Positions 1 to 64,000 of a stretch of DNA of 64,000 nt are shown piece after piece. A program made the translations under genes and the position numbers. Location: positions 1,054,001 to 1,118,000 of the forward strand of contig NZ_CP009526.1 in NCBI RefSeq assembly GCF_000969985.1, in the 5' to 3' direction. Positions within the stretch are counted from its first letter, which is position 1, and every line of letters starts with the position of its first letter. The notes beneath the pieces were generated by a model. That model was not told the DNA's origin, made no database searches, and saw only the letters and a list, made by a program, of their open reading frames with translations. Source of the stretch: Methanosarcina barkeri str. Wiesmoor. GTDB lineage: Archaea; Halobacteriota; Methanosarcinia; Methanosarcinales; Methanosarcinaceae.

Positions 1-907
1 TTGCCTGAACAGCTAAAACATTATTCATTATTTCTACAAAAGAATAAGGGATGCTGCAAGTGAGGCATTTCTTAAAGCGGAGCCAGCTGAACTTAAAGGC
101 ATTCTAGGAGAGCATTCTCCAACTAAAAAGAGTTCAGTGAAGGTGGATTTCTACATTATGAGCTTCAAAAAAGGTTCTTGGATTGTTTGATACCCGAGTC
201 TGGTAAGTATCTATCCTAAAGAGAGGACAATATAAGGGCGAATCTTGAACTAAAAGCAGTTTATGTGCTTTCTTAGAACTCGCTGATAAAGGTAATGCAA
301 GGATTGTTTTTATATCAACAGATTTCAACGGAGGCTCTCAACTTATGATAACTTTTGGTGGAATTGCTGCAATTCATCATATATAGAACAGGGATGTAGG
401 TTAGTTCAGAAGTTTATTAGTTAATGAATTTCATTAATTATATAATATTTGATTCTGTGATGTCTACGAGGAATAGCCAATTTTATGGATTCGACAGCTG
501 GAAAAACTCTTATTTTTCTGTATTGCCAGTGGCTGCTCGATATCTGCTCACTTCGCAATCATGCGAACTTGGAGGTAAATTTTCAGGGGAGTTGATTTCC
601 AAAAAATGTGCAATAAAATTTAGGTTTATGTTCCAATTAAGGTTGCAAGAAACTGTAAATTTTATTGAAAAAGACGTACGATTTTGCTCTGACAAATTCT
701 GTCCAAAATTACTGTTCTTTAGCCGTACTTTTAGTGGGGAGAACTGCGGGCTACATTATTAGGTAAATGAAACAGTTACAAGTCATTTCTACGTAAAGAA
801 ATAAAATGGATGATAGTAATTGTTAAATAATAATAAATATCATTTAGTAACAGATATCATGTATATCTGAGTAAACCTGTTTTCACAGGTAATTTAGGTG
901 GACGGCA
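1..907. other. Region upstream of fur, no supported gene
   Basis: No convincing gene. A plus-strand stretch at 17-190 is open and reads like the tail of a decayed protein, but has no start or recognisable motif. An open frame at 424-762 lacks a ribosome site and family features. The last 90 bases hold the fur promoter and inverted repeats listed separately. Confidence 0.5.
851..890 (+). promoter_or_regulatory. Two inverted repeats before fur, candidate operator
   Basis: The sequence shows CAGATAT-CATGT-ATATCTG (851-869, perfect 7-5-7 palindrome) and, six bases on, ACCTGT-TTTC-ACAGGT (875-890, perfect 6-4-6). An AT-rich stretch at about 822-840 could be the TATA element. Fur/PerR regulators bind short palindromes and are often autoregulated, so the first repeat is a reasonable operator candidate. 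That function is inferred. Confidence 0.45.
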
Positions 908-1372
908 ATGAAGCCCACAGAGAAAGCTGACATGAAATACACAAATCAGAGAGTCGAAATACTTGCTTTCCTGCGCGAACATGATGGTCATCCCACTGTA
1001 GATGAAGTTTATGATGGGGTTAGAAAAAAACTGACGCGTATAAGCAAGGCTACCGTATATAAAAATCTCAGATTCCTTACGGAGAAAGGGTTACTGGAGG
1101 AGGTGAATGTAAAAGGGGTCTCAAGATTTGAAGCTAATTTCATTCCACACCACCATCTAATCTGCCGGGAGTGTGGAAGGATGGAGGATTTCGATTCAGA
1201 ACAATTGTTGGATTACTCGATGAAGATAGCTGAGGAAATAGAAGGATTTACTATTGTTTCAACGAGCACTAACTTTTATGGTATCTGTAAAATGTGTGAG
1301 GCGTCTAAGAAACCTAAGGAGTTTAAGGAGCCTAAGGAGTCTAAGGAGCCTAAGGAGTCTGAGGAAACATAA
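908..1372 (+). CDS. fur: Fur/PerR-family metal-dependent transcriptional regulator
   Basis: 154 residues with the usual Fur layout. Residues about 10-70 form a winged helix (TNQRVEILAFL, then SKATVYKNLRFLTEKGLL). A His/Cys-rich dimerisation and metal domain follows, with HHHLICREC (C86, C89) and CKMC (C127, C130), the two CxxC pairs that hold structural zinc. The last 20 residues are an unusual charged tail of KEPKES-type repeats encoded by short DNA repeats. GGTGG lies 7-11 bases before the chosen ATG; a start at residue 9 is also possible. It sits just upstream of cydAB, so a peroxide or iron sensor controlling oxygen defence (PerR-like) is the likeliest role. PerR versus Fur cannot be separated from sequence alone. 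Confidence 0.9.
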   Translation: MKPTEKADMKYTNQRVEILAFLREHDGHPTVDEVYDGVRKKLTRISKATVYKNLRFLTEKGLLEEVNVKGVSRFEANFIPHHHLICRECGRMEDFDSEQLLDYSMKIAEEIEGFTIVSTSTNFYGICKMCEASKKPKEFKEPKESKEPKESEET

Positions 1373-1422
1373 CTTGAGCAGAATATCAGGGGGAAACAGT
1401 ATGTCATCCGGGTGTACAATGA

Positions 1423-1593
1423 TATATCCTTCAGATAGTCAAAGATAAAGATCCGGTGACATATAGCATTGTGCTTCAGATTCTCACTGATGAGATTGAG
1501 TATGAAGATGATCTGCAAGCCGTGAATGTAAGACATCGGCTTGCTTCAGCACAAATACTATCTTGTGCAGTAGTGAAAAAAGGGGATAATTAA
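1423..1593 (+). pseudogene. Remnant of a ferritin-like (Dps/bacterioferritin) gene
   Basis: The frame ending at the TAA that overlaps the cydA start reads KDKDPVTYSIVLQILTDEIE and then YEDDLQAV. This resembles the last helix of archaeal Dps-like and bacterioferritin-type proteins (DPVTYxxxLxILxDExxHExDLxxL). Only this tail survives; a TGA closes the frame upstream at 1420-1422 and no start or other ferritin helices are present. It is transcribed in the same direction, between a Fur-type regulator and cytochrome bd oxidase, as expected for an iron/oxygen-defence gene that has been mostly deleted. The family call is from memory of the motif. Confidence 0.5.
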
Positions 1594-2909
1594 TGATTGA
1601 ATTGCTTTTATTAAGCCGGCTTCAGTTTGCCATAACAGCTGCGTTCCATTTCCTATTCGTTCCACTAACTTTGGGATTAGCATTATTAGTGGCAGTCATG
1701 GAAACAATGTACTACAGGAACAAAGATGAAACCTGGCGAAAAATGGCTGACTTCTGGGGTAATATATTCAAGATAAACTTTGCAATAGGTCTAGTATCAG
1801 GTATTACACTGACTTTTCAGTTAGGTACTAACTGGGGTGCCTATGCAGAATTCATGGGAGATGTCTTTGGACCACCTTTGGCTATGGAAGCGTTATTTGC
1901 TTTCTTCCTTGAAGGGACTTTCCTTGGAGCATGGATATTCTTGGGCCATAACCGTCAGAAATTAAAGGCATTTTCCATGTGGATGGTCGCTCTAGGTACT
2001 AACATATCTTCATTATGGATTCTCACTGCTAATGGTTTTATGCAGCATCCCGTAGGCTATGAGATGGCTGCTGACGGGAGCAAGGTGGTTATGACAGATT
2101 TCCTTGCTCTAATTACGAACGGCTATGTTTGGTACATGCTGATACACACTCTGCTTGCAGCTTACCTGTTGACCTCATTCGTGGTCATGGGGATCTGTGC
2201 ATATCATTTCCTTAAAGGGAATAACAATGAAGTGTTTAAAAAATCTTTCAACATAGCAGTTATCATAGCACTCGCTACTGCAGTCATGCTTCCAGTTCTT
2301 GGTCATGGTTATGCACAATATGTTACTGCGCTTCAACCTACAAAAGGAGCGGCAATGGATGCGATATGGGAAACAAGATCTTCAGTGCCTATGTATCTAA
2401 TACAGGTACCCGATTCAAGCACAGGCTCCAATAGTGTTCAGCTGCTGGGAATTCCAGGTCTTGCAAGTTTCCTGTATACAGGAAGTTTTAGCGGAACGAT
2501 AACAGGACTTAACCAGCTACCTCAGGATGAATTACCGCCTGTAGAAATGATATTCTGGAGCTTCAGGTTAATGACAATTCTGGGTTCCCTGTTCATCATA
2601 GTGGCTCTTTTAGGCTTATATCTTCAAAAATCAGGCAAGCTATATACATCTAAAAAATATCTAAAGTTGCTAATGTGGTCTATTCCTCTTCCATATCTTA
2701 CTATTACTGCTGGCTGGATTGTAGCTGAGGTAGGAAGGCAGCCATGGATGGTATATGGTTTGCTAAGGACAGCTAATGGTGTATCATCGGTTCCCACATC
2801 CGACGTCTTGTTAAGTATTAGCCTTATAAGCGCATTTTATATGGTCCTGCTTATCTTTGAGATATACCTCATAAAGAAAACCGTGGTCAATGCGACAGGA
2901 GTTGAGTGA
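1593..2909 (+). CDS. cydA: Cytochrome bd quinol oxidase subunit I
   Basis: 438 residues, about nine membrane segments. It is the catalytic haem-bearing subunit of cytochrome bd oxidase, which oxidises quinol-type carriers and reduces O2 to water at the membrane. Visible ligand regions are H19 in the first helix (TAAFHFLF), the histidine at about 185 (YMLIHTLLAAYLL) and GRQPW at 381-385. The quinol loop is short, as in the Bacillus/archaeal branch; E. coli CydA is about 520 residues. The start overlaps the preceding remnant's stop by one base, and AAAAAGGGGAT serves as the ribosome site. It is cotranscribed with cydB. In methanogens the enzyme is thought to remove oxygen rather than conserve energy. 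Confidence 0.95.
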   Translation: MIELLLLSRLQFAITAAFHFLFVPLTLGLALLVAVMETMYYRNKDETWRKMADFWGNIFKINFAIGLVSGITLTFQLGTNWGAYAEFMGDVFGPPLAMEALFAFFLEGTFLGAWIFLGHNRQKLKAFSMWMVALGTNISSLWILTANGFMQHPVGYEMAADGSKVVMTDFLALITNGYVWYMLIHTLLAAYLLTSFVVMGICAYHFLKGNNNEVFKKSFNIAVIIALATAVMLPVLGHGYAQYVTALQPTKGAAMDAIWETRSSVPMYLIQVPDSSTGSNSVQLLGIPGLASFLYTGSFSGTITGLNQLPQDELPPVEMIFWSFRLMTILGSLFIIVALLGLYLQKSGKLYTSKKYLKLLMWSIPLPYLTITAGWIVAEVGRQPWMVYGLLRTANGVSSVPTSDVLLSISLISAFYMVLLIFEIYLIKKTVVNATGVE

Positions 2910-3955
2910 ATATGTTCGATTTCCTTACTCATGATATGCTTGCTATTATCTGGTTCTTCCTGTGGTGTGTAATATGGGGAGTTTACTTTATTGTCGACTC
3001 CTTTTCCCTTGGGGCAGGCCTTCTGGTACCTTTTATTGCCACAGATAAGGCCCAGAGGATGCAAATCCAGAGCTCTGTTGGTCCTTTCTGGGGCGGCAAT
3101 GAGGTATGGCTCATCCTGGCTGCAGGTGGAACATTTGCTGCATTCCCTCTGGTATTCTCGAAGATGTTTACTTTCCTGTATCTTCCTATGATGTTGCTGC
3201 TTATCGGCTTAATTGCGAGGGGAATTTCCATAGAATATCTTCACAAGGATGAAAATCCCCATATACAGAAAATCCTTATGTGGGGATGGTTTGCTGGAAG
3301 CCTGCTGATTTCTCTGGTTCTGGGAGTTGCATTTGCAAACTTCTTCAAGGGGCTTGAAATTGCTTCAGGAGGCGTTTATATCGGTACCCTTATTGGACTT
3401 TTTAGCCCTTATGCACTGATAGGCGGTGTCTTATTTGTGCTTATGAGTGTTACTTCAGGTGCGTTCTGGATCAATGTTAAAACTGAAGGGGCCATAGCTA
3501 TAAAAGCAGGTGATCTGGCAAAGAAGAGCGCTCTTATTGTACTTGTACTTGCTCTGGTCTATCTGGCATATTCCTTTATGGGTATAGAAGGTTTTACAAC
3601 CAACTATTCAGCCATGCCAGCTCTGTACTTATTGCCAGGTCTTGCGGTAGTGACAGCTGTTCTTGCTGTGTTTTTTGCAAAAAAGGACAGGATATTTCCT
3701 GCCTTTTGCAGCAATCTCCTAGCGTTTCTTTTCGTTGTTGAAAGCGGGCTTGCAAGTATCTATCCTTACATGCTTAAGTCTTCTGTATCTTCTGAATATG
3801 GAATAGATATCTTTGAGGCAGCATCAAGCCACATGACCTTGAGCGTCATGCTGGGGGGAGCATTGGTATTCGTGCCCATAATCATCATCTACCAGCTATG
3901 GGCATATACGTTGTTCAGGGAAAAGATAAAAGAAACAGACCAGGTCGAGTACTGA
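2906..3955 (+). CDS. cydB: Cytochrome bd quinol oxidase subunit II
   Basis: About 349 residues with roughly eight to nine hydrophobic helices. It is the partner subunit that assembles with CydA. Family features include the N-terminal WGVYFIVDSFSLGAGLLVPF, the WGGNEVWLILAAGGTFAAFP loop and FEAASS near the C-terminus. A GTG at 2906 overlaps the cydA stop by four bases; an ATG at 2912 is an equally good start, because AGGAG at 2897-2901 lies 4 and 10 bases upstream respectively. No cydC/cydD assembly transporter follows. Confidence 0.93.
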   Translation: MNMFDFLTHDMLAIIWFFLWCVIWGVYFIVDSFSLGAGLLVPFIATDKAQRMQIQSSVGPFWGGNEVWLILAAGGTFAAFPLVFSKMFTFLYLPMMLLLIGLIARGISIEYLHKDENPHIQKILMWGWFAGSLLISLVLGVAFANFFKGLEIASGGVYIGTLIGLFSPYALIGGVLFVLMSVTSGAFWINVKTEGAIAIKAGDLAKKSALIVLVLALVYLAYSFMGIEGFTTNYSAMPALYLLPGLAVVTAVLAVFFAKKDRIFPAFCSNLLAFLFVVESGLASIYPYMLKSSVSSEYGIDIFEAASSHMTLSVMLGGALVFVPIIIIYQLWAYTLFREKIKETDQVEY

Positions 3956-3988
3956 CCTGCTTTCTCTTATCTTTTACTTTTTTTACTT
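3941..3988 (+). terminator. Terminator of the cyd operon
   Basis: CAGGTC-GAGTACT-GACCTG (3941-3959) spans the cydB stop codon and is followed by a long T-rich run to about 3988. Confidence 0.6.
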
Positions 3989-4231
3989 TATCTGTGAAGA
4001 GACGAACAATGCTAAGCTTTGCTAAATATCCCAAAGTATGAAGGCTTTGAAGGAGTTCAACATAAAAAAAGAAAAGTTAGTGAAGATAAAACCAATATGA
4101 ACAAAACTGAAAAGTCAGTTCTGCTCTTTTTCATATACGTTGAATTATCTCAGGCATTTGACTTTGATTTTTGCCTGGAAATTGAAAACTAAGGGCATAG
4201 TAGGAAAAAGTTTAGAGATAAACTTATCCGT
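3989..4231. other. Non-coding gap, convergent cydB and zinc-ribbon genes
   Basis: AT-rich with no open frame or structure I can support. Confidence 0.5.
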
Positions 4232-4597
4232 TTAGTCTCTTTCTTCTTCCTCTACAGGGTTCATGAATTCTTCGTAACAGGTGATACAGATACATTTATC
4301 TTCAGACGATATTTCTTTAAAGTCCACCTTGGGACCACTAGGTTTTACGGTTCCCATTTTTAATACATAGAAGTGCTCACCGAATTCGACTGGCTGCCCG
4401 CATCTCGAACATAAGAAGGGTGGATTCTCAACTGACTCAGTTGCACACTCAATACATATCAGATCGGACTTATCCCCGTGAACGTCCTTGAATTTTATTG
4501 GTTTCATGTCCTGGCTGGTATCAACGACCAGCACGTCTTCCAGCAATTCCCGACCGCAGATATTGCAATATTCTTTCGTCTTGTCGCCTCCCTTCAT
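4232..4597 (-). CDS. Small zinc-ribbon protein, unknown function
   Basis: 121 residues with four CxxC pairs in order: CNIC, CIEC, CSRC and CITC. They are spaced as two tandem zinc ribbons, and the tail is acidic (PVEEEERD). I do not recognise the family. The start is placed at the ATG at 4597 because GAGGTGA lies four bases upstream; an in-frame GTG at 4678 would add 27 residues but has a weak ribosome site. Possible roles are nucleic-acid or protein binding through the zinc ribbons; nothing in the neighbourhood narrows this. Confidence 0.7.
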   Translation of the reverse strand: MKGGDKTKEYCNICGRELLEDVLVVDTSQDMKPIKFKDVHGDKSDLICIECATESVENPPFLCSRCGQPVEFGEHFYVLKMGTVKPSGPKVDFKEISSEDKCICITCYEEFMNPVEEEERD

Positions 4598-4867
4598 TAT
4601 GTCACCTCGATTCTCCAAAGGATTTTTCACAAAATCACAGACTAAGCCTGCAGGGTTTTTAATCTCCCCGTTTTTCACTGAACTTTATTCCCCTTTTTGG
4701 CTTGTATTATAATTATATTGATTTTGATATTTAAAAATATTTTTATTTTACTTATCATAACTTAATTGAGCATCTTCCACATCGGGCTTTCTTTAAACAT
4801 ACTCTGATATTAAATTCACAGCAGAAAATATGAGAAAGAAATCCTATAGACTAATGGAGAATCGAAA

Positions 4868-5755
4868 ATGACAGATGATAAACGCATGATTTTAATTTAT
4901 CACCATGATGATAATGACGGATACTGTGCAGCTGCTATTGCTGGTGCTTCCTATGATCGGAATGAATTTGACATAAAATTTGTTGCTATAAATTATGGCA
5001 AAGAGTCTTGGAGTGAGGGCGAAATAAAGGCAGCAGAAAAAGTATGGCTTCTTGATTTTACAAGCGATAATATGGAGGAATTCGTAAAAGTTTGTGGTCC
5101 TAAGTTGATATGGGTGGACCATCACAAGACCGCTGTGGAGAAATTTCCAGACCTGTGGAATTCCAACAGTATTCCGGGAATCCGGTCTGTTGAAAAAGCA
5201 GCATGTATACTTACATGGGAGTTCACACATCCAGAAAATATTTTACCTCCTGCTGCAGTTGCCTATATCGGGGATAAAGATCTGTGGAAGTTTGAATACT
5301 CTGAAACCAGGGCTTTCACTGCAGGCTTTAATCTTATAGTGAAAACTCCTGATGATCCAGCATGGGACGTACTCCTTGGTTCGGAATACGAGGATACTGT
5401 AAATAATATGATATCTATCGGGGAATTGCTTCTCAAAGCTCAAAACTACAAGCTCCAAAAAGCCTTTGACCGTGGGGTGGATTACATTTTCCATAACTGG
5501 AAAGCCAGGCTTGTAAACACTACTGGAAATATCTCCGAGCTTGGAGAATTTATCTACAGGAAGCCTGAATATGATATTGCTATCATGTGGCAGGCTGTAG
5601 AGGATATGGTGGTATTCAGCTTGAGATCCGATTCAGGGAATCCCAATTCGCCCGATTGCGCCGAAATCGCTCAACAATACGGCGGTGGAGGGCACAAGAA
5701 TGCCGCTGGATTCCAGAGAAAAAATATGGATTTTCCACGCCTGCTTTTCAAATGA
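4868..5755 (+). CDS. DHH/DHHA1-family phosphoesterase
   Basis: 295 residues. The N-terminal DHH domain has YHHDDNDGYCAA (H12-D17), an LDFT block at about 57 and the signature DHHK at about 84-87. The C-terminal DHHA1 domain ends in GGGGHKNAAGF. These are Mn-dependent phosphodiesterases of the RecJ/NrnA type that act on short oligonucleotides, cyclic dinucleotides or related phosphate esters; the substrate here cannot be read from sequence. It is a single gene, not in an operon. Length fits a stand-alone NrnA-like enzyme rather than RecJ. Confidence 0.85.
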   Translation: MTDDKRMILIYHHDDNDGYCAAAIAGASYDRNEFDIKFVAINYGKESWSEGEIKAAEKVWLLDFTSDNMEEFVKVCGPKLIWVDHHKTAVEKFPDLWNSNSIPGIRSVEKAACILTWEFTHPENILPPAAVAYIGDKDLWKFEYSETRAFTAGFNLIVKTPDDPAWDVLLGSEYEDTVNNMISIGELLLKAQNYKLQKAFDRGVDYIFHNWKARLVNTTGNISELGEFIYRKPEYDIAIMWQAVEDMVVFSLRSDSGNPNSPDCAEIAQQYGGGGHKNAAGFQRKNMDFPRLLFK

Positions 5756-5848
5756 AATGTCCCACAATGATTAGGGGACATAGCAATTCCTGGGTTCTAA
5801 CTTTATCGTGTGGTTATCAGGCAAAATAACTCCAACTGGACCTGAAAA

Positions 5849-5880
5849 TCCCACCTGAATTTTTTGTGGATTTTTTGCTT
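5849..5880 (+). terminator. Possible terminator after the DHH gene
   Basis: ATCCCAC and GTGGAT form a short stem around an AT-rich loop and are followed by TTTTTTGCTTTT. The stem has one bulge. The rest of 5881-6080 shows nothing else. Confidence 0.35.
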
Positions 5881-6098
5881 TTCTGTGATATATAGTACTT
5901 GAAGTGACTTTTTTCTCAAACATATAATTTATTCATACCTGAACTTTTAGAAAAGTATTTATATTTTAAAATTTTTTTATTCAAGAAAATTAGTCCGGAT
6001 TTATAAATAATAGTGGGATCTATTGGCCTGGAGGTTAGTTTACGTTTAAAAATATAATCCAGTTCTATAATGTAAACTGTTTGACTAGAAGTCCTTTT

Positions 6099-6362
6099 AA
6101 ACACAACCTGACTGTTCGATTTAACAATTTTCTAAAAATGAAGTTTAATCCTCTATACTGGTTTACCCTTCCAGGTTTTGTTCTTTGTTCAATCGGGTTA
6201 TACATAGGCCTCGATTTACTACGGACGTTCTATCTTGGCGGAAGTCTTGCCTTCAGGCCAACGGTTTTGATGGTAATTCTAACCATCATAGGGACGGGTA
6301 TGACTTTTACAGGAATTTTGCTTCACGCTATCTCGGGTTTACTGCGGCATTTACGAGAATAA
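6099..6362 (+). pseudogene. C-terminal fragment of a family-2 glycosyltransferase
   Basis: The open frame encodes two hydrophobic segments (FTLPGFVLCSIGLYIGL and VLMVILTIIGTGMTFTGILL) preceded by RFNNFLKMKFNPLYW. This looks like the membrane tail of dolichol-phosphate-mannose-synthase-like glycosyltransferases. The catalytic GT-A domain (DxD) is absent upstream, so this is a truncated remnant. A short product from ATG 6139 or TTG 6081 could in theory be made. Confidence 0.5.
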
Positions 6363-6456
6363 AGTAATAGTTCCAAAAGATTTACTTAATGAGTTTATCC
6401 AAAACAATTTTGTTCTCAATAAGTAAAGTTTCACAATTATTTCCCATGTCAGAAAC

Positions 6457-6663
6457 TCAGTTAATTATTTGGAACATGGGATTTAGAAAAACGATTTTAA
6501 GTTTTGGGATGAGCTCAATAGCTTTTTCCAATGTCAATTTTTCTGTATTCCAGTAACCTTTCACAATAGTGTTTTTACCACTGATGACTATATCAGCAGT
6601 GATTCTTTGGCAAATAGGAATAGAAAGATGATTGACTGAAAATAAATATTGAACAGTTTGAAA
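6457..6663 (-). pseudogene. Coding-like remnant of an unrecognised gene
   Basis: The minus strand is open for about 68 codons and reads with protein-like composition (ICQRITADIVISGKNTIVKG, then YWNTEKLTLEKAIELIP). It has no start codon with a ribosome site and is closed upstream by TAG. I cannot name the family. It reads as the tail of a decayed gene. Confidence 0.3.
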
Positions 6664-6728
6664 CTATTGGTTGAGGATTTTACAATTTAATAGAAAAAAG
6701 CCAAATACAAATGGTGAATAAAAATCAA

Positions 6729-6760
6729 AAAAGGCGGTTCCATAAAGAAATCCGCCTTTT
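6729..6760. terminator. Hairpin between converging units
   Basis: AAAAGGCGG (6729-6737) pairs perfectly with CCGCCTTTT (6752-6760) around a 14-base AT-rich loop. The flanks supply T runs on both strands, so it could end transcription from either side, most likely the surface-protein gene at 6837-8018. Confidence 0.6.
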
Positions 6761-6836
6761 CAAGCCTTTAACTCTCTTCTGTTTTTTTGCTGTTTTTTAG
6801 AGTTTTGGCTTTTTGGTTTTAACCTCTCTGATCCGA

Positions 6837-8018
6837 TTATATCGGTGAGGTTCCTTTTGTACTTATTTTCAGTTTATCCTGGTCTATGCCTACAAGGCCT
6901 TTGCCAGGTTCATAGGCGCCTGTAATGAGGATGTAATCTCCTGGCGCAAGGTCGAAGGTTGTCAGGGAAAGAGTGTCCTGATTTTTGTCGCCTATGCTTA
7001 TCGTACCGTTGCCTTCTCCAATAAGAGTCTGGGCTGCTTTTGTAAGTTCACTTTTGTTCAATTTGGACTTATAGTTTGTTGAGTTTATGCCCAGGTCTCT
7101 GATATCAAGATCGTTGATGGAAGCATTGGTCCCATTTATTGTTCCATTGGTGCTGACGTTTATTTCAGCTCTGTAGGCTTCTTCATTTATCAGCAGGGCA
7201 CCGTATGTAAACTCTCCATCAGCAGGTGCTTTTTTCAGGCTCATTGTAACATCAAGGTTATCGCCTTCCTTAATATTGTTGTCTGCCTTTGTTTTCAGTT
7301 CATAGTTAACTATTTCAAAGCCAGTTGCTGAAAGAACTTTCTTTTCCATGCTGGTGTTCTCTCTGTATTTGTCGTCCGCAAGTGTTACAATGATGCCGTA
7401 ACTCCCGGGTTTAAGAGAGTAGAAGGTAATTGGTTTAAGCAGATCTCCTTTCTTGTCCAGAGTCGCGCATAATCTGATGTAAGAATTATCCGTACCTTCT
7501 CCGAAAATTTCTCCCAGGTTTATGCTTTCGTTACCCGCAAGAACAATGGCTTTTTTGACGGAACTAACACTAGACCCATTGACAAGGTAAACATTCACTT
7601 TCTGATTCTTAAGAGCTGAAGGACCATTATAGGTCATTGTTACTCTCTGGCCGTCAGTATAAAATGGATGTGTGGCGTATGGGTATGTATAGTTCACTTC
7701 CGTGTTATTATCCTTGTTTAGTTTAACTATAGTTCCTGCCTTTTCAACACAGTTGGTCCCATTGTAAATAAAGCTAAGTGGTTGTGGAAGCTGGATTTCT
7801 TGTCCTCCGCTGAGTTGAATCCATCCTCCCTCGTCTTGGCTATCATCGTGGTCTGCAAAAATGACGCTGTCTCCGTTTTTCTCAATAGAGGCAGCCCAGA
7901 GTCCTTTTTCTGAAACCGCGGCTGATACCGAAATAAGTGCGAAAATGCAGATTAGAGCCGCGAAGGTTAATTTACATTTTCTGATATCTATTCCATTTGT
8001 TCCTATTTTTTTCTTCAA
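6837..8018 (-). CDS. Exported surface protein, module B only
   Basis: 393 residues. The N-terminus is a signal peptide (KKK, then LTFAALICIFALISVSAAVS). The rest is the module called B here (about residues 110-385), shared with the genes at 11077 and 13321: TYNGPSAL, a KIPATL-like RLCATLDKKGDL block, LKPGSYGIIVT, TLIGEGNGTISIGDKNQ and LAPGDYILITGAYE. I believe this is the methanogen extracellular domain catalogued as TIGR04279, from memory. There are many N-glycosylation sequons and no C-terminal anchor, so it is probably secreted or held by partners. The start is TTG at 8018 with GGGGTG six bases upstream. Function unknown. Confidence 0.8.
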   Translation of the reverse strand: MKKKIGTNGIDIRKCKLTFAALICIFALISVSAAVSEKGLWAASIEKNGDSVIFADHDDSQDEGGWIQLSGGQEIQLPQPLSFIYNGTNCVEKAGTIVKLNKDNNTEVNYTYPYATHPFYTDGQRVTMTYNGPSALKNQKVNVYLVNGSSVSSVKKAIVLAGNESINLGEIFGEGTDNSYIRLCATLDKKGDLLKPITFYSLKPGSYGIIVTLADDKYRENTSMEKKVLSATGFEIVNYELKTKADNNIKEGDNLDVTMSLKKAPADGEFTYGALLINEEAYRAEINVSTNGTINGTNASINDLDIRDLGINSTNYKSKLNKSELTKAAQTLIGEGNGTISIGDKNQDTLSLTTFDLAPGDYILITGAYEPGKGLVGIDQDKLKISTKGTSPI

Positions 8019-8267
8019 TCGTTACACCCCTAAAGTAATATTTATTGTTTTATCCTGGACTTTTGCTATATATTTTTTACTTTTATCTATTATCTACTTC
8101 ATTAATTATTAAGCTTTCATCCACGAATTTCTTTTTTAATTAAATTAATTCATATTCATATATTTTGTATACAAGACATGTCTACTATTAATATGTATTT
8201 ATAGTTTATCGAAATCGTCTTCAAAAAATTTTAAAATCAAAGTTATTTAAAATCCCTCAGTGTATTA

Positions 8268-9158
8268 TTATGACTTTCTCCTCCCTAAATAAACCACAAA
8301 TAATATTAATACGGCTAAGATTCCTGCTATCCATATCTTCTGCGATTTCAGGTCCAGAAAATCCTCGGCAAATTTCTTTTCTTCATTGGCAATGTTTTTT
8401 CCACTATCTGCTTCTTCTTTTATTCTCTCGGTTATTCCCTCGACTTCTCCCTCACTTGAGTTCTGTTCCGAGTCCTGCTCCGAGTCCTGTTCCGAGGAGT
8501 TTGTTTCCGAAGAGAGGCTTTCTGATGGTTGTAATTCTATTTGCTTTGTAATGCCTCCAACTTTTACTTCAAAATTGCCTGCCGGTATAAACTTAGTATT
8601 ATATTCATAGTTGAGGCTTCCATCAGAATCTACATCTATTTCTTGCATGGCTTTTATCTTGAGTTTGACATTAGAACCACTTGCCTTTCCGTCGATCCTG
8701 ATCTCATATGTTCCTGCAGGGACGTGTGCCTGGAAAACAGTAGCAGTGCCGTCTTTTGCCTCTGCACTTTTAGTTAACCATAGGAGCATCTTTGCTCTCA
8801 CATTCAAGTCATCAGCCCCTACAGCCTTTACGGTAAAACTGTTGTCAAAACCAGATGGGATTACTACATTTTCAAGCAGGTACGCGTATTCTCCATCCTG
8901 TACCGTCACATCTTTTTCGAAGGATATCTGCACTTCCACAGTATCTCCCTCAAAACCAGTTCCTTTTATCTTCATTGTATCCCCAACAACTGGATTTTGG
9001 GGGGTAAGTTCCCAGTTGCTTGATGCAGCTGCTCCAGGAGAAATTATCAGGAACAGGAACACAGGAAGCAAAAACAGGAGTCTCAAACTTTCCTTATTCT
9101 TAGGATTTTTAATAAATGTAAAATTGGGCTTTGTTGGATTAATTTCTTCAGGAAGCAA
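8268..9158 (-). CDS. Membrane-anchored surface protein, module A
   Basis: 296 residues. A roughly 20-residue polar lead precedes a signal sequence (LRLLFLLPVFLFLIISPGAA). Module A (about 46-205) follows, containing NWELTPQNP, GTGFEGDT, YEIRIDGKASGSNVKLKI and GITKQIELQ. Then comes a Ser/Glu/Asn-rich linker with SEQDSEQ repeats, and one C-terminal helix ending in GRRKS. That helix differs from the anchor used by its neighbours. The start is TTG at 9158. The paralogues have an extra TTG three codons earlier, but here it is TTA, and the same AGGAGAGG site lies nine bases before the retained TTG. Role unknown; cell-envelope location is inferred from topology. Confidence 0.8.
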   Translation of the reverse strand: MLPEEINPTKPNFTFIKNPKNKESLRLLFLLPVFLFLIISPGAAASSNWELTPQNPVVGDTMKIKGTGFEGDTVEVQISFEKDVTVQDGEYAYLLENVVIPSGFDNSFTVKAVGADDLNVRAKMLLWLTKSAEAKDGTATVFQAHVPAGTYEIRIDGKASGSNVKLKIKAMQEIDVDSDGSLNYEYNTKFIPAGNFEVKVGGITKQIELQPSESLSSETNSSEQDSEQDSEQNSSEGEVEGITERIKEEADSGKNIANEEKKFAEDFLDLKSQKIWIAGILAVLILFVVYLGRRKS

Positions 9159-9180
9159 TTTCTCTAACCTCTCCTCTTGA

Positions 9181-9491
9181 TATTTTTTCGTTAGAAAGGC
9201 TATTGTCCATTGAATAGCGGTGTTATTGGTCTACTTTTCTTTATATATGGACTAATTATAAAAATTCTAGACAGATATATGAACAAATAATAAAACTAGT
9301 TTATATATTTTTCTTTTTAGTATTTCACACTGTTTTCAGAAAAACATATTCAGTATACAGGTTTTTGCATCCAGTTGTAAAGAGAAAGGAGTATAACTTT
9401 CTACATCCCTTCCCTCAATCTTTTTTAAGTTCCTCTGTTTCTATTAAAGCTGAATGGAAATTTTCCAGTCTGGTCTTCTAGTTTTGATTTA
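9181..9491. repeat. Duplicated spacer with promoter, copy 1
   Basis: Shares long blocks with 10630-10862 and 13010-13320: ACTAGAAAGGCTATTGTCCA, GGACTAATTATAAAAATTCT and AAAACTRGTTTATATATTTT. On the minus strand the last block gives the TATA box for the downstream gene. The spacer was evidently copied together with the genes. Confidence 0.7.
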
Positions 9492-10604
9492 TCATTTTTT
9501 CTTTTTCCTCAATATCGCAAGCCCTATCAGTAGGGTTCCTGCAAAGCCTATCAGGAAGGAAGGAAGTTTTGGAGGATTTCTTAAGACTTTTGCTAATGAG
9601 TTTGCCTGAACGTATGGCTTGATATCTTCGGCTATGAATGATTTTGGAGTTTCGAGAATGGACTTGATTCTCATAAGCGAAGAAATTTTGTTTTTCACTG
9701 AAGAAATATTAGTGATATTATTTCCAATAGAATTCTCCGAACTGGATATCAAGCTCGACCTTCGAGAGGTTCCATCAGATGTTTTCAGTTCTTCCTGGGC
9801 TGTATCTCCAGAACTTTCGTTATCTTTTTCTTCGCTTGAATTCTGTTCCGAAGAATTTGTTTCCGAAGTCAGGTTTTCGTTATTTTGTTCTTCACTCAAG
9901 TTCTGTTCCGAAGAGTTTGTTTCTGAAATATTCTGTTCCACAGAGTCTATTTCCGAAGGGAGGCCTTCTTCAGACTGTAATTCTATCTGCTTTGTAATGC
10001 CCTCAACGTTTACTTCAAAATCACCTGCCGGTATAGACTTAGTACTATATAGATAGCTGAGGCTTCCATCAGAATCTACCTCTATCTCTTGCATGGCTGT
10101 TATCTTGAGTTTGACGTTAGAACCACTTGCCTTTCCGTCGATCCTGATTTCATATGTTCCTGCAGGGACGTTTGTCTGGGAAACTGTAGCAGTGCCGTCT
10201 TTTGCCTCTGCACTTTTAGTTATCCACAGTAGCATTTTTGCTCTCACATTCAGATTCTCTACCCCTTCTGCCTGCACGGTAAAACTATTGTAGGAGCTGG
10301 AGGGAATTATTACATCTTCAAGCAGATACTCGTATTCTCCTCCCTGTACCGTCACATCTTTTTCGAAGGATACCAGTGCTTTCGCAGTATCTCCCTCAAA
10401 GCCAGTTCCTTTTATCTCAATTATATCTCCAGCAGCGGGATTTTGGGGGGTAAGTTCCCAGTTGCTTGAGGCGGCTGCTCCGGGAGAAATAATCAGGAAC
10501 AGGAAAACAGGAAGCAAAAACAGGAGTCTTAAACTTTCCTTATTCTTCGGATTTTTGATAAATGTAAAAACGGGCTTTATTAGCTTAATTTCTTCAGGAA
10601 GCAA
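9492..10604 (-). CDS. Membrane-anchored surface protein, module A with repeat linker
   Basis: 370 residues: lead and signal peptide, module A nearly identical to its neighbour at 8268, then a low-complexity linker of SETNSSEQN-type repeats rich in NSS/NES sequons. A conserved end reads KSFIAEDIKPYVQANSLA and then KLPSFLIGFAGTLLIGLAIL plus a lysine tail. That tail is a single helix followed by basic residues, like an archaeal C-terminal anchor or sorting signal. The start is placed at the TTG at 10604, which is conserved in all three module A genes and is nine bases from GGAGAGG; a TTG at 10613 sits directly against the ribosome site. Function unknown. Confidence 0.8.
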   Translation of the reverse strand: MLPEEIKLIKPVFTFIKNPKNKESLRLLFLLPVFLFLIISPGAAASSNWELTPQNPAAGDIIEIKGTGFEGDTAKALVSFEKDVTVQGGEYEYLLEDVIIPSSSYNSFTVQAEGVENLNVRAKMLLWITKSAEAKDGTATVSQTNVPAGTYEIRIDGKASGSNVKLKITAMQEIEVDSDGSLSYLYSTKSIPAGDFEVNVEGITKQIELQSEEGLPSEIDSVEQNISETNSSEQNLSEEQNNENLTSETNSSEQNSSEEKDNESSGDTAQEELKTSDGTSRRSSLISSSENSIGNNITNISSVKNKISSLMRIKSILETPKSFIAEDIKPYVQANSLAKVLRNPPKLPSFLIGFAGTLLIGLAILRKKKK

Positions 10605-10629
10605 TTTCTCCAACCTCTCCTCTTATATT

Positions 10630-10862
10630 TTCTTGACTAGAAAGGCTATTATTGTCCATTGAATAGTTGTATTTTATATTTACTGTTGTATATTTACTGT
10701 TTACACCTGGACTAATTATAAAAATTCTAGACAGATATAAAGATAAATGATAAAACTGGTTTATATATTTTACTTTTTAGTCTTCCACACTGCTTGCAGT
10801 AAAACATACCTTCTGTATACAGGCTTTTGCATTAAGCTGTAAGGAGAAAGTATTGTAGCTTT
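10630..10862. repeat. Duplicated spacer with promoter, copy 2
   Basis: Second copy of the spacer described at 9181, again with GGTTTATATATTTT giving a minus-strand TATA box for the 9492-10604 gene. Confidence 0.7.
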
Positions 10863-11076
10863 CTACATTCTTTCTCTCGCTTTCTCCGTTTTTTCGTTTT
10901 TTATCAGGAGTTGCTTCTTTTTCCTCAGTGCCGCAAGTCCTGTCAGTAAGGTTCCTGCAAAGCTTAGCAGGAATGAAGAAAGTTGTGGAGGATTTCTTAA
11001 AACTTCTGCTAGAGTTTGCCTGATGGTATGGCTTGATCTCTTTGGGCATGAATGCTTTTGGGTTCCGGAAATGGAC
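10863..11076 (-). pseudogene. Frameshifted C-terminal anchor of the 11077 gene
   Basis: Beyond the stop at 11077, the conserved anchor of this family is still readable but spread over two other frames. SPLMEIKSIS lies in one, KEIKPYHQANS in the next, and LAEVLRNPPQLSSFLLSF followed by a Leu-rich helix and LRKKK is back in the first. Two or more small indels therefore separate the anchor from its protein. Confidence 0.75.
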
Positions 11077-12969
11077 TTAATTTCCATAAGCGGAGAGGCT
11101 ATTAACTTCATCGACGATATACTTAAGGTATTTTCCGGATATGGATCTCAAGTCCAGTCCATACGAATTTTCGAGGGATATTCTCAGCTTTTTCTGGGAT
11201 ATACCAACCAGGCCTTCATTATTTTCATAAGCTCCTGTAAGGAGGACGTAGTCTCCTGGTGGAAGATCCAGGCTTTTCAGGGAAAGCTTACTCTGGTTTT
11301 TCTCACCTATGCTTATCGTTCCATTATTTTTCCCTATAAGGGTCTGGATCTCATTCTTAAGTTCGTCTTTCTCATTTTCAGATTCATATCCACTCAAATT
11401 GGTTTCCAAATTCTTTATAAGGTCAATTCCGTTCACAATAGGCCTTATTTTGGTTGTCGTCCCGATTGAGTTAGTGTCTTCAGATGCTGTATAGGTACCA
11501 TCCTTTATCAGTACAGCCCAGTAAGTATAATTTTTCACAGCAGGTGCGTTCTTCAGATCCAGGTTAACTTCTAAGTTTTCGCCTTCTTGAAGGGTAGACG
11601 GAGCTCTGGCTTCCATTTGATACTTGAGAACTTCAAAATATTTTGCTAAAAGGACTTCTTTTTCAGATACTGTTTTTTCTGTTTCGTTTCCTGCGGTGGT
11701 TATAAGGATCCAGTAGCGGCCTGCCTGAAGAGGGCCCAATGTTAGGGGAGTAAGATCTCCTTCTTTGTTCAGGGTCGCAGGTATCTTGACATAAGCTTCT
11801 GTAGCATTGTTTAAGACATCTTCAAGACTAATTGTGCTGTCATTCATACCATATGAAATCTCATTTTCCGGAGAACTCTGGCTTCGTTCCTTGATGAGAT
11901 ATATGTCCACACTCTGCTGTCCTAAAGCTTCAGGTCCATTGTAGCTCAACTTTAAGCTCTCGTTTACGGTATAAAACGGACGAAGGGAGTATGGATATGA
12001 CAATATGAATTTCAGATTGTTCCAGCTATTTTTCTTTGTTTTTATTTCAGATATTGCCGACTTGTTTCCCTGGATGTCTGTCCAGTTATATACTTTTACT
12101 TCAGGTGTATCTCCTGGGCTTTCATTATCTTTTCCTTCACTTAAATTCTGTTCCAATGAATTTGTTTCCGAAGGCAGACTTTCGTTATTTTGTTCTTCAT
12201 TCAAGTTCTGTTTCGAAGAGTTTGTTTCTGAAAAGTTCTGTTTCGAAGAGTTTGTTTCTGAAAAGTTCTGTTTCGAAGAGTTTGTTTCTGAAAAGTTCTG
12301 TTCCACAGAGTCTATTTCTGAAAGAAGGCCTTCTTCAGACTGTAATTCTATCTGCTTTGTAATGCCCTCAACGTTTACTTCAAAATTGCCTGCCGGTATA
12401 GACTTAGTATTATATTCATAGCTGAGACTTCTATCAGAATCTACCTCTATCTTTTGCATGGCTGTTATCTTGAGTTTGACATTAGAACCACTTGCCTTTC
12501 CGTCGATCCTGATCTCATATGTTCCTGCAGGGACGTTTGCCTGGGATACTGTGGCGGTGCCGTCTTTTGCTTCTGAGCTTTTAGTTAACCATAGGAGCGT
12601 CTTTGCTCTCACATTCAGATCCTCGACTCCTTCTGCCTTCACGGTAAAACTGTTGTCGAAACCAGATGGGATTACTACATCTTCAAGCAGGTACTCGTAT
12701 TTTCCATCCTGTACCTTCACATCTTTTTCGAAGGATACCAGCACTTTTGCGGTATCTCCCTCAAAACCGGTTCCTTTTATCTTCATCATATCCCCAACAA
12801 CGGGGTTTTGGGGAGTAAGCTCCCAGTTGCTTGATGCAGCTGCTCCGGGAGAAATAATTAGAAACAGGAACACAGGAAGCAAAAACAGGAGTCTCAAACT
12901 TTCTTTATTCTTTGGATTTTTGATAAATGTAAAAACTGGATTCGTTGGCTTAATTTCTTTAGGAAGCAA
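11077..12969 (-). CDS. Surface protein, fused modules A and B, anchor lost
   Basis: 630 residues: lead and signal peptide, module A (about 45-205), and an Asn/Ser-rich linker that includes three perfect 30-bp repeats (12205-12294, ten residues each, FSETNSSKQN). Module B follows (about 310-600: SYNGPEAL, VKIPATLNKEGDL, TLIGKNNGTISIGEKNQ, LPPGDYVLLTGAYE). The protein stops after LSAYGN, where its relatives continue into an anchor; that part is frameshifted downstream. The product would be released or held non-covalently. It looks like a recombinant of an A-type and a B-type neighbour. The start is TTG at 12969 (alternative TTG at 12978). Confidence 0.78.
   Translation of the reverse strand: MLPKEIKPTNPVFTFIKNPKNKESLRLLFLLPVFLFLIISPGAAASSNWELTPQNPVVGDMMKIKGTGFEGDTAKVLVSFEKDVKVQDGKYEYLLEDVVIPSGFDNSFTVKAEGVEDLNVRAKTLLWLTKSSEAKDGTATVSQANVPAGTYEIRIDGKASGSNVKLKITAMQKIEVDSDRSLSYEYNTKSIPAGNFEVNVEGITKQIELQSEEGLLSEIDSVEQNFSETNSSKQNFSETNSSKQNFSETNSSKQNLNEEQNNESLPSETNSLEQNLSEGKDNESPGDTPEVKVYNWTDIQGNKSAISEIKTKKNSWNNLKFILSYPYSLRPFYTVNESLKLSYNGPEALGQQSVDIYLIKERSQSSPENEISYGMNDSTISLEDVLNNATEAYVKIPATLNKEGDLTPLTLGPLQAGRYWILITTAGNETEKTVSEKEVLLAKYFEVLKYQMEARAPSTLQEGENLEVNLDLKNAPAVKNYTYWAVLIKDGTYTASEDTNSIGTTTKIRPIVNGIDLIKNLETNLSGYESENEKDELKNEIQTLIGKNNGTISIGEKNQSKLSLKSLDLPPGDYVLLTGAYENNEGLVGISQKKLRISLENSYGLDLRSISGKYLKYIVDEVNSLSAYGN
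12205..12294. repeat. Three perfect 30-bp tandem repeats in a coding linker
   Basis: Each unit encodes ten residues (FSETNSSKQN on the minus strand) and carries an NSS sequon. Perfect identity implies recent slippage or unequal exchange. Confidence 0.9.
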
Positions 12970-13009
12970 TTTCTCCAACCTCCCCTCTTCATGTTTTTTG
13001 ACTAGAAAG

Positions 13010-13320
13010 GCTATTGTCCATTAAACAGTTGTATTGTATATTTACTGTTGTATATTTACTGTTTACACCTGGACTAATTATAAAAATTCTAGACAGACAT
13101 AAAGACAAATAATAAAACTGGTTTATATATTTTTTTCTTTTTAGTATCTCGCATTGCTGCAGTAAAACCTATCCAGTATACAGGTTTTTGTATCTAGCTG
13201 TAAAGAAAAAGGGTTGTAGACTTCTACACCCATTCTCTCATTTTTTTTCAAGATTTTTGATTTTCGTTATGACTTGATGGGGATTTCCCAACTTGTTTCT
13301 CTGGGTCTAGTTTATGGTTT
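13010..13320. repeat. Duplicated spacer with promoter, copy 3
   Basis: Third copy of the spacer, upstream of the 11077-12969 gene, with the same ACTAGAAAGGCTATTGTCCA and GGTTTATATATTTT blocks. Confidence 0.7.
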
Positions 13321-16300
13321 TCATTTCTTTTTCCTCAGTACTGCAAATCCTATCAGTAGAGTTACTGCAAAGCCCAACAGGAACGAGGGAAGTTTTGGAG
13401 GATTTCTTAAGACTTCTGCTAATGAGTTTGCCTGAATGTATGGTTTGACATCTTCAAATATGAATGATTTTGGATTTTCGAGAATAGACTTAATTTCCAT
13501 AAGTGGAGAGGTTTCGAATTTCGTCGAAGATTCATCACCCAATGTATTTTCTGAGCTGGGTGTCAAACCCAATCCGTATAAGTCTTCGGGGGATATTCTC
13601 ATCTTTTTCTGGGTTGTACCTATCAAACCTTTATTATCTTCATAGGCTCCTGTAAGGAGGATGTAGTCTCCTGGTGGAAGATCCAGGCTTTTCAGGGAAA
13701 GCTTACTCTGGTTTTTCTCACCTATGCTTATCGTTCCATTATCTTTCCCTATAAGGGTCTGGATCTCATTCTTAAGTTCGTCTTTCTCATTATCGGATTC
13801 ATACCTACTCAAATTTGTTTCCAAACGCTTGATAAGGTCAACTCCGTTTACGATAGGCCTAATTCCAGTAGTCATTCTCCATCTTGGGTTCGTGCCTTCA
13901 AATGCTGTATAAGCACCATCTTTTATCAGTACAGCCCAGTAAGTATAATTCTTCTCAGCAGGTTCATTTTCCAGATCCAGGTTGACTTCTAAGTTTTCAC
14001 CTTTTTGAATGGCAGACGGAGATCTGGCCTCTATTTGATACTTGAGAACTTCAAAATATTTTGCTAAAAGGACTTCTTTTTCAGATACTGTTTTTTCCGT
14101 TTCGTTTCCTGCAGGGGTTATAAGGATCCAGTAATGGCCTGCCTGAAGAGGGTCCAGTCTCAGTGGATCAAGGTCTCCTTCTTTGTTCAGAGTCGCAGGT
14201 ATCTTAACATAAGCTTCTGTATCATTGTTTAAGACGTCTTCAAGACTAATCGTGCTTTCATTCATACCATATGAAATCTCATTTTCCGGAGAACTCGGGC
14301 TGCGTTCCTTGATGAGGAAAATGTCCACACTCTGATATCTTAAAGTTTCAGGTCCATTATAGCTTATATTCACATTATCGTTTGTGGTATAAAACGAACG
14401 AAGGGGATAGGAATACGACAGTATATATTTAATATTGTTCCAACTATTTTTTTCTGTTTTTACCTCAGATGTTACTGACTTATTTCCCTGACTGTCTGTC
14501 CAGTTATATACTTTTATTTCATTTACTTTCTGACTTCTCAGATTATTCGTCCAGTTTACTTCAGGACTCACTACTTCACTTTCCACACTTTTTGTACTGT
14601 TTGAGTTTCCATTGGAGTTTCCGCTTAAGTTTCCGTTTGAGTTTCCATTGGAGTTTCCGCTTAAGTTTCCGTTTGAGTTTCCATCGGAAGTTCCATTTGA
14701 GTTTCCATTGGAGATTTTGGTTTTGTTTTCAGTTTCCACTTCCGTACTTTTCAGACTTTTCGATTCATTGACGGTTTCAGTTTTTGTTTCATTTTTCGTT
14801 TTGGTATTGTTTTGGGTGACTGTTCTATTCACTGTTGTTGTTTTATATTTCAAATTAGATACATTGCTCTCTGAACTGTCTGATTTATTTTCTTGGATGG
14901 CTGTTTTATTTACTGTTATTATTTTGCATTTACAGTTAGATCCATCACTTTTTGAACTTTTTGAGTCATCTCCTTCAATATTTTCTTTGCTATCTGTATT
15001 GTTACTGTCTGATTCGTTTTCTTGAGCAACTGTTTTATTTACTGCTATTTTTTTATACCAATCAGTTACATTAATTTCTGAACTTTTTGAATCATTTTCT
15101 TCGATATTTCCTTTGCTATCTGTATTGTTACTGTTTGATTCGTTTTCTTGAGCAACTGTTTTATTTACTGCTATTATTTTATACCAGTCAGATACATTAA
15201 TTTCTGAACTTTTTGAATTATTTTCTTCGATATTTCCTTTGCTATCTGTATTGTTACTGTTTGATTCGTTTTCTTGAGCAACTGTTTTATTTACTGCTAT
15301 TATTTTATACCAATCAGATACATTAATTCCTGAACTTTTTGAATCATTTTCTTCGATATTTTCTTGACTATCTGTATCGTTACTGTTTGATTCGTTTTCT
15401 TGAGCAACTGTTTTATTTACTGCTATTTTTTTATACCAGTCAGATACATTGCTTTCTGAACTTTTTGAATCATTTTCTTCGATATTTTCTTGACTATCTG
15501 TATCGTTACTGTTTGATTCGTTTTCTTGAGCAACTGTTTTATTTACTGCTATTTTTTTATACCAGTCAGATACATTGCTTTCTGAGCTTTTTGAATCATT
15601 TTCTTCGATATTTTCTTTGCTATCTGTATCGTTACTGTTTGATTCGTTTTCTTGAGCAACTGTTTTATTTACTGCTATTTTTTTATACCAATCAGTTACA
15701 TTAATTCCTGAACTTTTTGAATCATTTTCTTCGATATTTTCTTTGCTATCTGTATCGTTACTGTTTGATTCGTTTTCTTGAGCAATTGTTTTATTTACTG
15801 CTATTTTTTTATACCAGTCAGATACATTGCTTTCTGAACTTTTTGATTCATTTTCTTTAATCTTTTCTTGGCTGTTTTCTACCTTATATACTTTGTAATG
15901 TAAAATAGAGTCAGCTAAGTCAGTCTCTTGCTCAATGTCTTCTACTATTCCCTGATTTTCTGTATTATTTTCTGTTTCTGTTTTTGATTTAGTACTGTTT
16001 TCTACTGTTTCTATTTTTGATTTAGTATTATTTTCTGTTTCTGTTTTTGATTTAGTATTATTTTCTGTTTCTGTTTTTGATTTAGTACTGTTTTCTACTG
16101 TTTCTATTTTTGATTTAGTATTATTTTCTGTTTCTGTTTTTGATTTAGTACTGTTTTCTACTGTTTCTATTTTTGATTTAGTATTATTTTCTGTTTCTGT
16201 TTTTGATTTAGTATTATTTTCTACTGTTTCTGTTTTTGATTTAGTATTATTTTCTGTTTCTGTTTTTGATTTAGTATTATTTTCTACTGTTTCTATTTTT

Positions 16301-16818
16301 GATTTAGTATTATTTTCTGTTTCTGTTTTTGATTTAGTACTGTTTTCTATGGTTTCTTGAGTTTTTGTATTATTTTCTGTTTCTGTTTTTGATTTAGTAC
16401 TGTTTTCTACTGTTTTCTGATTTTCCTTGCTTTTGTTTTCTCCTACTTTTTGTTCAAAATTTTCTTCATCTTCAGTGCAGTACGAGCATTTATCTTTATG
16501 ATTTTCATCTACTATAATGTATGAATATCCATCCTCGTTTTCATCTTCTTCGTTACTTCCCATGAAGTATGAATATTCTTTTCCTGTATCGTTTTTTTCG
16601 TCACTTTCTATGCAGTACGAACAATTATTCTTCCCGGTCTCGTTACTTACTCCAATGTTTGACTCATGTACTACTTTGTCTCTTGCCTGACTGTTGGTTC
16701 TGTTTTCCGCCCCTGTAGCTGATAGTGAAATTACTGAAAAAATTAGAACTAGAGTAATAAATATTAATCTCCACTTTCTGCTAAATATTTCATTGTAAAT
16801 CCCTGTTTTTTTCTTCAA
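13321..16818 (-). CDS. Giant repeat-rich surface glycoprotein, module B and anchor
   Basis: 1,165 residues. A signal peptide (1-35) is followed by two CSYC motifs (about 66-69 and 111-114). Residues 141-285 hold 14 short repeats of TKSKTETENN type. Residues 327-620 hold seven 42-residue repeats (SSESNVSDWYKK, IAVNKTVAQENES and so on) plus two decayed units. A short Asn-Gly-Ser repeat region follows, then module B (about 790-1080), then the shared anchor (KPYIQANSLAEVLRNPPKLP, a hydrophobic helix and RKKK). Nearly every repeat carries N-x-S/T sequons, about five per 42-residue unit, so the stalk should be heavily N-glycosylated. TTG start at 16818, GGGGTG six bases upstream. A stalked, S-layer-associated protein is inferred; no ligand is known. 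Confidence 0.82.
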   Translation of the reverse strand: MKKKTGIYNEIFSRKWRLIFITLVLIFSVISLSATGAENRTNSQARDKVVHESNIGVSNETGKNNCSYCIESDEKNDTGKEYSYFMGSNEEDENEDGYSYIIVDENHKDKCSYCTEDEENFEQKVGENKSKENQKTVENSTKSKTETENNTKTQETIENSTKSKTETENNTKSKIETVENNTKSKTETENNTKSKTETVENNTKSKTETENNTKSKIETVENSTKSKTETENNTKSKIETVENSTKSKTETENNTKSKTETENNTKSKIETVENSTKSKTETENNTENQGIVEDIEQETDLADSILHYKVYKVENSQEKIKENESKSSESNVSDWYKKIAVNKTIAQENESNSNDTDSKENIEENDSKSSGINVTDWYKKIAVNKTVAQENESNSNDTDSKENIEENDSKSSESNVSDWYKKIAVNKTVAQENESNSNDTDSQENIEENDSKSSESNVSDWYKKIAVNKTVAQENESNSNDTDSQENIEENDSKSSGINVSDWYKIIAVNKTVAQENESNSNNTDSKGNIEENNSKSSEINVSDWYKIIAVNKTVAQENESNSNNTDSKGNIEENDSKSSEINVTDWYKKIAVNKTVAQENESDSNNTDSKENIEGDDSKSSKSDGSNCKCKIITVNKTAIQENKSDSSESNVSNLKYKTTTVNRTVTQNNTKTKNETKTETVNESKSLKSTEVETENKTKISNGNSNGTSDGNSNGNLSGNSNGNSNGNLSGNSNGNSNSTKSVESEVVSPEVNWTNNLRSQKVNEIKVYNWTDSQGNKSVTSEVKTEKNSWNNIKYILSYSYPLRSFYTTNDNVNISYNGPETLRYQSVDIFLIKERSPSSPENEISYGMNESTISLEDVLNNDTEAYVKIPATLNKEGDLDPLRLDPLQAGHYWILITPAGNETEKTVSEKEVLLAKYFEVLKYQIEARSPSAIQKGENLEVNLDLENEPAEKNYTYWAVLIKDGAYTAFEGTNPRWRMTTGIRPIVNGVDLIKRLETNLSRYESDNEKDELKNEIQTLIGKDNGTISIGEKNQSKLSLKSLDLPPGDYILLTGAYEDNKGLIGTTQKKMRISPEDLYGLGLTPSSENTLGDESSTKFETSPLMEIKSILENPKSFIFEDVKPYIQANSLAEVLRNPPKLPSFLLGFAVTLLIGFAVLRKKK
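14959..15840. repeat. Seven tandem 126-bp coding repeats
   Basis: Each unit encodes 42 residues (SSxxNVSDWYKK to EENDSK). Units differ at a few positions (SES/GIN/EIN; DWYKK/DWYKI; SKEN/SQEN/SKGN), showing divergence after expansion. Confidence 0.9.
15964..16398. repeat. About 14 short coding repeats (30-33 bp)
   Basis: Units alternate between ten residues (TKSKTETENN) and eleven (TKSKIETVENN or ENS), with one TKTQETIENS variant. Every unit ends in an NNT or NST sequon with the next. Confidence 0.9.
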
Positions 16819-16918
16819 TTAGTGCACCCCTTAATTATCCTCTTTTCTGCTTGAATTTGAGTTTTTACGTTTCTTCATACATTTTATGTGTGACTTTATG
16901 TTTTATTTCATTCGAATA

Positions 16919-16950
16919 CCCCGTTGCTTGCAGCGGGGTGCGCCAGCGCA
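16919..16950. other. Paired hairpins in a GC-rich island
   Basis: CCCCGTTGC-TT-GCAGCGGGG (16919-16938, one G-T wobble) is followed at once by TGCGC-CA-GCGCA. This GC-rich block stands out in very AT-rich DNA, about 100 bases upstream of the giant surface gene. It could be a 5' UTR structure, a terminator or a dispersed repeat unit. Confidence 0.4.
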
Positions 16951-17430
16951 ACTTTGATTTTAGCATGATTTGTTATTCTGCAAATTTATTAAGATAAATC
17001 TCCTTTATTTCGAAAATTTTAAGGAAATTTTAAAATCATTTAAATATTTTTTAAGGAAATATTTTCTGTAAACGCCTTCTCATTTTTCAAATTTCTTTCT
17101 CTTTGAATAACACAATAGCAACAATAATATTATTAAGAGCTCTAAGTCTACCTATCTCGACTTTTCATTACTTAAACTCTTCTTTCTTAGTTCAAATTCC
17201 TTTAGTAAATTTTCCTCGTGGATTTGACCTGGGTCAAAAAGAAGTTTTACTTCAAGAGCCAGACTTTCTGCAGATTGCTGGTTGACCTGCTGGGTAATAT
17301 CTCTAATAATCAAATTCTCTGTACTAACTTCACAGACACTGAACAATTTATTTCAAAAATACAATATATGTTAAAGTTTTAGCCAAAACAGAGTTTTTAG
17401 TTTTATTATATCGGCAGGTGAAGAGGCATG

Positions 17431-17450
17431 AATACTCCAATCTTTAGAGG
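17431..17450. mobile_element. Possible IS200/IS605-type end remnant
   Basis: AATACTCCAATCTTTAGAGG resembles the short end hairpins (CCxxTCTTTAGxxGG) of IS200/IS605-type elements. A related block, ATACCCCATTCTTTAGGTTG, occurs near 57395. No transposase or TnpB gene is nearby. Confidence 0.25.
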
Positions 17451-17760
17451 TTGTCCAACAATTCAATTTCAGAAGGCAACATCTAAAAATAAGGCACTTC
17501 ATGTTTTAAATTGAAACGTATAGTTTATTAGAAATTGTGATTCTTAATACTATTTACTTGCTTAGGTTAATAGATCACCTTGTATATAATCATATAGACA
17601 TAAGTGACTAAAAAAAACTTGCTGACAAGATACTCCATTCTTCTCATGGTACTATCTAATTACAGCTTGAGAAACTCTTTATTTTAGTCTCTATTAAATA
17701 TGATTTAAAATTCATCAAAAAATTAGTGCCAGAGCTAAGTGTAAAAAGTGGTGATATTCA

Positions 17761-17928
17761 ATGAATTATATAAGCGATGTCTATGTAAAAAAAATTTGCC
17801 CTGTTTGTGGAACTGAATTTGTTGTCTTGAAAGACATGGAGGAAAAAGCTGTTTACTGTACTCTTCACTGTCTCTCAATATCCGAAAATGAACGGATTAA
17901 TAGTGTTTCTCCTTTAATATCTACGTAA
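17761..17928 (+). CDS. Small zinc-finger protein of 55 residues
   Basis: An intact ATG frame begins after GTGGTGAT, a good archaeal ribosome site about five bases upstream. The protein reads KKICPVCGTEFVVLKDMEEK and then AVYCTLHC. C13, C16, C33 and C37 give a CxxC-x16-CxxxC zinc-binding arrangement. It is the size and style of many Methanosarcina small zinc-finger proteins. Function unknown; nucleic-acid binding or metal handling is a guess. It stands alone in non-coding DNA. Confidence 0.65.
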   Translation: MNYISDVYVKKICPVCGTEFVVLKDMEEKAVYCTLHCLSISENERINSVSPLIST

Positions 17929-18124
17929 TACAGGAGGACTGGATAGCAGGACTGGAATTATAATCTACGAGTAAGTAAGTGTTCGAATTCAGACTAATAA
18001 GTCTAGACGAAATTAAGACATTAATCAGAACTCTAAAACAAAAATCCTGGAATCTAAAAAATTAATTGGAAAATTAGGTATATAACTTCAATTAACAGAT
18101 TCCATTTTATTTTTAAAATATTTC

Positions 18125-18545
18125 TAAACTGATTTATTATTATTTACAAGCTCGCATATAATCTCTAGTGTCGTGTCAACGATAAAATCTCGTATAAAAT
18201 CGATTGCAATTATTCGGGATCGGTGAATCCTTGAGGATTGACGTGATACCAGTATGATATCTATCTACATTCTTGTATAATAATATCTATCTACATTATA
18301 CTTATAGCCGGTTATATAACGTACATCTAAAGTCGGTCCATAAGTTTTTGCTGGCCGAAGTAGAACTGATATTCTGTCAACTGTGATTCCATATTTCAAC
18401 TCTTCGATTGAGGATATATAATCTCGAACTCTTCTAGCTATTTATTCTTGTTCTCTCTTGCGATGGATTCTTCTTTCTGAATTCTCTTCTCTCCCTGCAA
18501 AGGCTTTATATATTAGATATGCTATGTAAAGGCAAAGTACATGCG
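18125..18545 (-). pseudogene. Decayed gene with internal TAA and TAG
   Basis: One minus-strand frame reads continuously apart from two stops. It runs from a hydrophobic segment (LCLYIAYLIYKAFAGREE), through a TAA, then VRDYISSIEELKYGITVDRI and TYGPTLDVRYITGYK to a TAG, and on through IDFIRDFIVDTTLEIICEL to a second TAG. Composition is protein-like throughout. I do not recognise the family. TAG can encode pyrrolysine in Methanosarcina, but the TAA rules out a full-length product. Confidence 0.4.
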
Positions 18546-18761
18546 AGATGTACATGCGAGATGGAAATTTCACGCATCTTAGTGCTTGAAATTATCTAAT
18601 CAGATCAATGTGATGCTTAATGCTAACATCCTGGAAGTTTCCGGGAGATAGGGTTTTCTACCGTGTTTTACGGAAGATTTCCTGCATTGAAGATAAATCC
18701 AGTGAGAAAAGTCGGATCAACATGAGTGTTAAAGGGCCAATGCTTTGAAACGCCCGCTTTT

Positions 18762-18777
18762 GGCGTCTTGAGACGCC
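18762..18777. other. Perfect hairpin in the rpl3 upstream region
   Basis: GGCGTCT-TG-AGACGCC, a seven-base perfect inverted repeat with a two-base centre. It is not followed by T residues, so it is not a classic terminator. Confidence 0.4.
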
Positions 18778-18832
18778 TAAAATCGCACGAAGCTGTTCAG
18801 GTTTTCGATGAGTTGCGGTTGCAGTTACTGAA

Positions 18833-18920
18833 TACTGAAGTTTCAAATCAGGGAACTGAATTTAAAATCAGGTTACCATATACTGAAGTTTCAAATCAGA
18901 CTACTGAAGTTTCAAATCAG
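18833..18920. repeat. Three direct repeats upstream of the ribosomal operon
   Basis: TACTGAAGTTTCAAATCAG occurs exactly at 18833-18851, 18881-18899 and 18902-18920. A degenerate copy (AACTGAATTTAAAATCAG) lies at 18854-18871. The copies are irregularly spaced and there are no spacer-like unique units. They could be binding sites or simple duplications. Confidence 0.8.
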
Positions 18921-18946
18921 GGCCGGTGCCTGGGTTTGGGTCTGCC

Positions 18947-19049
18947 AGGATCGTAAAATCGATCCTTTAAGAGTATGCTCCTGCTAGACAAGCTGGGAAG
19001 AGGATCGGATATTGCAGATGCCTGAAGGAATTAGGGTACCGGGAGCATA
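18947..19049 (+). promoter_or_regulatory. Structured leader of the rpl3 operon
   Basis: AGGATCG-TAAAAT-CGATCCT (18947-18966, perfect) is followed by TTTAA and looks like a small terminator or attenuator. Just after it, TATGCTCC (18974-18981) can pair with GGAGCATA (19042-19049) around a 60-base loop. The start codon of rpl3 is 160 bases further on. These structures may regulate the operon; no r-protein binding site is identified. Confidence 0.4.
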
Positions 19050-19189
19050 AAGCTCTGGTCTGCTCGAGGCACATATGCCAGGCAGGTCTGAATACATCCC
19101 TCCCTACCTGGTAGCGTTCGGGGAATCCAGTGTATTTTTTCTTTTTCCACTCATGTTGGGCCGACCGGAGGGGCTGGCATTTCAATTGA

Positions 19190-21234
<2,045 letters not shown>

Positions 21235-21244
21235 GGTGTGATGT

Positions 21245-21961
21245 ATGGGTAAAAGAATCATATCACAAAACAGGGGTAGAGGTACTCCTACCTACAGAGC
21301 TCCTTCTCATAAGTACAAGGCAGAACTGAGGCATCCCCGTGTAGATGAGAACACGTCGATTCAGGGGAAAGTAATTAATCTCGAGCACGATCCTGCTCGC
21401 TCAGCTCCAATAGCAAAAGTTGTCTTTGAAACTGGGGAAGAACGTCTCCTGCTCGCCTCAGAAGGAATTGCAGTAGGGAGCACAATCGAGTGCGGAGATG
21501 ATGCCGATGTCAGGCCAGGAAATATAGTTCCTATCGGAAAGGTGCCTGAAGGTTTCTTTATCTGCAACATCGAGTCAAAGCCAAATGACGGTGGCAGATT
21601 CGTGCGCTCTTCCGGTGTATACGCAACAGTCGTAACCCACGAGTCTAACAGGACTGCAGTGGCAATGCCTTCAGGTAACATTAAATGGCTTAATCCAAAG
21701 TGCAGAGCAGTTGTCGGTATCGTTGCAGGTGGAGGTCGGGTGGACAGGCCATGGCTCAAAGCCGGAAAAAAATACCACAAAATGAAAACAAGAGCTGCAA
21801 AGTATCCCAGGGTTTCAGGTGTTGCCATGAACCCGGTTGACCACCCATTCGGTGGAGGTGCCTGGAAGCACCCGGGCAAACCCACAACGGTTAGCAGAAA
21901 CGCTCCGCCTGGAAGGAAGGTCGGACTGATTGCAGCTAGAAGGACCGGAATGAAGCGCTGA
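21245..21961 (+). CDS. rpl2: Large-subunit ribosomal protein uL2
   Basis: 238 residues. It begins [20 protein letters not shown] as in archaeal L2, has the SH3-like RNA-binding core, and ends with the invariant [14 protein letters not shown]. The histidine in that segment is important for peptidyl transfer. TGAGGTGTG precedes the start. Confidence 0.97.
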
Positions 21962-21964
21962 TGA

Positions 21965-22387
<423 letters not shown>

Positions 22388-22392
22388 GGTGA

Positions 22393-25044
<2,652 letters not shown>

Positions 25045-25054
25045 GGTGGCGAAA

Positions 25055-27184
<2,130 letters not shown>

Positions 27185-27201
27185 GCTGGAGGGAACAGGA
27201 A

Positions 27202-27735
27202 ATGGTTAAGGAAATTGCAAGAAAAATAGAGATTCCTGAAGGAATTTCCGTTTCTTTCTCTCAGGATGATGTGTTTACAGCCACAGGTCCTCTGGGAACT
27301 GTAGAAAGAAAACTATGGTATCCTGGAATCAAGATCTACGTCAGAGACGGCGAAGTAGAGGTTGACGCGGAATCTTCCAGGAAAGAACAGAAAGCCATGG
27401 TAGGTACTTTTACTTCCCACATCAAAAACCTTATGAAAGGCGTAAATGAGGGTTTTGAGTGCAAGATGACTATCCTGTACGCTCACTTCCCAATGCAGGT
27501 AAAAGTTGATGGTAAGACCCTCATAATCGGAAACTTCCTTGGAGAAAAGAAGCCAAGAATTGCAAAAATCCTTGGTGAGACAAAGGTTAAAGTTTCTGGA
27601 AATGAGGTGACTGTTTCCGGAATCAATAAGGAAGATGTCGGGCAGACTGCTGCAAATATTGAACAGAAGACCAAGATCAAGAGATTCGACCCAAGGATTT
27701 TCCAGGACGGAATCTACATTGTGCAGAAGCCCTGA
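27202..27735 (+). CDS. rpl6: Large-subunit ribosomal protein uL6
   Basis: 177 residues with the two tandem L6 folds. Visible motifs include [20 protein letters not shown] and the second repeat ([20 protein letters not shown]) followed by [15 protein letters not shown]. Sits near the sarcin-ricin loop. GGAGGGAACAG precedes the ATG. Confidence 0.96.
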
Positions 27736-27742
27736 GGTGGTT

Positions 27743-29179
<1,437 letters not shown>

Positions 29180-29188
29180 GGTGATTAA

Positions 29189-29815
<627 letters not shown>

Positions 29816-29816
29816 T

Positions 29817-30748
<932 letters not shown>

Positions 30749-30853
30749 GTAACTTTTTCATATTAGATGTACTATACTTACCAATGTCTTACGGTAAAAC
30801 GTGATCTAATATTTTAATTATTATAATAAATTATATTTTGAATGGTGTAATCG

Positions 30854-32332
30854 ATGACTCTCAGGGATACGTTAGAACCGTTTTTTAACAAGTTACCTGC
30901 AGTAGCAAGTCCGGAAAAACACGTCCATTTTAAGGATAAGCTCTGGTGGACTCTGGGAGTCCTTTTGCTGTACTTTGCTCTGGCAAATGTACCGCTTTTT
31001 GGGATGTCCCAGGACTCGGTTGACCTTTTTGAATCTTACCGTGCCTTCTTTGCAGGTGCGTCTGGATCTCTAATTCTCCTAGGTATCGGGCCTATTGTCA
31101 CGGCTTCGATTGTCCTGCAACTTCTTGTTGGAGCAGATATCATTAAATTGGACCTGTCAGATCCCAAAGATCAGTCATTCTTCCAGGGAGCTCAGAAGTT
31201 CCTTGTGTTTGTCATGATCATACTGGAAGCTCTGCCGCAGCTACTTGGTGGATATATCCAGCCGGATCCAGGGCTCGCTTCTTCTCTAGGTGTAGGCCTG
31301 GGAGTAATCACCTTCCTGCTTCTTATCCAGATCTTTATTGGAGGCGCACTGATCCTTTTCATGGATGAAGTGGTTTCCAAATGGGGCATCGGGTCAGGAG
31401 TCGGGCTTTTTATTGTTGCGGGAATCTCTCAGCAGATTGTTACAGGAATCTTTAACTGGCAGCTTGATTCTTCCGGGCTCCCGGTCGGGCTGATTCCAAA
31501 ATGGATTTACATCGCCCAGAACGTTGGAGCAGATTACCTTCTTTCAGGTGAGGGCGTGTTGTATATGCTGGTCAGTGGAGGTATTCTTGCGCTTCTAAGC
31601 ACGATTGTTATTTTCTTGCTTGTGGTGTACGTGGAAAGTACAAGAATCGAAATTCCTCTCGCCCACAGTGCGGTTAGAGGAGCAAGGGGCCGTTTTCCTG
31701 TCAAGTTAATATACGCATCAGTCTTGCCGATGATCCTTGTCAGAGCTCTTCAGGCGAATATCCAGATGATTGGAATTATTCTTGCCAGCCGTGGAATCAC
31801 TTTCTTTGGAGAGTTCCATGGGTCTACGCCGCTAAACGGGATTATGTATTACCTTGCTCCAATACACAGTCCTTATGATTGGATTCCATCTCTTGTAAGA
31901 CAGTCCTTTTCAGGTTATGGGGCGGCTACACCTGCAAACTGGCAGATTGTACTTCATGTCTTTACAGATGCTACTATGCTTGTCGTAGGCGGAATTATCT
32001 TTGCACTCTTTTGGATAGAAACAACGGGTATGGGAGCTAAACCTACTGCACAGAAGATTTTCAATTCCGGCATGCAGATTCCAGGTTTCAGGCGAAATAT
32101 TAGCAGTATTGAAAAAGTTACCCAGCGTTATATCCCGAAAGTCACCGTAATAGGTGGGGCTTTCATAGGGCTGCTGACGCTGATTGCAAGCTTGCTCGGT
32201 ACTCTTGGAAGTACTAGTGGTACAGGGCTTTTGCTGGCTGTCAGTATCGTATATCGTCTCTATGAGGACATAGCTTCCGAGCAGATGATGGAAATGCATC
32301 CGATGATCCGCTCCTTCTTTGGGGAACAGTAA
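30854..32332 (+). CDS. secY: Preprotein translocase subunit SecY
   Basis: 492 residues with ten hydrophobic helices, the pore of the Sec61/SecYEG channel. Conserved stretches include FGMSQDSVDLFESYRAFFAG-type plug region, GIGPIVTASIVLQLLVGADI, FQGAQKFLVFVMIILEALP, GSGVGLFIVAGIS and VESTRIEIPLAHSAVRG, a cytosolic loop used by ribosomes. Separated from the ribosomal operon by a terminator and its own AT-rich promoter (about 30818-30840). GGTG lies seven bases before the ATG. It should serve export of the surface proteins in this window, among others. Confidence 0.96.
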   Translation: MTLRDTLEPFFNKLPAVASPEKHVHFKDKLWWTLGVLLLYFALANVPLFGMSQDSVDLFESYRAFFAGASGSLILLGIGPIVTASIVLQLLVGADIIKLDLSDPKDQSFFQGAQKFLVFVMIILEALPQLLGGYIQPDPGLASSLGVGLGVITFLLLIQIFIGGALILFMDEVVSKWGIGSGVGLFIVAGISQQIVTGIFNWQLDSSGLPVGLIPKWIYIAQNVGADYLLSGEGVLYMLVSGGILALLSTIVIFLLVVYVESTRIEIPLAHSAVRGARGRFPVKLIYASVLPMILVRALQANIQMIGIILASRGITFFGEFHGSTPLNGIMYYLAPIHSPYDWIPSLVRQSFSGYGAATPANWQIVLHVFTDATMLVVGGIIFALFWIETTGMGAKPTAQKIFNSGMQIPGFRRNISSIEKVTQRYIPKVTVIGGAFIGLLTLIASLLGTLGSTSGTGLLLAVSIVYRLYEDIASEQMMEMHPMIRSFFGEQ

Positions 32333-32416
32333 AGGGTTCTTTTTGAGCTGTAATAAGGAATCGAATAAGAGAGATGTAATGTAAACAAACTAAAGGGTAA
32401 ACACAGGGATCTTCAA

Positions 32417-33064
32417 ATGAATATAATACTCTTCGGGCCCCCAGGTGCCGGAAAAGGTACCCAGGCCAAAAAAATGGTTGACAACTATGGAATCCCGCAG
32501 ATCTCCACAGGTGATATCCTGCGGGCAAATGTCAGGGAAGGAACCGAGCTTGGGCTTGCAGCCAAGGAATATATGGACAAAGGAGAACTTGTTCCTGATG
32601 AGGTACTTATAGGGATTATCAAGAACCGTCTTAAAGAACAGGACTGTGAAAAGGGTTTCATCCTTGACGGGTATCCAAGAACAATACCTCAGGCTGATGC
32701 TCTTGCAGTCATACTTGATGAGATCAATAAGCCCATAGATGTTGTTCTCAATCTCGAAGTGCCTGATGAAGAACTGATTGAAAGAATAAGCGGTCGCCTT
32801 ATGTGCAACTGCGGTGCGAGCTACCACAGGACTTTTAACCCGCCGAAAAAAGATGATGTCTGTGACATTTGCGGGGGTAAGGTTTTCCAGCGTGCTGATG
32901 ACAAAGAAGAGGCTGTCAAGAACCGTCTTAATGTCTATAAAAAGCAGACAGAACCTCTTATTGACTATTACACAAAGCAGGGACTTCTGGTAACTCTAGA
33001 CGGCACAAAAGATATCGACGAGGTATTTGAAGAAATAAAGGCAGTTCTTAAAAAATTTGCCTGA
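32417..33064 (+). CDS. adk: Adenylate kinase, zinc-lid type
   Basis: 215 residues, bacterial-type adenylate kinase (AMP + ATP to 2 ADP). P-loop GPPGAGKGT (7-15), QISTGDILRANVREGTELG for AMP binding, DGYPRTIPQ, and a zinc lid with CNCGASYHR and CDICGG cysteines. The CNC rather than CxxC spacing at the first pair is slightly unusual. Lies in the usual archaeal position after secY. Confidence 0.95.
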   Translation: MNIILFGPPGAGKGTQAKKMVDNYGIPQISTGDILRANVREGTELGLAAKEYMDKGELVPDEVLIGIIKNRLKEQDCEKGFILDGYPRTIPQADALAVILDEINKPIDVVLNLEVPDEELIERISGRLMCNCGASYHRTFNPPKKDDVCDICGGKVFQRADDKEEAVKNRLNVYKKQTEPLIDYYTKQGLLVTLDGTKDIDEVFEEIKAVLKKFA

Positions 33065-33244
33065 ATTCTTCATTTCTTTTTCATTTTATTAAATCTTCTA
33101 ACTTTTTTATTATACCTCTATGTTTTGTTATTTATCGAAATGCCTTTGCTTTTTTCGCATTCATTTGATTCAAATAATTTGTATTTAAATAATATGTGGC
33201 TATTTATATCAACAAAAAATACATTACGGAGAAACTGAGTTAAT

Positions 33245-33523
33245 ATGACTGAAAACTCGATCGATGAACTGGTTAACTGGGTTATCAGCGTTGATCGCCG
33301 TTTGATTCTGATGGACTCCATGAAAAGGCACCCCTTTGTAAGGGCTTCGGATATTGCTCATGAGACAAGCCGATCCACACAGAATATCAGCCATGCTTTA
33401 AAGGAACTTGAGAGTAAGGGCTTAATTCAGTGTTTGACTCCTGAAAAAACCACATGGAGAAAGTATATCCTGACAGAAGAGGGAAAAACAGTTTTAGAAA
33501 AACTGGATGGAAAATACCTTTGA
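33245..33523 (+). CDS. Winged-helix transcriptional regulator
   Basis: 92 residues, a single wHTH domain (VDRRLILMDSMKRHPFVRAS, TQNISHALKELESKGLIQCL, TWRKYILTEEGKTVLEKL) of the ArsR/MarR-like type common in methanogens. No ligand domain. The upstream TTTATAT-like element at about 33200 suggests its own promoter. Regulated targets are unknown. Confidence 0.8.
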   Translation: MTENSIDELVNWVISVDRRLILMDSMKRHPFVRASDIAHETSRSTQNISHALKELESKGLIQCLTPEKTTWRKYILTEEGKTVLEKLDGKYL

Positions 33524-33546
33524 TTATTGAGATTCTTGGAACCAGA

Positions 33547-33785
33547 TTTCTATTTAAGTGCTTGCTGGTTGAGACATTTTTCTATTTAAGTACTTGCTGG
33601 TTGAGACATTTATCTGAAAATATTGATATATTGACCTGAAATAACTACAGTATTAATCTGAAATAACTACAGTATTAATCCGAAATAACTACGTATTAAT
33701 CTGAACATACCGATATATTGCCTAAATAATCATAGTATAATCTGGAATAACCACAGTATTAACTTGAATAACCAAATTATTAACC
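33547..33785. repeat. Two families of short tandem repeats
   Basis: Two near-identical copies of a 33-base unit (TTTCTATTTAAGTGCTTGCT...) run from 33547 to about 33612. Four to five diverged copies of a roughly 22-base unit (CTGAAATAACTACAGTATTA) run from about 33635 to 33785. They are contiguous, with no unique spacers, so not CRISPR. The rest of 33786-34213 shows no gene. Confidence 0.7.
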
Positions 33786-34213
33786 TGAAACAAAGAATTT
33801 TTACTCAAGGGGGGTTTCAAGGCTTTGAGTTTCTTCGATTTCACTTTCCTGTAATATGTTTAAATGCGGGTTTTTGTCCTCAAATTGAAATGTTCTCATA
33901 CCTTTTTACCAGCTCAAAGTTTGCTCTGTCAACAGATTTTTAACTCTACAGTGTTTTACTTGCTTTTTCCCGCCTGTGATTTCTTTGCTATTCCGGAGAG
34001 GACTTTGCATTAATTTCATAGAATAGTATAACTTATATATACATCGACACTTATTAACCAGAACTACCTGCGTAATCGTTTGAAATTGGCTCCGTACTTG
34101 AGCTGATTTATCACGATTTTACAATAATTTAAGCTTGTCAAGCTTCTATTATTGGAATTCTTCTACATTTGAAGATCTCAGAATAACTATTGAATCTGAA
34201 TGGTGAGGACAAC

Positions 34214-34834
34214 TTGGTTTCGGAGACATTAAAAACTCAAATAGACCGGTTCCTGCTGGCTCTCGGTTTTTCCCTTATGATTGGGATTATGATTCTCGGG
34301 CAGAGTTTCAGGGAGGCTGTCGGGGAAGTAGTAGGGACTTTAATGAATCCCGTACTTGCTCTGGTCGGGCAGGAGAATTTCTATCTAATCCTTTTGGTAA
34401 TGGCATCTATTACTGCTATTTACGCATCCCTTATCCAGAAATACACAATTGACTGGGACCTCATGAGGAATACCCAGGAACGCATGAAGGTTTTCCAGAA
34501 GGAATTCCGGGAGGCACAGCTTTCTCAGAACACTTATATGCTTAAAAAACTGGAAGAACAACGCCAAACAATGATGGAAGACCAGATGAAGATGTCCAAG
34601 CAGCAGTTCAAGCCTATGGCTTACATCAGTATTATTTCGGTTCCTCTCTTCATGTGGGCTTATTATTACATCAGTGGGCACGGAAGCGCCACGATGGTTT
34701 TTCCTTTCTGGGGTGAACAGTTGTTGACAACCCATGCTTTTTGGTACTTCCAGAACTGGTTATACTGGTACTTTATTTGTTCTCTTGGAGTTAGCCAGTT
34801 TATCAGAAAGGCACTGGATATCGGTGGGGTCTGA
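34214..34834 (+). CDS. EMC3/TMCO1 (DUF106) family membrane protein
   Basis: 206 residues with three membrane segments and a cytosolic coiled-coil (MRNTQERMKVFQKEFREAQL, KMSKQQFKPMA). This is the archaeal DUF106 family, part of the Oxa1/YidC/GET1/EMC3 superfamily of membrane-protein insertases. Its place between secY-adk and cmk is conserved in archaea and supports a role in membrane insertion. The TTG at 34214 is five bases after GGTGAGG; an earlier TTG at 34190 lacks a site. Overlaps cmk by one base. Confidence 0.88.
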   Translation: MVSETLKTQIDRFLLALGFSLMIGIMILGQSFREAVGEVVGTLMNPVLALVGQENFYLILLVMASITAIYASLIQKYTIDWDLMRNTQERMKVFQKEFREAQLSQNTYMLKKLEEQRQTMMEDQMKMSKQQFKPMAYISIISVPLFMWAYYYISGHGSATMVFPFWGEQLLTTHAFWYFQNWLYWYFICSLGVSQFIRKALDIGGV

Positions 34835-35376
34835 TGCGGATAACAGTTAGCGGGCTTCCCGGAAGTGGGACAACAACGGTTTCAAAGCTCCTTGCAGAAT
34901 ACTATGAACTTGAACTGATCTCCTCGGGTGAAATTTTCAGGAGGATAGCCAGGGAGAAGGAAATGAGCCTGGCAGAATTCGGAGCTATGGCCGAAAAAGA
35001 CCCTTCAATTGACCTGGCTATTGATAAAAATCAGAGGGAAGTTATCCACAGTCATGAAAAGCTGATCCTCGAAAGCAGGCTTGCAGGCCATATGGCCAAA
35101 GAAGTCCCAAATGTACTTAAAATCTGGATAAAGGCTCCGCTACCTGTACGGGTAAAACGAATCTTGAGGCGGGAAAAATCAGTCTCTTTTGACGAAGAGC
35201 TCGAAAGAACAGTTGAGAGGGAAAAATCTGAGGCCCTCCGCTATATGAACTATTACAATATCGATATTGACGACCTCTCAATTTACGACATCGTTATTGA
35301 TTCTGAAAAATGGAATCAGTACCAGATTCTTGACATTTTGAAGGTAGCTATCGATTCTCTCGTAGGGCCAGAGTAA
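34834..35376 (+). CDS. cmk: Cytidylate kinase, archaeal type
   Basis: 180 residues. P-loop GLPGSGTTT (7-15), followed by LISSGEIFRRIAREKEMSLA and a LILESRLAGHMA block. It phosphorylates CMP/dCMP with ATP. Start overlaps the stop of the DUF106 gene (TGATG). Confidence 0.93.
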   Translation: MRITVSGLPGSGTTTVSKLLAEYYELELISSGEIFRRIAREKEMSLAEFGAMAEKDPSIDLAIDKNQREVIHSHEKLILESRLAGHMAKEVPNVLKIWIKAPLPVRVKRILRREKSVSFDEELERTVEREKSEALRYMNYYNIDIDDLSIYDIVIDSEKWNQYQILDILKVAIDSLVGPE

Positions 35377-35485
35377 TTTCCCTCAATTTGTTAAAGGCTG
35401 GATTTTTATACAAAGCGTAGAGTTTTATCTGCCGGAACCTGATATACTGATATTACAGCAATCATAAGTAGTCGGCATATGATCT

Positions 35486-35565
35486 CTCTTAATATTGAAC
35501 TCTCTTAATATTGAACTCTCTTAATATTGAACTCTCTTAATATTGAACTCTCTTAATATTGAACT
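35486..35565. repeat. Five perfect 16-bp tandem repeats
   Basis: CTCTTAATATTGAACT is repeated five times without interruption, followed by a decayed sixth copy. Further on (about 35730-35808), three diverged copies of a unit like CTACTGTATATCCATCATGT appear. No gene lies in 35377-35844. Confidence 0.9.
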
Positions 35566-35844
35566 CTCTCTTCATTAATACTGAACTAATAATGCTGTAA
35601 TTTCTTCTTACATGCATTAAGGGAATTTCCGTAAATCTTTTTGTAAATCTCAGGTCTATAACTCTCAAATTTATAGATCTCAGATTTATTTTCACTAAGG
35701 GTCGTTCTCATTATGCATGTGTTACCAGCTACTGTATATCCTTCACGTTTACGTCATACCGTATATCCATCATGTTTATGTCAAGCTACTGTATATCCAT
35801 CATGTTTACATTTATAAATTCAATTCAGGAGTTTTTGAAAAACT

Positions 35845-36861
35845 ATGTCACCTGCTGGCAAATTGCCGTCCGAAGCTGAAAGAATTCTGGTCCGGAAATC
35901 CGGTGCCTGGACAAACCCCTCTTACGGTTCTTACCCGGAAAAGCGTCCTATTCTTGAATATATTGAGAAAGGGGTTGTAAATATTGATAAACCAAAGGGG
36001 CCGACAAGTCACGAGGTTGCAGCCTGGGTAAAAGCTATTCTGGGCGTGAGTACGGCAGGGCATGCAGGCTCACTTGATCCCAAGGTTACAGGGCTTTTGC
36101 CCACTTTACTCGGAAAGGCTACAAAGGCAGTCCCTGCTCTGCGCCTTTCTGGAAAGGAATATGTCTGCCTTCTGAAGCTTCATAAGGAAATGCCTCAAAA
36201 ACTGGTCAGGAAGGTCTGTGAGGAATTTACAGGCCCTATCTACCAGATGCCTCCTATCAAATCAGCTGTCAAACGCGTTATCAGGATAAGGACGATCTAT
36301 TACCTTGAAGTGCTTGAAATTGAAGGGAGTTTTGTGCTCTTTCGCGTGGGATGCGAAGCCGGGACTTACATCAGAAAACTCTGTCACGATATTGGACTTG
36401 CTCTTGGTTGCGGCGGACATATGCAGGAACTCAGGAGGACAAAAGCAGGCCCGTTTACCGAGGAAACACTTGTCACCCTCCAGGATCTCAAAGATGCATA
36501 TGTACTCTGGAAGGAAGACGGGGATGAGTCTGAAATCCGGCGTGTAATCATGCCAATGGAAACGGCTGTATCTCACCTTCCCAAGATTATCCTGCGGGAC
36601 AGTGCAGTAGATGCAATCTGTTCAGGGGCTGCTCTGGCAGTTCCGGGCATAACAAGCCTGGATGCGAACCTTAAGAAAGGAGAGCTTATAGCGTTGTTTA
36701 CCCTTAAAGGTGAGCTCGTTGCCCTTGCAAAAGCTGAAATGAGTACAGAAGAGCTCCTCAAAGCTTCAACCGGACTTGCAGCTACCTCAGTCCGAATTAT
36801 GATGGAGATAGGAACCTATCCAAAGGGTTGGACTAAAAAAGAGTATGGTGTTGAATCCTAA
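35845..36861 (+). CDS. truB: tRNA/rRNA pseudouridine synthase Cbf5
   Basis: 338 residues. The TruB-family core has NIDKPKGPTSHEVAAWVK and the catalytic aspartate D78 in HAGSLDPKVTG. The C-terminal PUA domain (about 250-330) includes GAALAVPGI and GELVALAKAEM. In archaea Cbf5 acts with Nop10, Gar1 and L7Ae on H/ACA guide RNAs and also modifies tRNA position 55. CAGGAG lies about 13 bases upstream. Confidence 0.94.
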   Translation: MSPAGKLPSEAERILVRKSGAWTNPSYGSYPEKRPILEYIEKGVVNIDKPKGPTSHEVAAWVKAILGVSTAGHAGSLDPKVTGLLPTLLGKATKAVPALRLSGKEYVCLLKLHKEMPQKLVRKVCEEFTGPIYQMPPIKSAVKRVIRIRTIYYLEVLEIEGSFVLFRVGCEAGTYIRKLCHDIGLALGCGGHMQELRRTKAGPFTEETLVTLQDLKDAYVLWKEDGDESEIRRVIMPMETAVSHLPKIILRDSAVDAICSGAALAVPGITSLDANLKKGELIALFTLKGELVALAKAEMSTEELLKASTGLAATSVRIMMEIGTYPKGWTKKEYGVES

Positions 36862-37083
36862 CCTATAAAACTCTTTTAGGGCCTCCCTCTTTTAGAATAA
36901 AGTTTATATATCACTATTCCTTTATGGTATAAGTCGTGCCATAAGCTTTATGCCAACCTTTCCAAAGCAACTTTTCTAAAGGAAAGCTTGACCACAATCT
37001 TTCTAAGAGAAAGCTTGATCAAAGGCTAGGTATAATTCACGTATAAAGAGTTGTGGCATAAACGAGTCGTGTCTAAGTTTTGT
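36862..37083. other. Spacer before tRNA-Ser with short repeats
   Basis: A TATA-like GTTTATATATC lies at about 36902. Two copies of a 21-base unit (TTTCTAARGRAAAGCTTGAY) occur near 36973 and 37001. It probably holds the tRNA promoter. Confidence 0.4.
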
Positions 37084-37166
37084 GCCGAGGTAGTCTAGTG
37101 GTAGGGCGCAAGCCTGGAAAGCTTGTGGGGCCTAGCCCCTCGGGAGTTCGAATCTCCCCCTCGGCG
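37084..37166 (+). tRNA. tRNA-Ser, anticodon GGA
   Basis: The acceptor stem GCCGAGG pairs with CCTCGGC, discriminator G. The anticodon stem CAAGC/GCTTG encloses CT-GGA-AA (anticodon 37116-37118). The long variable arm (TGGGGCCTAGCCCCTC) identifies a class II tRNA, and GTTCGAATC is the T loop. CCA is not encoded. Confidence 0.97.
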
Positions 37167-37701
37167 TATTTTCTTAAGCCTTTTCTAAATTAGGTTTATA
37201 AGCTCTTTCTAAATTACGTTTAAATCTGCAGACATCTCCGGTCCTTTTGTTGCAAATATAGCTTCTAATAATTAGTTTTATCTTGAAGAACCAATAGTTG
37301 AATCCCTCCGAAAAAAAGATCAAGAGGAAGATTTCCACTGTACCTGCAGTGTTGAATACTTCTTCTATAAAAAGCAGGTTAAAAGGATCGTAAATACTTG
37401 AGGTTTTGATTGAAGTTGAATAGATTCTTGCTCCTGGGACTGATGAGTCTATGTTTTTGCTGGAACCGGTTGTAAGTTTGTAAAAAAGGCTCTCAATTAA
37501 AAGAGATAGGATTTGTAGAATGGGACTGTGAATAAAAATCTTTTAAAAGCATGGGAGAGATGGGATAATACAGAAATTATGATCGAAAAAAATAAGTTAA
37601 TCTGACAATGTCAAGGTAAGAACCCCGTTGAAAAATGATCGATTGATTTCAGGCGGGAATGAAAATAATAAACGGAAACAAACAGAGAAGGAATATTGAA
37701 A
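37167..37701. other. Gap between tRNA-Ser and the ABC genes
   Basis: No supported gene. A plus-strand stretch near 37285-37401 reads like protein for about 39 codons (EEPIVESLRKKDQEEDFHC) but has no start. No copy of the tRNA 3' end was seen that would mark an integration site. Confidence 0.45.
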
Positions 37702-38409
37702 ATGAAACTGATCCTGAACGATATCGTAAAAAGTTTTGACAAAAAGGAGGTTTTGCGGGGTGCGAGTTTTGCCTTTGAAAAGGGGGAAATTTACGGACTC
37801 CTCGGAAGAAACGGCTCAGGCAAAACCACGCTGTTTAACTGCATCAATGAGGATTTGAGGATTGACGGCGGTTCAATTCTCCTTGAAGAAAATGGAGTGC
37901 AGAGAGAAATTTGTCCTGATGATATCGGATATGTTCTGTCGACGCCAGTAGTTCCGGAGTTCTTGACAGGCAGAGAGTTTTTAAAGTTCTTTCTTGACAT
38001 AAACGTGAAAAAAATTCCGGACATTAAGCCTATTGACGAATATTTCGATTTTGTAAAGATCGAAAGCGAGGATCGCGACAGGCTTTTGAAAGATTATTCC
38101 CATGGCATGAAGAGCAAGATGCAGATGCTTATAAGCTTCATCGCAAATCCATCCATTCTGCTTTTAGACGAGCCGCTGACCTCATTTGACGTTGTGGTCG
38201 CTGACGAAATGAAGACGCTGCTGCGCCAAATCAAAAAAGACCACATTATTATTTTTTCTACTCATATCATGGAGCTTGCTCTGGATTTATGTGACGAGAT
38301 CGTGATTCTGAGCGGCGGGGTTCTGGAAAAAATGGAAAAGGATGACCTCAGCAACGGGGCCTTTAAGGATAAGATCCTTCAGGCCCTAAGGAGGGATGAG
38401 AATGATTGA
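37702..38409 (+). CDS. ABC transporter ATP-binding protein
   Basis: 235 residues. Walker A GRNGSGKTT, Q loop, a degenerate signature (YSHGMKSKMQM instead of LSGGQ) and Walker B LLLDEPLTSFD are all visible. The SHGMK signature is common in ABC-2-type exporters with unusual permeases in Firmicutes. The ATG at 37702, nine bases after AGAAGGA, is preferred to TTG 37696. It overlaps the permease gene by eight bases. Its substrate is unknown; the pair has no counterpart in the flanking conserved archaeal cluster. Confidence 0.88.
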   Translation: MKLILNDIVKSFDKKEVLRGASFAFEKGEIYGLLGRNGSGKTTLFNCINEDLRIDGGSILLEENGVQREICPDDIGYVLSTPVVPEFLTGREFLKFFLDINVKKIPDIKPIDEYFDFVKIESEDRDRLLKDYSHGMKSKMQMLISFIANPSILLLDEPLTSFDVVVADEMKTLLRQIKKDHIIIFSTHIMELALDLCDEIVILSGGVLEKMEKDDLSNGAFKDKILQALRRDEND

Positions 38410-39970
38410 AGCTTTCATTAAGTCCTTCAGGCTGAAAAACACATATAAAGCCAATGGCATCATCTATTCGCTCAAATCCATCCCTGTCATCAACAGGCTG
38501 CTACCGGTCTCGCTCTATCGAAGCCCGGGGATGAAAATATTTGCCAATTTCGTCAGCATCCTGTGGGAGATCGGCTCGATGTTTTTGGGCAAGCTGCTCT
38601 ATCTGTTTATTATTATCTTTCTTCTAAAAGATCATATGAAAAGCAGTCCTGCGAACAGCTTCATGCATATGTTTTTCTTTCTTACTATTACGGGCGGTTT
38701 CCTCAACACACATATATTTCATCCCACCAGAGACAAGTATTATGCCATTTTTCTCATGCGAATGAACGCGCGGGAGTATACGCTTTCAAATTACTTCTAT
38801 TTCCTTTTGAAAATCGCTGTCGGATTTTTGCCTTTCACGCTGCTTCTTGGACGGCTTTCAGGGGTGCCTACCGTTATCTGTCTTGTGATGCCGCTTTTTG
38901 TCGTTTCCGTAAAACTTATTTTTACTGCCCTCGCGCTTCATGAGTATGTCCGAACCGGCCATGCAAAAAATGAAAATAAGTTCGATCCGGTTGTTCTGAT
39001 TGGCATTGCTGTATCAGTGGCTGCGGCATATCTCCCACCGTTTCTCGGCTATGCCATGAACGGAGCTGTTTTTCTCGCTCTGTTTGTCATTTCCGCTGTT
39101 ATGGCTGTGTTTTCCTTCTTATATGTGTTCAAATTCCCTGAATACCGAAGGATTTGCAAGGAACTTCTCACAGCGGATAGTTTTGCTATGAACAGAAAAG
39201 ATATGGCTACACGTGCTACTCAAAAATCTTTGCAAAAGAATATAGACCTTAAGGCAACAAGCAGCAAAAACGGCTATCAGTATTTCAACGACCTTTTTGT
39301 CAAGCGTCACAGCAGTCTGCTGACCAAATCAGCCAAAAATATCACTTTGATTTCCCTTGCAGTGCTTGCGTTTTCCATTACGGCCTGTTTTCTTATCCCT
39401 GAGGTAAAACCGAACATAAACGGGATGATGCTGACCTTTTTGCCTTATTTTTTGTTCATCATGTATTTTATTAATCGCGGAAAGGTTATTACTCAGGCCA
39501 TGTTCATGAACTGTGACCACAGTATGCTTGCCTACCGGTTTTACAGACAACCGCGTGCAATTCTGCTTCTTTTTACGGAACGGCTGAAATCCATTCTATT
39601 GATAAACTTGATGCCCGCTTCGGTAATTGCACTCGGGCTGCCGTTTCTGTTATGGCTTACAGGCGGGACGAATAACGCGCTCAATTATGTGCTGCTGTTT
39701 GTTTCCATTATAGCAATGTCGGTATTTTTTTCGGTGCACAACATGGTGCTATATTATCTTTTGCAGCCTTACAATATCAATCTCGAAATAAAAAGTGGCA
39801 CTTTTGCCGTTGCCAATTCATTTACTTATATCGTTTGTTATTTAGCCATCGGTAAGAAAGTCCCTACTCTGATTTTCGGCACATCGATTTCAGTATTTTG
39901 CATTGTATATATTGCCGTCGCCTTGATTCTTGCATACAGGCTTGCACCAAAGACATTTAAGCTGCGTTAA
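38402..39970 (+). CDS. ABC transporter permease, unrecognised family
   Basis: 522 residues with about ten to twelve hydrophobic segments in two blocks, separated by a charged region (about 255-305: ADSFAMNRKDMATRATQKSL). No extracytoplasmic domain or known export motif is seen. The ATG at 38402 is seven bases after AAGGAGG; ATG 38396 sits against it. It forms a two-gene unit with the ATPase. The codons are more GC-rich than in nearby spacer DNA, and the arrangement resembles bacterial exporters, so transfer from a bacterium is possible. Confidence 0.75.
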   Translation: MIEAFIKSFRLKNTYKANGIIYSLKSIPVINRLLPVSLYRSPGMKIFANFVSILWEIGSMFLGKLLYLFIIIFLLKDHMKSSPANSFMHMFFFLTITGGFLNTHIFHPTRDKYYAIFLMRMNAREYTLSNYFYFLLKIAVGFLPFTLLLGRLSGVPTVICLVMPLFVVSVKLIFTALALHEYVRTGHAKNENKFDPVVLIGIAVSVAAAYLPPFLGYAMNGAVFLALFVISAVMAVFSFLYVFKFPEYRRICKELLTADSFAMNRKDMATRATQKSLQKNIDLKATSSKNGYQYFNDLFVKRHSSLLTKSAKNITLISLAVLAFSITACFLIPEVKPNINGMMLTFLPYFLFIMYFINRGKVITQAMFMNCDHSMLAYRFYRQPRAILLLFTERLKSILLINLMPASVIALGLPFLLWLTGGTNNALNYVLLFVSIIAMSVFFSVHNMVLYYLLQPYNINLEIKSGTFAVANSFTYIVCYLAIGKKVPTLIFGTSISVFCIVYIAVALILAYRLAPKTFKLR

Positions 39971-39989
39971 TAGCGGCTTTATGTAAACT

Positions 39990-40024
39990 AAAAAGAGGGA
40001 CGATGTTGAACCGCCCTTTTTATT
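39990..40024 (+). terminator. Terminator after the ABC genes
   Basis: AAAAAGAGGGACG and CGCCCTTTTTA form an imperfect stem with bulged A residues, followed by TTTCTTTG. Confidence 0.5.
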
Positions 40025-40156
40025 TCTTTGATAAAATTATGTTGCTGCTGGTGGAGATACTTTTCGGCTTTTTTACAGCATGCCTGGATATCAAGTCACG
40101 GCCAACATAAACTGTTCTTTTCATTATTGAGCTTATCCCAAAACCTATTTTATTCT

Positions 40157-40166
40157 AAATCACTAT
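40157..40166. repeat. Target-site duplication of the IS4 element, left
   Basis: AAATCACTAT, repeated exactly at 41620-41629 on the other side of the element. Confidence 0.85.
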
Positions 40167-41619
40167 CATTGGTCATCGGTTAAGGATTTATTTCCTTCTT
40201 CTGTTACTCTTTTTGAATCCAATTTTTCATTTATTACTCAAACCATTCATCTCTAAACCTTTCTCTGTTTACATGAGGATCTAATGCTTGACTTTCATAT
40301 ACGCTCATTATCGTTTCAAAAGTTCTTTGAATTCCACATCTATGCAGAATTACTGTCAATAAATCTGATGCATTCTCTGCAAATATTGTACTCCAACGTA
40401 ACTGCGTATATCTAGCCATTTTTTCAGGATGAGTTGTTGATTTTCTGACAAGAGAATAGATTCTTCTGCTAACGATTAGTGTCAATATTGCTGTCCAGAT
40501 TAGAGCTTCAATTACCTGCACATTCTTTGTTTCAAGAACGTCCAGCGAGTATTTGCTTTTCAATTCCTTAAACAACAGTTCTATGTCCCATCTTGCCCCA
40601 TATAAGTTTGCAATGTCTTTTGCATTCAAAATATCTTTCTGAATATTTGTGATGTAAATGTGGTATTTTTCATCCTCATCGTTATATACGGCAACAAGGC
40701 GTACAATCATCTCGTCCTGTTTTTGCTTGCCTTTATACTCTCTTCTTTTGAATTCTATTTTTACAACTGCATCAATATCTTTTCCAGAAAGTTGCTTAAT
40801 ACATTCACTAACAGGTTTTCCAGCGAACTCTTTGCTTTTTGTCTTAGAAAGTTCCTCTTCAATAGAAACAAGAATAGGGTCCATATTCTTCCTAATCCTT
40901 GAGACAAAATATCCCCCATTTTCTTCAACTCTTGCAAACATTTGAGTTTTGTAGAAACCAAGATCAACAAGGAGAATATGGTCTTTGATCCAGGGACCTA
41001 TTTTTAATGTCTTTATCTCAGCTGTTTTTTCAGAGTACAGAGCAATGGTTCTAGGTCCGTTAGCAATTGCACTTACCATAACTCCAACTTTTACTCCTGC
41101 AGCTACTGTTCTTGATCTTGCTGCAGGAAACCTGTCTGCTAACGAGGAATGGAGACGAACAATTGTGCTGTCCTGAATGACAACATCTTGGAAGGTTTCG
41201 AGTTTCTTGCTAAGTTTCCTACCAGGTTCTTTTGCAAGCTCTTCCATGCCATGAATTACACACTGGTGAAGAAACTCAACAAGTTCTGGAGTAAAACGAT
41301 AGTACCAGCTGCTATCACTTATGGTTTTTTGTGACTCAGTTTCATATTCTCGTTTTAAACTGGCAAGTGTACGCTGCAAGCGTACACCAAAACTGAGAGT
41401 TAAAACCCAAAAGATAATGACAGGGTCAATTTTACGTTCACGTACTATAAGACCAGTTTCTTTGGCAGTTTGCCTTAACCACTCTTCGGGAAACATTTCC
41501 CGAAGAGAGTCTTCAAGAGTAGGTGGGGGACAAGGAGACATAGATACAGAGATATTTAGATTATTAATATAAAAAACACATACAAGAGAGGGAATTTAAT
41601 GCTTAACCGATGACGCATG
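40167..41619 (-). mobile_element. Complete IS4-family (ISH8-like) insertion sequence, 1,453 bp
   Basis: The ends are 18-base inverted repeats with two mismatches: CATTGGTCATCGGTTAAG on the left and CTTAACCGATGACGCATG on the right. The flanks carry a 10-bp duplication, AAATCACTAT. The only gene is the transposase at 40234-41541. Ten-base duplications fit the ISH8 subgroup of IS4. All parts are intact, so the element may be active. Confidence 0.92.
40234..41541 (-). CDS. IS4-family transposase
   Basis: 435 residues. DDE catalytic parts are visible: the first Asp in VIQDSTIVRL, the second in LLVDLGFYK, and the Y-(2)-R-(3)-E-(6)-K signature in YGARWDIELLFKELK. Full length and uninterrupted. It cuts and joins the element ends on DNA. 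Starts at an ATG about 80 bases inside the right end. Confidence 0.93.
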   Translation of the reverse strand: MSPCPPPTLEDSLREMFPEEWLRQTAKETGLIVRERKIDPVIIFWVLTLSFGVRLQRTLASLKREYETESQKTISDSSWYYRFTPELVEFLHQCVIHGMEELAKEPGRKLSKKLETFQDVVIQDSTIVRLHSSLADRFPAARSRTVAAGVKVGVMVSAIANGPRTIALYSEKTAEIKTLKIGPWIKDHILLVDLGFYKTQMFARVEENGGYFVSRIRKNMDPILVSIEEELSKTKSKEFAGKPVSECIKQLSGKDIDAVVKIEFKRREYKGKQKQDEMIVRLVAVYNDEDEKYHIYITNIQKDILNAKDIANLYGARWDIELLFKELKSKYSLDVLETKNVQVIEALIWTAILTLIVSRRIYSLVRKSTTHPEKMARYTQLRWSTIFAENASDLLTVILHRCGIQRTFETIMSVYESQALDPHVNRERFRDEWFE

Positions 41620-41629
41620 AAATCACTAT
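41620..41629. repeat. Target-site duplication of the IS4 element, right
   Basis: AAATCACTAT, matching 40157-40166. The remaining 41630-41963 is the presumed rps13 promoter and leader, with a TTATATA-like element near 41812. Confidence 0.85.
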
Positions 41630-41963
41630 GAGTTTTCAGGATCAGTTTAATGATTAGGTATTCAACTGACTGTTCCATATACGAAATTAAAAAATCAAAA
41701 ATTCAAAAATCAAATTTTGAGTTTCAGGATAGGCTCATTCAGTAACTTTTCTACTATCGGCTTTCAGTCCTTCCGAACATCCGCTTTCAGCTGGGGCTAA
41801 GCGCAGATATCCTTATATACTGGTAACAGCATGTAAATGAATTCATCAGTATGTGCTGTAAAGAAGCTCCTTTAGAGAGCTGCTCCTGACTTTTTCGTGT
41901 ATTCTTTTAGGGTATTCGATCAGGGGCTACAGGATGCTGTATACATTCCCCTGGAGGGAATAT

Positions 41964-42422
41964 ATGGTAGAAGAAAAGAATAATGAAGAAATAAGGCATC
42001 TTGTTCGGATTATGAATACCGACCTGAAGGGGGCAAAACCCGTAGAGTATGCCCTTACAGGTCTCCCGGGAATAGGGAGGCGCACCGCTATCCTTATCGC
42101 AAAAGGCGCAGGGGTAGACCCTACTGCTACACTTGGATATCTGCCAGATGAAGAAGTGGCAAAGCTAGACCGCGCAATCGGAAACTTTGAGGGAATTGTT
42201 CCATCCTGGATGTTGAACAGGCAAAAAGACCTGGCAACAGGACAGGACAAGCATCTGCTGGGAACAGACATCTTACTGACTTTCAGGGAAGATATTAACA
42301 ACCTGAAGAAGGTTCGCGCCTACAGAGGACTCAGGCATGAAAGGGGCCTTAAAGTCAGAGGACAGAGAACAAAATCTACAGGTCGCCGCGGGTCAACTGT
42401 CGGTGTCAGTAGGAGAAAGTGA
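41964..42422 (+). CDS. rps13: Small-subunit ribosomal protein uS13
   Basis: 152 residues. Helix-two-turn-helix core ([20 protein letters not shown]) and the C-terminal basic tail ([20 protein letters not shown]) that reaches toward tRNA. The ATG at 41964 follows GGAGGG by five bases; an upstream in-frame ATG at 41934 lies within the leader and is rejected. First gene of the alpha operon. Confidence 0.96.
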
Positions 42423-42444
42423 TTTTCCGGTCAGGTGATTTTAA

Positions 42445-43477
<1,033 letters not shown>

Positions 43478-43478
<1 letters not shown>

Positions 43479-43529
43479 GAGAATTCTTCAGGGAATTTCT
43501 TCGGAAGTTCTTCTAAAATTCTCTTTTTT
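43478..43529 (+). terminator. Terminator-like hairpin between rps11 and rpoD
   Basis: AGAGAATT (43478-43485) pairs with AATTCTCT (43517-43524), followed by TTTTT. It may reduce readthrough from ribosomal genes into rpoD, or be an mRNA processing site. Confidence 0.45.
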
Positions 43530-43562
43530 GAATGCATTAAAATATAAGGGAAATTAAGGAAT

Positions 43563-44363
43563 ATGACGATGGAAGTAGACATTCTGGAGTTATCGGATAG
43601 ATCTGCAAAATTCGTGCTTTCAAAAGTAAGCACATCTTTTGCCAACGGCATTCGGCGCGCCATGATCGCAGATGTACCAACACTTGCGATTGAATATGTG
43701 AACCTTTACGAAAATACCTCGGTACTCTATGATGAGCAGCTGGCTCTACGTCTGTCCTTAATCCCGCTTGTTACGGATGTAGAGACATATGTGCCACAGG
43801 CAGAATGCGACGTCTGCGGAGGAGAAGGTTGTCCTGCCTGCGAGGTTTCCTTAACCCTGAGTGCAGAAGGTCCGTGCACGGTTTATTCTCGGGATCTTAT
43901 TTCCTCTGACCCGAAGATACAGCCGGCTGATCCCAATATTCCTATTGTTGAGCTGAAAAAAGGGCAGAAGCTTGTGCTTGAGGCCCTTGCTCATATGGGC
44001 TATGGCAGGGACAGTGTTAAATGGCAGGCAGGAGTCGCTTGCGGCTACAAGAATGTGCCTGTTATAACCATTGAAAACTGCGATGCATGTGGGCACTGTG
44101 CAGCCGAATGTCCAAAAGGCATTATACGGTTTGAAGAGTCAGGGGCCAAAGTTTCTAGCGAAGATGTCCTGAAATGTTCACTCTGTAAACTCTGTGAACA
44201 GGTCTGTGATATTCACGCGATAAAAATTGGCTTCGATGAGAATGCCTTTGTGTTTACAATGGAGTCCGATGGTTCTTACACAGCCAAAGACCTTGCCCTT
44301 AATGCGTCAAATGTGATCAAAGGCAAAGCTGAAGAACTCTTGAGCATTCTGGACCAATTCTGA
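43563..44363 (+). CDS. rpoD: RNA polymerase subunit D with two iron-sulfur cluster motifs
   Basis: 266 residues. It is the alpha-like assembly subunit that pairs with RpoL (VSTSFANGIRRAMIADVPTL). An inserted ferredoxin-like domain carries two full [4Fe-4S] motifs, C173-C176-C179-C183 (CDACGHCAAECP) and C205-C208-C211-C215 (CSLCKLCEQVCD). A further cysteine group, CDVCGGEGCPAC, lies at 82-93. Methanosarcina RpoD is known to bind two such clusters, which affect assembly with L. The usual downstream genes of this archaeal operon (rpl18e, rpl13, rps9) do not follow here. Confidence 0.96.
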   Translation: MTMEVDILELSDRSAKFVLSKVSTSFANGIRRAMIADVPTLAIEYVNLYENTSVLYDEQLALRLSLIPLVTDVETYVPQAECDVCGGEGCPACEVSLTLSAEGPCTVYSRDLISSDPKIQPADPNIPIVELKKGQKLVLEALAHMGYGRDSVKWQAGVACGYKNVPVITIENCDACGHCAAECPKGIIRFEESGAKVSSEDVLKCSLCKLCEQVCDIHAIKIGFDENAFVFTMESDGSYTAKDLALNASNVIKGKAEELLSILDQF

Positions 44364-44661
44364 GCTCCAGCTCGGGAACAGTCCCACATCCAATTTTTTG
44401 AGGTTAAGGCGGCACGTAAAACCCTGAGTATTTTAATGAGCAGATGTTTCTCTGGACTTTTGACTCCTGATCTATTATTGTTCTGTACCTGAATACGGAA
44501 GGAGCTGTTCTGCCTTATTGGCATCTTTCAAAACTTATTTCCGGTAATCTTCACGGCTCGAAACGTTTATATATTATCCACGATATTGTGAGGGAGTGCA
44601 AGGCGTAAAGCGCGCCGGATTATCATAATGAAACAGTATCAAACACAGATTAATACGAAAT
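44364..44661. promoter_or_regulatory. rpoD downstream region and tRNA-Leu promoter
   Basis: A clear TATA box, TTTATATATT, lies at 44566-44575, about 85-95 bases before the first tRNA-Leu. A long 5' leader on the tRNA precursor is implied. Nothing else is supported. Confidence 0.5.
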
Positions 44662-44746
44662 GCGAGGGTTGCCCAGCCAGGTCAAAGGCGCTAGGTTGAG
44701 GGCCTAGTTTCGTAGGAATTCGTGGGTTCGAATCCCATCCCTCGCA
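44662..44746 (+). tRNA. tRNA-Leu, anticodon GAG, copy 1
   Basis: Acceptor GCGAGGG/CCCTCGC, discriminator A. Anticodon stem CTAGG/CCTAG with loop TT-GAG-GG (44698-44700). A class II variable arm (TTTCGTAGGAATTC) and GTTCGAATC T loop follow. Reads CUC/CUU leucine codons. No encoded CCA. Confidence 0.97.
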
Positions 44747-44878
44747 CTAAATTTCTTAATCTGTCAATTTAAAGCATTTAACCTTAAAAATTTCAAGTTT
44801 TCATACGTTTCTAAAAATTATTTTTGTGAGTTACTTTTGTAAAGAATTTCAAATTCTTTATTTGTAAAATATCGCTAT

Positions 44879-44963
44879 GCGAGGGTTGCCCAGCCAGGTC
44901 AAAGGCGCTAGGTTGAGGGCCTAGTTTCGTAGGAATTCGTGGGTTCGAATCCCATCCCTCGCA
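44879..44963 (+). tRNA. tRNA-Leu, anticodon GAG, copy 2
   Basis: All 85 bases are identical to the copy at 44662-44746; anticodon at 44915-44917. The 132-base spacer does not resemble the upstream leader of copy 1, so only the tRNA and a base or two around it match. A T-rich tract follows. Confidence 0.97.
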
Positions 44964-45100
44964 TTTAGTTTTTTTTCTCTGCTTTTCTTCTTTCTCTGCT
45001 TTCTTTTCTCTACTTTCCTCTGATTTGAAAGTCTGTTTTGATCTTTGCATGTTTCTGTGCTTGATCTTTATAGTTTCTATTCCCAACGCTGTGAATTCTA

Positions 45101-45871
45101 TTAGCAAACCGTTGTATAAACTATCTGCATAGGAAGACCTTGTGAATCTTTTTCAGGAATTTCAGGGATTAATTTTAGTCCTCTCTGAAAAGATAACTTT
45201 GCCGTTACAGAGGCGACCAGAGCATCAAGAATATCGTCTCTTGCTACATCTTTACGTCTGTATTTAAAAAGAGCATTCTGTACAATTTCATCTGTGGAAG
45301 TGCAAATTTCTTGTAGTAGCTTTTTTCTTTCGTTAAAACCTTCACTCTTTTTTTTAGAATATTCCATTGGCTTTCCGGCAAGAACCCAGAAACAAACTTC
45401 TGGATGAGTTTCTATTATTTTTTTCTTCGCAGAATCTGTGGCTATAAGAAAATCATTCATTTCTCTAATTTTTGGAACTATTCCCCATGTTTGTTTTGTA
45501 AGTCGCTTGCCTGTAACTTCTTCATTGATGTCGCAAGCGCTTTCATAGCTTTTTGCATAGATGGCTTCTCTACAGGGAGTTGGAAAAACACTGGACTGCC
45601 TGTAGGATTTCAGTAGTCTTCGAGCTTCTACATCACAAAACCTTCTCTTGAAATTAGATTTGCTATCTACTAAACCAATAGGAATGTCCACAAGTATACG
45701 CACATGAGTATTGCCATCACAAAAAAAGCTATAGAGATCCGAGATTTTAGGAAACTGAAATACACCAAAGCTATCAGTTTCTGTTAGTGCAACTGCAAAC
45801 CAACCTGCTTTGTACCCGTCTACACCAACAAACATTTTTTTGTTCATAAGCAGGGTTCGCAGTTTAGGCAT
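45101..45871 (-). CDS. DUF429 family protein (RNase H-like fold)
   Basis: 256 residues. MFVGVDGYKAGWFAVALTET opens the RNase H-like domain (first Asp), with RILVDIPIGLVD as the second strand, and the conserved CDVEARRLL, SVFPTPCREAIY, WGIVPKIREMND, ETHPEVCFWVLAG and DDILDALVAS blocks. The function of DUF429 proteins is not established; acidic residues suggest metal-dependent chemistry. Start could be at residue 9 or 13 instead. Monocistronic. Confidence 0.85.
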   Translation of the reverse strand: MPKLRTLLMNKKMFVGVDGYKAGWFAVALTETDSFGVFQFPKISDLYSFFCDGNTHVRILVDIPIGLVDSKSNFKRRFCDVEARRLLKSYRQSSVFPTPCREAIYAKSYESACDINEEVTGKRLTKQTWGIVPKIREMNDFLIATDSAKKKIIETHPEVCFWVLAGKPMEYSKKKSEGFNERKKLLQEICTSTDEIVQNALFKYRRKDVARDDILDALVASVTAKLSFQRGLKLIPEIPEKDSQGLPMQIVYTTVC

Positions 45872-46260
45872 ATAGAACCTTTCAGAGGAAGCTTTGAACG
45901 GAGTTATTTGTTATTATTCAGGAATAGTCGACAGTCCCTTCAAATTTCTGCAAAAACCGAACTAATGGCTTATAAATAAGAAGCATTGAAAGGGTATTTT
46001 CTTTTACTTTGGAGATATTTTAGCTTTCTAATTTTTATAAATCTATTACTTTTAATCTATATTGGCAAAAATATTTTCTTAATGGGGAATTTGCTAACTA
46101 CAGCTTTTGAAGAAAAATCCATATATTTCAAGGGATTTATTTGTTCTGTGTTTTGCTCACATTCTCTGCATGTGTTTTGATGTATAATCAACAAAAAGAT
46201 ACGTTTCGTTCAGTATGCCAAATTATTTTTAAATGTTTGTTAAAGCATAGGAGATTTTTG

Positions 46261-46749
46261 ATGAATGATATTCTTTTTAGGACTGAGAACTGGATATTCA
46301 GCTACCGTGTTGCAGGGATAATGATACATAATAACAAAGTGCTCCTGCAAAAGCCAACAAATGATACTGGGTTTGCTTTTCCCGGAGGACATATCTCATT
46401 TGGCGAAACGAACGCGGAAGCATTAATCCGTGAATTCAAAGAAGAAATTGGCGCGGACATTTCGATAACTGATCTTAAATGGGTTGCCGAGATTTTCTTT
46501 CCATGGGGCGAAAAGCCATGCCACCAGATATGTAATTATTATCAGGTGACTTTGACTGATAAAACGCAAATTCCGCTGGATGGACAGTTCATTAGTTCGG
46601 AGCATCTTGAAGGCAGAGATTTTACCATAGAGTTTCACTGGATTCCCATTGACAGTATGAATGATATCGAGGTCTACCCAACGAATGCGGCAGAATTGCT
46701 TAGCTTATTAGGCGAAGGTGTGCAGCACTTTGTATACCGGGAGGGATAG
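46261..46749 (+). CDS. Nudix hydrolase
   Basis: 162 residues. The Nudix box GHISFGETNAEALIREFKEE followed by IGA matches GX5EX7REUXEEXGU, with FPGGH just before it. Hydrolyses a nucleoside diphosphate linked to another group; the substrate is not evident. The ATG at 46261 follows TAGGAG. It abuts the truncated DUF234 ATPase fragment, so it sits where that gene's ATPase domain should be. Confidence 0.88.
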   Translation: MNDILFRTENWIFSYRVAGIMIHNNKVLLQKPTNDTGFAFPGGHISFGETNAEALIREFKEEIGADISITDLKWVAEIFFPWGEKPCHQICNYYQVTLTDKTQIPLDGQFISSEHLEGRDFTIEFHWIPIDSMNDIEVYPTNAAELLSLLGEGVQHFVYREG

Positions 46750-46750
46750 C

Positions 46751-47764
46751 TTATGAGTTTTGCAAATTTGCACCACTTAATAATGAAGTGAGGGACATCC
46801 TGATAGAAGAATTTGGGAAGGAGCACTCAACATATTATGAAATAATTTCAGCAATATCGCAGGGCAGATGCTCGATGAGCGAGATCTCGGATATGACACA
46901 TGTCTCTTCTAGCTCATTGTCACCTTATTTTTACGACCTTATAGACCTGCTGGGAGTAGTGGAACCTAGATTCGGCAGGTCGACATAAGGAATTTGAATA
47001 TTTTTCCTGATATCGTTTTTGAATATTTGATAAATATACATTGGATTTAAAGCTGGTTAACGTGTGGCTCAACTCCCACGACGCATATAAACACTAAATC
47101 ATTTTTCCATTAAAGTTTAGTATAAGATATTATGTTTGGATCATATGTAAACTTCACAACTACACACAATAAGGGATCATCATTTCAAAATTGCCATCAG
47201 TAAAAAGTATCGAAAATGAAATGTCGACCTGCCGAATATAGGGTGGAACACCGGATTCCTGTCACGGACAGTCCTGAAAAAAGCAAGAGAGGACGGTATT
47301 TCCTGAAAGATAATTTCTTCAGGTTCTATGGCCGCTTCGTATATCCTATGTACAGCCAGTATATGGCAGGCAATTATTCTCCTATGCTGGAAAAGGTTCG
47401 GAAGGAATGGCAGAGTTACACAGGCAAGATATTCGAGGATATTGTTCGTGAACTGCTGGTTAAAAAGATGATCAGCGATTATCCGGATATTGGGAGCTGG
47501 TGGAACAGGAAGAGGGATGAGATTGATATTCTTGGAGTAAATCGCCAGGGGAGAAAAGTTCTGGCAATTGAGGTCAAGAATAAAGAACTGGGTGAAAGCG
47601 AGGCCAGAGAAATCCTGGAGTTGACGCTTGATAAAACAAAATTAGTAAAAGGGATATCTGGTCAGGAATTGAAAGTAGGGATAGTGGCCAGAAAGGTCAA
47701 AGGCAGAGAACGCCTGGAAGGCGATGGATTCCTTGTATGGGAACTGGAAGAGCTTATTCCATAA
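46751..47764 (+). pseudogene. DUF234-type archaeal ATPase, 5'-truncated and split by a MITE
   Basis: Two fragments of one gene. 46751-46964 reads EVRDILIEEFGKEHSTYYEI to YDLIDLLGVVE, the winged-helix part. 47249-47764 reads HRIPVTDSPEKSKRGRYFLK to the DUF234 nuclease-like domain (DEIDILGVN, VLAIEVKNKEL). Deleting 46965-47242 plus one target duplication joins GVVE to HRIPVTD in frame. The N-terminal P-loop ATPase domain is missing; the frame runs back into the Nudix gene end. A truncated product from 47216 is possible but unlikely. Confidence 0.85.
46965..47242. mobile_element. 278-bp MITE inserted in the DUF234 gene
   Basis: Ends are 22-base inverted repeats with one mismatch; the inner 17 bases, ATTCGGCAGGTCGACAT, are perfect (46970-46986 and 47221-47237). 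GTGGAA occurs on both sides (46959-46964 and 47243-47248) as a target duplication. The interior is AT-rich and non-coding. No full-length parent element is in the window. Confidence 0.85.
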
Positions 47765-47906
47765 TTTTTTCGAGTTGAGCATTTGCCAAAGAAGAGATGT
47801 CTTTGGTATATCGATCTAATTTGATTAGTCATTTGTGAAAAGGAGAAAAAAATCCAAAGGGGATAATGAGAAAATAAACGGGACAAAATTTCATGTTCGT
47901 TTTTGA

Positions 47907-48134
47907 TTACAGAAGCTTGATAAACTCGTCGTCGGTTATCCCGGCTTGCCAGATTATAGATTTCAATATCCCTACCGGAATTTCCGGATGATCCGGGACG
48001 ATAACAACGAGCGTTTTATCTGGAGTCTTCTTTTTAATTTTGATATGGCTGTCTTTCTAAGATATGACCTGAAATCCCTGGCTGTTGAGAGCCTTAATGA
48101 CTTCAAGAGGTTATGGAGTGGGAAGTTTTGGCAT
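47907..48134 (-). pseudogene. Dead HicA-type toxin gene
   Basis: Read on the minus strand, 76 codons give MPKLPTP, a TAA, PLEVIKALNSQGFQVIS, a TAG, KDSHIKIKKKTPDKTLVVIV and then PDHPEIPVGILKSIIWQAGI. This is the HicA/YcfA mRNA-interferase pattern (GxxVxKxLxxxGF, the catalytic-type GSH here DSH, PxHxEIPxGTLxxIxRQAG). Two in-frame stops inactivate it, and the usual Gly-Ser before His is Asp-Ser. A HicB partner is not recognisable. Confidence 0.75.
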
Positions 48135-48382
48135 GAGAAGAGACCTCTACCATTGTGGTAAAAACCTGTCTGACGACAGGAATTTTGACGTCCTCGTCTT
48201 CGAGGCTATAAAAAAAAGTTCTCTTTGGAAGACACCGGCTTAAAGTTTCTGGTCATGGGCACTTTTTACCCGAAGTCAGATTTATTATGTATTATATAGA
48301 AGATGTATCTCAATAATTAAAGTAGCAATCTGAGGAGACTTTTTGGACGTAGATACCTTTAAGATATTTATCAAAAATAGAT

Positions 48383-48681
48383 GTGAGTAATCTACGTGTG
48401 ACCCATCATTTTGAAACACGAGCAAATGAACGGAAAAATGATATACATCCAGATGTTTATGATATATACGATATTATTTTCAATGAAAAAAACCTGTTGG
48501 TATTTTAAAACAGAATGAAAACACGTTCAAACTTTACTACAATCTTAGTGAGAATCACGATCTCATAATCATAATAAGTGTAAAGAATCCCAACCCAATA
48601 ATCATTAATCTGATAACTTGTTTCCTTGTAGATTCGAAGAAAAGGAGGAGAGAGAATGCTTCAGGGCTCTCAGGTGAATAA
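48383..48681 (+). pseudogene. Frameshifted toxin-like gene upstream of DUF2283
   Basis: A GTG frame reads VTHHFETRANERKNDIHPDV and then YDIYDIIFNEKNLLVF, stop. A second frame resumes as VGILKQNENTFKLYYNLSEN and HDLIIIISVKNPNPIIINLI to KKRRREN, ending inside the DUF2283 gene. A one-base slip near 48500, in a run of A residues, explains the break. The layout, a small gene overlapping a DUF2283 gene by 26 bases, resembles DUF4258-type toxin plus DUF2283 antitoxin pairs. That family call is inferred. Confidence 0.6.
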
Positions 48682-49027
48682 ATACGATTACGATATTCAG
48701 AGTGACAGCATTTTCTTTTATGGGAGCGATAAGAAATACAGATCATCTATTGATCTGGACGGCATAATACTTGATGTAAGTGAAGATAATTATATCATAG
48801 GAATTGAGATTCTTGATGTTTCCGAGAAATTTAATGTTTCAAAAATGGATTTGATCAACATCAAACACTTTGAAGCGAATATTGAGATCAGTAAAGAAAA
48901 TATTAAAATAACTATGGAAATGAGGCTGTATAAGAGAAATGGCCTGATTAACAGATCTCTTGATACTCTGGGATTAAACAGCATGAATCTTCCGGCCAGC
49001 ACGCAGGGAATTGCACTCAATTGCTGA
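48656..49027 (+). CDS. DUF2283 family protein, possible antitoxin
   Basis: 123 residues. The DUF2283 core is YDYDIQSDSIFFYGSDKKYR, SSIDLDGIILDVSEDNYIIG and IEILDVSEKF. The rest is a family-specific tail. GGAGGAGAGAG directly precedes the ATG. It overlaps the broken gene upstream. DUF2283 proteins often accompany small toxins; with its partner broken this copy may be an orphan antitoxin. Confidence 0.7.
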   Translation: MLQGSQVNKYDYDIQSDSIFFYGSDKKYRSSIDLDGIILDVSEDNYIIGIEILDVSEKFNVSKMDLINIKHFEANIEISKENIKITMEMRLYKRNGLINRSLDTLGLNSMNLPASTQGIALNC

Positions 49028-49374
49028 CCTTTTAGTTTGTATCATATTTTTCAGCTTTTATATTCAGTTTTAGCTTACCAATTTTTACTCTTCTATTTTC
49101 CTTAACTTTAATTCTTCTTAACCAACTTTTGGCAGATAATTTGTTTAGCAGCTCTATTGATGTATTTAGAGACAAAAAAGATAACATTCAATTTTCGCCA
49201 GGTTCCATTAAATGTCAAAATTAATTTAATTTGCTTCAAAAACATTATCAGAAAAAATAGTGATTTTCAAAAAAAATACTGCAGACTATGGGTTTAAACA
49301 CTTGTTTCTGAAGCCCTCAAACCAGAATATTTGATTGGGTTTTATATACAGTTGGAGGTATAAATATTCTAAAT
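49028..49374. promoter_or_regulatory. Promoter of the nuclease-ATPase pair
   Basis: A TATA box TTTTATATAC lies at about 49340-49349. Transcription would begin about 25 bases on, at or next to the ATG at 49375, so the mRNA may be leaderless. A GGAGG at 49353 is too far from that ATG to be its ribosome site. The earlier part of the gap shows no gene. Confidence 0.45.
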
Positions 49375-50706
49375 ATGTTAGTGGTATCTCCAATGAAAAA
49401 AACAAAAATGTCGACAAATTCTGGCAGGGTTAGGACTTTGAGTTTTGTCCATGCTGCGGATTTACACCTTGACAGTCCATTTACAGGAATTTCAGAAATT
49501 GATCCTGAGCTTGGGGAAAGGCTTGCGAAAGCTACCTTTCAGGCTTATGAGGCAATTATTAAACTCTGTATGGAGGAAGAAGTTGACTTTTTGCTTATTG
49601 CGGGGGATGTCTATGACAGTGCTGACAAGAGCCTTTATGCGCAGGTGAGGTTTATAGAGGGGCTCAGGAAACTCGAAACTGCCGGGATTCAGGTTTTTAT
49701 ATGCCACGGGAACCACGATCCTCTTGACGGCTGGTCGGCAAGCCTAACTTGGCCCGAAAACGTACATATCATGAGTGGGGACAGGGCCGAAGTTGTGGAA
49801 TTCAAAAAAGAAGGAGAAACTGCCGCTGTTATAGTGGGGATGAGCTATCCAACACGGCACATAATGAAAAATCTTGTGAAAAACTTTCCAAGAAAAGAGG
49901 ATAACTGGCCGTTTACTATAGGGCTGCTGCATTGCAGCGTGGGAAGCAACCCGGAACATGACCCTTATGCACCCTGTACTCTGCAGGACCTCAGAAAGAT
50001 TAACTATGATTACTGGGCGCTTGGCCATATCCATACTCCTTCTATAGTTTGTAAAGAGGCTCCGGTTGTGATATATCCTGGAAACCCACAGGGCAGACAT
50101 CTAGGCGAAAACGGAGCCAGGGGGTGTTTTGTTGTGGATGTTTCTTCGGGAGGAGATATTTCTACCAGATTCATGGAGACCGACTCTGTCCGCTGGTATA
50201 TCAGGGAAATTTCCATAGAAGGCCTGGAAAAAGAAGGGGAGCTAATAGAAAGCCTTCAAAGCCAGCTTGATGAAATGAGGGAAAATTCCGGAGGAAGGTC
50301 TGTGATTTGCAGTTTTGTCCTTAAAGGAAGGGGACCGCTGCATCACATTTTCAGGCAAGACGGATTTCTTGAAGACCTCCTGCGTTTGCTCAGGGAAGGT
50401 GAAACCTGGGGCCGGCAGTTCCTTTGGGTAGAGCGCATTGAGGATGATACACTTTTTCCCGTAGAAAGGGAGCTTCTTCTGAAAAGGGAAGATTTTGTGG
50501 GAGATCTGGTAAAAATTGTGGAGGGCTCGAAGACCGATGAAAAAGCCCTGGATGAGTTTCGTGAAGCCCTTTCCCCGCTTTTTGGTTCCAGGAACGGGAG
50601 AAAACACATTTCCATAATTGATGATGAAGAGATGAATTCTCTGCTTCAGCGCGCTGAAAATATCCTGCTTGATGCCTTGCTCACGGAGGAAGATAATGCA
50701 AATTAA
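49375..50706 (+). CDS. Mre11/SbcD/YhaO-like DNA repair nuclease
   Basis: 443 residues. The calcineurin-like phosphoesterase motifs are in order: D29/H31 (HAADLHLDSPF), LIAGDVYD, CHGNHDP, GLLHCSVG and LGHIHTP. The C-terminal part (about 270-443) is a helical capping and partner-binding region. It pairs with the next gene, which overlaps it by 11 bases, as YhaO pairs with YhaN in Firmicutes. Probably Mn-dependent end processing of DNA. ATG 49375 may be leaderless; starts at residues 7 or 12 are possible. Confidence 0.88.
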   Translation: MLVVSPMKKTKMSTNSGRVRTLSFVHAADLHLDSPFTGISEIDPELGERLAKATFQAYEAIIKLCMEEEVDFLLIAGDVYDSADKSLYAQVRFIEGLRKLETAGIQVFICHGNHDPLDGWSASLTWPENVHIMSGDRAEVVEFKKEGETAAVIVGMSYPTRHIMKNLVKNFPRKEDNWPFTIGLLHCSVGSNPEHDPYAPCTLQDLRKINYDYWALGHIHTPSIVCKEAPVVIYPGNPQGRHLGENGARGCFVVDVSSGGDISTRFMETDSVRWYIREISIEGLEKEGELIESLQSQLDEMRENSGGRSVICSFVLKGRGPLHHIFRQDGFLEDLLRLLREGETWGRQFLWVERIEDDTLFPVERELLLKREDFVGDLVKIVEGSKTDEKALDEFREALSPLFGSRNGRKHISIIDDEEMNSLLQRAENILLDALLTEEDNAN

Positions 50707-53700
50707 TGCCATCCATATTGATGGTTTTGGCAAGTTTTCCAGTTTGTCGATGGAAGGCCTGCCTTCAGGCCTGGTTGTTTTTACAGGGGCAAATGAGGCC
50801 GGAAAATCGACATTGTTCACTTTTATCCGGAGAATGTTTTTCGGTATTCCTAACACAAGGCTCTGCAACCTTTATCCTCCACTTGAAGGGGGAAAGCATG
50901 GGGGAAGACTTGCAGTCGTCGATTCTGCTGGAGATCGATGGGTCATAGAAAGAAGTGCAGGTCGAAAAGAAGATGTAAAGGTTGTACTTCCAGATGGGAA
51001 TACAGGAGGCAGGGCTGAACTCCTTAAACTGCTGGGCCACGCAGACAGAAATGTCTTTGAAAATATCTATGCTTTTGGCCTTGAAGAACTTCAGAGTTTT
51101 GAGACCCTGAACGACCAGAGCATCAACAGTAAACTATACAGTGCAGGCACAGGAGTTGGAGTTTCCATCTCAGGACTGATGAACTCAATCAGCAGCGTTG
51201 AAAACAGCCTGTATAGGCCTAGAGGTAGTAAACCCCTCATAAATGAGCTGTTCAGGAAAATAGGAAAAACTGAAGTAAAAATTGCCGAATTTGAGAGGGT
51301 CCAGAAAAAATATGATTCTCTCCATTTCGAACTGGAACAGAAAACCCTGGAGATTGGCCAACTAAAAGAAAAGTCTCAGAATATAAGGAAAAAATTAAAT
51401 CACATTCAAAACCTGCTTTCCATCTGGGAAGACTGGAAGATCTTCTGTGAGTCAAAAACTACCCTTGAAAGCTTACCTGAACTTGAGAGTTTCCCTGAAA
51501 AAGGGGAAGAGAAGCTTATGAGGGTTCAGGAAAGAATTGAAGAAATAAGGGAAACTATTTCGAAGCTGCAGCAGGACCTGGATAAAAATGCCGTTAAAGA
51601 ACGAAACCTTTCCCCGGACGAAAGCCTTCTGAAGCAAAAAGATGCGGTGCTGGAACTGGGAAGCGGAATTGAGAAGTACAGGTCTGAAGAAAAAGTGCTC
51701 CCTTCTCTGGAAATGAACCTCAGGCAGGAAAAAGCCGAGCTTTCTGAGCTTCTTCTGGAACTTGGGCCAGCCTGGGATGAGAAAGCTCTGGAGCGTTTTG
51801 ACCGCTCTATTCCTGCAAAGGAATCCGTTATTCAGATGCGAAGGTCAGTAGACGAAATTGAGGATAAAATAAAAGAGACCGGAAACGAACTCCAGCAGAT
51901 CCTTAACAGCATTGAAAGAGTCCTTCAGGAAAATGATCTTTTTGAAGAAAGTCTTCTCGTACACAGAGACCAGGTTGTCGAACTTGGAAACGGAATCGAA
52001 AAATACCAGGCTGATAAGGACTTTCTTCTTTCCGGAACTCAGGAACTTCAGGATAGAAAGGCTGAACTCAGGGAAACTCTGTCAGGGCTTGGGGAAGGAT
52101 GGGACGAAACTGCTCTTGGTCTTTTCGAGCACTCAATTCCTTCAAAAGAAACTGTATTCAGAAAACAAAGGGAAATGGATGAGGCCGAAAAAACAATTGA
52201 AAGATACCGCGACAGACTCGAACTTGCCCTTGAAGAAATTAAAGAAGTCTGTGAGGAAATCGAAGTTCTCAAAGAGAAAATTGAGGTATACTCGATCCTC
52301 CCCAGGCCTGAAGAGGTGAAGCAGGATCTTGAAGCTGTAAGTTATCTCAGGGTGACCTACCCTCTCTTGAGGGAAAAAGAAGGTGAACTCAAAGGCCTGG
52401 AAAAAGAAGAGATGCTTTTTGCAGCTTTAAGACCTCGGGAAACCAAACATGAGGACGGGCTACCCCTCTGGCCTGCAGGAATGGTTCTGCTTGCAGGTTG
52501 CATTGGCCTGGTATATGAGAGCATTAACGGCACCCTACTTTCCGGACTTGTCATATTTTTACTCCTTTTCGCTACTTCTGCGGTATACTTCTTGAAAGCT
52601 ACTAATAAGTCCTCAATCCCTCCTGCCGAGGAAGAGCACCTGGAGGACTCTGAATCCCGAAAACAGAACGTAAAGGACTCAAAGGAAAAGTTGTTCAGAG
52701 AGATTAGTGCACTGAAAGCATCCATGAAAGCCCGTGCAAAAAAGTGTGGTTTTGAAGACATTCCTGACCCATCAGTACGAGAACAGAAAGCCGATGAGCT
52801 GCAGAGGGCCATGGTTGAGTTGAAGACTGCCTGGGAACTGCGCCAGAGGGAGGAAAAACTCCAGAAGAAGCTGGATAAGTTAAATTCAAATTACATTGAA
52901 CTTAAAGAAACTATCCGGGCACAAGAGGCAAATCAGGAAGAAATTTTCCAGGAATGGAAAGCATGGCTTATTTCTTCAGGGCTCAGTCCAGAGCTCTCTC
53001 CTGAACATGTTCTTGAGATCTTTTCTGCAATCAGGGCTTGCCTGGAAAAACAAAAGAATATAAAAGAACTGGAAAAGCAGGTAAAGCTCAAAGAAGCTAC
53101 TGTTAAAAAGTACGAAGAAAAAGCCTGTAGTATTCTGGAGGCCTGCAGAAGGCCTATTTCAGGAATTGCACTTGAAAGTGAAATAGCAAAGCTCAGGGAG
53201 GACGTGAGTTTTGCATTTAACCAGGCTGAAAGAGTGAGAAAACTTGAGGCTGAGTCTGAAGGCCTTAACCGTAAAAAAGAAGAGCTGGAAGCCCGGCTCC
53301 TTGAGGAGAAAAAGACACGTAATGCCTTTGCAGAAAAGTGGACTAACTGGCTTGGGACTTACGGTCTTGACCCTTCACTTTCAGTAGAAAGTGTGCTTGA
53401 AATCTTTTCGGTAATCTGGACATGTTTTGATAGGCAGCGGGCTATCCGGAAACTTGAAGAACAGATAGCTTCCAGCAGAAAGTCGATAGAAGCCTATGAA
53501 GCAAAGGTAGCCGGGGTAATGCAGGTATGTGGACGTCCGCTTTCCGGACTTTCTTTTGACACCCAGGTTGAAAAACTTCGTTCAGACCTTGAAAAGGCAT
53601 CTGATGAGGCAAGAAACCTGCAGCAGCTGAAAACCAAATCGGAAGAACTCAAAATTGAACTTGAGGCAGCACGGGATAAATACAAAGAAGCTGCAGAAGA

Positions 53701-54550
53701 GCTTGCAGTCCTTCTTGGTTCCGGTTCTGCAGAGACGGAAGAAGAATTTTATGAAAACTCCCGGCTCTGGGCTCAACGAACCGAGCTAGAAAACAGGAAA
53801 AAAGAAGCTGAACAGCAGATCTGGAGAATTTCCGGAAGTGACGAAGAGTACAGGATTTTCATAAAAGAACTGCAAGCTTCTGATCCTTCAGGTTTGAAAG
53901 AAGAAAATCGCAGGCTGGAGGAATGCCTGAAATCTCTGGAACAGGATATTTCAGATACTATAGACAGGCGCGGAGCGATACGAAACCAGATTGGGCAGCT
54001 CGAACAAGGAAGTGAAGGTTCTCTGACAAGAGTAATGCAGGAAAGCCTGCTGGAAGAACTTCACGAAAAGTCAAGGGAATGGGCTTCTCTGGTTCTAGCT
54101 CGTGAGATCCTTGCTAAAGCAGTTAAAGTCTATGAAAAGGAAAGGCAGCCTGCAGTTATCGTGGAAGCCCAGGCCTTTTTCTCAAAAATTACCGGAGGCA
54201 GGTACACGAGGATTTATTCCCCACTCAACTCTACCGAAATCTATGTTGAAGACCGGGACGGGCGTCAGAAGAGCATTCAGGAACTCAGCAGGGGAACAGC
54301 CGAACAGCTTTATCTCTCTCTGCGCTTCGGTTTCATCAGGGAATTCGGCAGGCATTCGGAATCTCTTCCGATTGTTTTTGATGACGTGCTGGTGAATTTT
54401 GACCCTGAACGCTGCAAAAGCACCTGTGAAGCCATAAAGGACCTTGCATCAGATAACCAGATCTTTTATTTCACTTGCCATCCCGAAACCGTACGGATGC
54501 TTGTAGAAAGTTTTCCTGAAACCAGGGCTGTAGACCTTGACGCAGTATAA
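50696..54550 (+). CDS. YhaN/Rad50-like ATPase with membrane hairpin
   Basis: 1,284 residues. Walker A GANEAGKST is at about 31-39 (QINAIHIDGFGKF start). Long coiled coils run from about 180 to 580 and 640 to 1130. At about 594-635 two hydrophobic segments (GMVLLAGCIGLVYES, LSGLVIFLLLFATSAVYFL) form a membrane hairpin where Rad50 has its zinc hook. The C-terminal lobe has the signature ELSRGTAEQLYLSLRFGF and Walker B LPIVFDDVLVNFD. The layout matches YhaN, thought to work with the YhaO-type nuclease near the membrane. Start ATG 50696 with GGAGG upstream. Confidence 0.9.
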   Translation: MQINAIHIDGFGKFSSLSMEGLPSGLVVFTGANEAGKSTLFTFIRRMFFGIPNTRLCNLYPPLEGGKHGGRLAVVDSAGDRWVIERSAGRKEDVKVVLPDGNTGGRAELLKLLGHADRNVFENIYAFGLEELQSFETLNDQSINSKLYSAGTGVGVSISGLMNSISSVENSLYRPRGSKPLINELFRKIGKTEVKIAEFERVQKKYDSLHFELEQKTLEIGQLKEKSQNIRKKLNHIQNLLSIWEDWKIFCESKTTLESLPELESFPEKGEEKLMRVQERIEEIRETISKLQQDLDKNAVKERNLSPDESLLKQKDAVLELGSGIEKYRSEEKVLPSLEMNLRQEKAELSELLLELGPAWDEKALERFDRSIPAKESVIQMRRSVDEIEDKIKETGNELQQILNSIERVLQENDLFEESLLVHRDQVVELGNGIEKYQADKDFLLSGTQELQDRKAELRETLSGLGEGWDETALGLFEHSIPSKETVFRKQREMDEAEKTIERYRDRLELALEEIKEVCEEIEVLKEKIEVYSILPRPEEVKQDLEAVSYLRVTYPLLREKEGELKGLEKEEMLFAALRPRETKHEDGLPLWPAGMVLLAGCIGLVYESINGTLLSGLVIFLLLFATSAVYFLKATNKSSIPPAEEEHLEDSESRKQNVKDSKEKLFREISALKASMKARAKKCGFEDIPDPSVREQKADELQRAMVELKTAWELRQREEKLQKKLDKLNSNYIELKETIRAQEANQEEIFQEWKAWLISSGLSPELSPEHVLEIFSAIRACLEKQKNIKELEKQVKLKEATVKKYEEKACSILEACRRPISGIALESEIAKLREDVSFAFNQAERVRKLEAESEGLNRKKEELEARLLEEKKTRNAFAEKWTNWLGTYGLDPSLSVESVLEIFSVIWTCFDRQRAIRKLEEQIASSRKSIEAYEAKVAGVMQVCGRPLSGLSFDTQVEKLRSDLEKASDEARNLQQLKTKSEELKIELEAARDKYKEAAEELAVLLGSGSAETEEEFYENSRLWAQRTELENRKKEAEQQIWRISGSDEEYRIFIKELQASDPSGLKEENRRLEECLKSLEQDISDTIDRRGAIRNQIGQLEQGSEGSLTRVMQESLLEELHEKSREWASLVLAREILAKAVKVYEKERQPAVIVEAQAFFSKITGGRYTRIYSPLNSTEIYVEDRDGRQKSIQELSRGTAEQLYLSLRFGFIREFGRHSESLPIVFDDVLVNFDPERCKSTCEAIKDLASDNQIFYFTCHPETVRMLVESFPETRAVDLDAV

Positions 54551-54692
54551 AAGGGAGCTAAAGCGTAAAAGAGCCTGATAGATCACATAATGAGTTAATT
54601 CCAAAACTCAATATTACTTTTCTTAGTCGTATATTTCAAATAATTATTGATTCTCTTATAATGGGAATATCTCTGAAACTTTACGGATTTAA

Positions 54693-54902
54693 GAATCGAA
54701 TTCATGCGTCTTCGGTTAAGTGAGGAATCGTGACAAATTGCATCAATTTCCTCAACATATATCAAATATTTCAATAAATTGTAAAATGGAACAGAGCATC
54801 GATTTCATGTAAATCGGTCAAAATTTAAGGCTGGCTTCTAATGCAAAATCGATAGCTATCAGGCAAGAAAATTCCTTAACCGATGACAAATGGAATCGAA
54901 TT
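54693..54902. repeat. 10-bp target duplications around the 190-bp MITE
   Basis: GAATCGAATT occurs at 54693-54702 and again at 54893-54902, immediately outside the element ends. Confidence 0.88.
54703..54892. mobile_element. 190-bp MITE related to the IS4 element at 40 kb
   Basis: The left end CATGCGTCTTCGGTTAAG and right end CTTAACCGATGACAAATG match the 18-base ends of the 40167-41619 element at 16 or more positions. The interior is non-coding and unlike the transposase gene. A short internal inverted repeat (TGAGGAA/TTCCTCA) lies near the left end. It is flanked by a perfect 10-bp duplication. It can be explained as a non-autonomous passenger of that transposase. Confidence 0.9.
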
Positions 54903-55116
54903 AATTTTGAGAAGAGCTCAATCATTCTTAATAAACTAAAAAGGGTTGGATTTACCAAATGTTTAACTGTGCGTTGCCTGCTTTTATATCTTCTACTGAA
55001 CTTCCAAAAATTCAGGGCCCAGGGCGATCGGAGCTGGAGTTACAGTTTTTCCATTTTGTTTTTGATCTTATGCTTTAATCTTCTGTTTTTGGCGGCTGGG
55101 CTACTCTAGAACCAAA

Positions 55117-55488
55117 TTATCTTCTCTGTCGGCTGGCTCTGCATTCTTTGATAACATCAGCAGGGCTGGAGTATTCTTTATCCGGGCAGGCCTCAAGAGC
55201 TCTTATTATTACGTCGCGGACATGAAGGTTCCTGGCTTCATTGATGAGCTCCTGCTTTGTTGCAGGATATTTCCTGTTATGGAAAATCTCGACAGCCTTT
55301 TGAAAACCTTCAAATTCATTGATAATGTCATCAGCGCTGTTGTATTCCCGGTCTGGAATGTTTTCAAGAGCCTGCATTGTGTCACCAATAATATTCTGCT
55401 TTCGGGCTTCGTCGATGACCTGATTCTTCGTTGCAGGATATTTTATATTTCCTAAAATACTCTGAACTTCAGTAGTACTTGCTTGCAT
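55117..55488 (-). CDS. DUF2795 repeat protein
   Basis: 123 residues holding two copies of the DUF2795 motif: KYPATKNQVIDEARKQNI with ALENIPDREYNSADDIINEF, and KYPATKQELINEARNLHV with ALEACPDKEYSSPADVIKEC. Each is a small helical unit of about 55 residues. Function unknown. ATG 55488 (eight bases from GGGG) is chosen because the frame upstream only reads through tandem repeats; ATG 55503 is an alternative. Confidence 0.8.
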   Translation of the reverse strand: MQASTTEVQSILGNIKYPATKNQVIDEARKQNIIGDTMQALENIPDREYNSADDIINEFEGFQKAVEIFHNRKYPATKQELINEARNLHVRDVIIRALEACPDKEYSSPADVIKECRASRQRR

Positions 55489-55495
55489 TGCTTTT

Positions 55496-55582
55496 TCCCC
55501 CATATTGTGATTTTCCCCGTATTGTGATTTTTCCCATATTGTAATTTTTCCCATATTGTAATTTTTCCCGTATTGTGATTTT
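55496..55582. repeat. Five tandem 16-18-bp repeats in the DUF2795 leader
   Basis: Units like TTTTCCCATATTGTAAT and TTTTCCCCGTATTGTGA are repeated in tandem with small changes, just upstream of the gene at 55488 on the minus strand. They could change promoter or leader spacing. Confidence 0.8.
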
Positions 55583-55765
55583 ATTTCCCCGGAGTTCCTT
55601 GCTGATCTAAGGCTGGTTTACTCTTTGCTTGATAAGTTCATTTTCTAAATTTAAGTTTCCAAAGCCTTCCCCAATTTAATTTCCCACCATTCCTTTATTT
55701 CCTCTTTATTACTACTCTAGTTTAATATAAAAAGAATTCAAACCAAATGTTTGTTAAGAGAGGAT

Positions 55766-55821
55766 TACTCAAGCTAGTGTACTCAAGCTAGTGTACTCAA
55801 GCTAGTGTACTCAGGTTAGTA
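55766..55821. repeat. Four tandem 14-bp repeats
   Basis: TACTCAAGCTAGTG is repeated three times exactly, and a fourth copy is diverged. The surrounding 55583-56000 holds no gene. Confidence 0.85.
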
Positions 55822-56000
55822 AGGTGATAATTCATTTTTCATACCCCAATTCAAAGTCTCTGCTATCAAGTTTTAATCAACAGCTCTGAAAAATGTACAT
55901 CCTTTCTGTTATGAAATAAACCTTTAAATTAAAAAACAACTTGTCTTAAAAAGTCTAAAATCTTGAAATTAAAAAATAACTTTCTTAAAAAGCTTGATTT

Positions 56001-56561
56001 TTATCTTTGCCAGTGAGTTTCTTCCATATCAATAGCTGCAAATATCTGTACAAGAGGATGTCTTTTTATAGCTCTCATCAAATCCTCTGGGGTGTACTCC
56101 ATACAGTATTCATAGCATGAAAACAGCCCCATATGATATAGGATTATGTCCCTCTCAATGCGTGTCAGTTTTATGTGTTTCTTAATCCTTTCAATAGAAA
56201 GAACTGAATGTTTATTATTTGCAGGATGGCCTTTTAACGTTCGATAATTTCCATAATCTCCAACGTATAATCCTTCCTTACAGACGTCGTGACACAAAGC
56301 AATAATTGTTAGAGAATCCTCAGGAAGTTGCTCTTTTTTCTTAAGGCGGGAATTAGATAATTTCAGCGGCTCTAATAAATTGAGGCTATGTTCCGCAAGT
56401 CCGCCAGGATAATCTCTATGATATTTTGTACTTGCAGGTGCAGAAAAGAAATCTGAATTTTCAATGTACTGGATGTAATCTTTAACTCCTTTTCTTTTTA
56501 TCTTTTTTAAGAGATCTATGGTATAAGTTTCGTTGGCAAAGATTTCGTCCTCGGTCAACAT
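56001..56561 (-). CDS. HD-domain phosphohydrolase
   Basis: 186 residues. HD signature residues: H in GGLAEHSLNL, the HD pair in ALCHDVCKEGLY, and H in LYHMGLFSCYE, with a later Asp in FAAIDMEE. Such proteins hydrolyse phosphate esters or nucleotides with bound metals. The substrate cannot be inferred. Single gene; a similar HD protein type is often seen as a housekeeping or phage-like cargo gene. Confidence 0.8.
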   Translation of the reverse strand: MLTEDEIFANETYTIDLLKKIKRKGVKDYIQYIENSDFFSAPASTKYHRDYPGGLAEHSLNLLEPLKLSNSRLKKKEQLPEDSLTIIALCHDVCKEGLYVGDYGNYRTLKGHPANNKHSVLSIERIKKHIKLTRIERDIILYHMGLFSCYEYCMEYTPEDLMRAIKRHPLVQIFAAIDMEETHWQR

Positions 56562-56904
56562 TTCAGTTCCTTCAAATCGCTAAGACTTATTAAACTATTA
56601 TCTATAGATTGACTTCAACAGATATTGTTTTATGATAAAAACAAATTTTATTAAACAAATTTTACTCCTATCTGAGTATTTATTAGATAGTTGGAAACTA
56701 GATAAGTATAATAGAATAAATTTTCCTTAGATTTAATAATTATTGAATAATATGAAAAACATGAACCTGAACAACCCAAACAAAAAATATCTTAAGCAGT
56801 TCTCGACGAGTTTCAAGTCTCTGTTCATTATTTTGTTATCTATTCATTATTTTAATTTCCTCTTTTCATGGGTTGTCTTATGATAGTTTTAAGTTTTTCT
56901 GGCT

Positions 56905-57372
56905 TATATTAAAATCTGCCAGATTTTCATCTCACCAGAATCCTTCAAGAGGTATTACCACATAATCCTACGAGTTTTCTGGATCTGTTCCAAAATATAG
57001 TGATTTTTGCATTTCTTGATTGAAAATCTGAATTAACAAGAAGAATCCAGTTTTCATCAAAATCAATATTCGACATCTTAAGACTTCAACCTCTGAGTTA
57101 TATCATATGGACTGTGGTCAATTACAAAATCTAGTGATTTTGAATTTTACATTTATCACTGGATTTTGGTACTGAGTCAGTTTTCTTTTTCAGAGATAAT
57201 TTAACTTTATAAGATACTGAATGCGTTTCGGTTTCAACAATGCTTCTATGGAATCCTGATATTCCTGCGAGGTATTAGGGTCGCCTTCGCCGTCTATCAT
57301 TAGAAAACTCATTTCAGGAACGTCTACAATTGACACTTCTTTTGCAGATGGATTGTACATTTCTTTATTACA
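56905..57372 (-). pseudogene. Decayed GyrI-like gene, copy A
   Basis: Two separate pieces. 57190-57372 reads EMYNPSAKEVSIVDVPEMSF and LMIDGEGDPNTSQEYQDSIE; 56905-56984 reads DYVVIPLEGFW and ENLADFNI with stops. Both pieces closely match copy B at 58398. About 200 bases of foreign DNA separate them. GyrI-like proteins bind small hydrophobic molecules; no product is possible here. Confidence 0.65.
56991..57141. repeat. 17-bp direct repeats flanking an insert in GyrI copy A
   Basis: CAAAATATAGTGATTTT (56991-57007) and CAAAATCTAGTGATTTT (57125-57141) flank 117 bases not present in copy B. It could be a small insertion or a duplication scar. No inverted ends are visible. Confidence 0.5.
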
Positions 57373-57394
57373 ACGGGAGCGCAGAGGGTCACGA

Positions 57395-57420
57395 ATACCC
57401 CATTCTTTAGGTTGGGAATG
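57395..57420. mobile_element. Possible IS200/IS605-type end remnant
   Basis: ATACCCCATTCTTTAGGTTG resembles short hairpin ends of IS200/IS605-type elements and the block near 17431. It abuts the point where GyrI copy A breaks off (57372). No transposase is found in 57373-57619. Confidence 0.3.
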
Positions 57421-57619
57421 AAGTGAACCCTCGACTCTTCGTATTTCTCTTTGAATCTCTAAACCATAGTTTCCTTTTATAGAGACAGTAACTCGGATCG
57501 GAAACCGAGGTCAAAATTTCAATCACTTATGTTAAGGAAACCTTGTTAAAGGATACTTAATCATCTGTCTCCAAGTAACTGGGCGGGCGTCCCGAAGCAT
57601 ACTCCATCCTTTTCAAGCT

Positions 57620-57725
57620 GTCCGACAATTACCTTTAGTAATAAAATAATTCCTTTTTTTTTGATTCAAAGGTCTTATTTGCTTTCTTTTTAGCACTTTT
57701 TTATTACTAGTAATAATTGTCGGAC
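57620..57725. mobile_element. 106-bp palindromic MITE-like element
   Basis: The two 27-base ends (57620-57646 and 57699-57725) are inverted repeats: GTCCGACAATTA with AGTAATAAAA on one side and the reverse complement on the other, with about four mismatches in the middle. The 52-base centre is AT-rich. No clear target duplication, so this could also be an excised remnant. Confidence 0.5.
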
Positions 57726-57827
57726 AACTCCTTTATTTATATATTTAATGCAATATATTAAGTGATAAAGATAAATAAATATGTTCAATAGCTAAAACCA
57801 AAAAAATGTAGCAATGAGGTATTCAAA

Positions 57828-58016
57828 ATGACTAGTCATGATTTAAAAGGAAAAATTATGTTTACTATATGCATATTTTTAATGATTATTTTTAACTATT
57901 ATTATATGAATCCCAATAACAATTGTGCTCCTTGTGCATTATGGCTAGGTTTTTTAATGGGGATTTTTGTAGTTCTTTCTCATGTTTACAGGATAACAGG
58001 TAAATTCAAAATTTGA
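57828..58016 (+). CDS. Small membrane protein of 62 residues
   Basis: Two hydrophobic segments (IMFTICIFLMIIFNYYYM and LWLGFLMGIFVVLSHVY) flank a short loop with NNNCAPC, a CxxC pair. GAGGT lies eight bases before the ATG. No family recognised. Possible roles are too open to name; the good ribosome site and topology support a real gene. Confidence 0.55.
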   Translation: MTSHDLKGKIMFTICIFLMIIFNYYYMNPNNNCAPCALWLGFLMGIFVVLSHVYRITGKFKI

Positions 58017-58049
58017 ACTTCATTAGTACATAGGCAGAAAAAAACTGTA

Positions 58050-58410
58050 AATTTGATTTTTTTAATATTTGTAACTCGTATAAAGGGTAATATGCAGCTT
58101 TATTTTTATAGCTGCATTTTCATAAAACAAACGTAGGCTGAGAGGGTATTTTTGTAACTTACAGCATTTTCTGGCTTGAATAGACTACTACCATCCACTC
58201 CTACGGCTCTCCGGCAATTTAACTGTTACAGCTTTGCCATCGCATAGTCTGGCAATTTTCTACGAGCTTACGATCTGTAGAGAGCAGAGGGATATTTGGT
58301 TCTTGGCCTATAAATTAGTGTTGTGGGGGCTCAGAGAAGTGTATTTGAATGTCGGAATTGATGTTGCTAAGAATGTACATGAAGCCTGTATATTGACTGA
58401 AAGTGCAGGT
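58050..58410 (+). mobile_element. Left-end fragment of an IS110-family element
   Basis: 58337-58409 encodes VYLNVGIDVAKNVHEACILT and ESAG, the N-terminus of IS110-type (RuvC-like DEDD) transposases with the first catalytic Asp in GIDVAK. The frame then runs into the GyrI pseudogene, so the rest of the transposase is gone. The non-coding DNA before it may be the element's left end, which in IS110 elements holds the guide (bridge) RNA region. The left boundary is a guess. Confidence 0.5.
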
Positions 58411-58790
58411 AGTTTTTTCTTTTTTTCGACTTCCTGTATGGTCTTTTTTATCATGTCTTTAGTGATGAAGTCAGGCTGTCTTATCATTGCAGTCCATTTC
58501 CAGCCACTTTTATCTTGAATATTGAAATCTGCCAGATTTTCAACCCACCAGAATCCTTCAAGAGGCATTACCACATAATCATGCGAGTTCTCTTTTTTAG
58601 TGATAAATTTAACTTTATAAGATACTGAAAACAACGTTTATATGGAATCCTGATATTCCTGTGAGGTATTAGGGTCGCCTTTGCCGTCTATCATTAGAAA
58701 ATTCATTTCAGGAACGTCTACGATTGATACTTCTTTTGCGGATGGATTGTACATTTCTTTATTCTCTTTTTTTAAATCTACTTTCGGCAT
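58398..58790 (-). pseudogene. Decayed GyrI-like gene, copy B
   Basis: Starts MPKVDLKKENKEMYNPSAKE and runs to GKGDPNTSQEYQDSI, then a TAA where copy A has GAA (Glu). It continues in the same frame through SYKVKFITKKENSHDYVVMP, LEGFWWVENLADFNI and GWKWTAMIRQPDFITKDM to KKKKLPALS. It then breaks off into the antisense of the IS110 fragment. So one nonsense change and loss of the C-terminal half. The GyrI-like family is recognised by DYVVxPLEGFWW. Confidence 0.75.
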
Positions 58791-59369
58791 TTTAGATCAC
58801 TCCTGATTTTTAACCGCGCTATATTCAAATTAGTCAAAAACAGGCAGTTATTATTGGTTTTTCTTTCTGTGTTTTTCGTAATAATCAGTTGATATGTCTA
58901 GAGATTTGTAGAGACTTGCGGTTTAATATTTCTTTAACACTAATACTCAGGCACGTCAAATTTTCATCCATGCCAGATATTTGAATATCCTGGATAATAA
59001 GATGGAGATCAAATGGAAATTTATGCTAAAAAGAAGATTAAAAGTCTCACCTATAAATTTAGTTCATAACTGTAGTAGAAAGTAGTAGAAAAGACACTTT
59101 ACACTAAATTAGAAACTTTCAGCTGGTGTCCACATGTACATAATTTCTCTCAAATACGATTATTTAGAAAGCTTTAAGATTCGAAAATACATATTTTTAA
59201 TTGCTGTTTGAGGTACTGTCCCTGAAAAATCAGGATTGAAGAGGTCCTGACTGAACTCAGGAAGATATGTCCGCATTTTTATTAATGTCATAATTGTTTT
59301 GATTATCAAATCTAAAGCCCAGTGTGACGAGGTTCATTGCCCCACCTATCGTACAAAGGAGTTACAATC
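58791..59369. other. Non-coding gap
   Basis: AT-rich, no supported gene or structured repeat. The last 20 bases hold the ribosome site of the next gene. Confidence 0.5.
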
Positions 59370-59663
59370 ATGCGTGACGCGAAACTGATCCGAGTACTTG
59401 CAGAATATCTTGCAAAATGCACAGAAATCCATGCAAGGAACGAATCGATACCTGCAGAGAGTCTGGAAAAGTTTATGATCGATATCGTAAGCTGTCTGGA
59501 GGTCGGGGGCATTGGTGATGTCGGAAAAGAGCTGGTTCCACTCAAAAAAGCACGTGCAACCATCAGGCTTGCAAGGCGCGAATTTGAGTGGCAGTGCGAC
59601 AATATAGATAATCCTGAAGACTGGGAAACCTGCCTGCGGAATGCAGTCTCAGGAAATGTATAA
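59370..59663 (+). CDS. Small hypothetical protein, helical
   Basis: 97 residues, MRDAKLIRVLAEYLAKCTEI to CLRNAVSGNV. Predominantly helical with conserved-looking charged residues and three cysteines, no known motif. ATG 59370 is placed after GGAGTT; an in-frame ATG at 59337 lacks a site. Not part of an operon. GC content is above that of its surroundings and codon use is regular, which argues for a real gene. Confidence 0.65.
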   Translation: MRDAKLIRVLAEYLAKCTEIHARNESIPAESLEKFMIDIVSCLEVGGIGDVGKELVPLKKARATIRLARREFEWQCDNIDNPEDWETCLRNAVSGNV

Positions 59664-60093
59664 TTTTTAAAGTTTTCCCTGAAATTCGTGGAATTTCGGG
59701 AATATTTCAGGCTTTATCCCTGCAAAACGAGGATTTAAAGGATCTTCACATCTCTCCGGGAATTATCTCAGCTTAAACTCTACAGGCACGTTTCGCAGGC
59801 ATTCTTGAGTTCAAAACTGTACCTGTTAAAAACATGGGTCAAAATATGGGTCAAAACATGAATTAAAGCGGGGATTAAAAATAGGAATTAAGGACAACCT
59901 TTGAGATTATTTATGAAAAGCTGGGGATAATCTAATAATAAGAGACTAAAACAGATTATTCATGAAAAATTGTAAAAATTGGATTGTGGGAGTAATTTCC
60001 TGTGACATCGTAATCAAGAGGAAGGCTCTCAAATCCGATTAAACAAGTAAGTGTGCGCATTTTTCAGATTTGTCCAAAGACCCTCACTAATTT
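59664..60093. other. Non-coding gap
   Basis: Nothing firm. Two short repeats of AACATGGGTCAAA-like sequence occur near 59830-59860. Confidence 0.45.
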
Positions 60094-60503
60094 TTAGCCT
60101 TGAGTAATTCTGGAAACAGAAGAGGCTGAGATTCTCTCTACTCCTAAAGCAGTCATGACCTTTTCCACCCGTAGGTGGAAACACCTTGGAAGTAAGATTC
60201 CGCTACAGCAGCTAATATGGACTTTTCAACCCTGGAATACTTTTCAAATACCTGAGTTTCAAAAGGAAATTCACGGAACTGAGGCTTTAACAATTCAAGT
60301 TCTCCATATTTGGTAAGGAGAGTGCGGGGTTTGTAGCCGTTTCTACTGGCTTTTCGTGAATCAGTACGCTCATAACGTTGTGCACAAGATTGGAGGAGGG
60401 CTTCCTCCTCCATAACAAGATTTAAAAACCAGGTAATTAGCTGACGAATTCCATCTTCCTGATCGACAAGATGATCTTTTATGAATGAGAATAGATTAAC
60501 CAT
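60094..60503 (-). pseudogene. N-terminal fragment of an IS256-family transposase
   Basis: Reads RNGYKPRTLLTKYGELELLK, PQFREFPFETQVFEKYSRVE and KSILAAVAESYFQGVST, typical of IS256/Mutator-type transposases. A frameshift follows; the next frame gives RVEKVMTALGVERISASSVS and ends. The DDE catalytic part is absent. Starts at ATG 60503, inside a hairpin. Confidence 0.8.
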
Positions 60504-60553
60504 TGACTCTACATCCTATTTTTTGTGGTGAAGAAAAAGGATATAGAGTCAAT
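60502..60553. repeat. 16-bp inverted repeat over the IS256 fragment start
   Basis: ATTGACTCTACATCCT (60502-60517) pairs with AGGATATAGAGTCAAT (60538-60553) at 15 of 16 positions. It may include the terminal repeat of the IS256 element or be a folded leader. Confidence 0.55.
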
Positions 60554-60583
60554 CATATTTTCCAGAACTTTCGCTACACTGCC

Positions 60584-60642
60584 TTATTGTTTTGTTTATT
60601 GTTTTGTTTCTCGTTTCGTTTATTGTTTTGTTTATTGTTTTG
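60584..60642. repeat. Five 12-bp repeats at the end of the ABC ATPase gene
   Basis: TTTATTGTTTTG is repeated five times (the middle copy reads TTTCTCGTTTCG). The last unit supplies the stop codon and final residues (AKQ) of the minus-strand gene at 60632. Confidence 0.85.
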
Positions 60643-61318
60643 CTTGAGGAGTGATTCTGGAAGTTCCCCTTAACCTGGTTTCAAGATCTATTGTCTCCAT
60701 CCAGTCGCGTTCCCATTCTCTATCATGGGAAACGATCAAGAGGGTCCAGTCTTCTCGGGCAAGGAAATAATCTGCAATTTTCTTTTTTAATTTCGCGTCA
60801 AGAGCGGAAGTGACTTCGTCAAGCAGGTATATGTTCCTGTTAAGGAGAAGGGCAATGAGGATTCCTATTCGCTGCTTTTCTCCGCCCGAAAGCTCTTGAA
60901 AATTCTTCTCAAGAATATCGTCCTCCAGCTCTAGCTCCCTCATAAAAGCCCTCAGTTTTTCATGGTCTAGTTTTTCTTTATTTGCCCTGTAAGAGAAGAT
61001 CTCATCTAAGAGGCTTTTGACTTTCCCTTCTCCAAGGTCAGTATCCTGTATTATATAAGCAATTTCCTTTCGGGCTTCCCAGCAGATTTTTGAATCAATT
61101 ATCCGGTTTTTGAAATAGATGGTGCCTTCCGAAGGCTTTGTAAAACCAAGCAGTATTTTTAAGAGGGTGGTTTTTCCTGTTCCGGACTTTCCCCGCAGGA
61201 GAATTTTTTGGTTTTTCTTTACGGTCAAGTTGAAGCCTGAGAGTACCTGTCTGTTCTCAAAAGAAATCCCTATGTTTTCGTATTTTATCAGTTCGTTATT
61301 TAACGGTTCAGCAGACAT
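60632..61318 (-). CDS. ABC ATPase, YbbL/FetA-like
   Basis: 228 residues. Walker A GKSGTGKTT, signature LSGGEKQRIG and Walker B IYLLDEVTSALD are intact, and the H-loop is in VSHDREW. Sequence style matches the ATPases that pair with YbbM/FetB permeases (iron or metal homeostasis). No permease gene adjoins it; transposase debris lies directly downstream, so the partner may have been lost or moved. The tail after ETRLRG runs into 12-bp repeats, hinting at a new C-terminus. Confidence 0.8.
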   Translation of the reverse strand: MSAEPLNNELIKYENIGISFENRQVLSGFNLTVKKNQKILLRGKSGTGKTTLLKILLGFTKPSEGTIYFKNRIIDSKICWEARKEIAYIIQDTDLGEGKVKSLLDEIFSYRANKEKLDHEKLRAFMRELELEDDILEKNFQELSGGEKQRIGILIALLLNRNIYLLDEVTSALDAKLKKKIADYFLAREDWTLLIVSHDREWERDWMETIDLETRLRGTSRITPQAKQ

Positions 61319-61550
61319 GTTCTTAAGATCTTACAATGAGGGTATTAATATTACCTGATTATATTCTAGCCAGATGCTCTCGAGTATTTAATGCGAACTT
61401 TATCCAAAAACAAGTAAAGAGAAAGTTTATCATATACTATGTGTTTTCAAGTAATCCAATATCAGCTCAAAAATAATCTGGAATTGATAATTTTCAAAGA
61501 GATAGTTCTCAAAGATATGAACTATCATACCTTTTCATGAGGGAAATCGA

Positions 61551-62504
61551 ATGGATTGTAATACTCCAAACAAAAAACTTTCGACCCCAATCAAAGCTGC
61601 AAAGATCAACCCCAACATGAGCGTTGACGATCTTGTCAGGGAATACAGAGGCTGTGCCTTTGGAGCAGGCAGGCTGGCTGAGGCCGTAGAAATCTATTAT
61701 GAAATGCTTGCTTCCAAAAAAACTACGAAATTTTTCGGGCTTGCAGGTGCCATGACTCCTGCAGGCATGAGAAATGTTGTTGCGGATTTAATACGCGACG
61801 GCTACATCGATGTGCTTGTCACGACCGGAGCTAATATGGTGCACGACACTGTCGAAGCTCTGGGACTTCACCATTATAAAGGCACAGACTGTACAAACGA
61901 TATCCAGTTACGGAATGAATGCATTGACAGGATTTATGATGTTTATCTTCCCGATCAGCATTTTGCAAACCTTGAAGAATTTCTACAGGGTGTCTATGCC
62001 GGACTTCCTCAGGAAAAACTCTCGATCCGGCAGGTGCTTACTGAGATCGGGAAAAACCTTGATGATGATTCCTCTATCCTGAAAACCGCAGCAGAAATGG
62101 GTGTGCCAGTTTATTGTCCTGCCCTTCAGGACTCGGTAATAGGGCTTCAGGCCTGGCTATATAAAGAAGGAAACCCTCTGCATGTTGATGCATTTGCTGA
62201 TATGCACGAGTTTATAGAGATTTGCTATGCGGCTGAGAGTGCAGGTGCCCTGCTCATTGGTGGAGGGGTTCCCAAGAATTATATTCTCCAGTCCATGCTT
62301 GTGACTCCCAAATCTTTTGACTATGCAATCCAATTAACAATGGATCATCCTGAGACTGGCGGCTTGAGTGGGGCAACCCTTGATGAAGCCCAGTCCTGGG
62401 GAAAAGTAGGAGAAAACGCAAAAGCCGTAACCGTGTATGCAGATGCGACTATTACTCTCCCGCTTATGGTTGCAGCTGTGCGTACACGTCTTTCAAAGAA
62501 GTAA
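61551..62504 (+). CDS. dys: Deoxyhypusine synthase
   Basis: 317 residues. It transfers the aminobutyl group of spermidine to a lysine of translation factor aIF5A. NAD-binding and active-site blocks are visible: FGLAGAMTPAGMRNVVADLI, VTTGANMVHD and, near the C-terminus, SGATLDEAQSWGKV with the candidate catalytic lysine K285. The substrate aIF5A gene is not in the window. GAGGGAAAT precedes the ATG. It is 18 bases upstream of pyrF and probably cotranscribed with it. Confidence 0.9.
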   Translation: MDCNTPNKKLSTPIKAAKINPNMSVDDLVREYRGCAFGAGRLAEAVEIYYEMLASKKTTKFFGLAGAMTPAGMRNVVADLIRDGYIDVLVTTGANMVHDTVEALGLHHYKGTDCTNDIQLRNECIDRIYDVYLPDQHFANLEEFLQGVYAGLPQEKLSIRQVLTEIGKNLDDDSSILKTAAEMGVPVYCPALQDSVIGLQAWLYKEGNPLHVDAFADMHEFIEICYAAESAGALLIGGGVPKNYILQSMLVTPKSFDYAIQLTMDHPETGGLSGATLDEAQSWGKVGENAKAVTVYADATITLPLMVAAVRTRLSKK

Positions 62505-62522
62505 TTTCAAAGAAGTGGTTTT

Positions 62523-63188
62523 ATGGAAAAGAAAAGCTGTATGATTCTCGCCCTTGATGTTTCCGACAGGGAAGAAGCGCTTAAAATTGCAGAAGACGTT
62601 TCGGAATTCGTGGACGCTATAAAGGTAGGCTATCCTCTAATACTTGCTACCGGACTTGGAATTATCAGGGAGCTTGCCGAGTTTGCTCCTATAATAGCCG
62701 ATTTCAAAGTTGCCGATATTCCAAATACCAACCGCCTTATCTGTGAGCATGTCTTTGAGGCAGGAACCGATGCAGTAATTGTTCAGGGTTTTACAGGCCG
62801 GGACAGCCTTGATGCCTGCATTGAGATTGCTTCCGAATACGGAAAAGATGTGTTCGTGGTAAGTGAAATGAGCCACCCAGGAGGAGCTGAATTCCTCCAG
62901 CCTGTCGGAGAAGCAATCGCAAGAATGGCAGCCGAAGCAGGGGCTTTTGGCCTTGTTGCACCCGCGACCAGACCGGAAAGAGTGACAACGATTAGAAAAA
63001 TTATCGGTAACAAACTTACCATCATCTCGCCTGGAGTCGGCGCTCAGGGAGGAAAAGCGTCTGATGTTATTGCCGCAGGCGCAGACTGGGTAATTGTAGG
63101 AAGAGCCATTTACAAAGCAGAGTCACCAAGAGAAGCTGCCCGCAAGATTGCTGCTGAGATTGAGGCTGAATTCGAGCAAGAAAACTGA
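62523..63188 (+). CDS. pyrF: Orotidine 5'-phosphate decarboxylase
   Basis: 221 residues. Catalytic DxKxxDI motif in [11 protein letters not shown], first strand [12 protein letters not shown], and phosphate-binding ending [10 protein letters not shown] with IVGRAIYKA. It makes UMP from OMP, the last step of pyrimidine synthesis. An ATG follows the dys gene by 18 bases. Confidence 0.96.
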
Positions 63189-63835
63189 AAAATATTTTTT
63201 AAGACATATTTCGTATCTTCATATTTTTTTCTTTTTTTCTGAAAGATATTTCTTATATTAACTGCATGTATTATCTGAATATCAATTAGTAGTGCCTGTG
63301 ATGAAAAATTATGCTGATTTCGTGATGAGCCCTATGAGTTCTGAGGCACGAAAATTGTCCCGTATCTGATTAGGATAAAAGCTAAAACATGTATCGAAGA
63401 AGTAGCGTCTAAATCCCCTAATTCTCAAAAAAGATCAAAACATGTGTAATTATATACTAAAAATTCATAGCTATTTATGGGAATTCGCTCACCCCTATTA
63501 AATCCCACATTCCAGGCTCGGAGAGAACTTTTCCAGATAGTTACTCTCCATGACCAGCTTTTAATCTCCATTTAAAAAACGGAAACATTTTCTCGCTACT
63601 GGCATCCACTTTTGAATTTTGGTATCATCTCTTTCTGATTATTATTAGGTTGCAATCATTATTCTAACTAGTTTTCTGGATTTATTTGTTCTTTTTTCCC
63701 TTTGGTCTTCATTTTTTCACTTTCTCTCCTTTTCCTTTCATTTTAATTTTTTCATCTGATTTTTCAGGTAAGAAGATGTTTAAAGGAAGCGTTTTTAATT
63801 CAGCAGGATAAATTACTGGGACAGGTGAACTGGAT
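63189..63835. other. Gap between pyrF and the partial ATPase gene
   Basis: A T-rich stretch after pyrF (63192-63240) may end transcription. The rest has no supported gene; the last 15 bases hold GGTGAACTGG before the next ATG. Confidence 0.45.
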
Positions 63836-64000
63836 ATGAAAATAGCAGTGTGCGGAAAAGGAGGAAGCGGAAAAAGTACGATTTCGGCGCTCCTGGCAAA
63901 GGAAATGGCAAAAACTAAAAACGTGCTTGTGCTCGACATTGACGAGTCCAATTACGGTCTTCACAGCCAGCTAGGAACGGCGGCCCCTAAGGATCTTATG
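63836..64000 (+). CDS. CooC/ParA-type ATPase, 5' part only
   Basis: The first 55 residues are present and run off the window. KIAVCGKGGSGKST is a deviant Walker A of the SIMIBI class, followed by VLVLDIDESNYGLHSQLG, which resembles CooC, a nickel-insertion ATPase for carbon monoxide dehydrogenase. NifH/Mrp-like relatives cannot be excluded from this part. GGTGAAC lies seven bases before the ATG. Confidence 0.8.
   Translation, partial: MKIAVCGKGGSGKSTISALLAKEMAKTKNVLVLDIDESNYGLHSQLGTAAPKDLM

Follow-up and report, generated by a model that had tools for sequence, protein, structure and literature searches.

Two MITEs of Methanosarcina with IS1634-family partners are the closest described counterparts of the element reported here. 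Table 4 of PMC3852290 lists a M. barkeri MITE of 247 bp with 23 copies (IR 20, DR 6) whose partner is ISMba11 (IS1634), and a M. acetivorans MITE of 249 bp with 15 copies (IR 18) whose partner is ISMac10 (IS1634), and the same paper describes other archaeal MITEs as resembling their partner ISs at the borders only. Archaeal MITEs are touched on only briefly in a review of the prokaryotic ones from 2024 (PMC10969869). A peptide of a Methanosarcina IS1634 transposase binds PCNA (PMC4549789).

A preliminary description of the window (our term for the whole 64,000-nucleotide stretch of DNA that was analysed) had reported a 278-bp MITE with 22-base inverted ends and a flanking GTGGAA duplication, the whole spanning 46959-47248. 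On rereading the sequence we found all of these coordinates to be right. The features of the element, which we assign to a family designated I, and of the gene around it are as follows:

46141-46749, + strand: unrelated NUDIX-domain gene, in place of the ATPase half of the host gene
46767-46964, + strand: part of the host gene remnant that precedes the MITE; its first base marks the start of homology to the full-length ATPase_2-DUF234 gene
46959-46964, no strand: target-site duplication GTGGAA, left copy; a single copy stands at the empty site of orthologues
46965-47242, + strand: 278-bp MITE (family I), with no internal ORF of at least 60 aa
46965-46986, + strand: left terminal inverted repeat, CCTAGATTCGGCAGGTCGACAT
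47001-47020, + strand: left subterminal block, TTTTTCCTGATATCGTTTTT, lying 36 nt in from the tip, common to MITE families II and III
47187-47206, - strand: degenerate subterminal block of the right end, TTTTTACTGATGGCAATTTT, lying 36 nt in from the tip, read from the sequence and the 59-nt arms
47221-47242, - strand: right terminal inverted repeat, CCTATATTCGGCAGGTCGACAT
47243-47248, no strand: target-site duplication GTGGAA, right copy, read from the sequence
47249-47764, + strand: host gene remnant after the insertion, DUF234 domain (PF03008)

In the window sequence the inverted ends pair at 21 of 22 positions, which agrees with the single mismatch noted before, and arms as long as 59 nt still match at 73%. 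The ORF list holds no frame of at least 60 aa lying wholly within the 278 bp, leaving the element with no capacity to encode a transposase. Terminal inverted repeats, a target-site duplication, shortness without a transposase and many dispersed copies, the features by which MITEs are recognised, are all present.

Seven other Methanosarcina genomes hold the host gene unbroken at the exact insertion point. When the flanks in the window are joined, the sequence from 46767 to the gene end aligns without interruption with all seven (88-94% identity), and each of the empty sites shows one GTGGAA (GTAGAA in L185, the most distant) followed directly by CACCGG or CACCGA. The 278 bases are therefore an insertion; they form coding sequence in none of these orthologues. 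The earlier view that the event was recent is also borne out.

The comparison of the 278 bases with Methanosarcina genomes that had been proposed yielded 13 end-to-end copies with 73-100% identity, plus one partial copy, in the element's own genome, whose two contigs amount to 4.9 Mb. Of the 30 other genomes of the genus, 24 gave matches. Outside Methanosarcina there were only a few family I matches, weak and short. Among the matches listed, most of the other contigs with the MITE tip were labelled Methanosarcina or Euryarchaeota MAG, and a search of viral contigs for the tip gave no match. Exact 6-bp flanking duplications border 36 of the 64 intact copies (distinct copies in the genus with both tips), against a chance level of 0.45% obtained from swapped flanks, and a further form, an exact 5-bp duplication, borders 9 of the 64. 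The preferred target is NTNNAN, with T at position 2 and A at position 5 in 60 of 72 symmetrised sites. Three copies in the element's own genome (L002, L008 and L011) are without a clean duplication, as expected of old or recombined copies. Taken together, the copies, the duplications and the empty sites confirm that 46965-47242 is an inserted MITE and not a chance arrangement of sequence.

Several other elements were encountered along the way. A shorter, asymmetric MITE of ~237 bp with tips GGTCGACAT and GGTAACTTG occurs in several species (L119, L123, L124 and L129), at L119 in the form of inverted neighbours; partial matches (1-171) in G015, considered as a possible IS, were rejected as such and are this shorter MITE. 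MITEs also lie within or adjoining IS1634 transposase genes at L159 (G017:C71), L268, L277 and L318, and the transposase locus L159 harbours two different MITEs. Elsewhere in the window, an IS4-family transposase gene with an intact ORF occupies 40234-41541 (NF033592 at 251 bits).

We consider it very probable that family I is a non-autonomous MITE moved in trans by a DDE transposase of the IS1634 family, specifically of the 1.7-kb ISs with CCTANATTCGGCAGGT tips that we label group A. The element's own genome has many IS1634-family transposase genes, and the intact IS1634 element L064 (1729 bp, G000:C2:775861-777589; NF033559 at 392 bits) has tips CCTAGATTCGGCAGGTAAACAT and CCTATATTCGGCAGGTTAACGC and a 6-bp duplication, GTATAT. 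Its close relatives in other species have identical anatomy, and 6-bp duplications also flank the partner-type ISs L135 (CTGTAT) and L138 (TTCTAT). The CCTANATTCGGCAGGT tip is common to the MITE and L064; the first 16 bases of the MITE tip equal those of intact group A ISs, whereas bases 17-22 differ (AAACAT or TAACGC in the ISs, CGACAT in the MITE). The end CCTACTTTCGGCAGGTCGACAT, equal to the MITE tip, was found at L339, an IS1634 remnant in a related MAG whose transposase is 84% identical to that of L064. This is the remnant's own end, it includes GGTCGACAT, the exact MITE tip, and it lies beside the transposase start; the exact tip therefore belongs to IS1634 group A. Pieces of group A transposase were also present in 6 of 120 tip-bearing contig stretches, among the matches listed.

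The statement that the parental transposon is absent from the window holds, and can be extended: the parental type exists elsewhere, as an IS1634 element in the same genome and as a relative, L339, with the exact tip. The search for an autonomous element with matching ends recovered L064 with its CCTANATTCGGCAGGT tips and the L339 remnant. No complete autonomous element in which both ends carry GGTCGACAT turned up in ~45 IS1634 loci from the genus or, among the matches listed, in the 120 tip-bearing contig stretches. Only the ends of the MITE align with group A ISs, and its interior does not. The unalignable interiors lower the likelihood that the MITE derived from such an IS by internal deletion and leave its mobilisation by the IS unaffected.

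An inner T-rich box is located at tip+33 in group A ISs (at one end) and at tip+32 in the MITE. On these similarities a group A transposase is the likely mover and the inner box likely has a role in the process. In the mechanism we propose, the transposase would recognise the MITE tip, and probably also read the T-rich box ~33 nt within it; the MITE would have moved and been inserted at an AT-rich NTNNAN site by a 6-bp staggered cut, repair of which would yield GTGGAA/GTGGAA. The site that was hit is in an ATPase_2-DUF234 gene, now 5'-truncated, whose remaining frame the insertion divides. Alternatively, a different transposase, unsampled or extinct and sharing the tip core by chance, could have been the mover in place of the present group A enzymes. 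The divergence of intact group A ISs at tip bases 17-22 is what such a mover would predict, and the inner block past TTTTTC is absent from the ISs examined; L339, however, is a group A IS1634 element and did carry CGACAT, and the core tip, the duplication size and the spacing of the inner box all agree with group A. We regard this alternative as improbable and retain group A as the likely source of the transposase.

The host gene has suffered a second lesion. In relatives the intact gene encodes ~470 aa, with an ATPase_2 domain (PF01637) followed by DUF234 (PF03008), as in the orthologue L178. Homology in the window copy begins only at ~46767, and the N-terminal ATPase_2 half is absent. The segment 46000-46766, which includes the NUDIX gene, was unmatched in the 30 other Methanosarcina genomes, and window positions 45952-45986 match G014 sequence immediately 5' of the ATPase gene. 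The gene that harbours the MITE is thus a 5'-truncated remnant and not otherwise intact. Joining 46964 to 47249 gives a single open frame (...LLGVVE-HRIPVTD...), and the earlier claim that removal of the element restores the reading frame is correct as regards an uninterrupted DUF234 frame (GVVE + HRIPVTD) but does not extend to a working gene: since the ATPase half is missing, excision restores the DUF234 half only. An in-frame ATG at 47216, contributed by the MITE, opens a predicted 182-aa ORF over that half.

Codons unique to the host remnant comprise 10 synonymous and 3 replacement changes, similar to intact relatives, and there is no sign of the long pseudogene drift that we also considered. 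Because the unique replacement changes are no more numerous than those of intact relatives, both the insertion and the truncation appear to be recent. The two lesions affect one gene and are ~200 bp apart, which could suggest that the ATPase half was lost through the MITE insertion itself, for example by an adjacent deletion. Clean duplications flank the MITE on both sides, however, and the truncation point, 46767, precedes them by 192 bp and adjoins the NUDIX segment, not a MITE end; we consider such a loss very unlikely. Finally, it is scarcely credible that the 278 bases are not mobile but an insert kept or domesticated for a function (a spacer, an RNA or a regulatory element), since the strong hairpin potential of both strands (z = -4.7 and -6.0) is accounted for by the long inverted ends, which give such a fold, and since, despite an interior conserved among copies, an Rfam search of the MITE matched no family, the seven orthologues align across the site without the element, and copies with duplications lie at unrelated sites.

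The subterminal block extends beyond family I. Allowing two mismatches, the 20-bp sequence TTTTTCNTGATATCGTTTTT occurs 66 times in the element's own genome and its reversed form 0 times, and it is far rarer outside Methanosarcina. At 44 of the 48 sites read, an IS1634-type tip lies outside the block at a nearly fixed distance (32-37 nt). These tips fall into three classes, TTCGGCAGGTCGACAT (the family I MITE), TTCCGCAGTA and TTCCGCAGAT, and every class corresponds to the tips of a separate IS1634 group of the genus. Two further MITE families (II and III, about 240-252 bp) carry the block, one of ~240 bp with TTCCGCAGTA tips and one of ~250 bp with TTCCGCAGAT tips; they occur genome-wide in G000 (for example L352, L361, L363, L368 and L372).

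At many IS ends a T-rich box (TATTTTTC-like) stands at an equal distance from the tip. The sequence NTGATATCGTTTTT that follows the box in the block is absent from the ISs examined, as are the last 14 bases of TTTTTCNTGATATCGTTTTT, beyond TTTTTC. Because the ISs carry the T-rich box at this distance, the first half of the block may be an inner site for the transposase; the other half presents a small puzzle. A tentative and on balance unlikely reading is that the block, common to three families at a fixed distance, is a functional module that was kept as the accompanying tips were swapped to follow diverging transposases. Such a module could be, for instance, a site for a host protein or an accessory transposase that helps MITEs to compete.

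The insertion is in itself ordinary genome wear. It offers a clean case in which sister species show the empty site and a likely mobiliser can be named, and it defines a MITE family present in the majority of the Methanosarcina genomes that were searched. The common block is less expected and, if functional, would offer a testable way into how archaeal MITEs retain or change their transposase partners.

Compared with the MITEs of PMC3852290, family I is alike in genus, size class, inverted-repeat length, IS1634 partner and similarity to that partner at the ends only, and it shares the 6-bp duplication with the published 247-bp M. barkeri MITE; it differs in length (278 bp vs 247 and 249), families I-III having been compared with the published entries by description only. 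With the IS1634 ISs (NF033559) the family I MITE has in common the tip CCTNNNTTCGGCAG, the 6-bp duplication and an inner T-rich box near tip+33. It departs from them in lacking a transposase gene, in tip bases 17-22, which do not match those of the intact IS1634 ISs of its own genome, and in a 20-bp inner block that is absent from the IS1634 ISs examined. IS1634-linked MITEs with 6-bp duplications have already been published for Methanosarcina, and the placement of family I as an addition to this known type is well supported.

Follow-up and report, generated by a model that had tools for sequence, protein, structure and literature searches.

The window analysed here, a stretch of 64,000 nucleotides (G000:C2:1054001-1118000) within a 4.9-Mb genome, contains a 190-bp element without an open reading frame. 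On one side of it is a gene that ends at 54550 (AAA_27, SMC-like), and on the other an opposing DUF2795 gene (55117-55554). The locus raises the question of what this element is and which enzyme moves it. The features of the element, and of the IS proposed as its partner, are as follows.

54693-54702, no strand: left 10-bp target-site duplication (TSD), GAATCGAATT
54703-54892, plus strand: MITE of 190 bp without an ORF; the family consensus has stops in all six frames
54703-54720, plus strand: left terminal inverted repeat (TIR), CATGCGTCTTCGGTTAAG, 17/18 to the IS end on the transposase-start side
54797-54805, plus strand: 5' arm of an inner inverted repeat, consensus TATCGATTT, CATCGATTT in the window copy
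54846-54854, plus strand: 3' arm of the inner inverted repeat, AAATCGATA
54875-54892, minus strand: right TIR, CATTTGTCATCGGTTAAG, 17/18 to the other IS end
54893-54902, no strand: right 10-bp TSD, GAATCGAATT, a perfect copy of the left one
40157-40166, no strand: left TSD of the IS, AAATCACTAT
40167-41619, minus strand: intact IS of 1453 bp, IS4 family, ISH8 group, proposed source of transposase in trans
40234-41541, minus strand: IS4-family transposase, 435 aa, DDE_Tnp_1, with the YREK motif YGARWDIELLFKELK
41620-41629, no strand: right TSD of the IS, AAATCACTAT

The element at 54703-54892 is a MITE. It is short and lacks a transposase ORF, its TIRs match those of an autonomous element at 17 of 18 positions on either side, and its TSD has the 10-bp length of that of the IS. 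It has many dispersed copies, and empty sites are found in relatives, that of the window copy itself being weak. The initial annotation had described a perfect 10-bp duplication around the 190-bp element and one of 10 bp around the IS, and both descriptions are correct, that of the IS being perfect too. It had also suggested looking for paired ends elsewhere in the genome, and further copies are plentiful: the genome gives 33 BLASTN matches, some 20 of which are nearly full-length, with identities of 69-100%. Across Methanosarcina, matches occur in 25 of 30 species genomes, and the per-genome counts of this survey are to be read as "at least".

The TSDs were assessed on 132 distinct near-full copies from the loci fetched from Methanosarcina genomes. 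Sixty-seven of these are flanked by a perfect 10-bp duplication, where 0.06 would be expected from randomly paired flanks, and allowing up to one mismatch raises the number to 82 (about 0.4 expected). Lengths of 8, 9, 11 and 12 bp, measured from the ends of the element, fit only 1, 1, 0 and 0 copies, respectively. The end pattern CATNNGTCNTCGGTTAAG occurs 17 + 17 times in the 4.9-Mb genome, and its reversed control does not occur at all; together with the mismatched-flank control for the TSDs, this rules out a chance repeat. The duplicated targets give a palindromic logo, (A/G)A-W-W-N-N-W-W-T-(T/C), or (A/G)A-N6-T(T/C) in short form. Insertion points with a good TSD fall into a stop-free frame of at least 150 aa in 7% of cases, versus 71% of random window positions, and this avoidance of genes fits selection against genic insertion. 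Copies with a perfect TSD have a median identity of 95% to their nearest relative, compared with 90% for copies without one, as is expected of young insertions.

Empty sites were sought by joining the flanks at one TSD copy and aligning them to relatives. The site of one copy (L003) aligns straight through in L279 (90% identity), where the target is present once and the MITE is missing. The same was seen for L010 in both L280 (84%) and L296 (77%), and for L017 in L283 (82%). At the window copy, the left flank is kept without the MITE in three relatives (L093-L095), but the junction aligns weakly in diverged intergenic sequence, so the empty-site claim is based on the other copies. The comparison with relatives that the initial annotation had suggested is clean for three other copies and weak for the copy that it described; given also the many further copies, the refuting outcome that it had named did not occur.

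The IS at 40167-41619 encodes a DDE transposase of the IS4 family (NF033592, 250.8 bits against a cut-off of 115; PF01609, 1.5e-20), with the YREK signature Y-(2)-R-(3)-E-(6)-K present as YGARWDIELLFKELK at residue 314. The ISH8 group has been described as elements of 1400-1800 bp with CAT ends, T at position 15, YREK and 10-bp direct repeats (De Palmenaer et al. 2008, PMC2266710). Judged by its size, ends, YREK motif and 10-bp repeat, the IS fits this description: it is 1453 bp long, has CAT ends with T at position 15 (CATTGGTCATCGGTTAAG), and is flanked by two copies of AAATCACTAT. Four intact copies (99-100% identity), one copy at 92% and additional relics are present in the genome, and all relatives of the IS found in the genome collection are from Methanosarcina, the genus with which this methanogen genome groups. 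Separately, the IS is bordered (40129-41736) on one side by GAGCTTATCCCAAAAC, at 40129, and on the other by an inverted counterpart, GAGCCTATCCTGAAAC, which ends near 41736. The IS appears to be inserted into another repeat, which resembles a separate MITE of roughly 150 bp.

The correspondence between the ends of the MITE and those of the IS, which the initial annotation had reported as a match of 18-base repeats, is confirmed, though at 17 of 18 positions per end and not exactly. The left end CATGCGTCTTCGGTTAAG pairs in this way with the terminus of the IS on the transposase-start side (CATGCGTCATCGGTTAAG), and the right end CATTTGTCATCGGTTAAG with the opposite IS end (CATTGGTCATCGGTTAAG). 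Compared with each other, the two ends of the MITE are identical at only 15 of 18 positions. Each MITE end is closest to its own IS counterpart, so the asymmetry of the IS ends is kept in the MITE. A few MITEs, such as L195 and L204, have swapped ends, with left-type sequence at the right. In most copies the likeness to the IS ends about 23 bp inward, or at 27 bp at best; one copy has a 32-base gapped match.

The MITE interior is not built from present-day IS sequence, and belongs to an old lineage of near-constant length that is found in several genera. The initial view that the interiors are unrelated is borne out by every IS copy examined, and an origin of the MITE by simple deletion from the present IS is rejected for these copies. 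It is nevertheless possible, if doubtful, that the interior is a decayed IS, that is, an internal-deletion derivative of an ISH8-type IS that has since diverged or been lost. Many MITEs originate by internal deletion of an IS, sub-terminal sequences differ quickly between genomes among IS subfamilies, and the bases GGAATT past the 18-bp end are common to the MITE and a few ISs. Against this, none of the IS copies in the searched loci resembles the MITE beyond about 27 bp, the window IS lacks the inner motif ATCGATTT/AAATCGAT of the MITE, and the homologous interior dates back across genera. Such an origin concerns only where the MITE came from, and is compatible with mobilisation in trans by the IS transposase.

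The MITE is very probably a non-autonomous element whose ends are recognised by the ISH8-group IS4 transposase of IS copies in the same cell, and which is moved in trans. Full-length IS copies would supply a transposase that recognises both MITE ends and excises the element, which would then be reinserted in AT-rich palindromic 10-bp targets, (A/G)A-N6-T(T/C), mostly in intergenic sequence. We infer recognition and catalysis in trans from sequence comparison, and cut-and-paste chemistry would be presumed by analogy with other members of the IS4 family. The copy at 40167, which the initial annotation had singled out, may be the one that acts, as one of four near-identical intact copies in the genome. 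The case for an ISH8-type transposase as the mover is circumstantial but consistent, and is built on the end-specific TIR match, TSD length, target signature, one case of adjacency, the occurrence of this TIR system in other genera, the left end in one of these and co-distribution.

The target signature is shared, since the TSD logo of 15 IS insertions (including the IS-plus-MITE unit of L128) is nearly identical to that of the MITE. At L128 (genome G009, 1435-3079) a MITE directly adjoins an IS and the ten bases AATCTCTATT are present three times, suggesting that one element probably inserted into the duplicated target of the other; the pair could in principle move as a composite. In genus g11 the end of the local IS, CATGTGTCATCGGTTAAGAA, is also the left end of several MITE copies. 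As for co-distribution, each of the 11 Methanosarcina genomes that contain a near-intact IS gives 18 or more MITE matches, and 4 of the 19 other genomes of the genus give at least 10 (Fisher p 5e-5, in a test that takes species as independent, which they are not).

Some observations count against the partnership. The likeness to the IS is limited to the terminal 18-27 bp or so. At position 9 of the left end, nearly all Methanosarcina MITEs have T and every intact IS has A, the match of the right MITE end to the local IS in g11 stops at the shared core, and genomes such as G029, G014, G015 and G025 have many MITEs with IS fragments or none. Another genome, G001, has had a recent MITE burst (mean nearest-copy identity 97.6%), and no fully intact IS copy was found there, the long copies being one that is N-terminally incomplete and one that is degenerate. 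The near-fixed T9, absent from intact ISs, and the genomes with MITEs but without an intact IS would both fit a different transposase with nearly the same end recognition, the IS at 40167 being a cousin of the true source. This is improbable, since the exact end-pattern matches examined in the own genome are ISs, MITEs or their fragments, and the IS and MITE agree in TSD length and target logo.

It is very unlikely that the family belongs to the regulatory or small-RNA repeats of the host (REP- or ERIC-like) and only mimics a MITE. Its strong intergenic bias and conserved inner inverted repeat speak for this, but the bias is also expected from selection against genic insertions, and the precise TSDs and empty sites speak against it. 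An RNA function was dropped: RNAalifold on 93 MITE copies gave zero consensus pairs, an Rfam search found no family at its gathering score, and the inner stem is 92.5% paired with covariation not clearly above shuffle and slide controls, leaving an RNA role unsupported.

The lineage extends beyond Methanosarcina. A search of 111 Methanosarcinaceae genomes from 14 genera with the family consensus found matches in 33 genomes and 7 genera. Among 15 copies extracted from outside Methanosarcina, 14 are 186-191 bp long and one, of 204 bp, apparently has an internal duplication; several have perfect 10-bp TSDs, and identities to the consensus are 64-89%. In genera g5 and g11 the right half of the MITE is usually better preserved than the left. 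One g5 copy (L309) shares 94% identity with a copy from Methanosarcina, whereas identity between the IS transposase gene of g5 and that of the window is about 75%, and this difference suggests a transfer of the MITE between the two genera; conservation of the MITE through selection could instead account for it. Carriage by phages or plasmids was also considered, and no MITE matches were found in the phage and plasmid collections; in viral_contigs there were five isolated matches to the end pattern and none to a full MITE.

The MITE had initially been called a passenger. This is apt in that its interior is not IS sequence, but it is not random cargo, as it forms one conserved lineage of near-constant length in seven genera. 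The inner inverted repeat TATCGATTT...AAATCGATA sits in the better-conserved portion of the interior. A tentative and rather unlikely reading is that the interior is under selection, for the length of about 190 bp and for this repeat as an internal binding or synapsis site, with the lineage persisting while its ends adapt. If true, a selected interior would explain how a lineage without genes lasts across genera with ends adapting to the local IS transposase. The ratio of indels to substitutions is 0.036 in young and 0.046 in old copies, which is not clearly different, so that the constancy of length stands as an observation and does not prove selection.

Related short elements are also present. 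A sister MITE, 186 bp long and sharing the TIRs of the window MITE (L149 1653-1838, L269 957-1142, L160 and L169), is found in genome G027 and in contigs titled Methanosarcina spelaei. Its copies L149 and L269 are alignable with the window MITE over the full length and have an inner TATCGATTTCA...AAATCGA repeat, and L269 has a perfect 10-bp TSD like that of the window MITE; however, the 134-bp core of the window MITE has no BLASTN match to the sister at 1e-5. A 144-bp element (L086, 2836-2979) has similar ends (CATTTGCATTCGGTTAAGG...) and a 10-bp TSD with one mismatch, and is possibly a third MITE family using the same end system. At L023/L027 (G000:C2:1159861-1160183) a MITE is split by about 137 bp, and the ends of the insert resemble the GAG..TATCCCAAAA repeat that flanks the IS; different MITE families may therefore nest in each other. 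The right flank of L019 and the left flank of L007 contain two more short repeats (query positions 3821-4000 and 2001-2111) with dozens of copies in related genomes.

Compared with the ISH8 group, the MITE has the same ends and 10-bp repeats but lacks a transposase. ISH8 insertions were reported to have no apparent target specificity (De Palmenaer et al. 2008, PMC2266710), whereas the IS and MITE described here prefer the palindromic target. As described by Kamoun et al. (2013, PMC3852290), MITEs of M. barkeri, M. mazei and M. acetivorans match their IS partners in the terminal segments only, generally over less than 20 nt, which is the anatomy of the window MITE. TIR-only Methanosarcina MITEs are thus already known, and the window MITE is a further member. 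The sole IS4 entry in Table 4 of that paper, from Haloquadratum, is 237 bp long and has a 5-bp repeat, and the table has no MITE of about 190 bp from Methanosarcina with an IS4-family partner and 10-bp repeats. The same paper has 19 MITE-like repeats without a partner, and Filee et al. (2007) have 26 families; newness is judged here against Table 4 alone, and the MITE end sequences were not found in the archaeal literature searched.

This kind of MITE is well known, and the lineage of the window MITE is unusually widespread and length-constant. A MITE family with a clear proposed partner, a target signature and empty sites occurs across half of the sampled Methanosarcinaceae genera. It makes testable whether the interiors of such MITEs are mere filler or are active in transposition, and whether such elements cross between genera or outlive their transposase.
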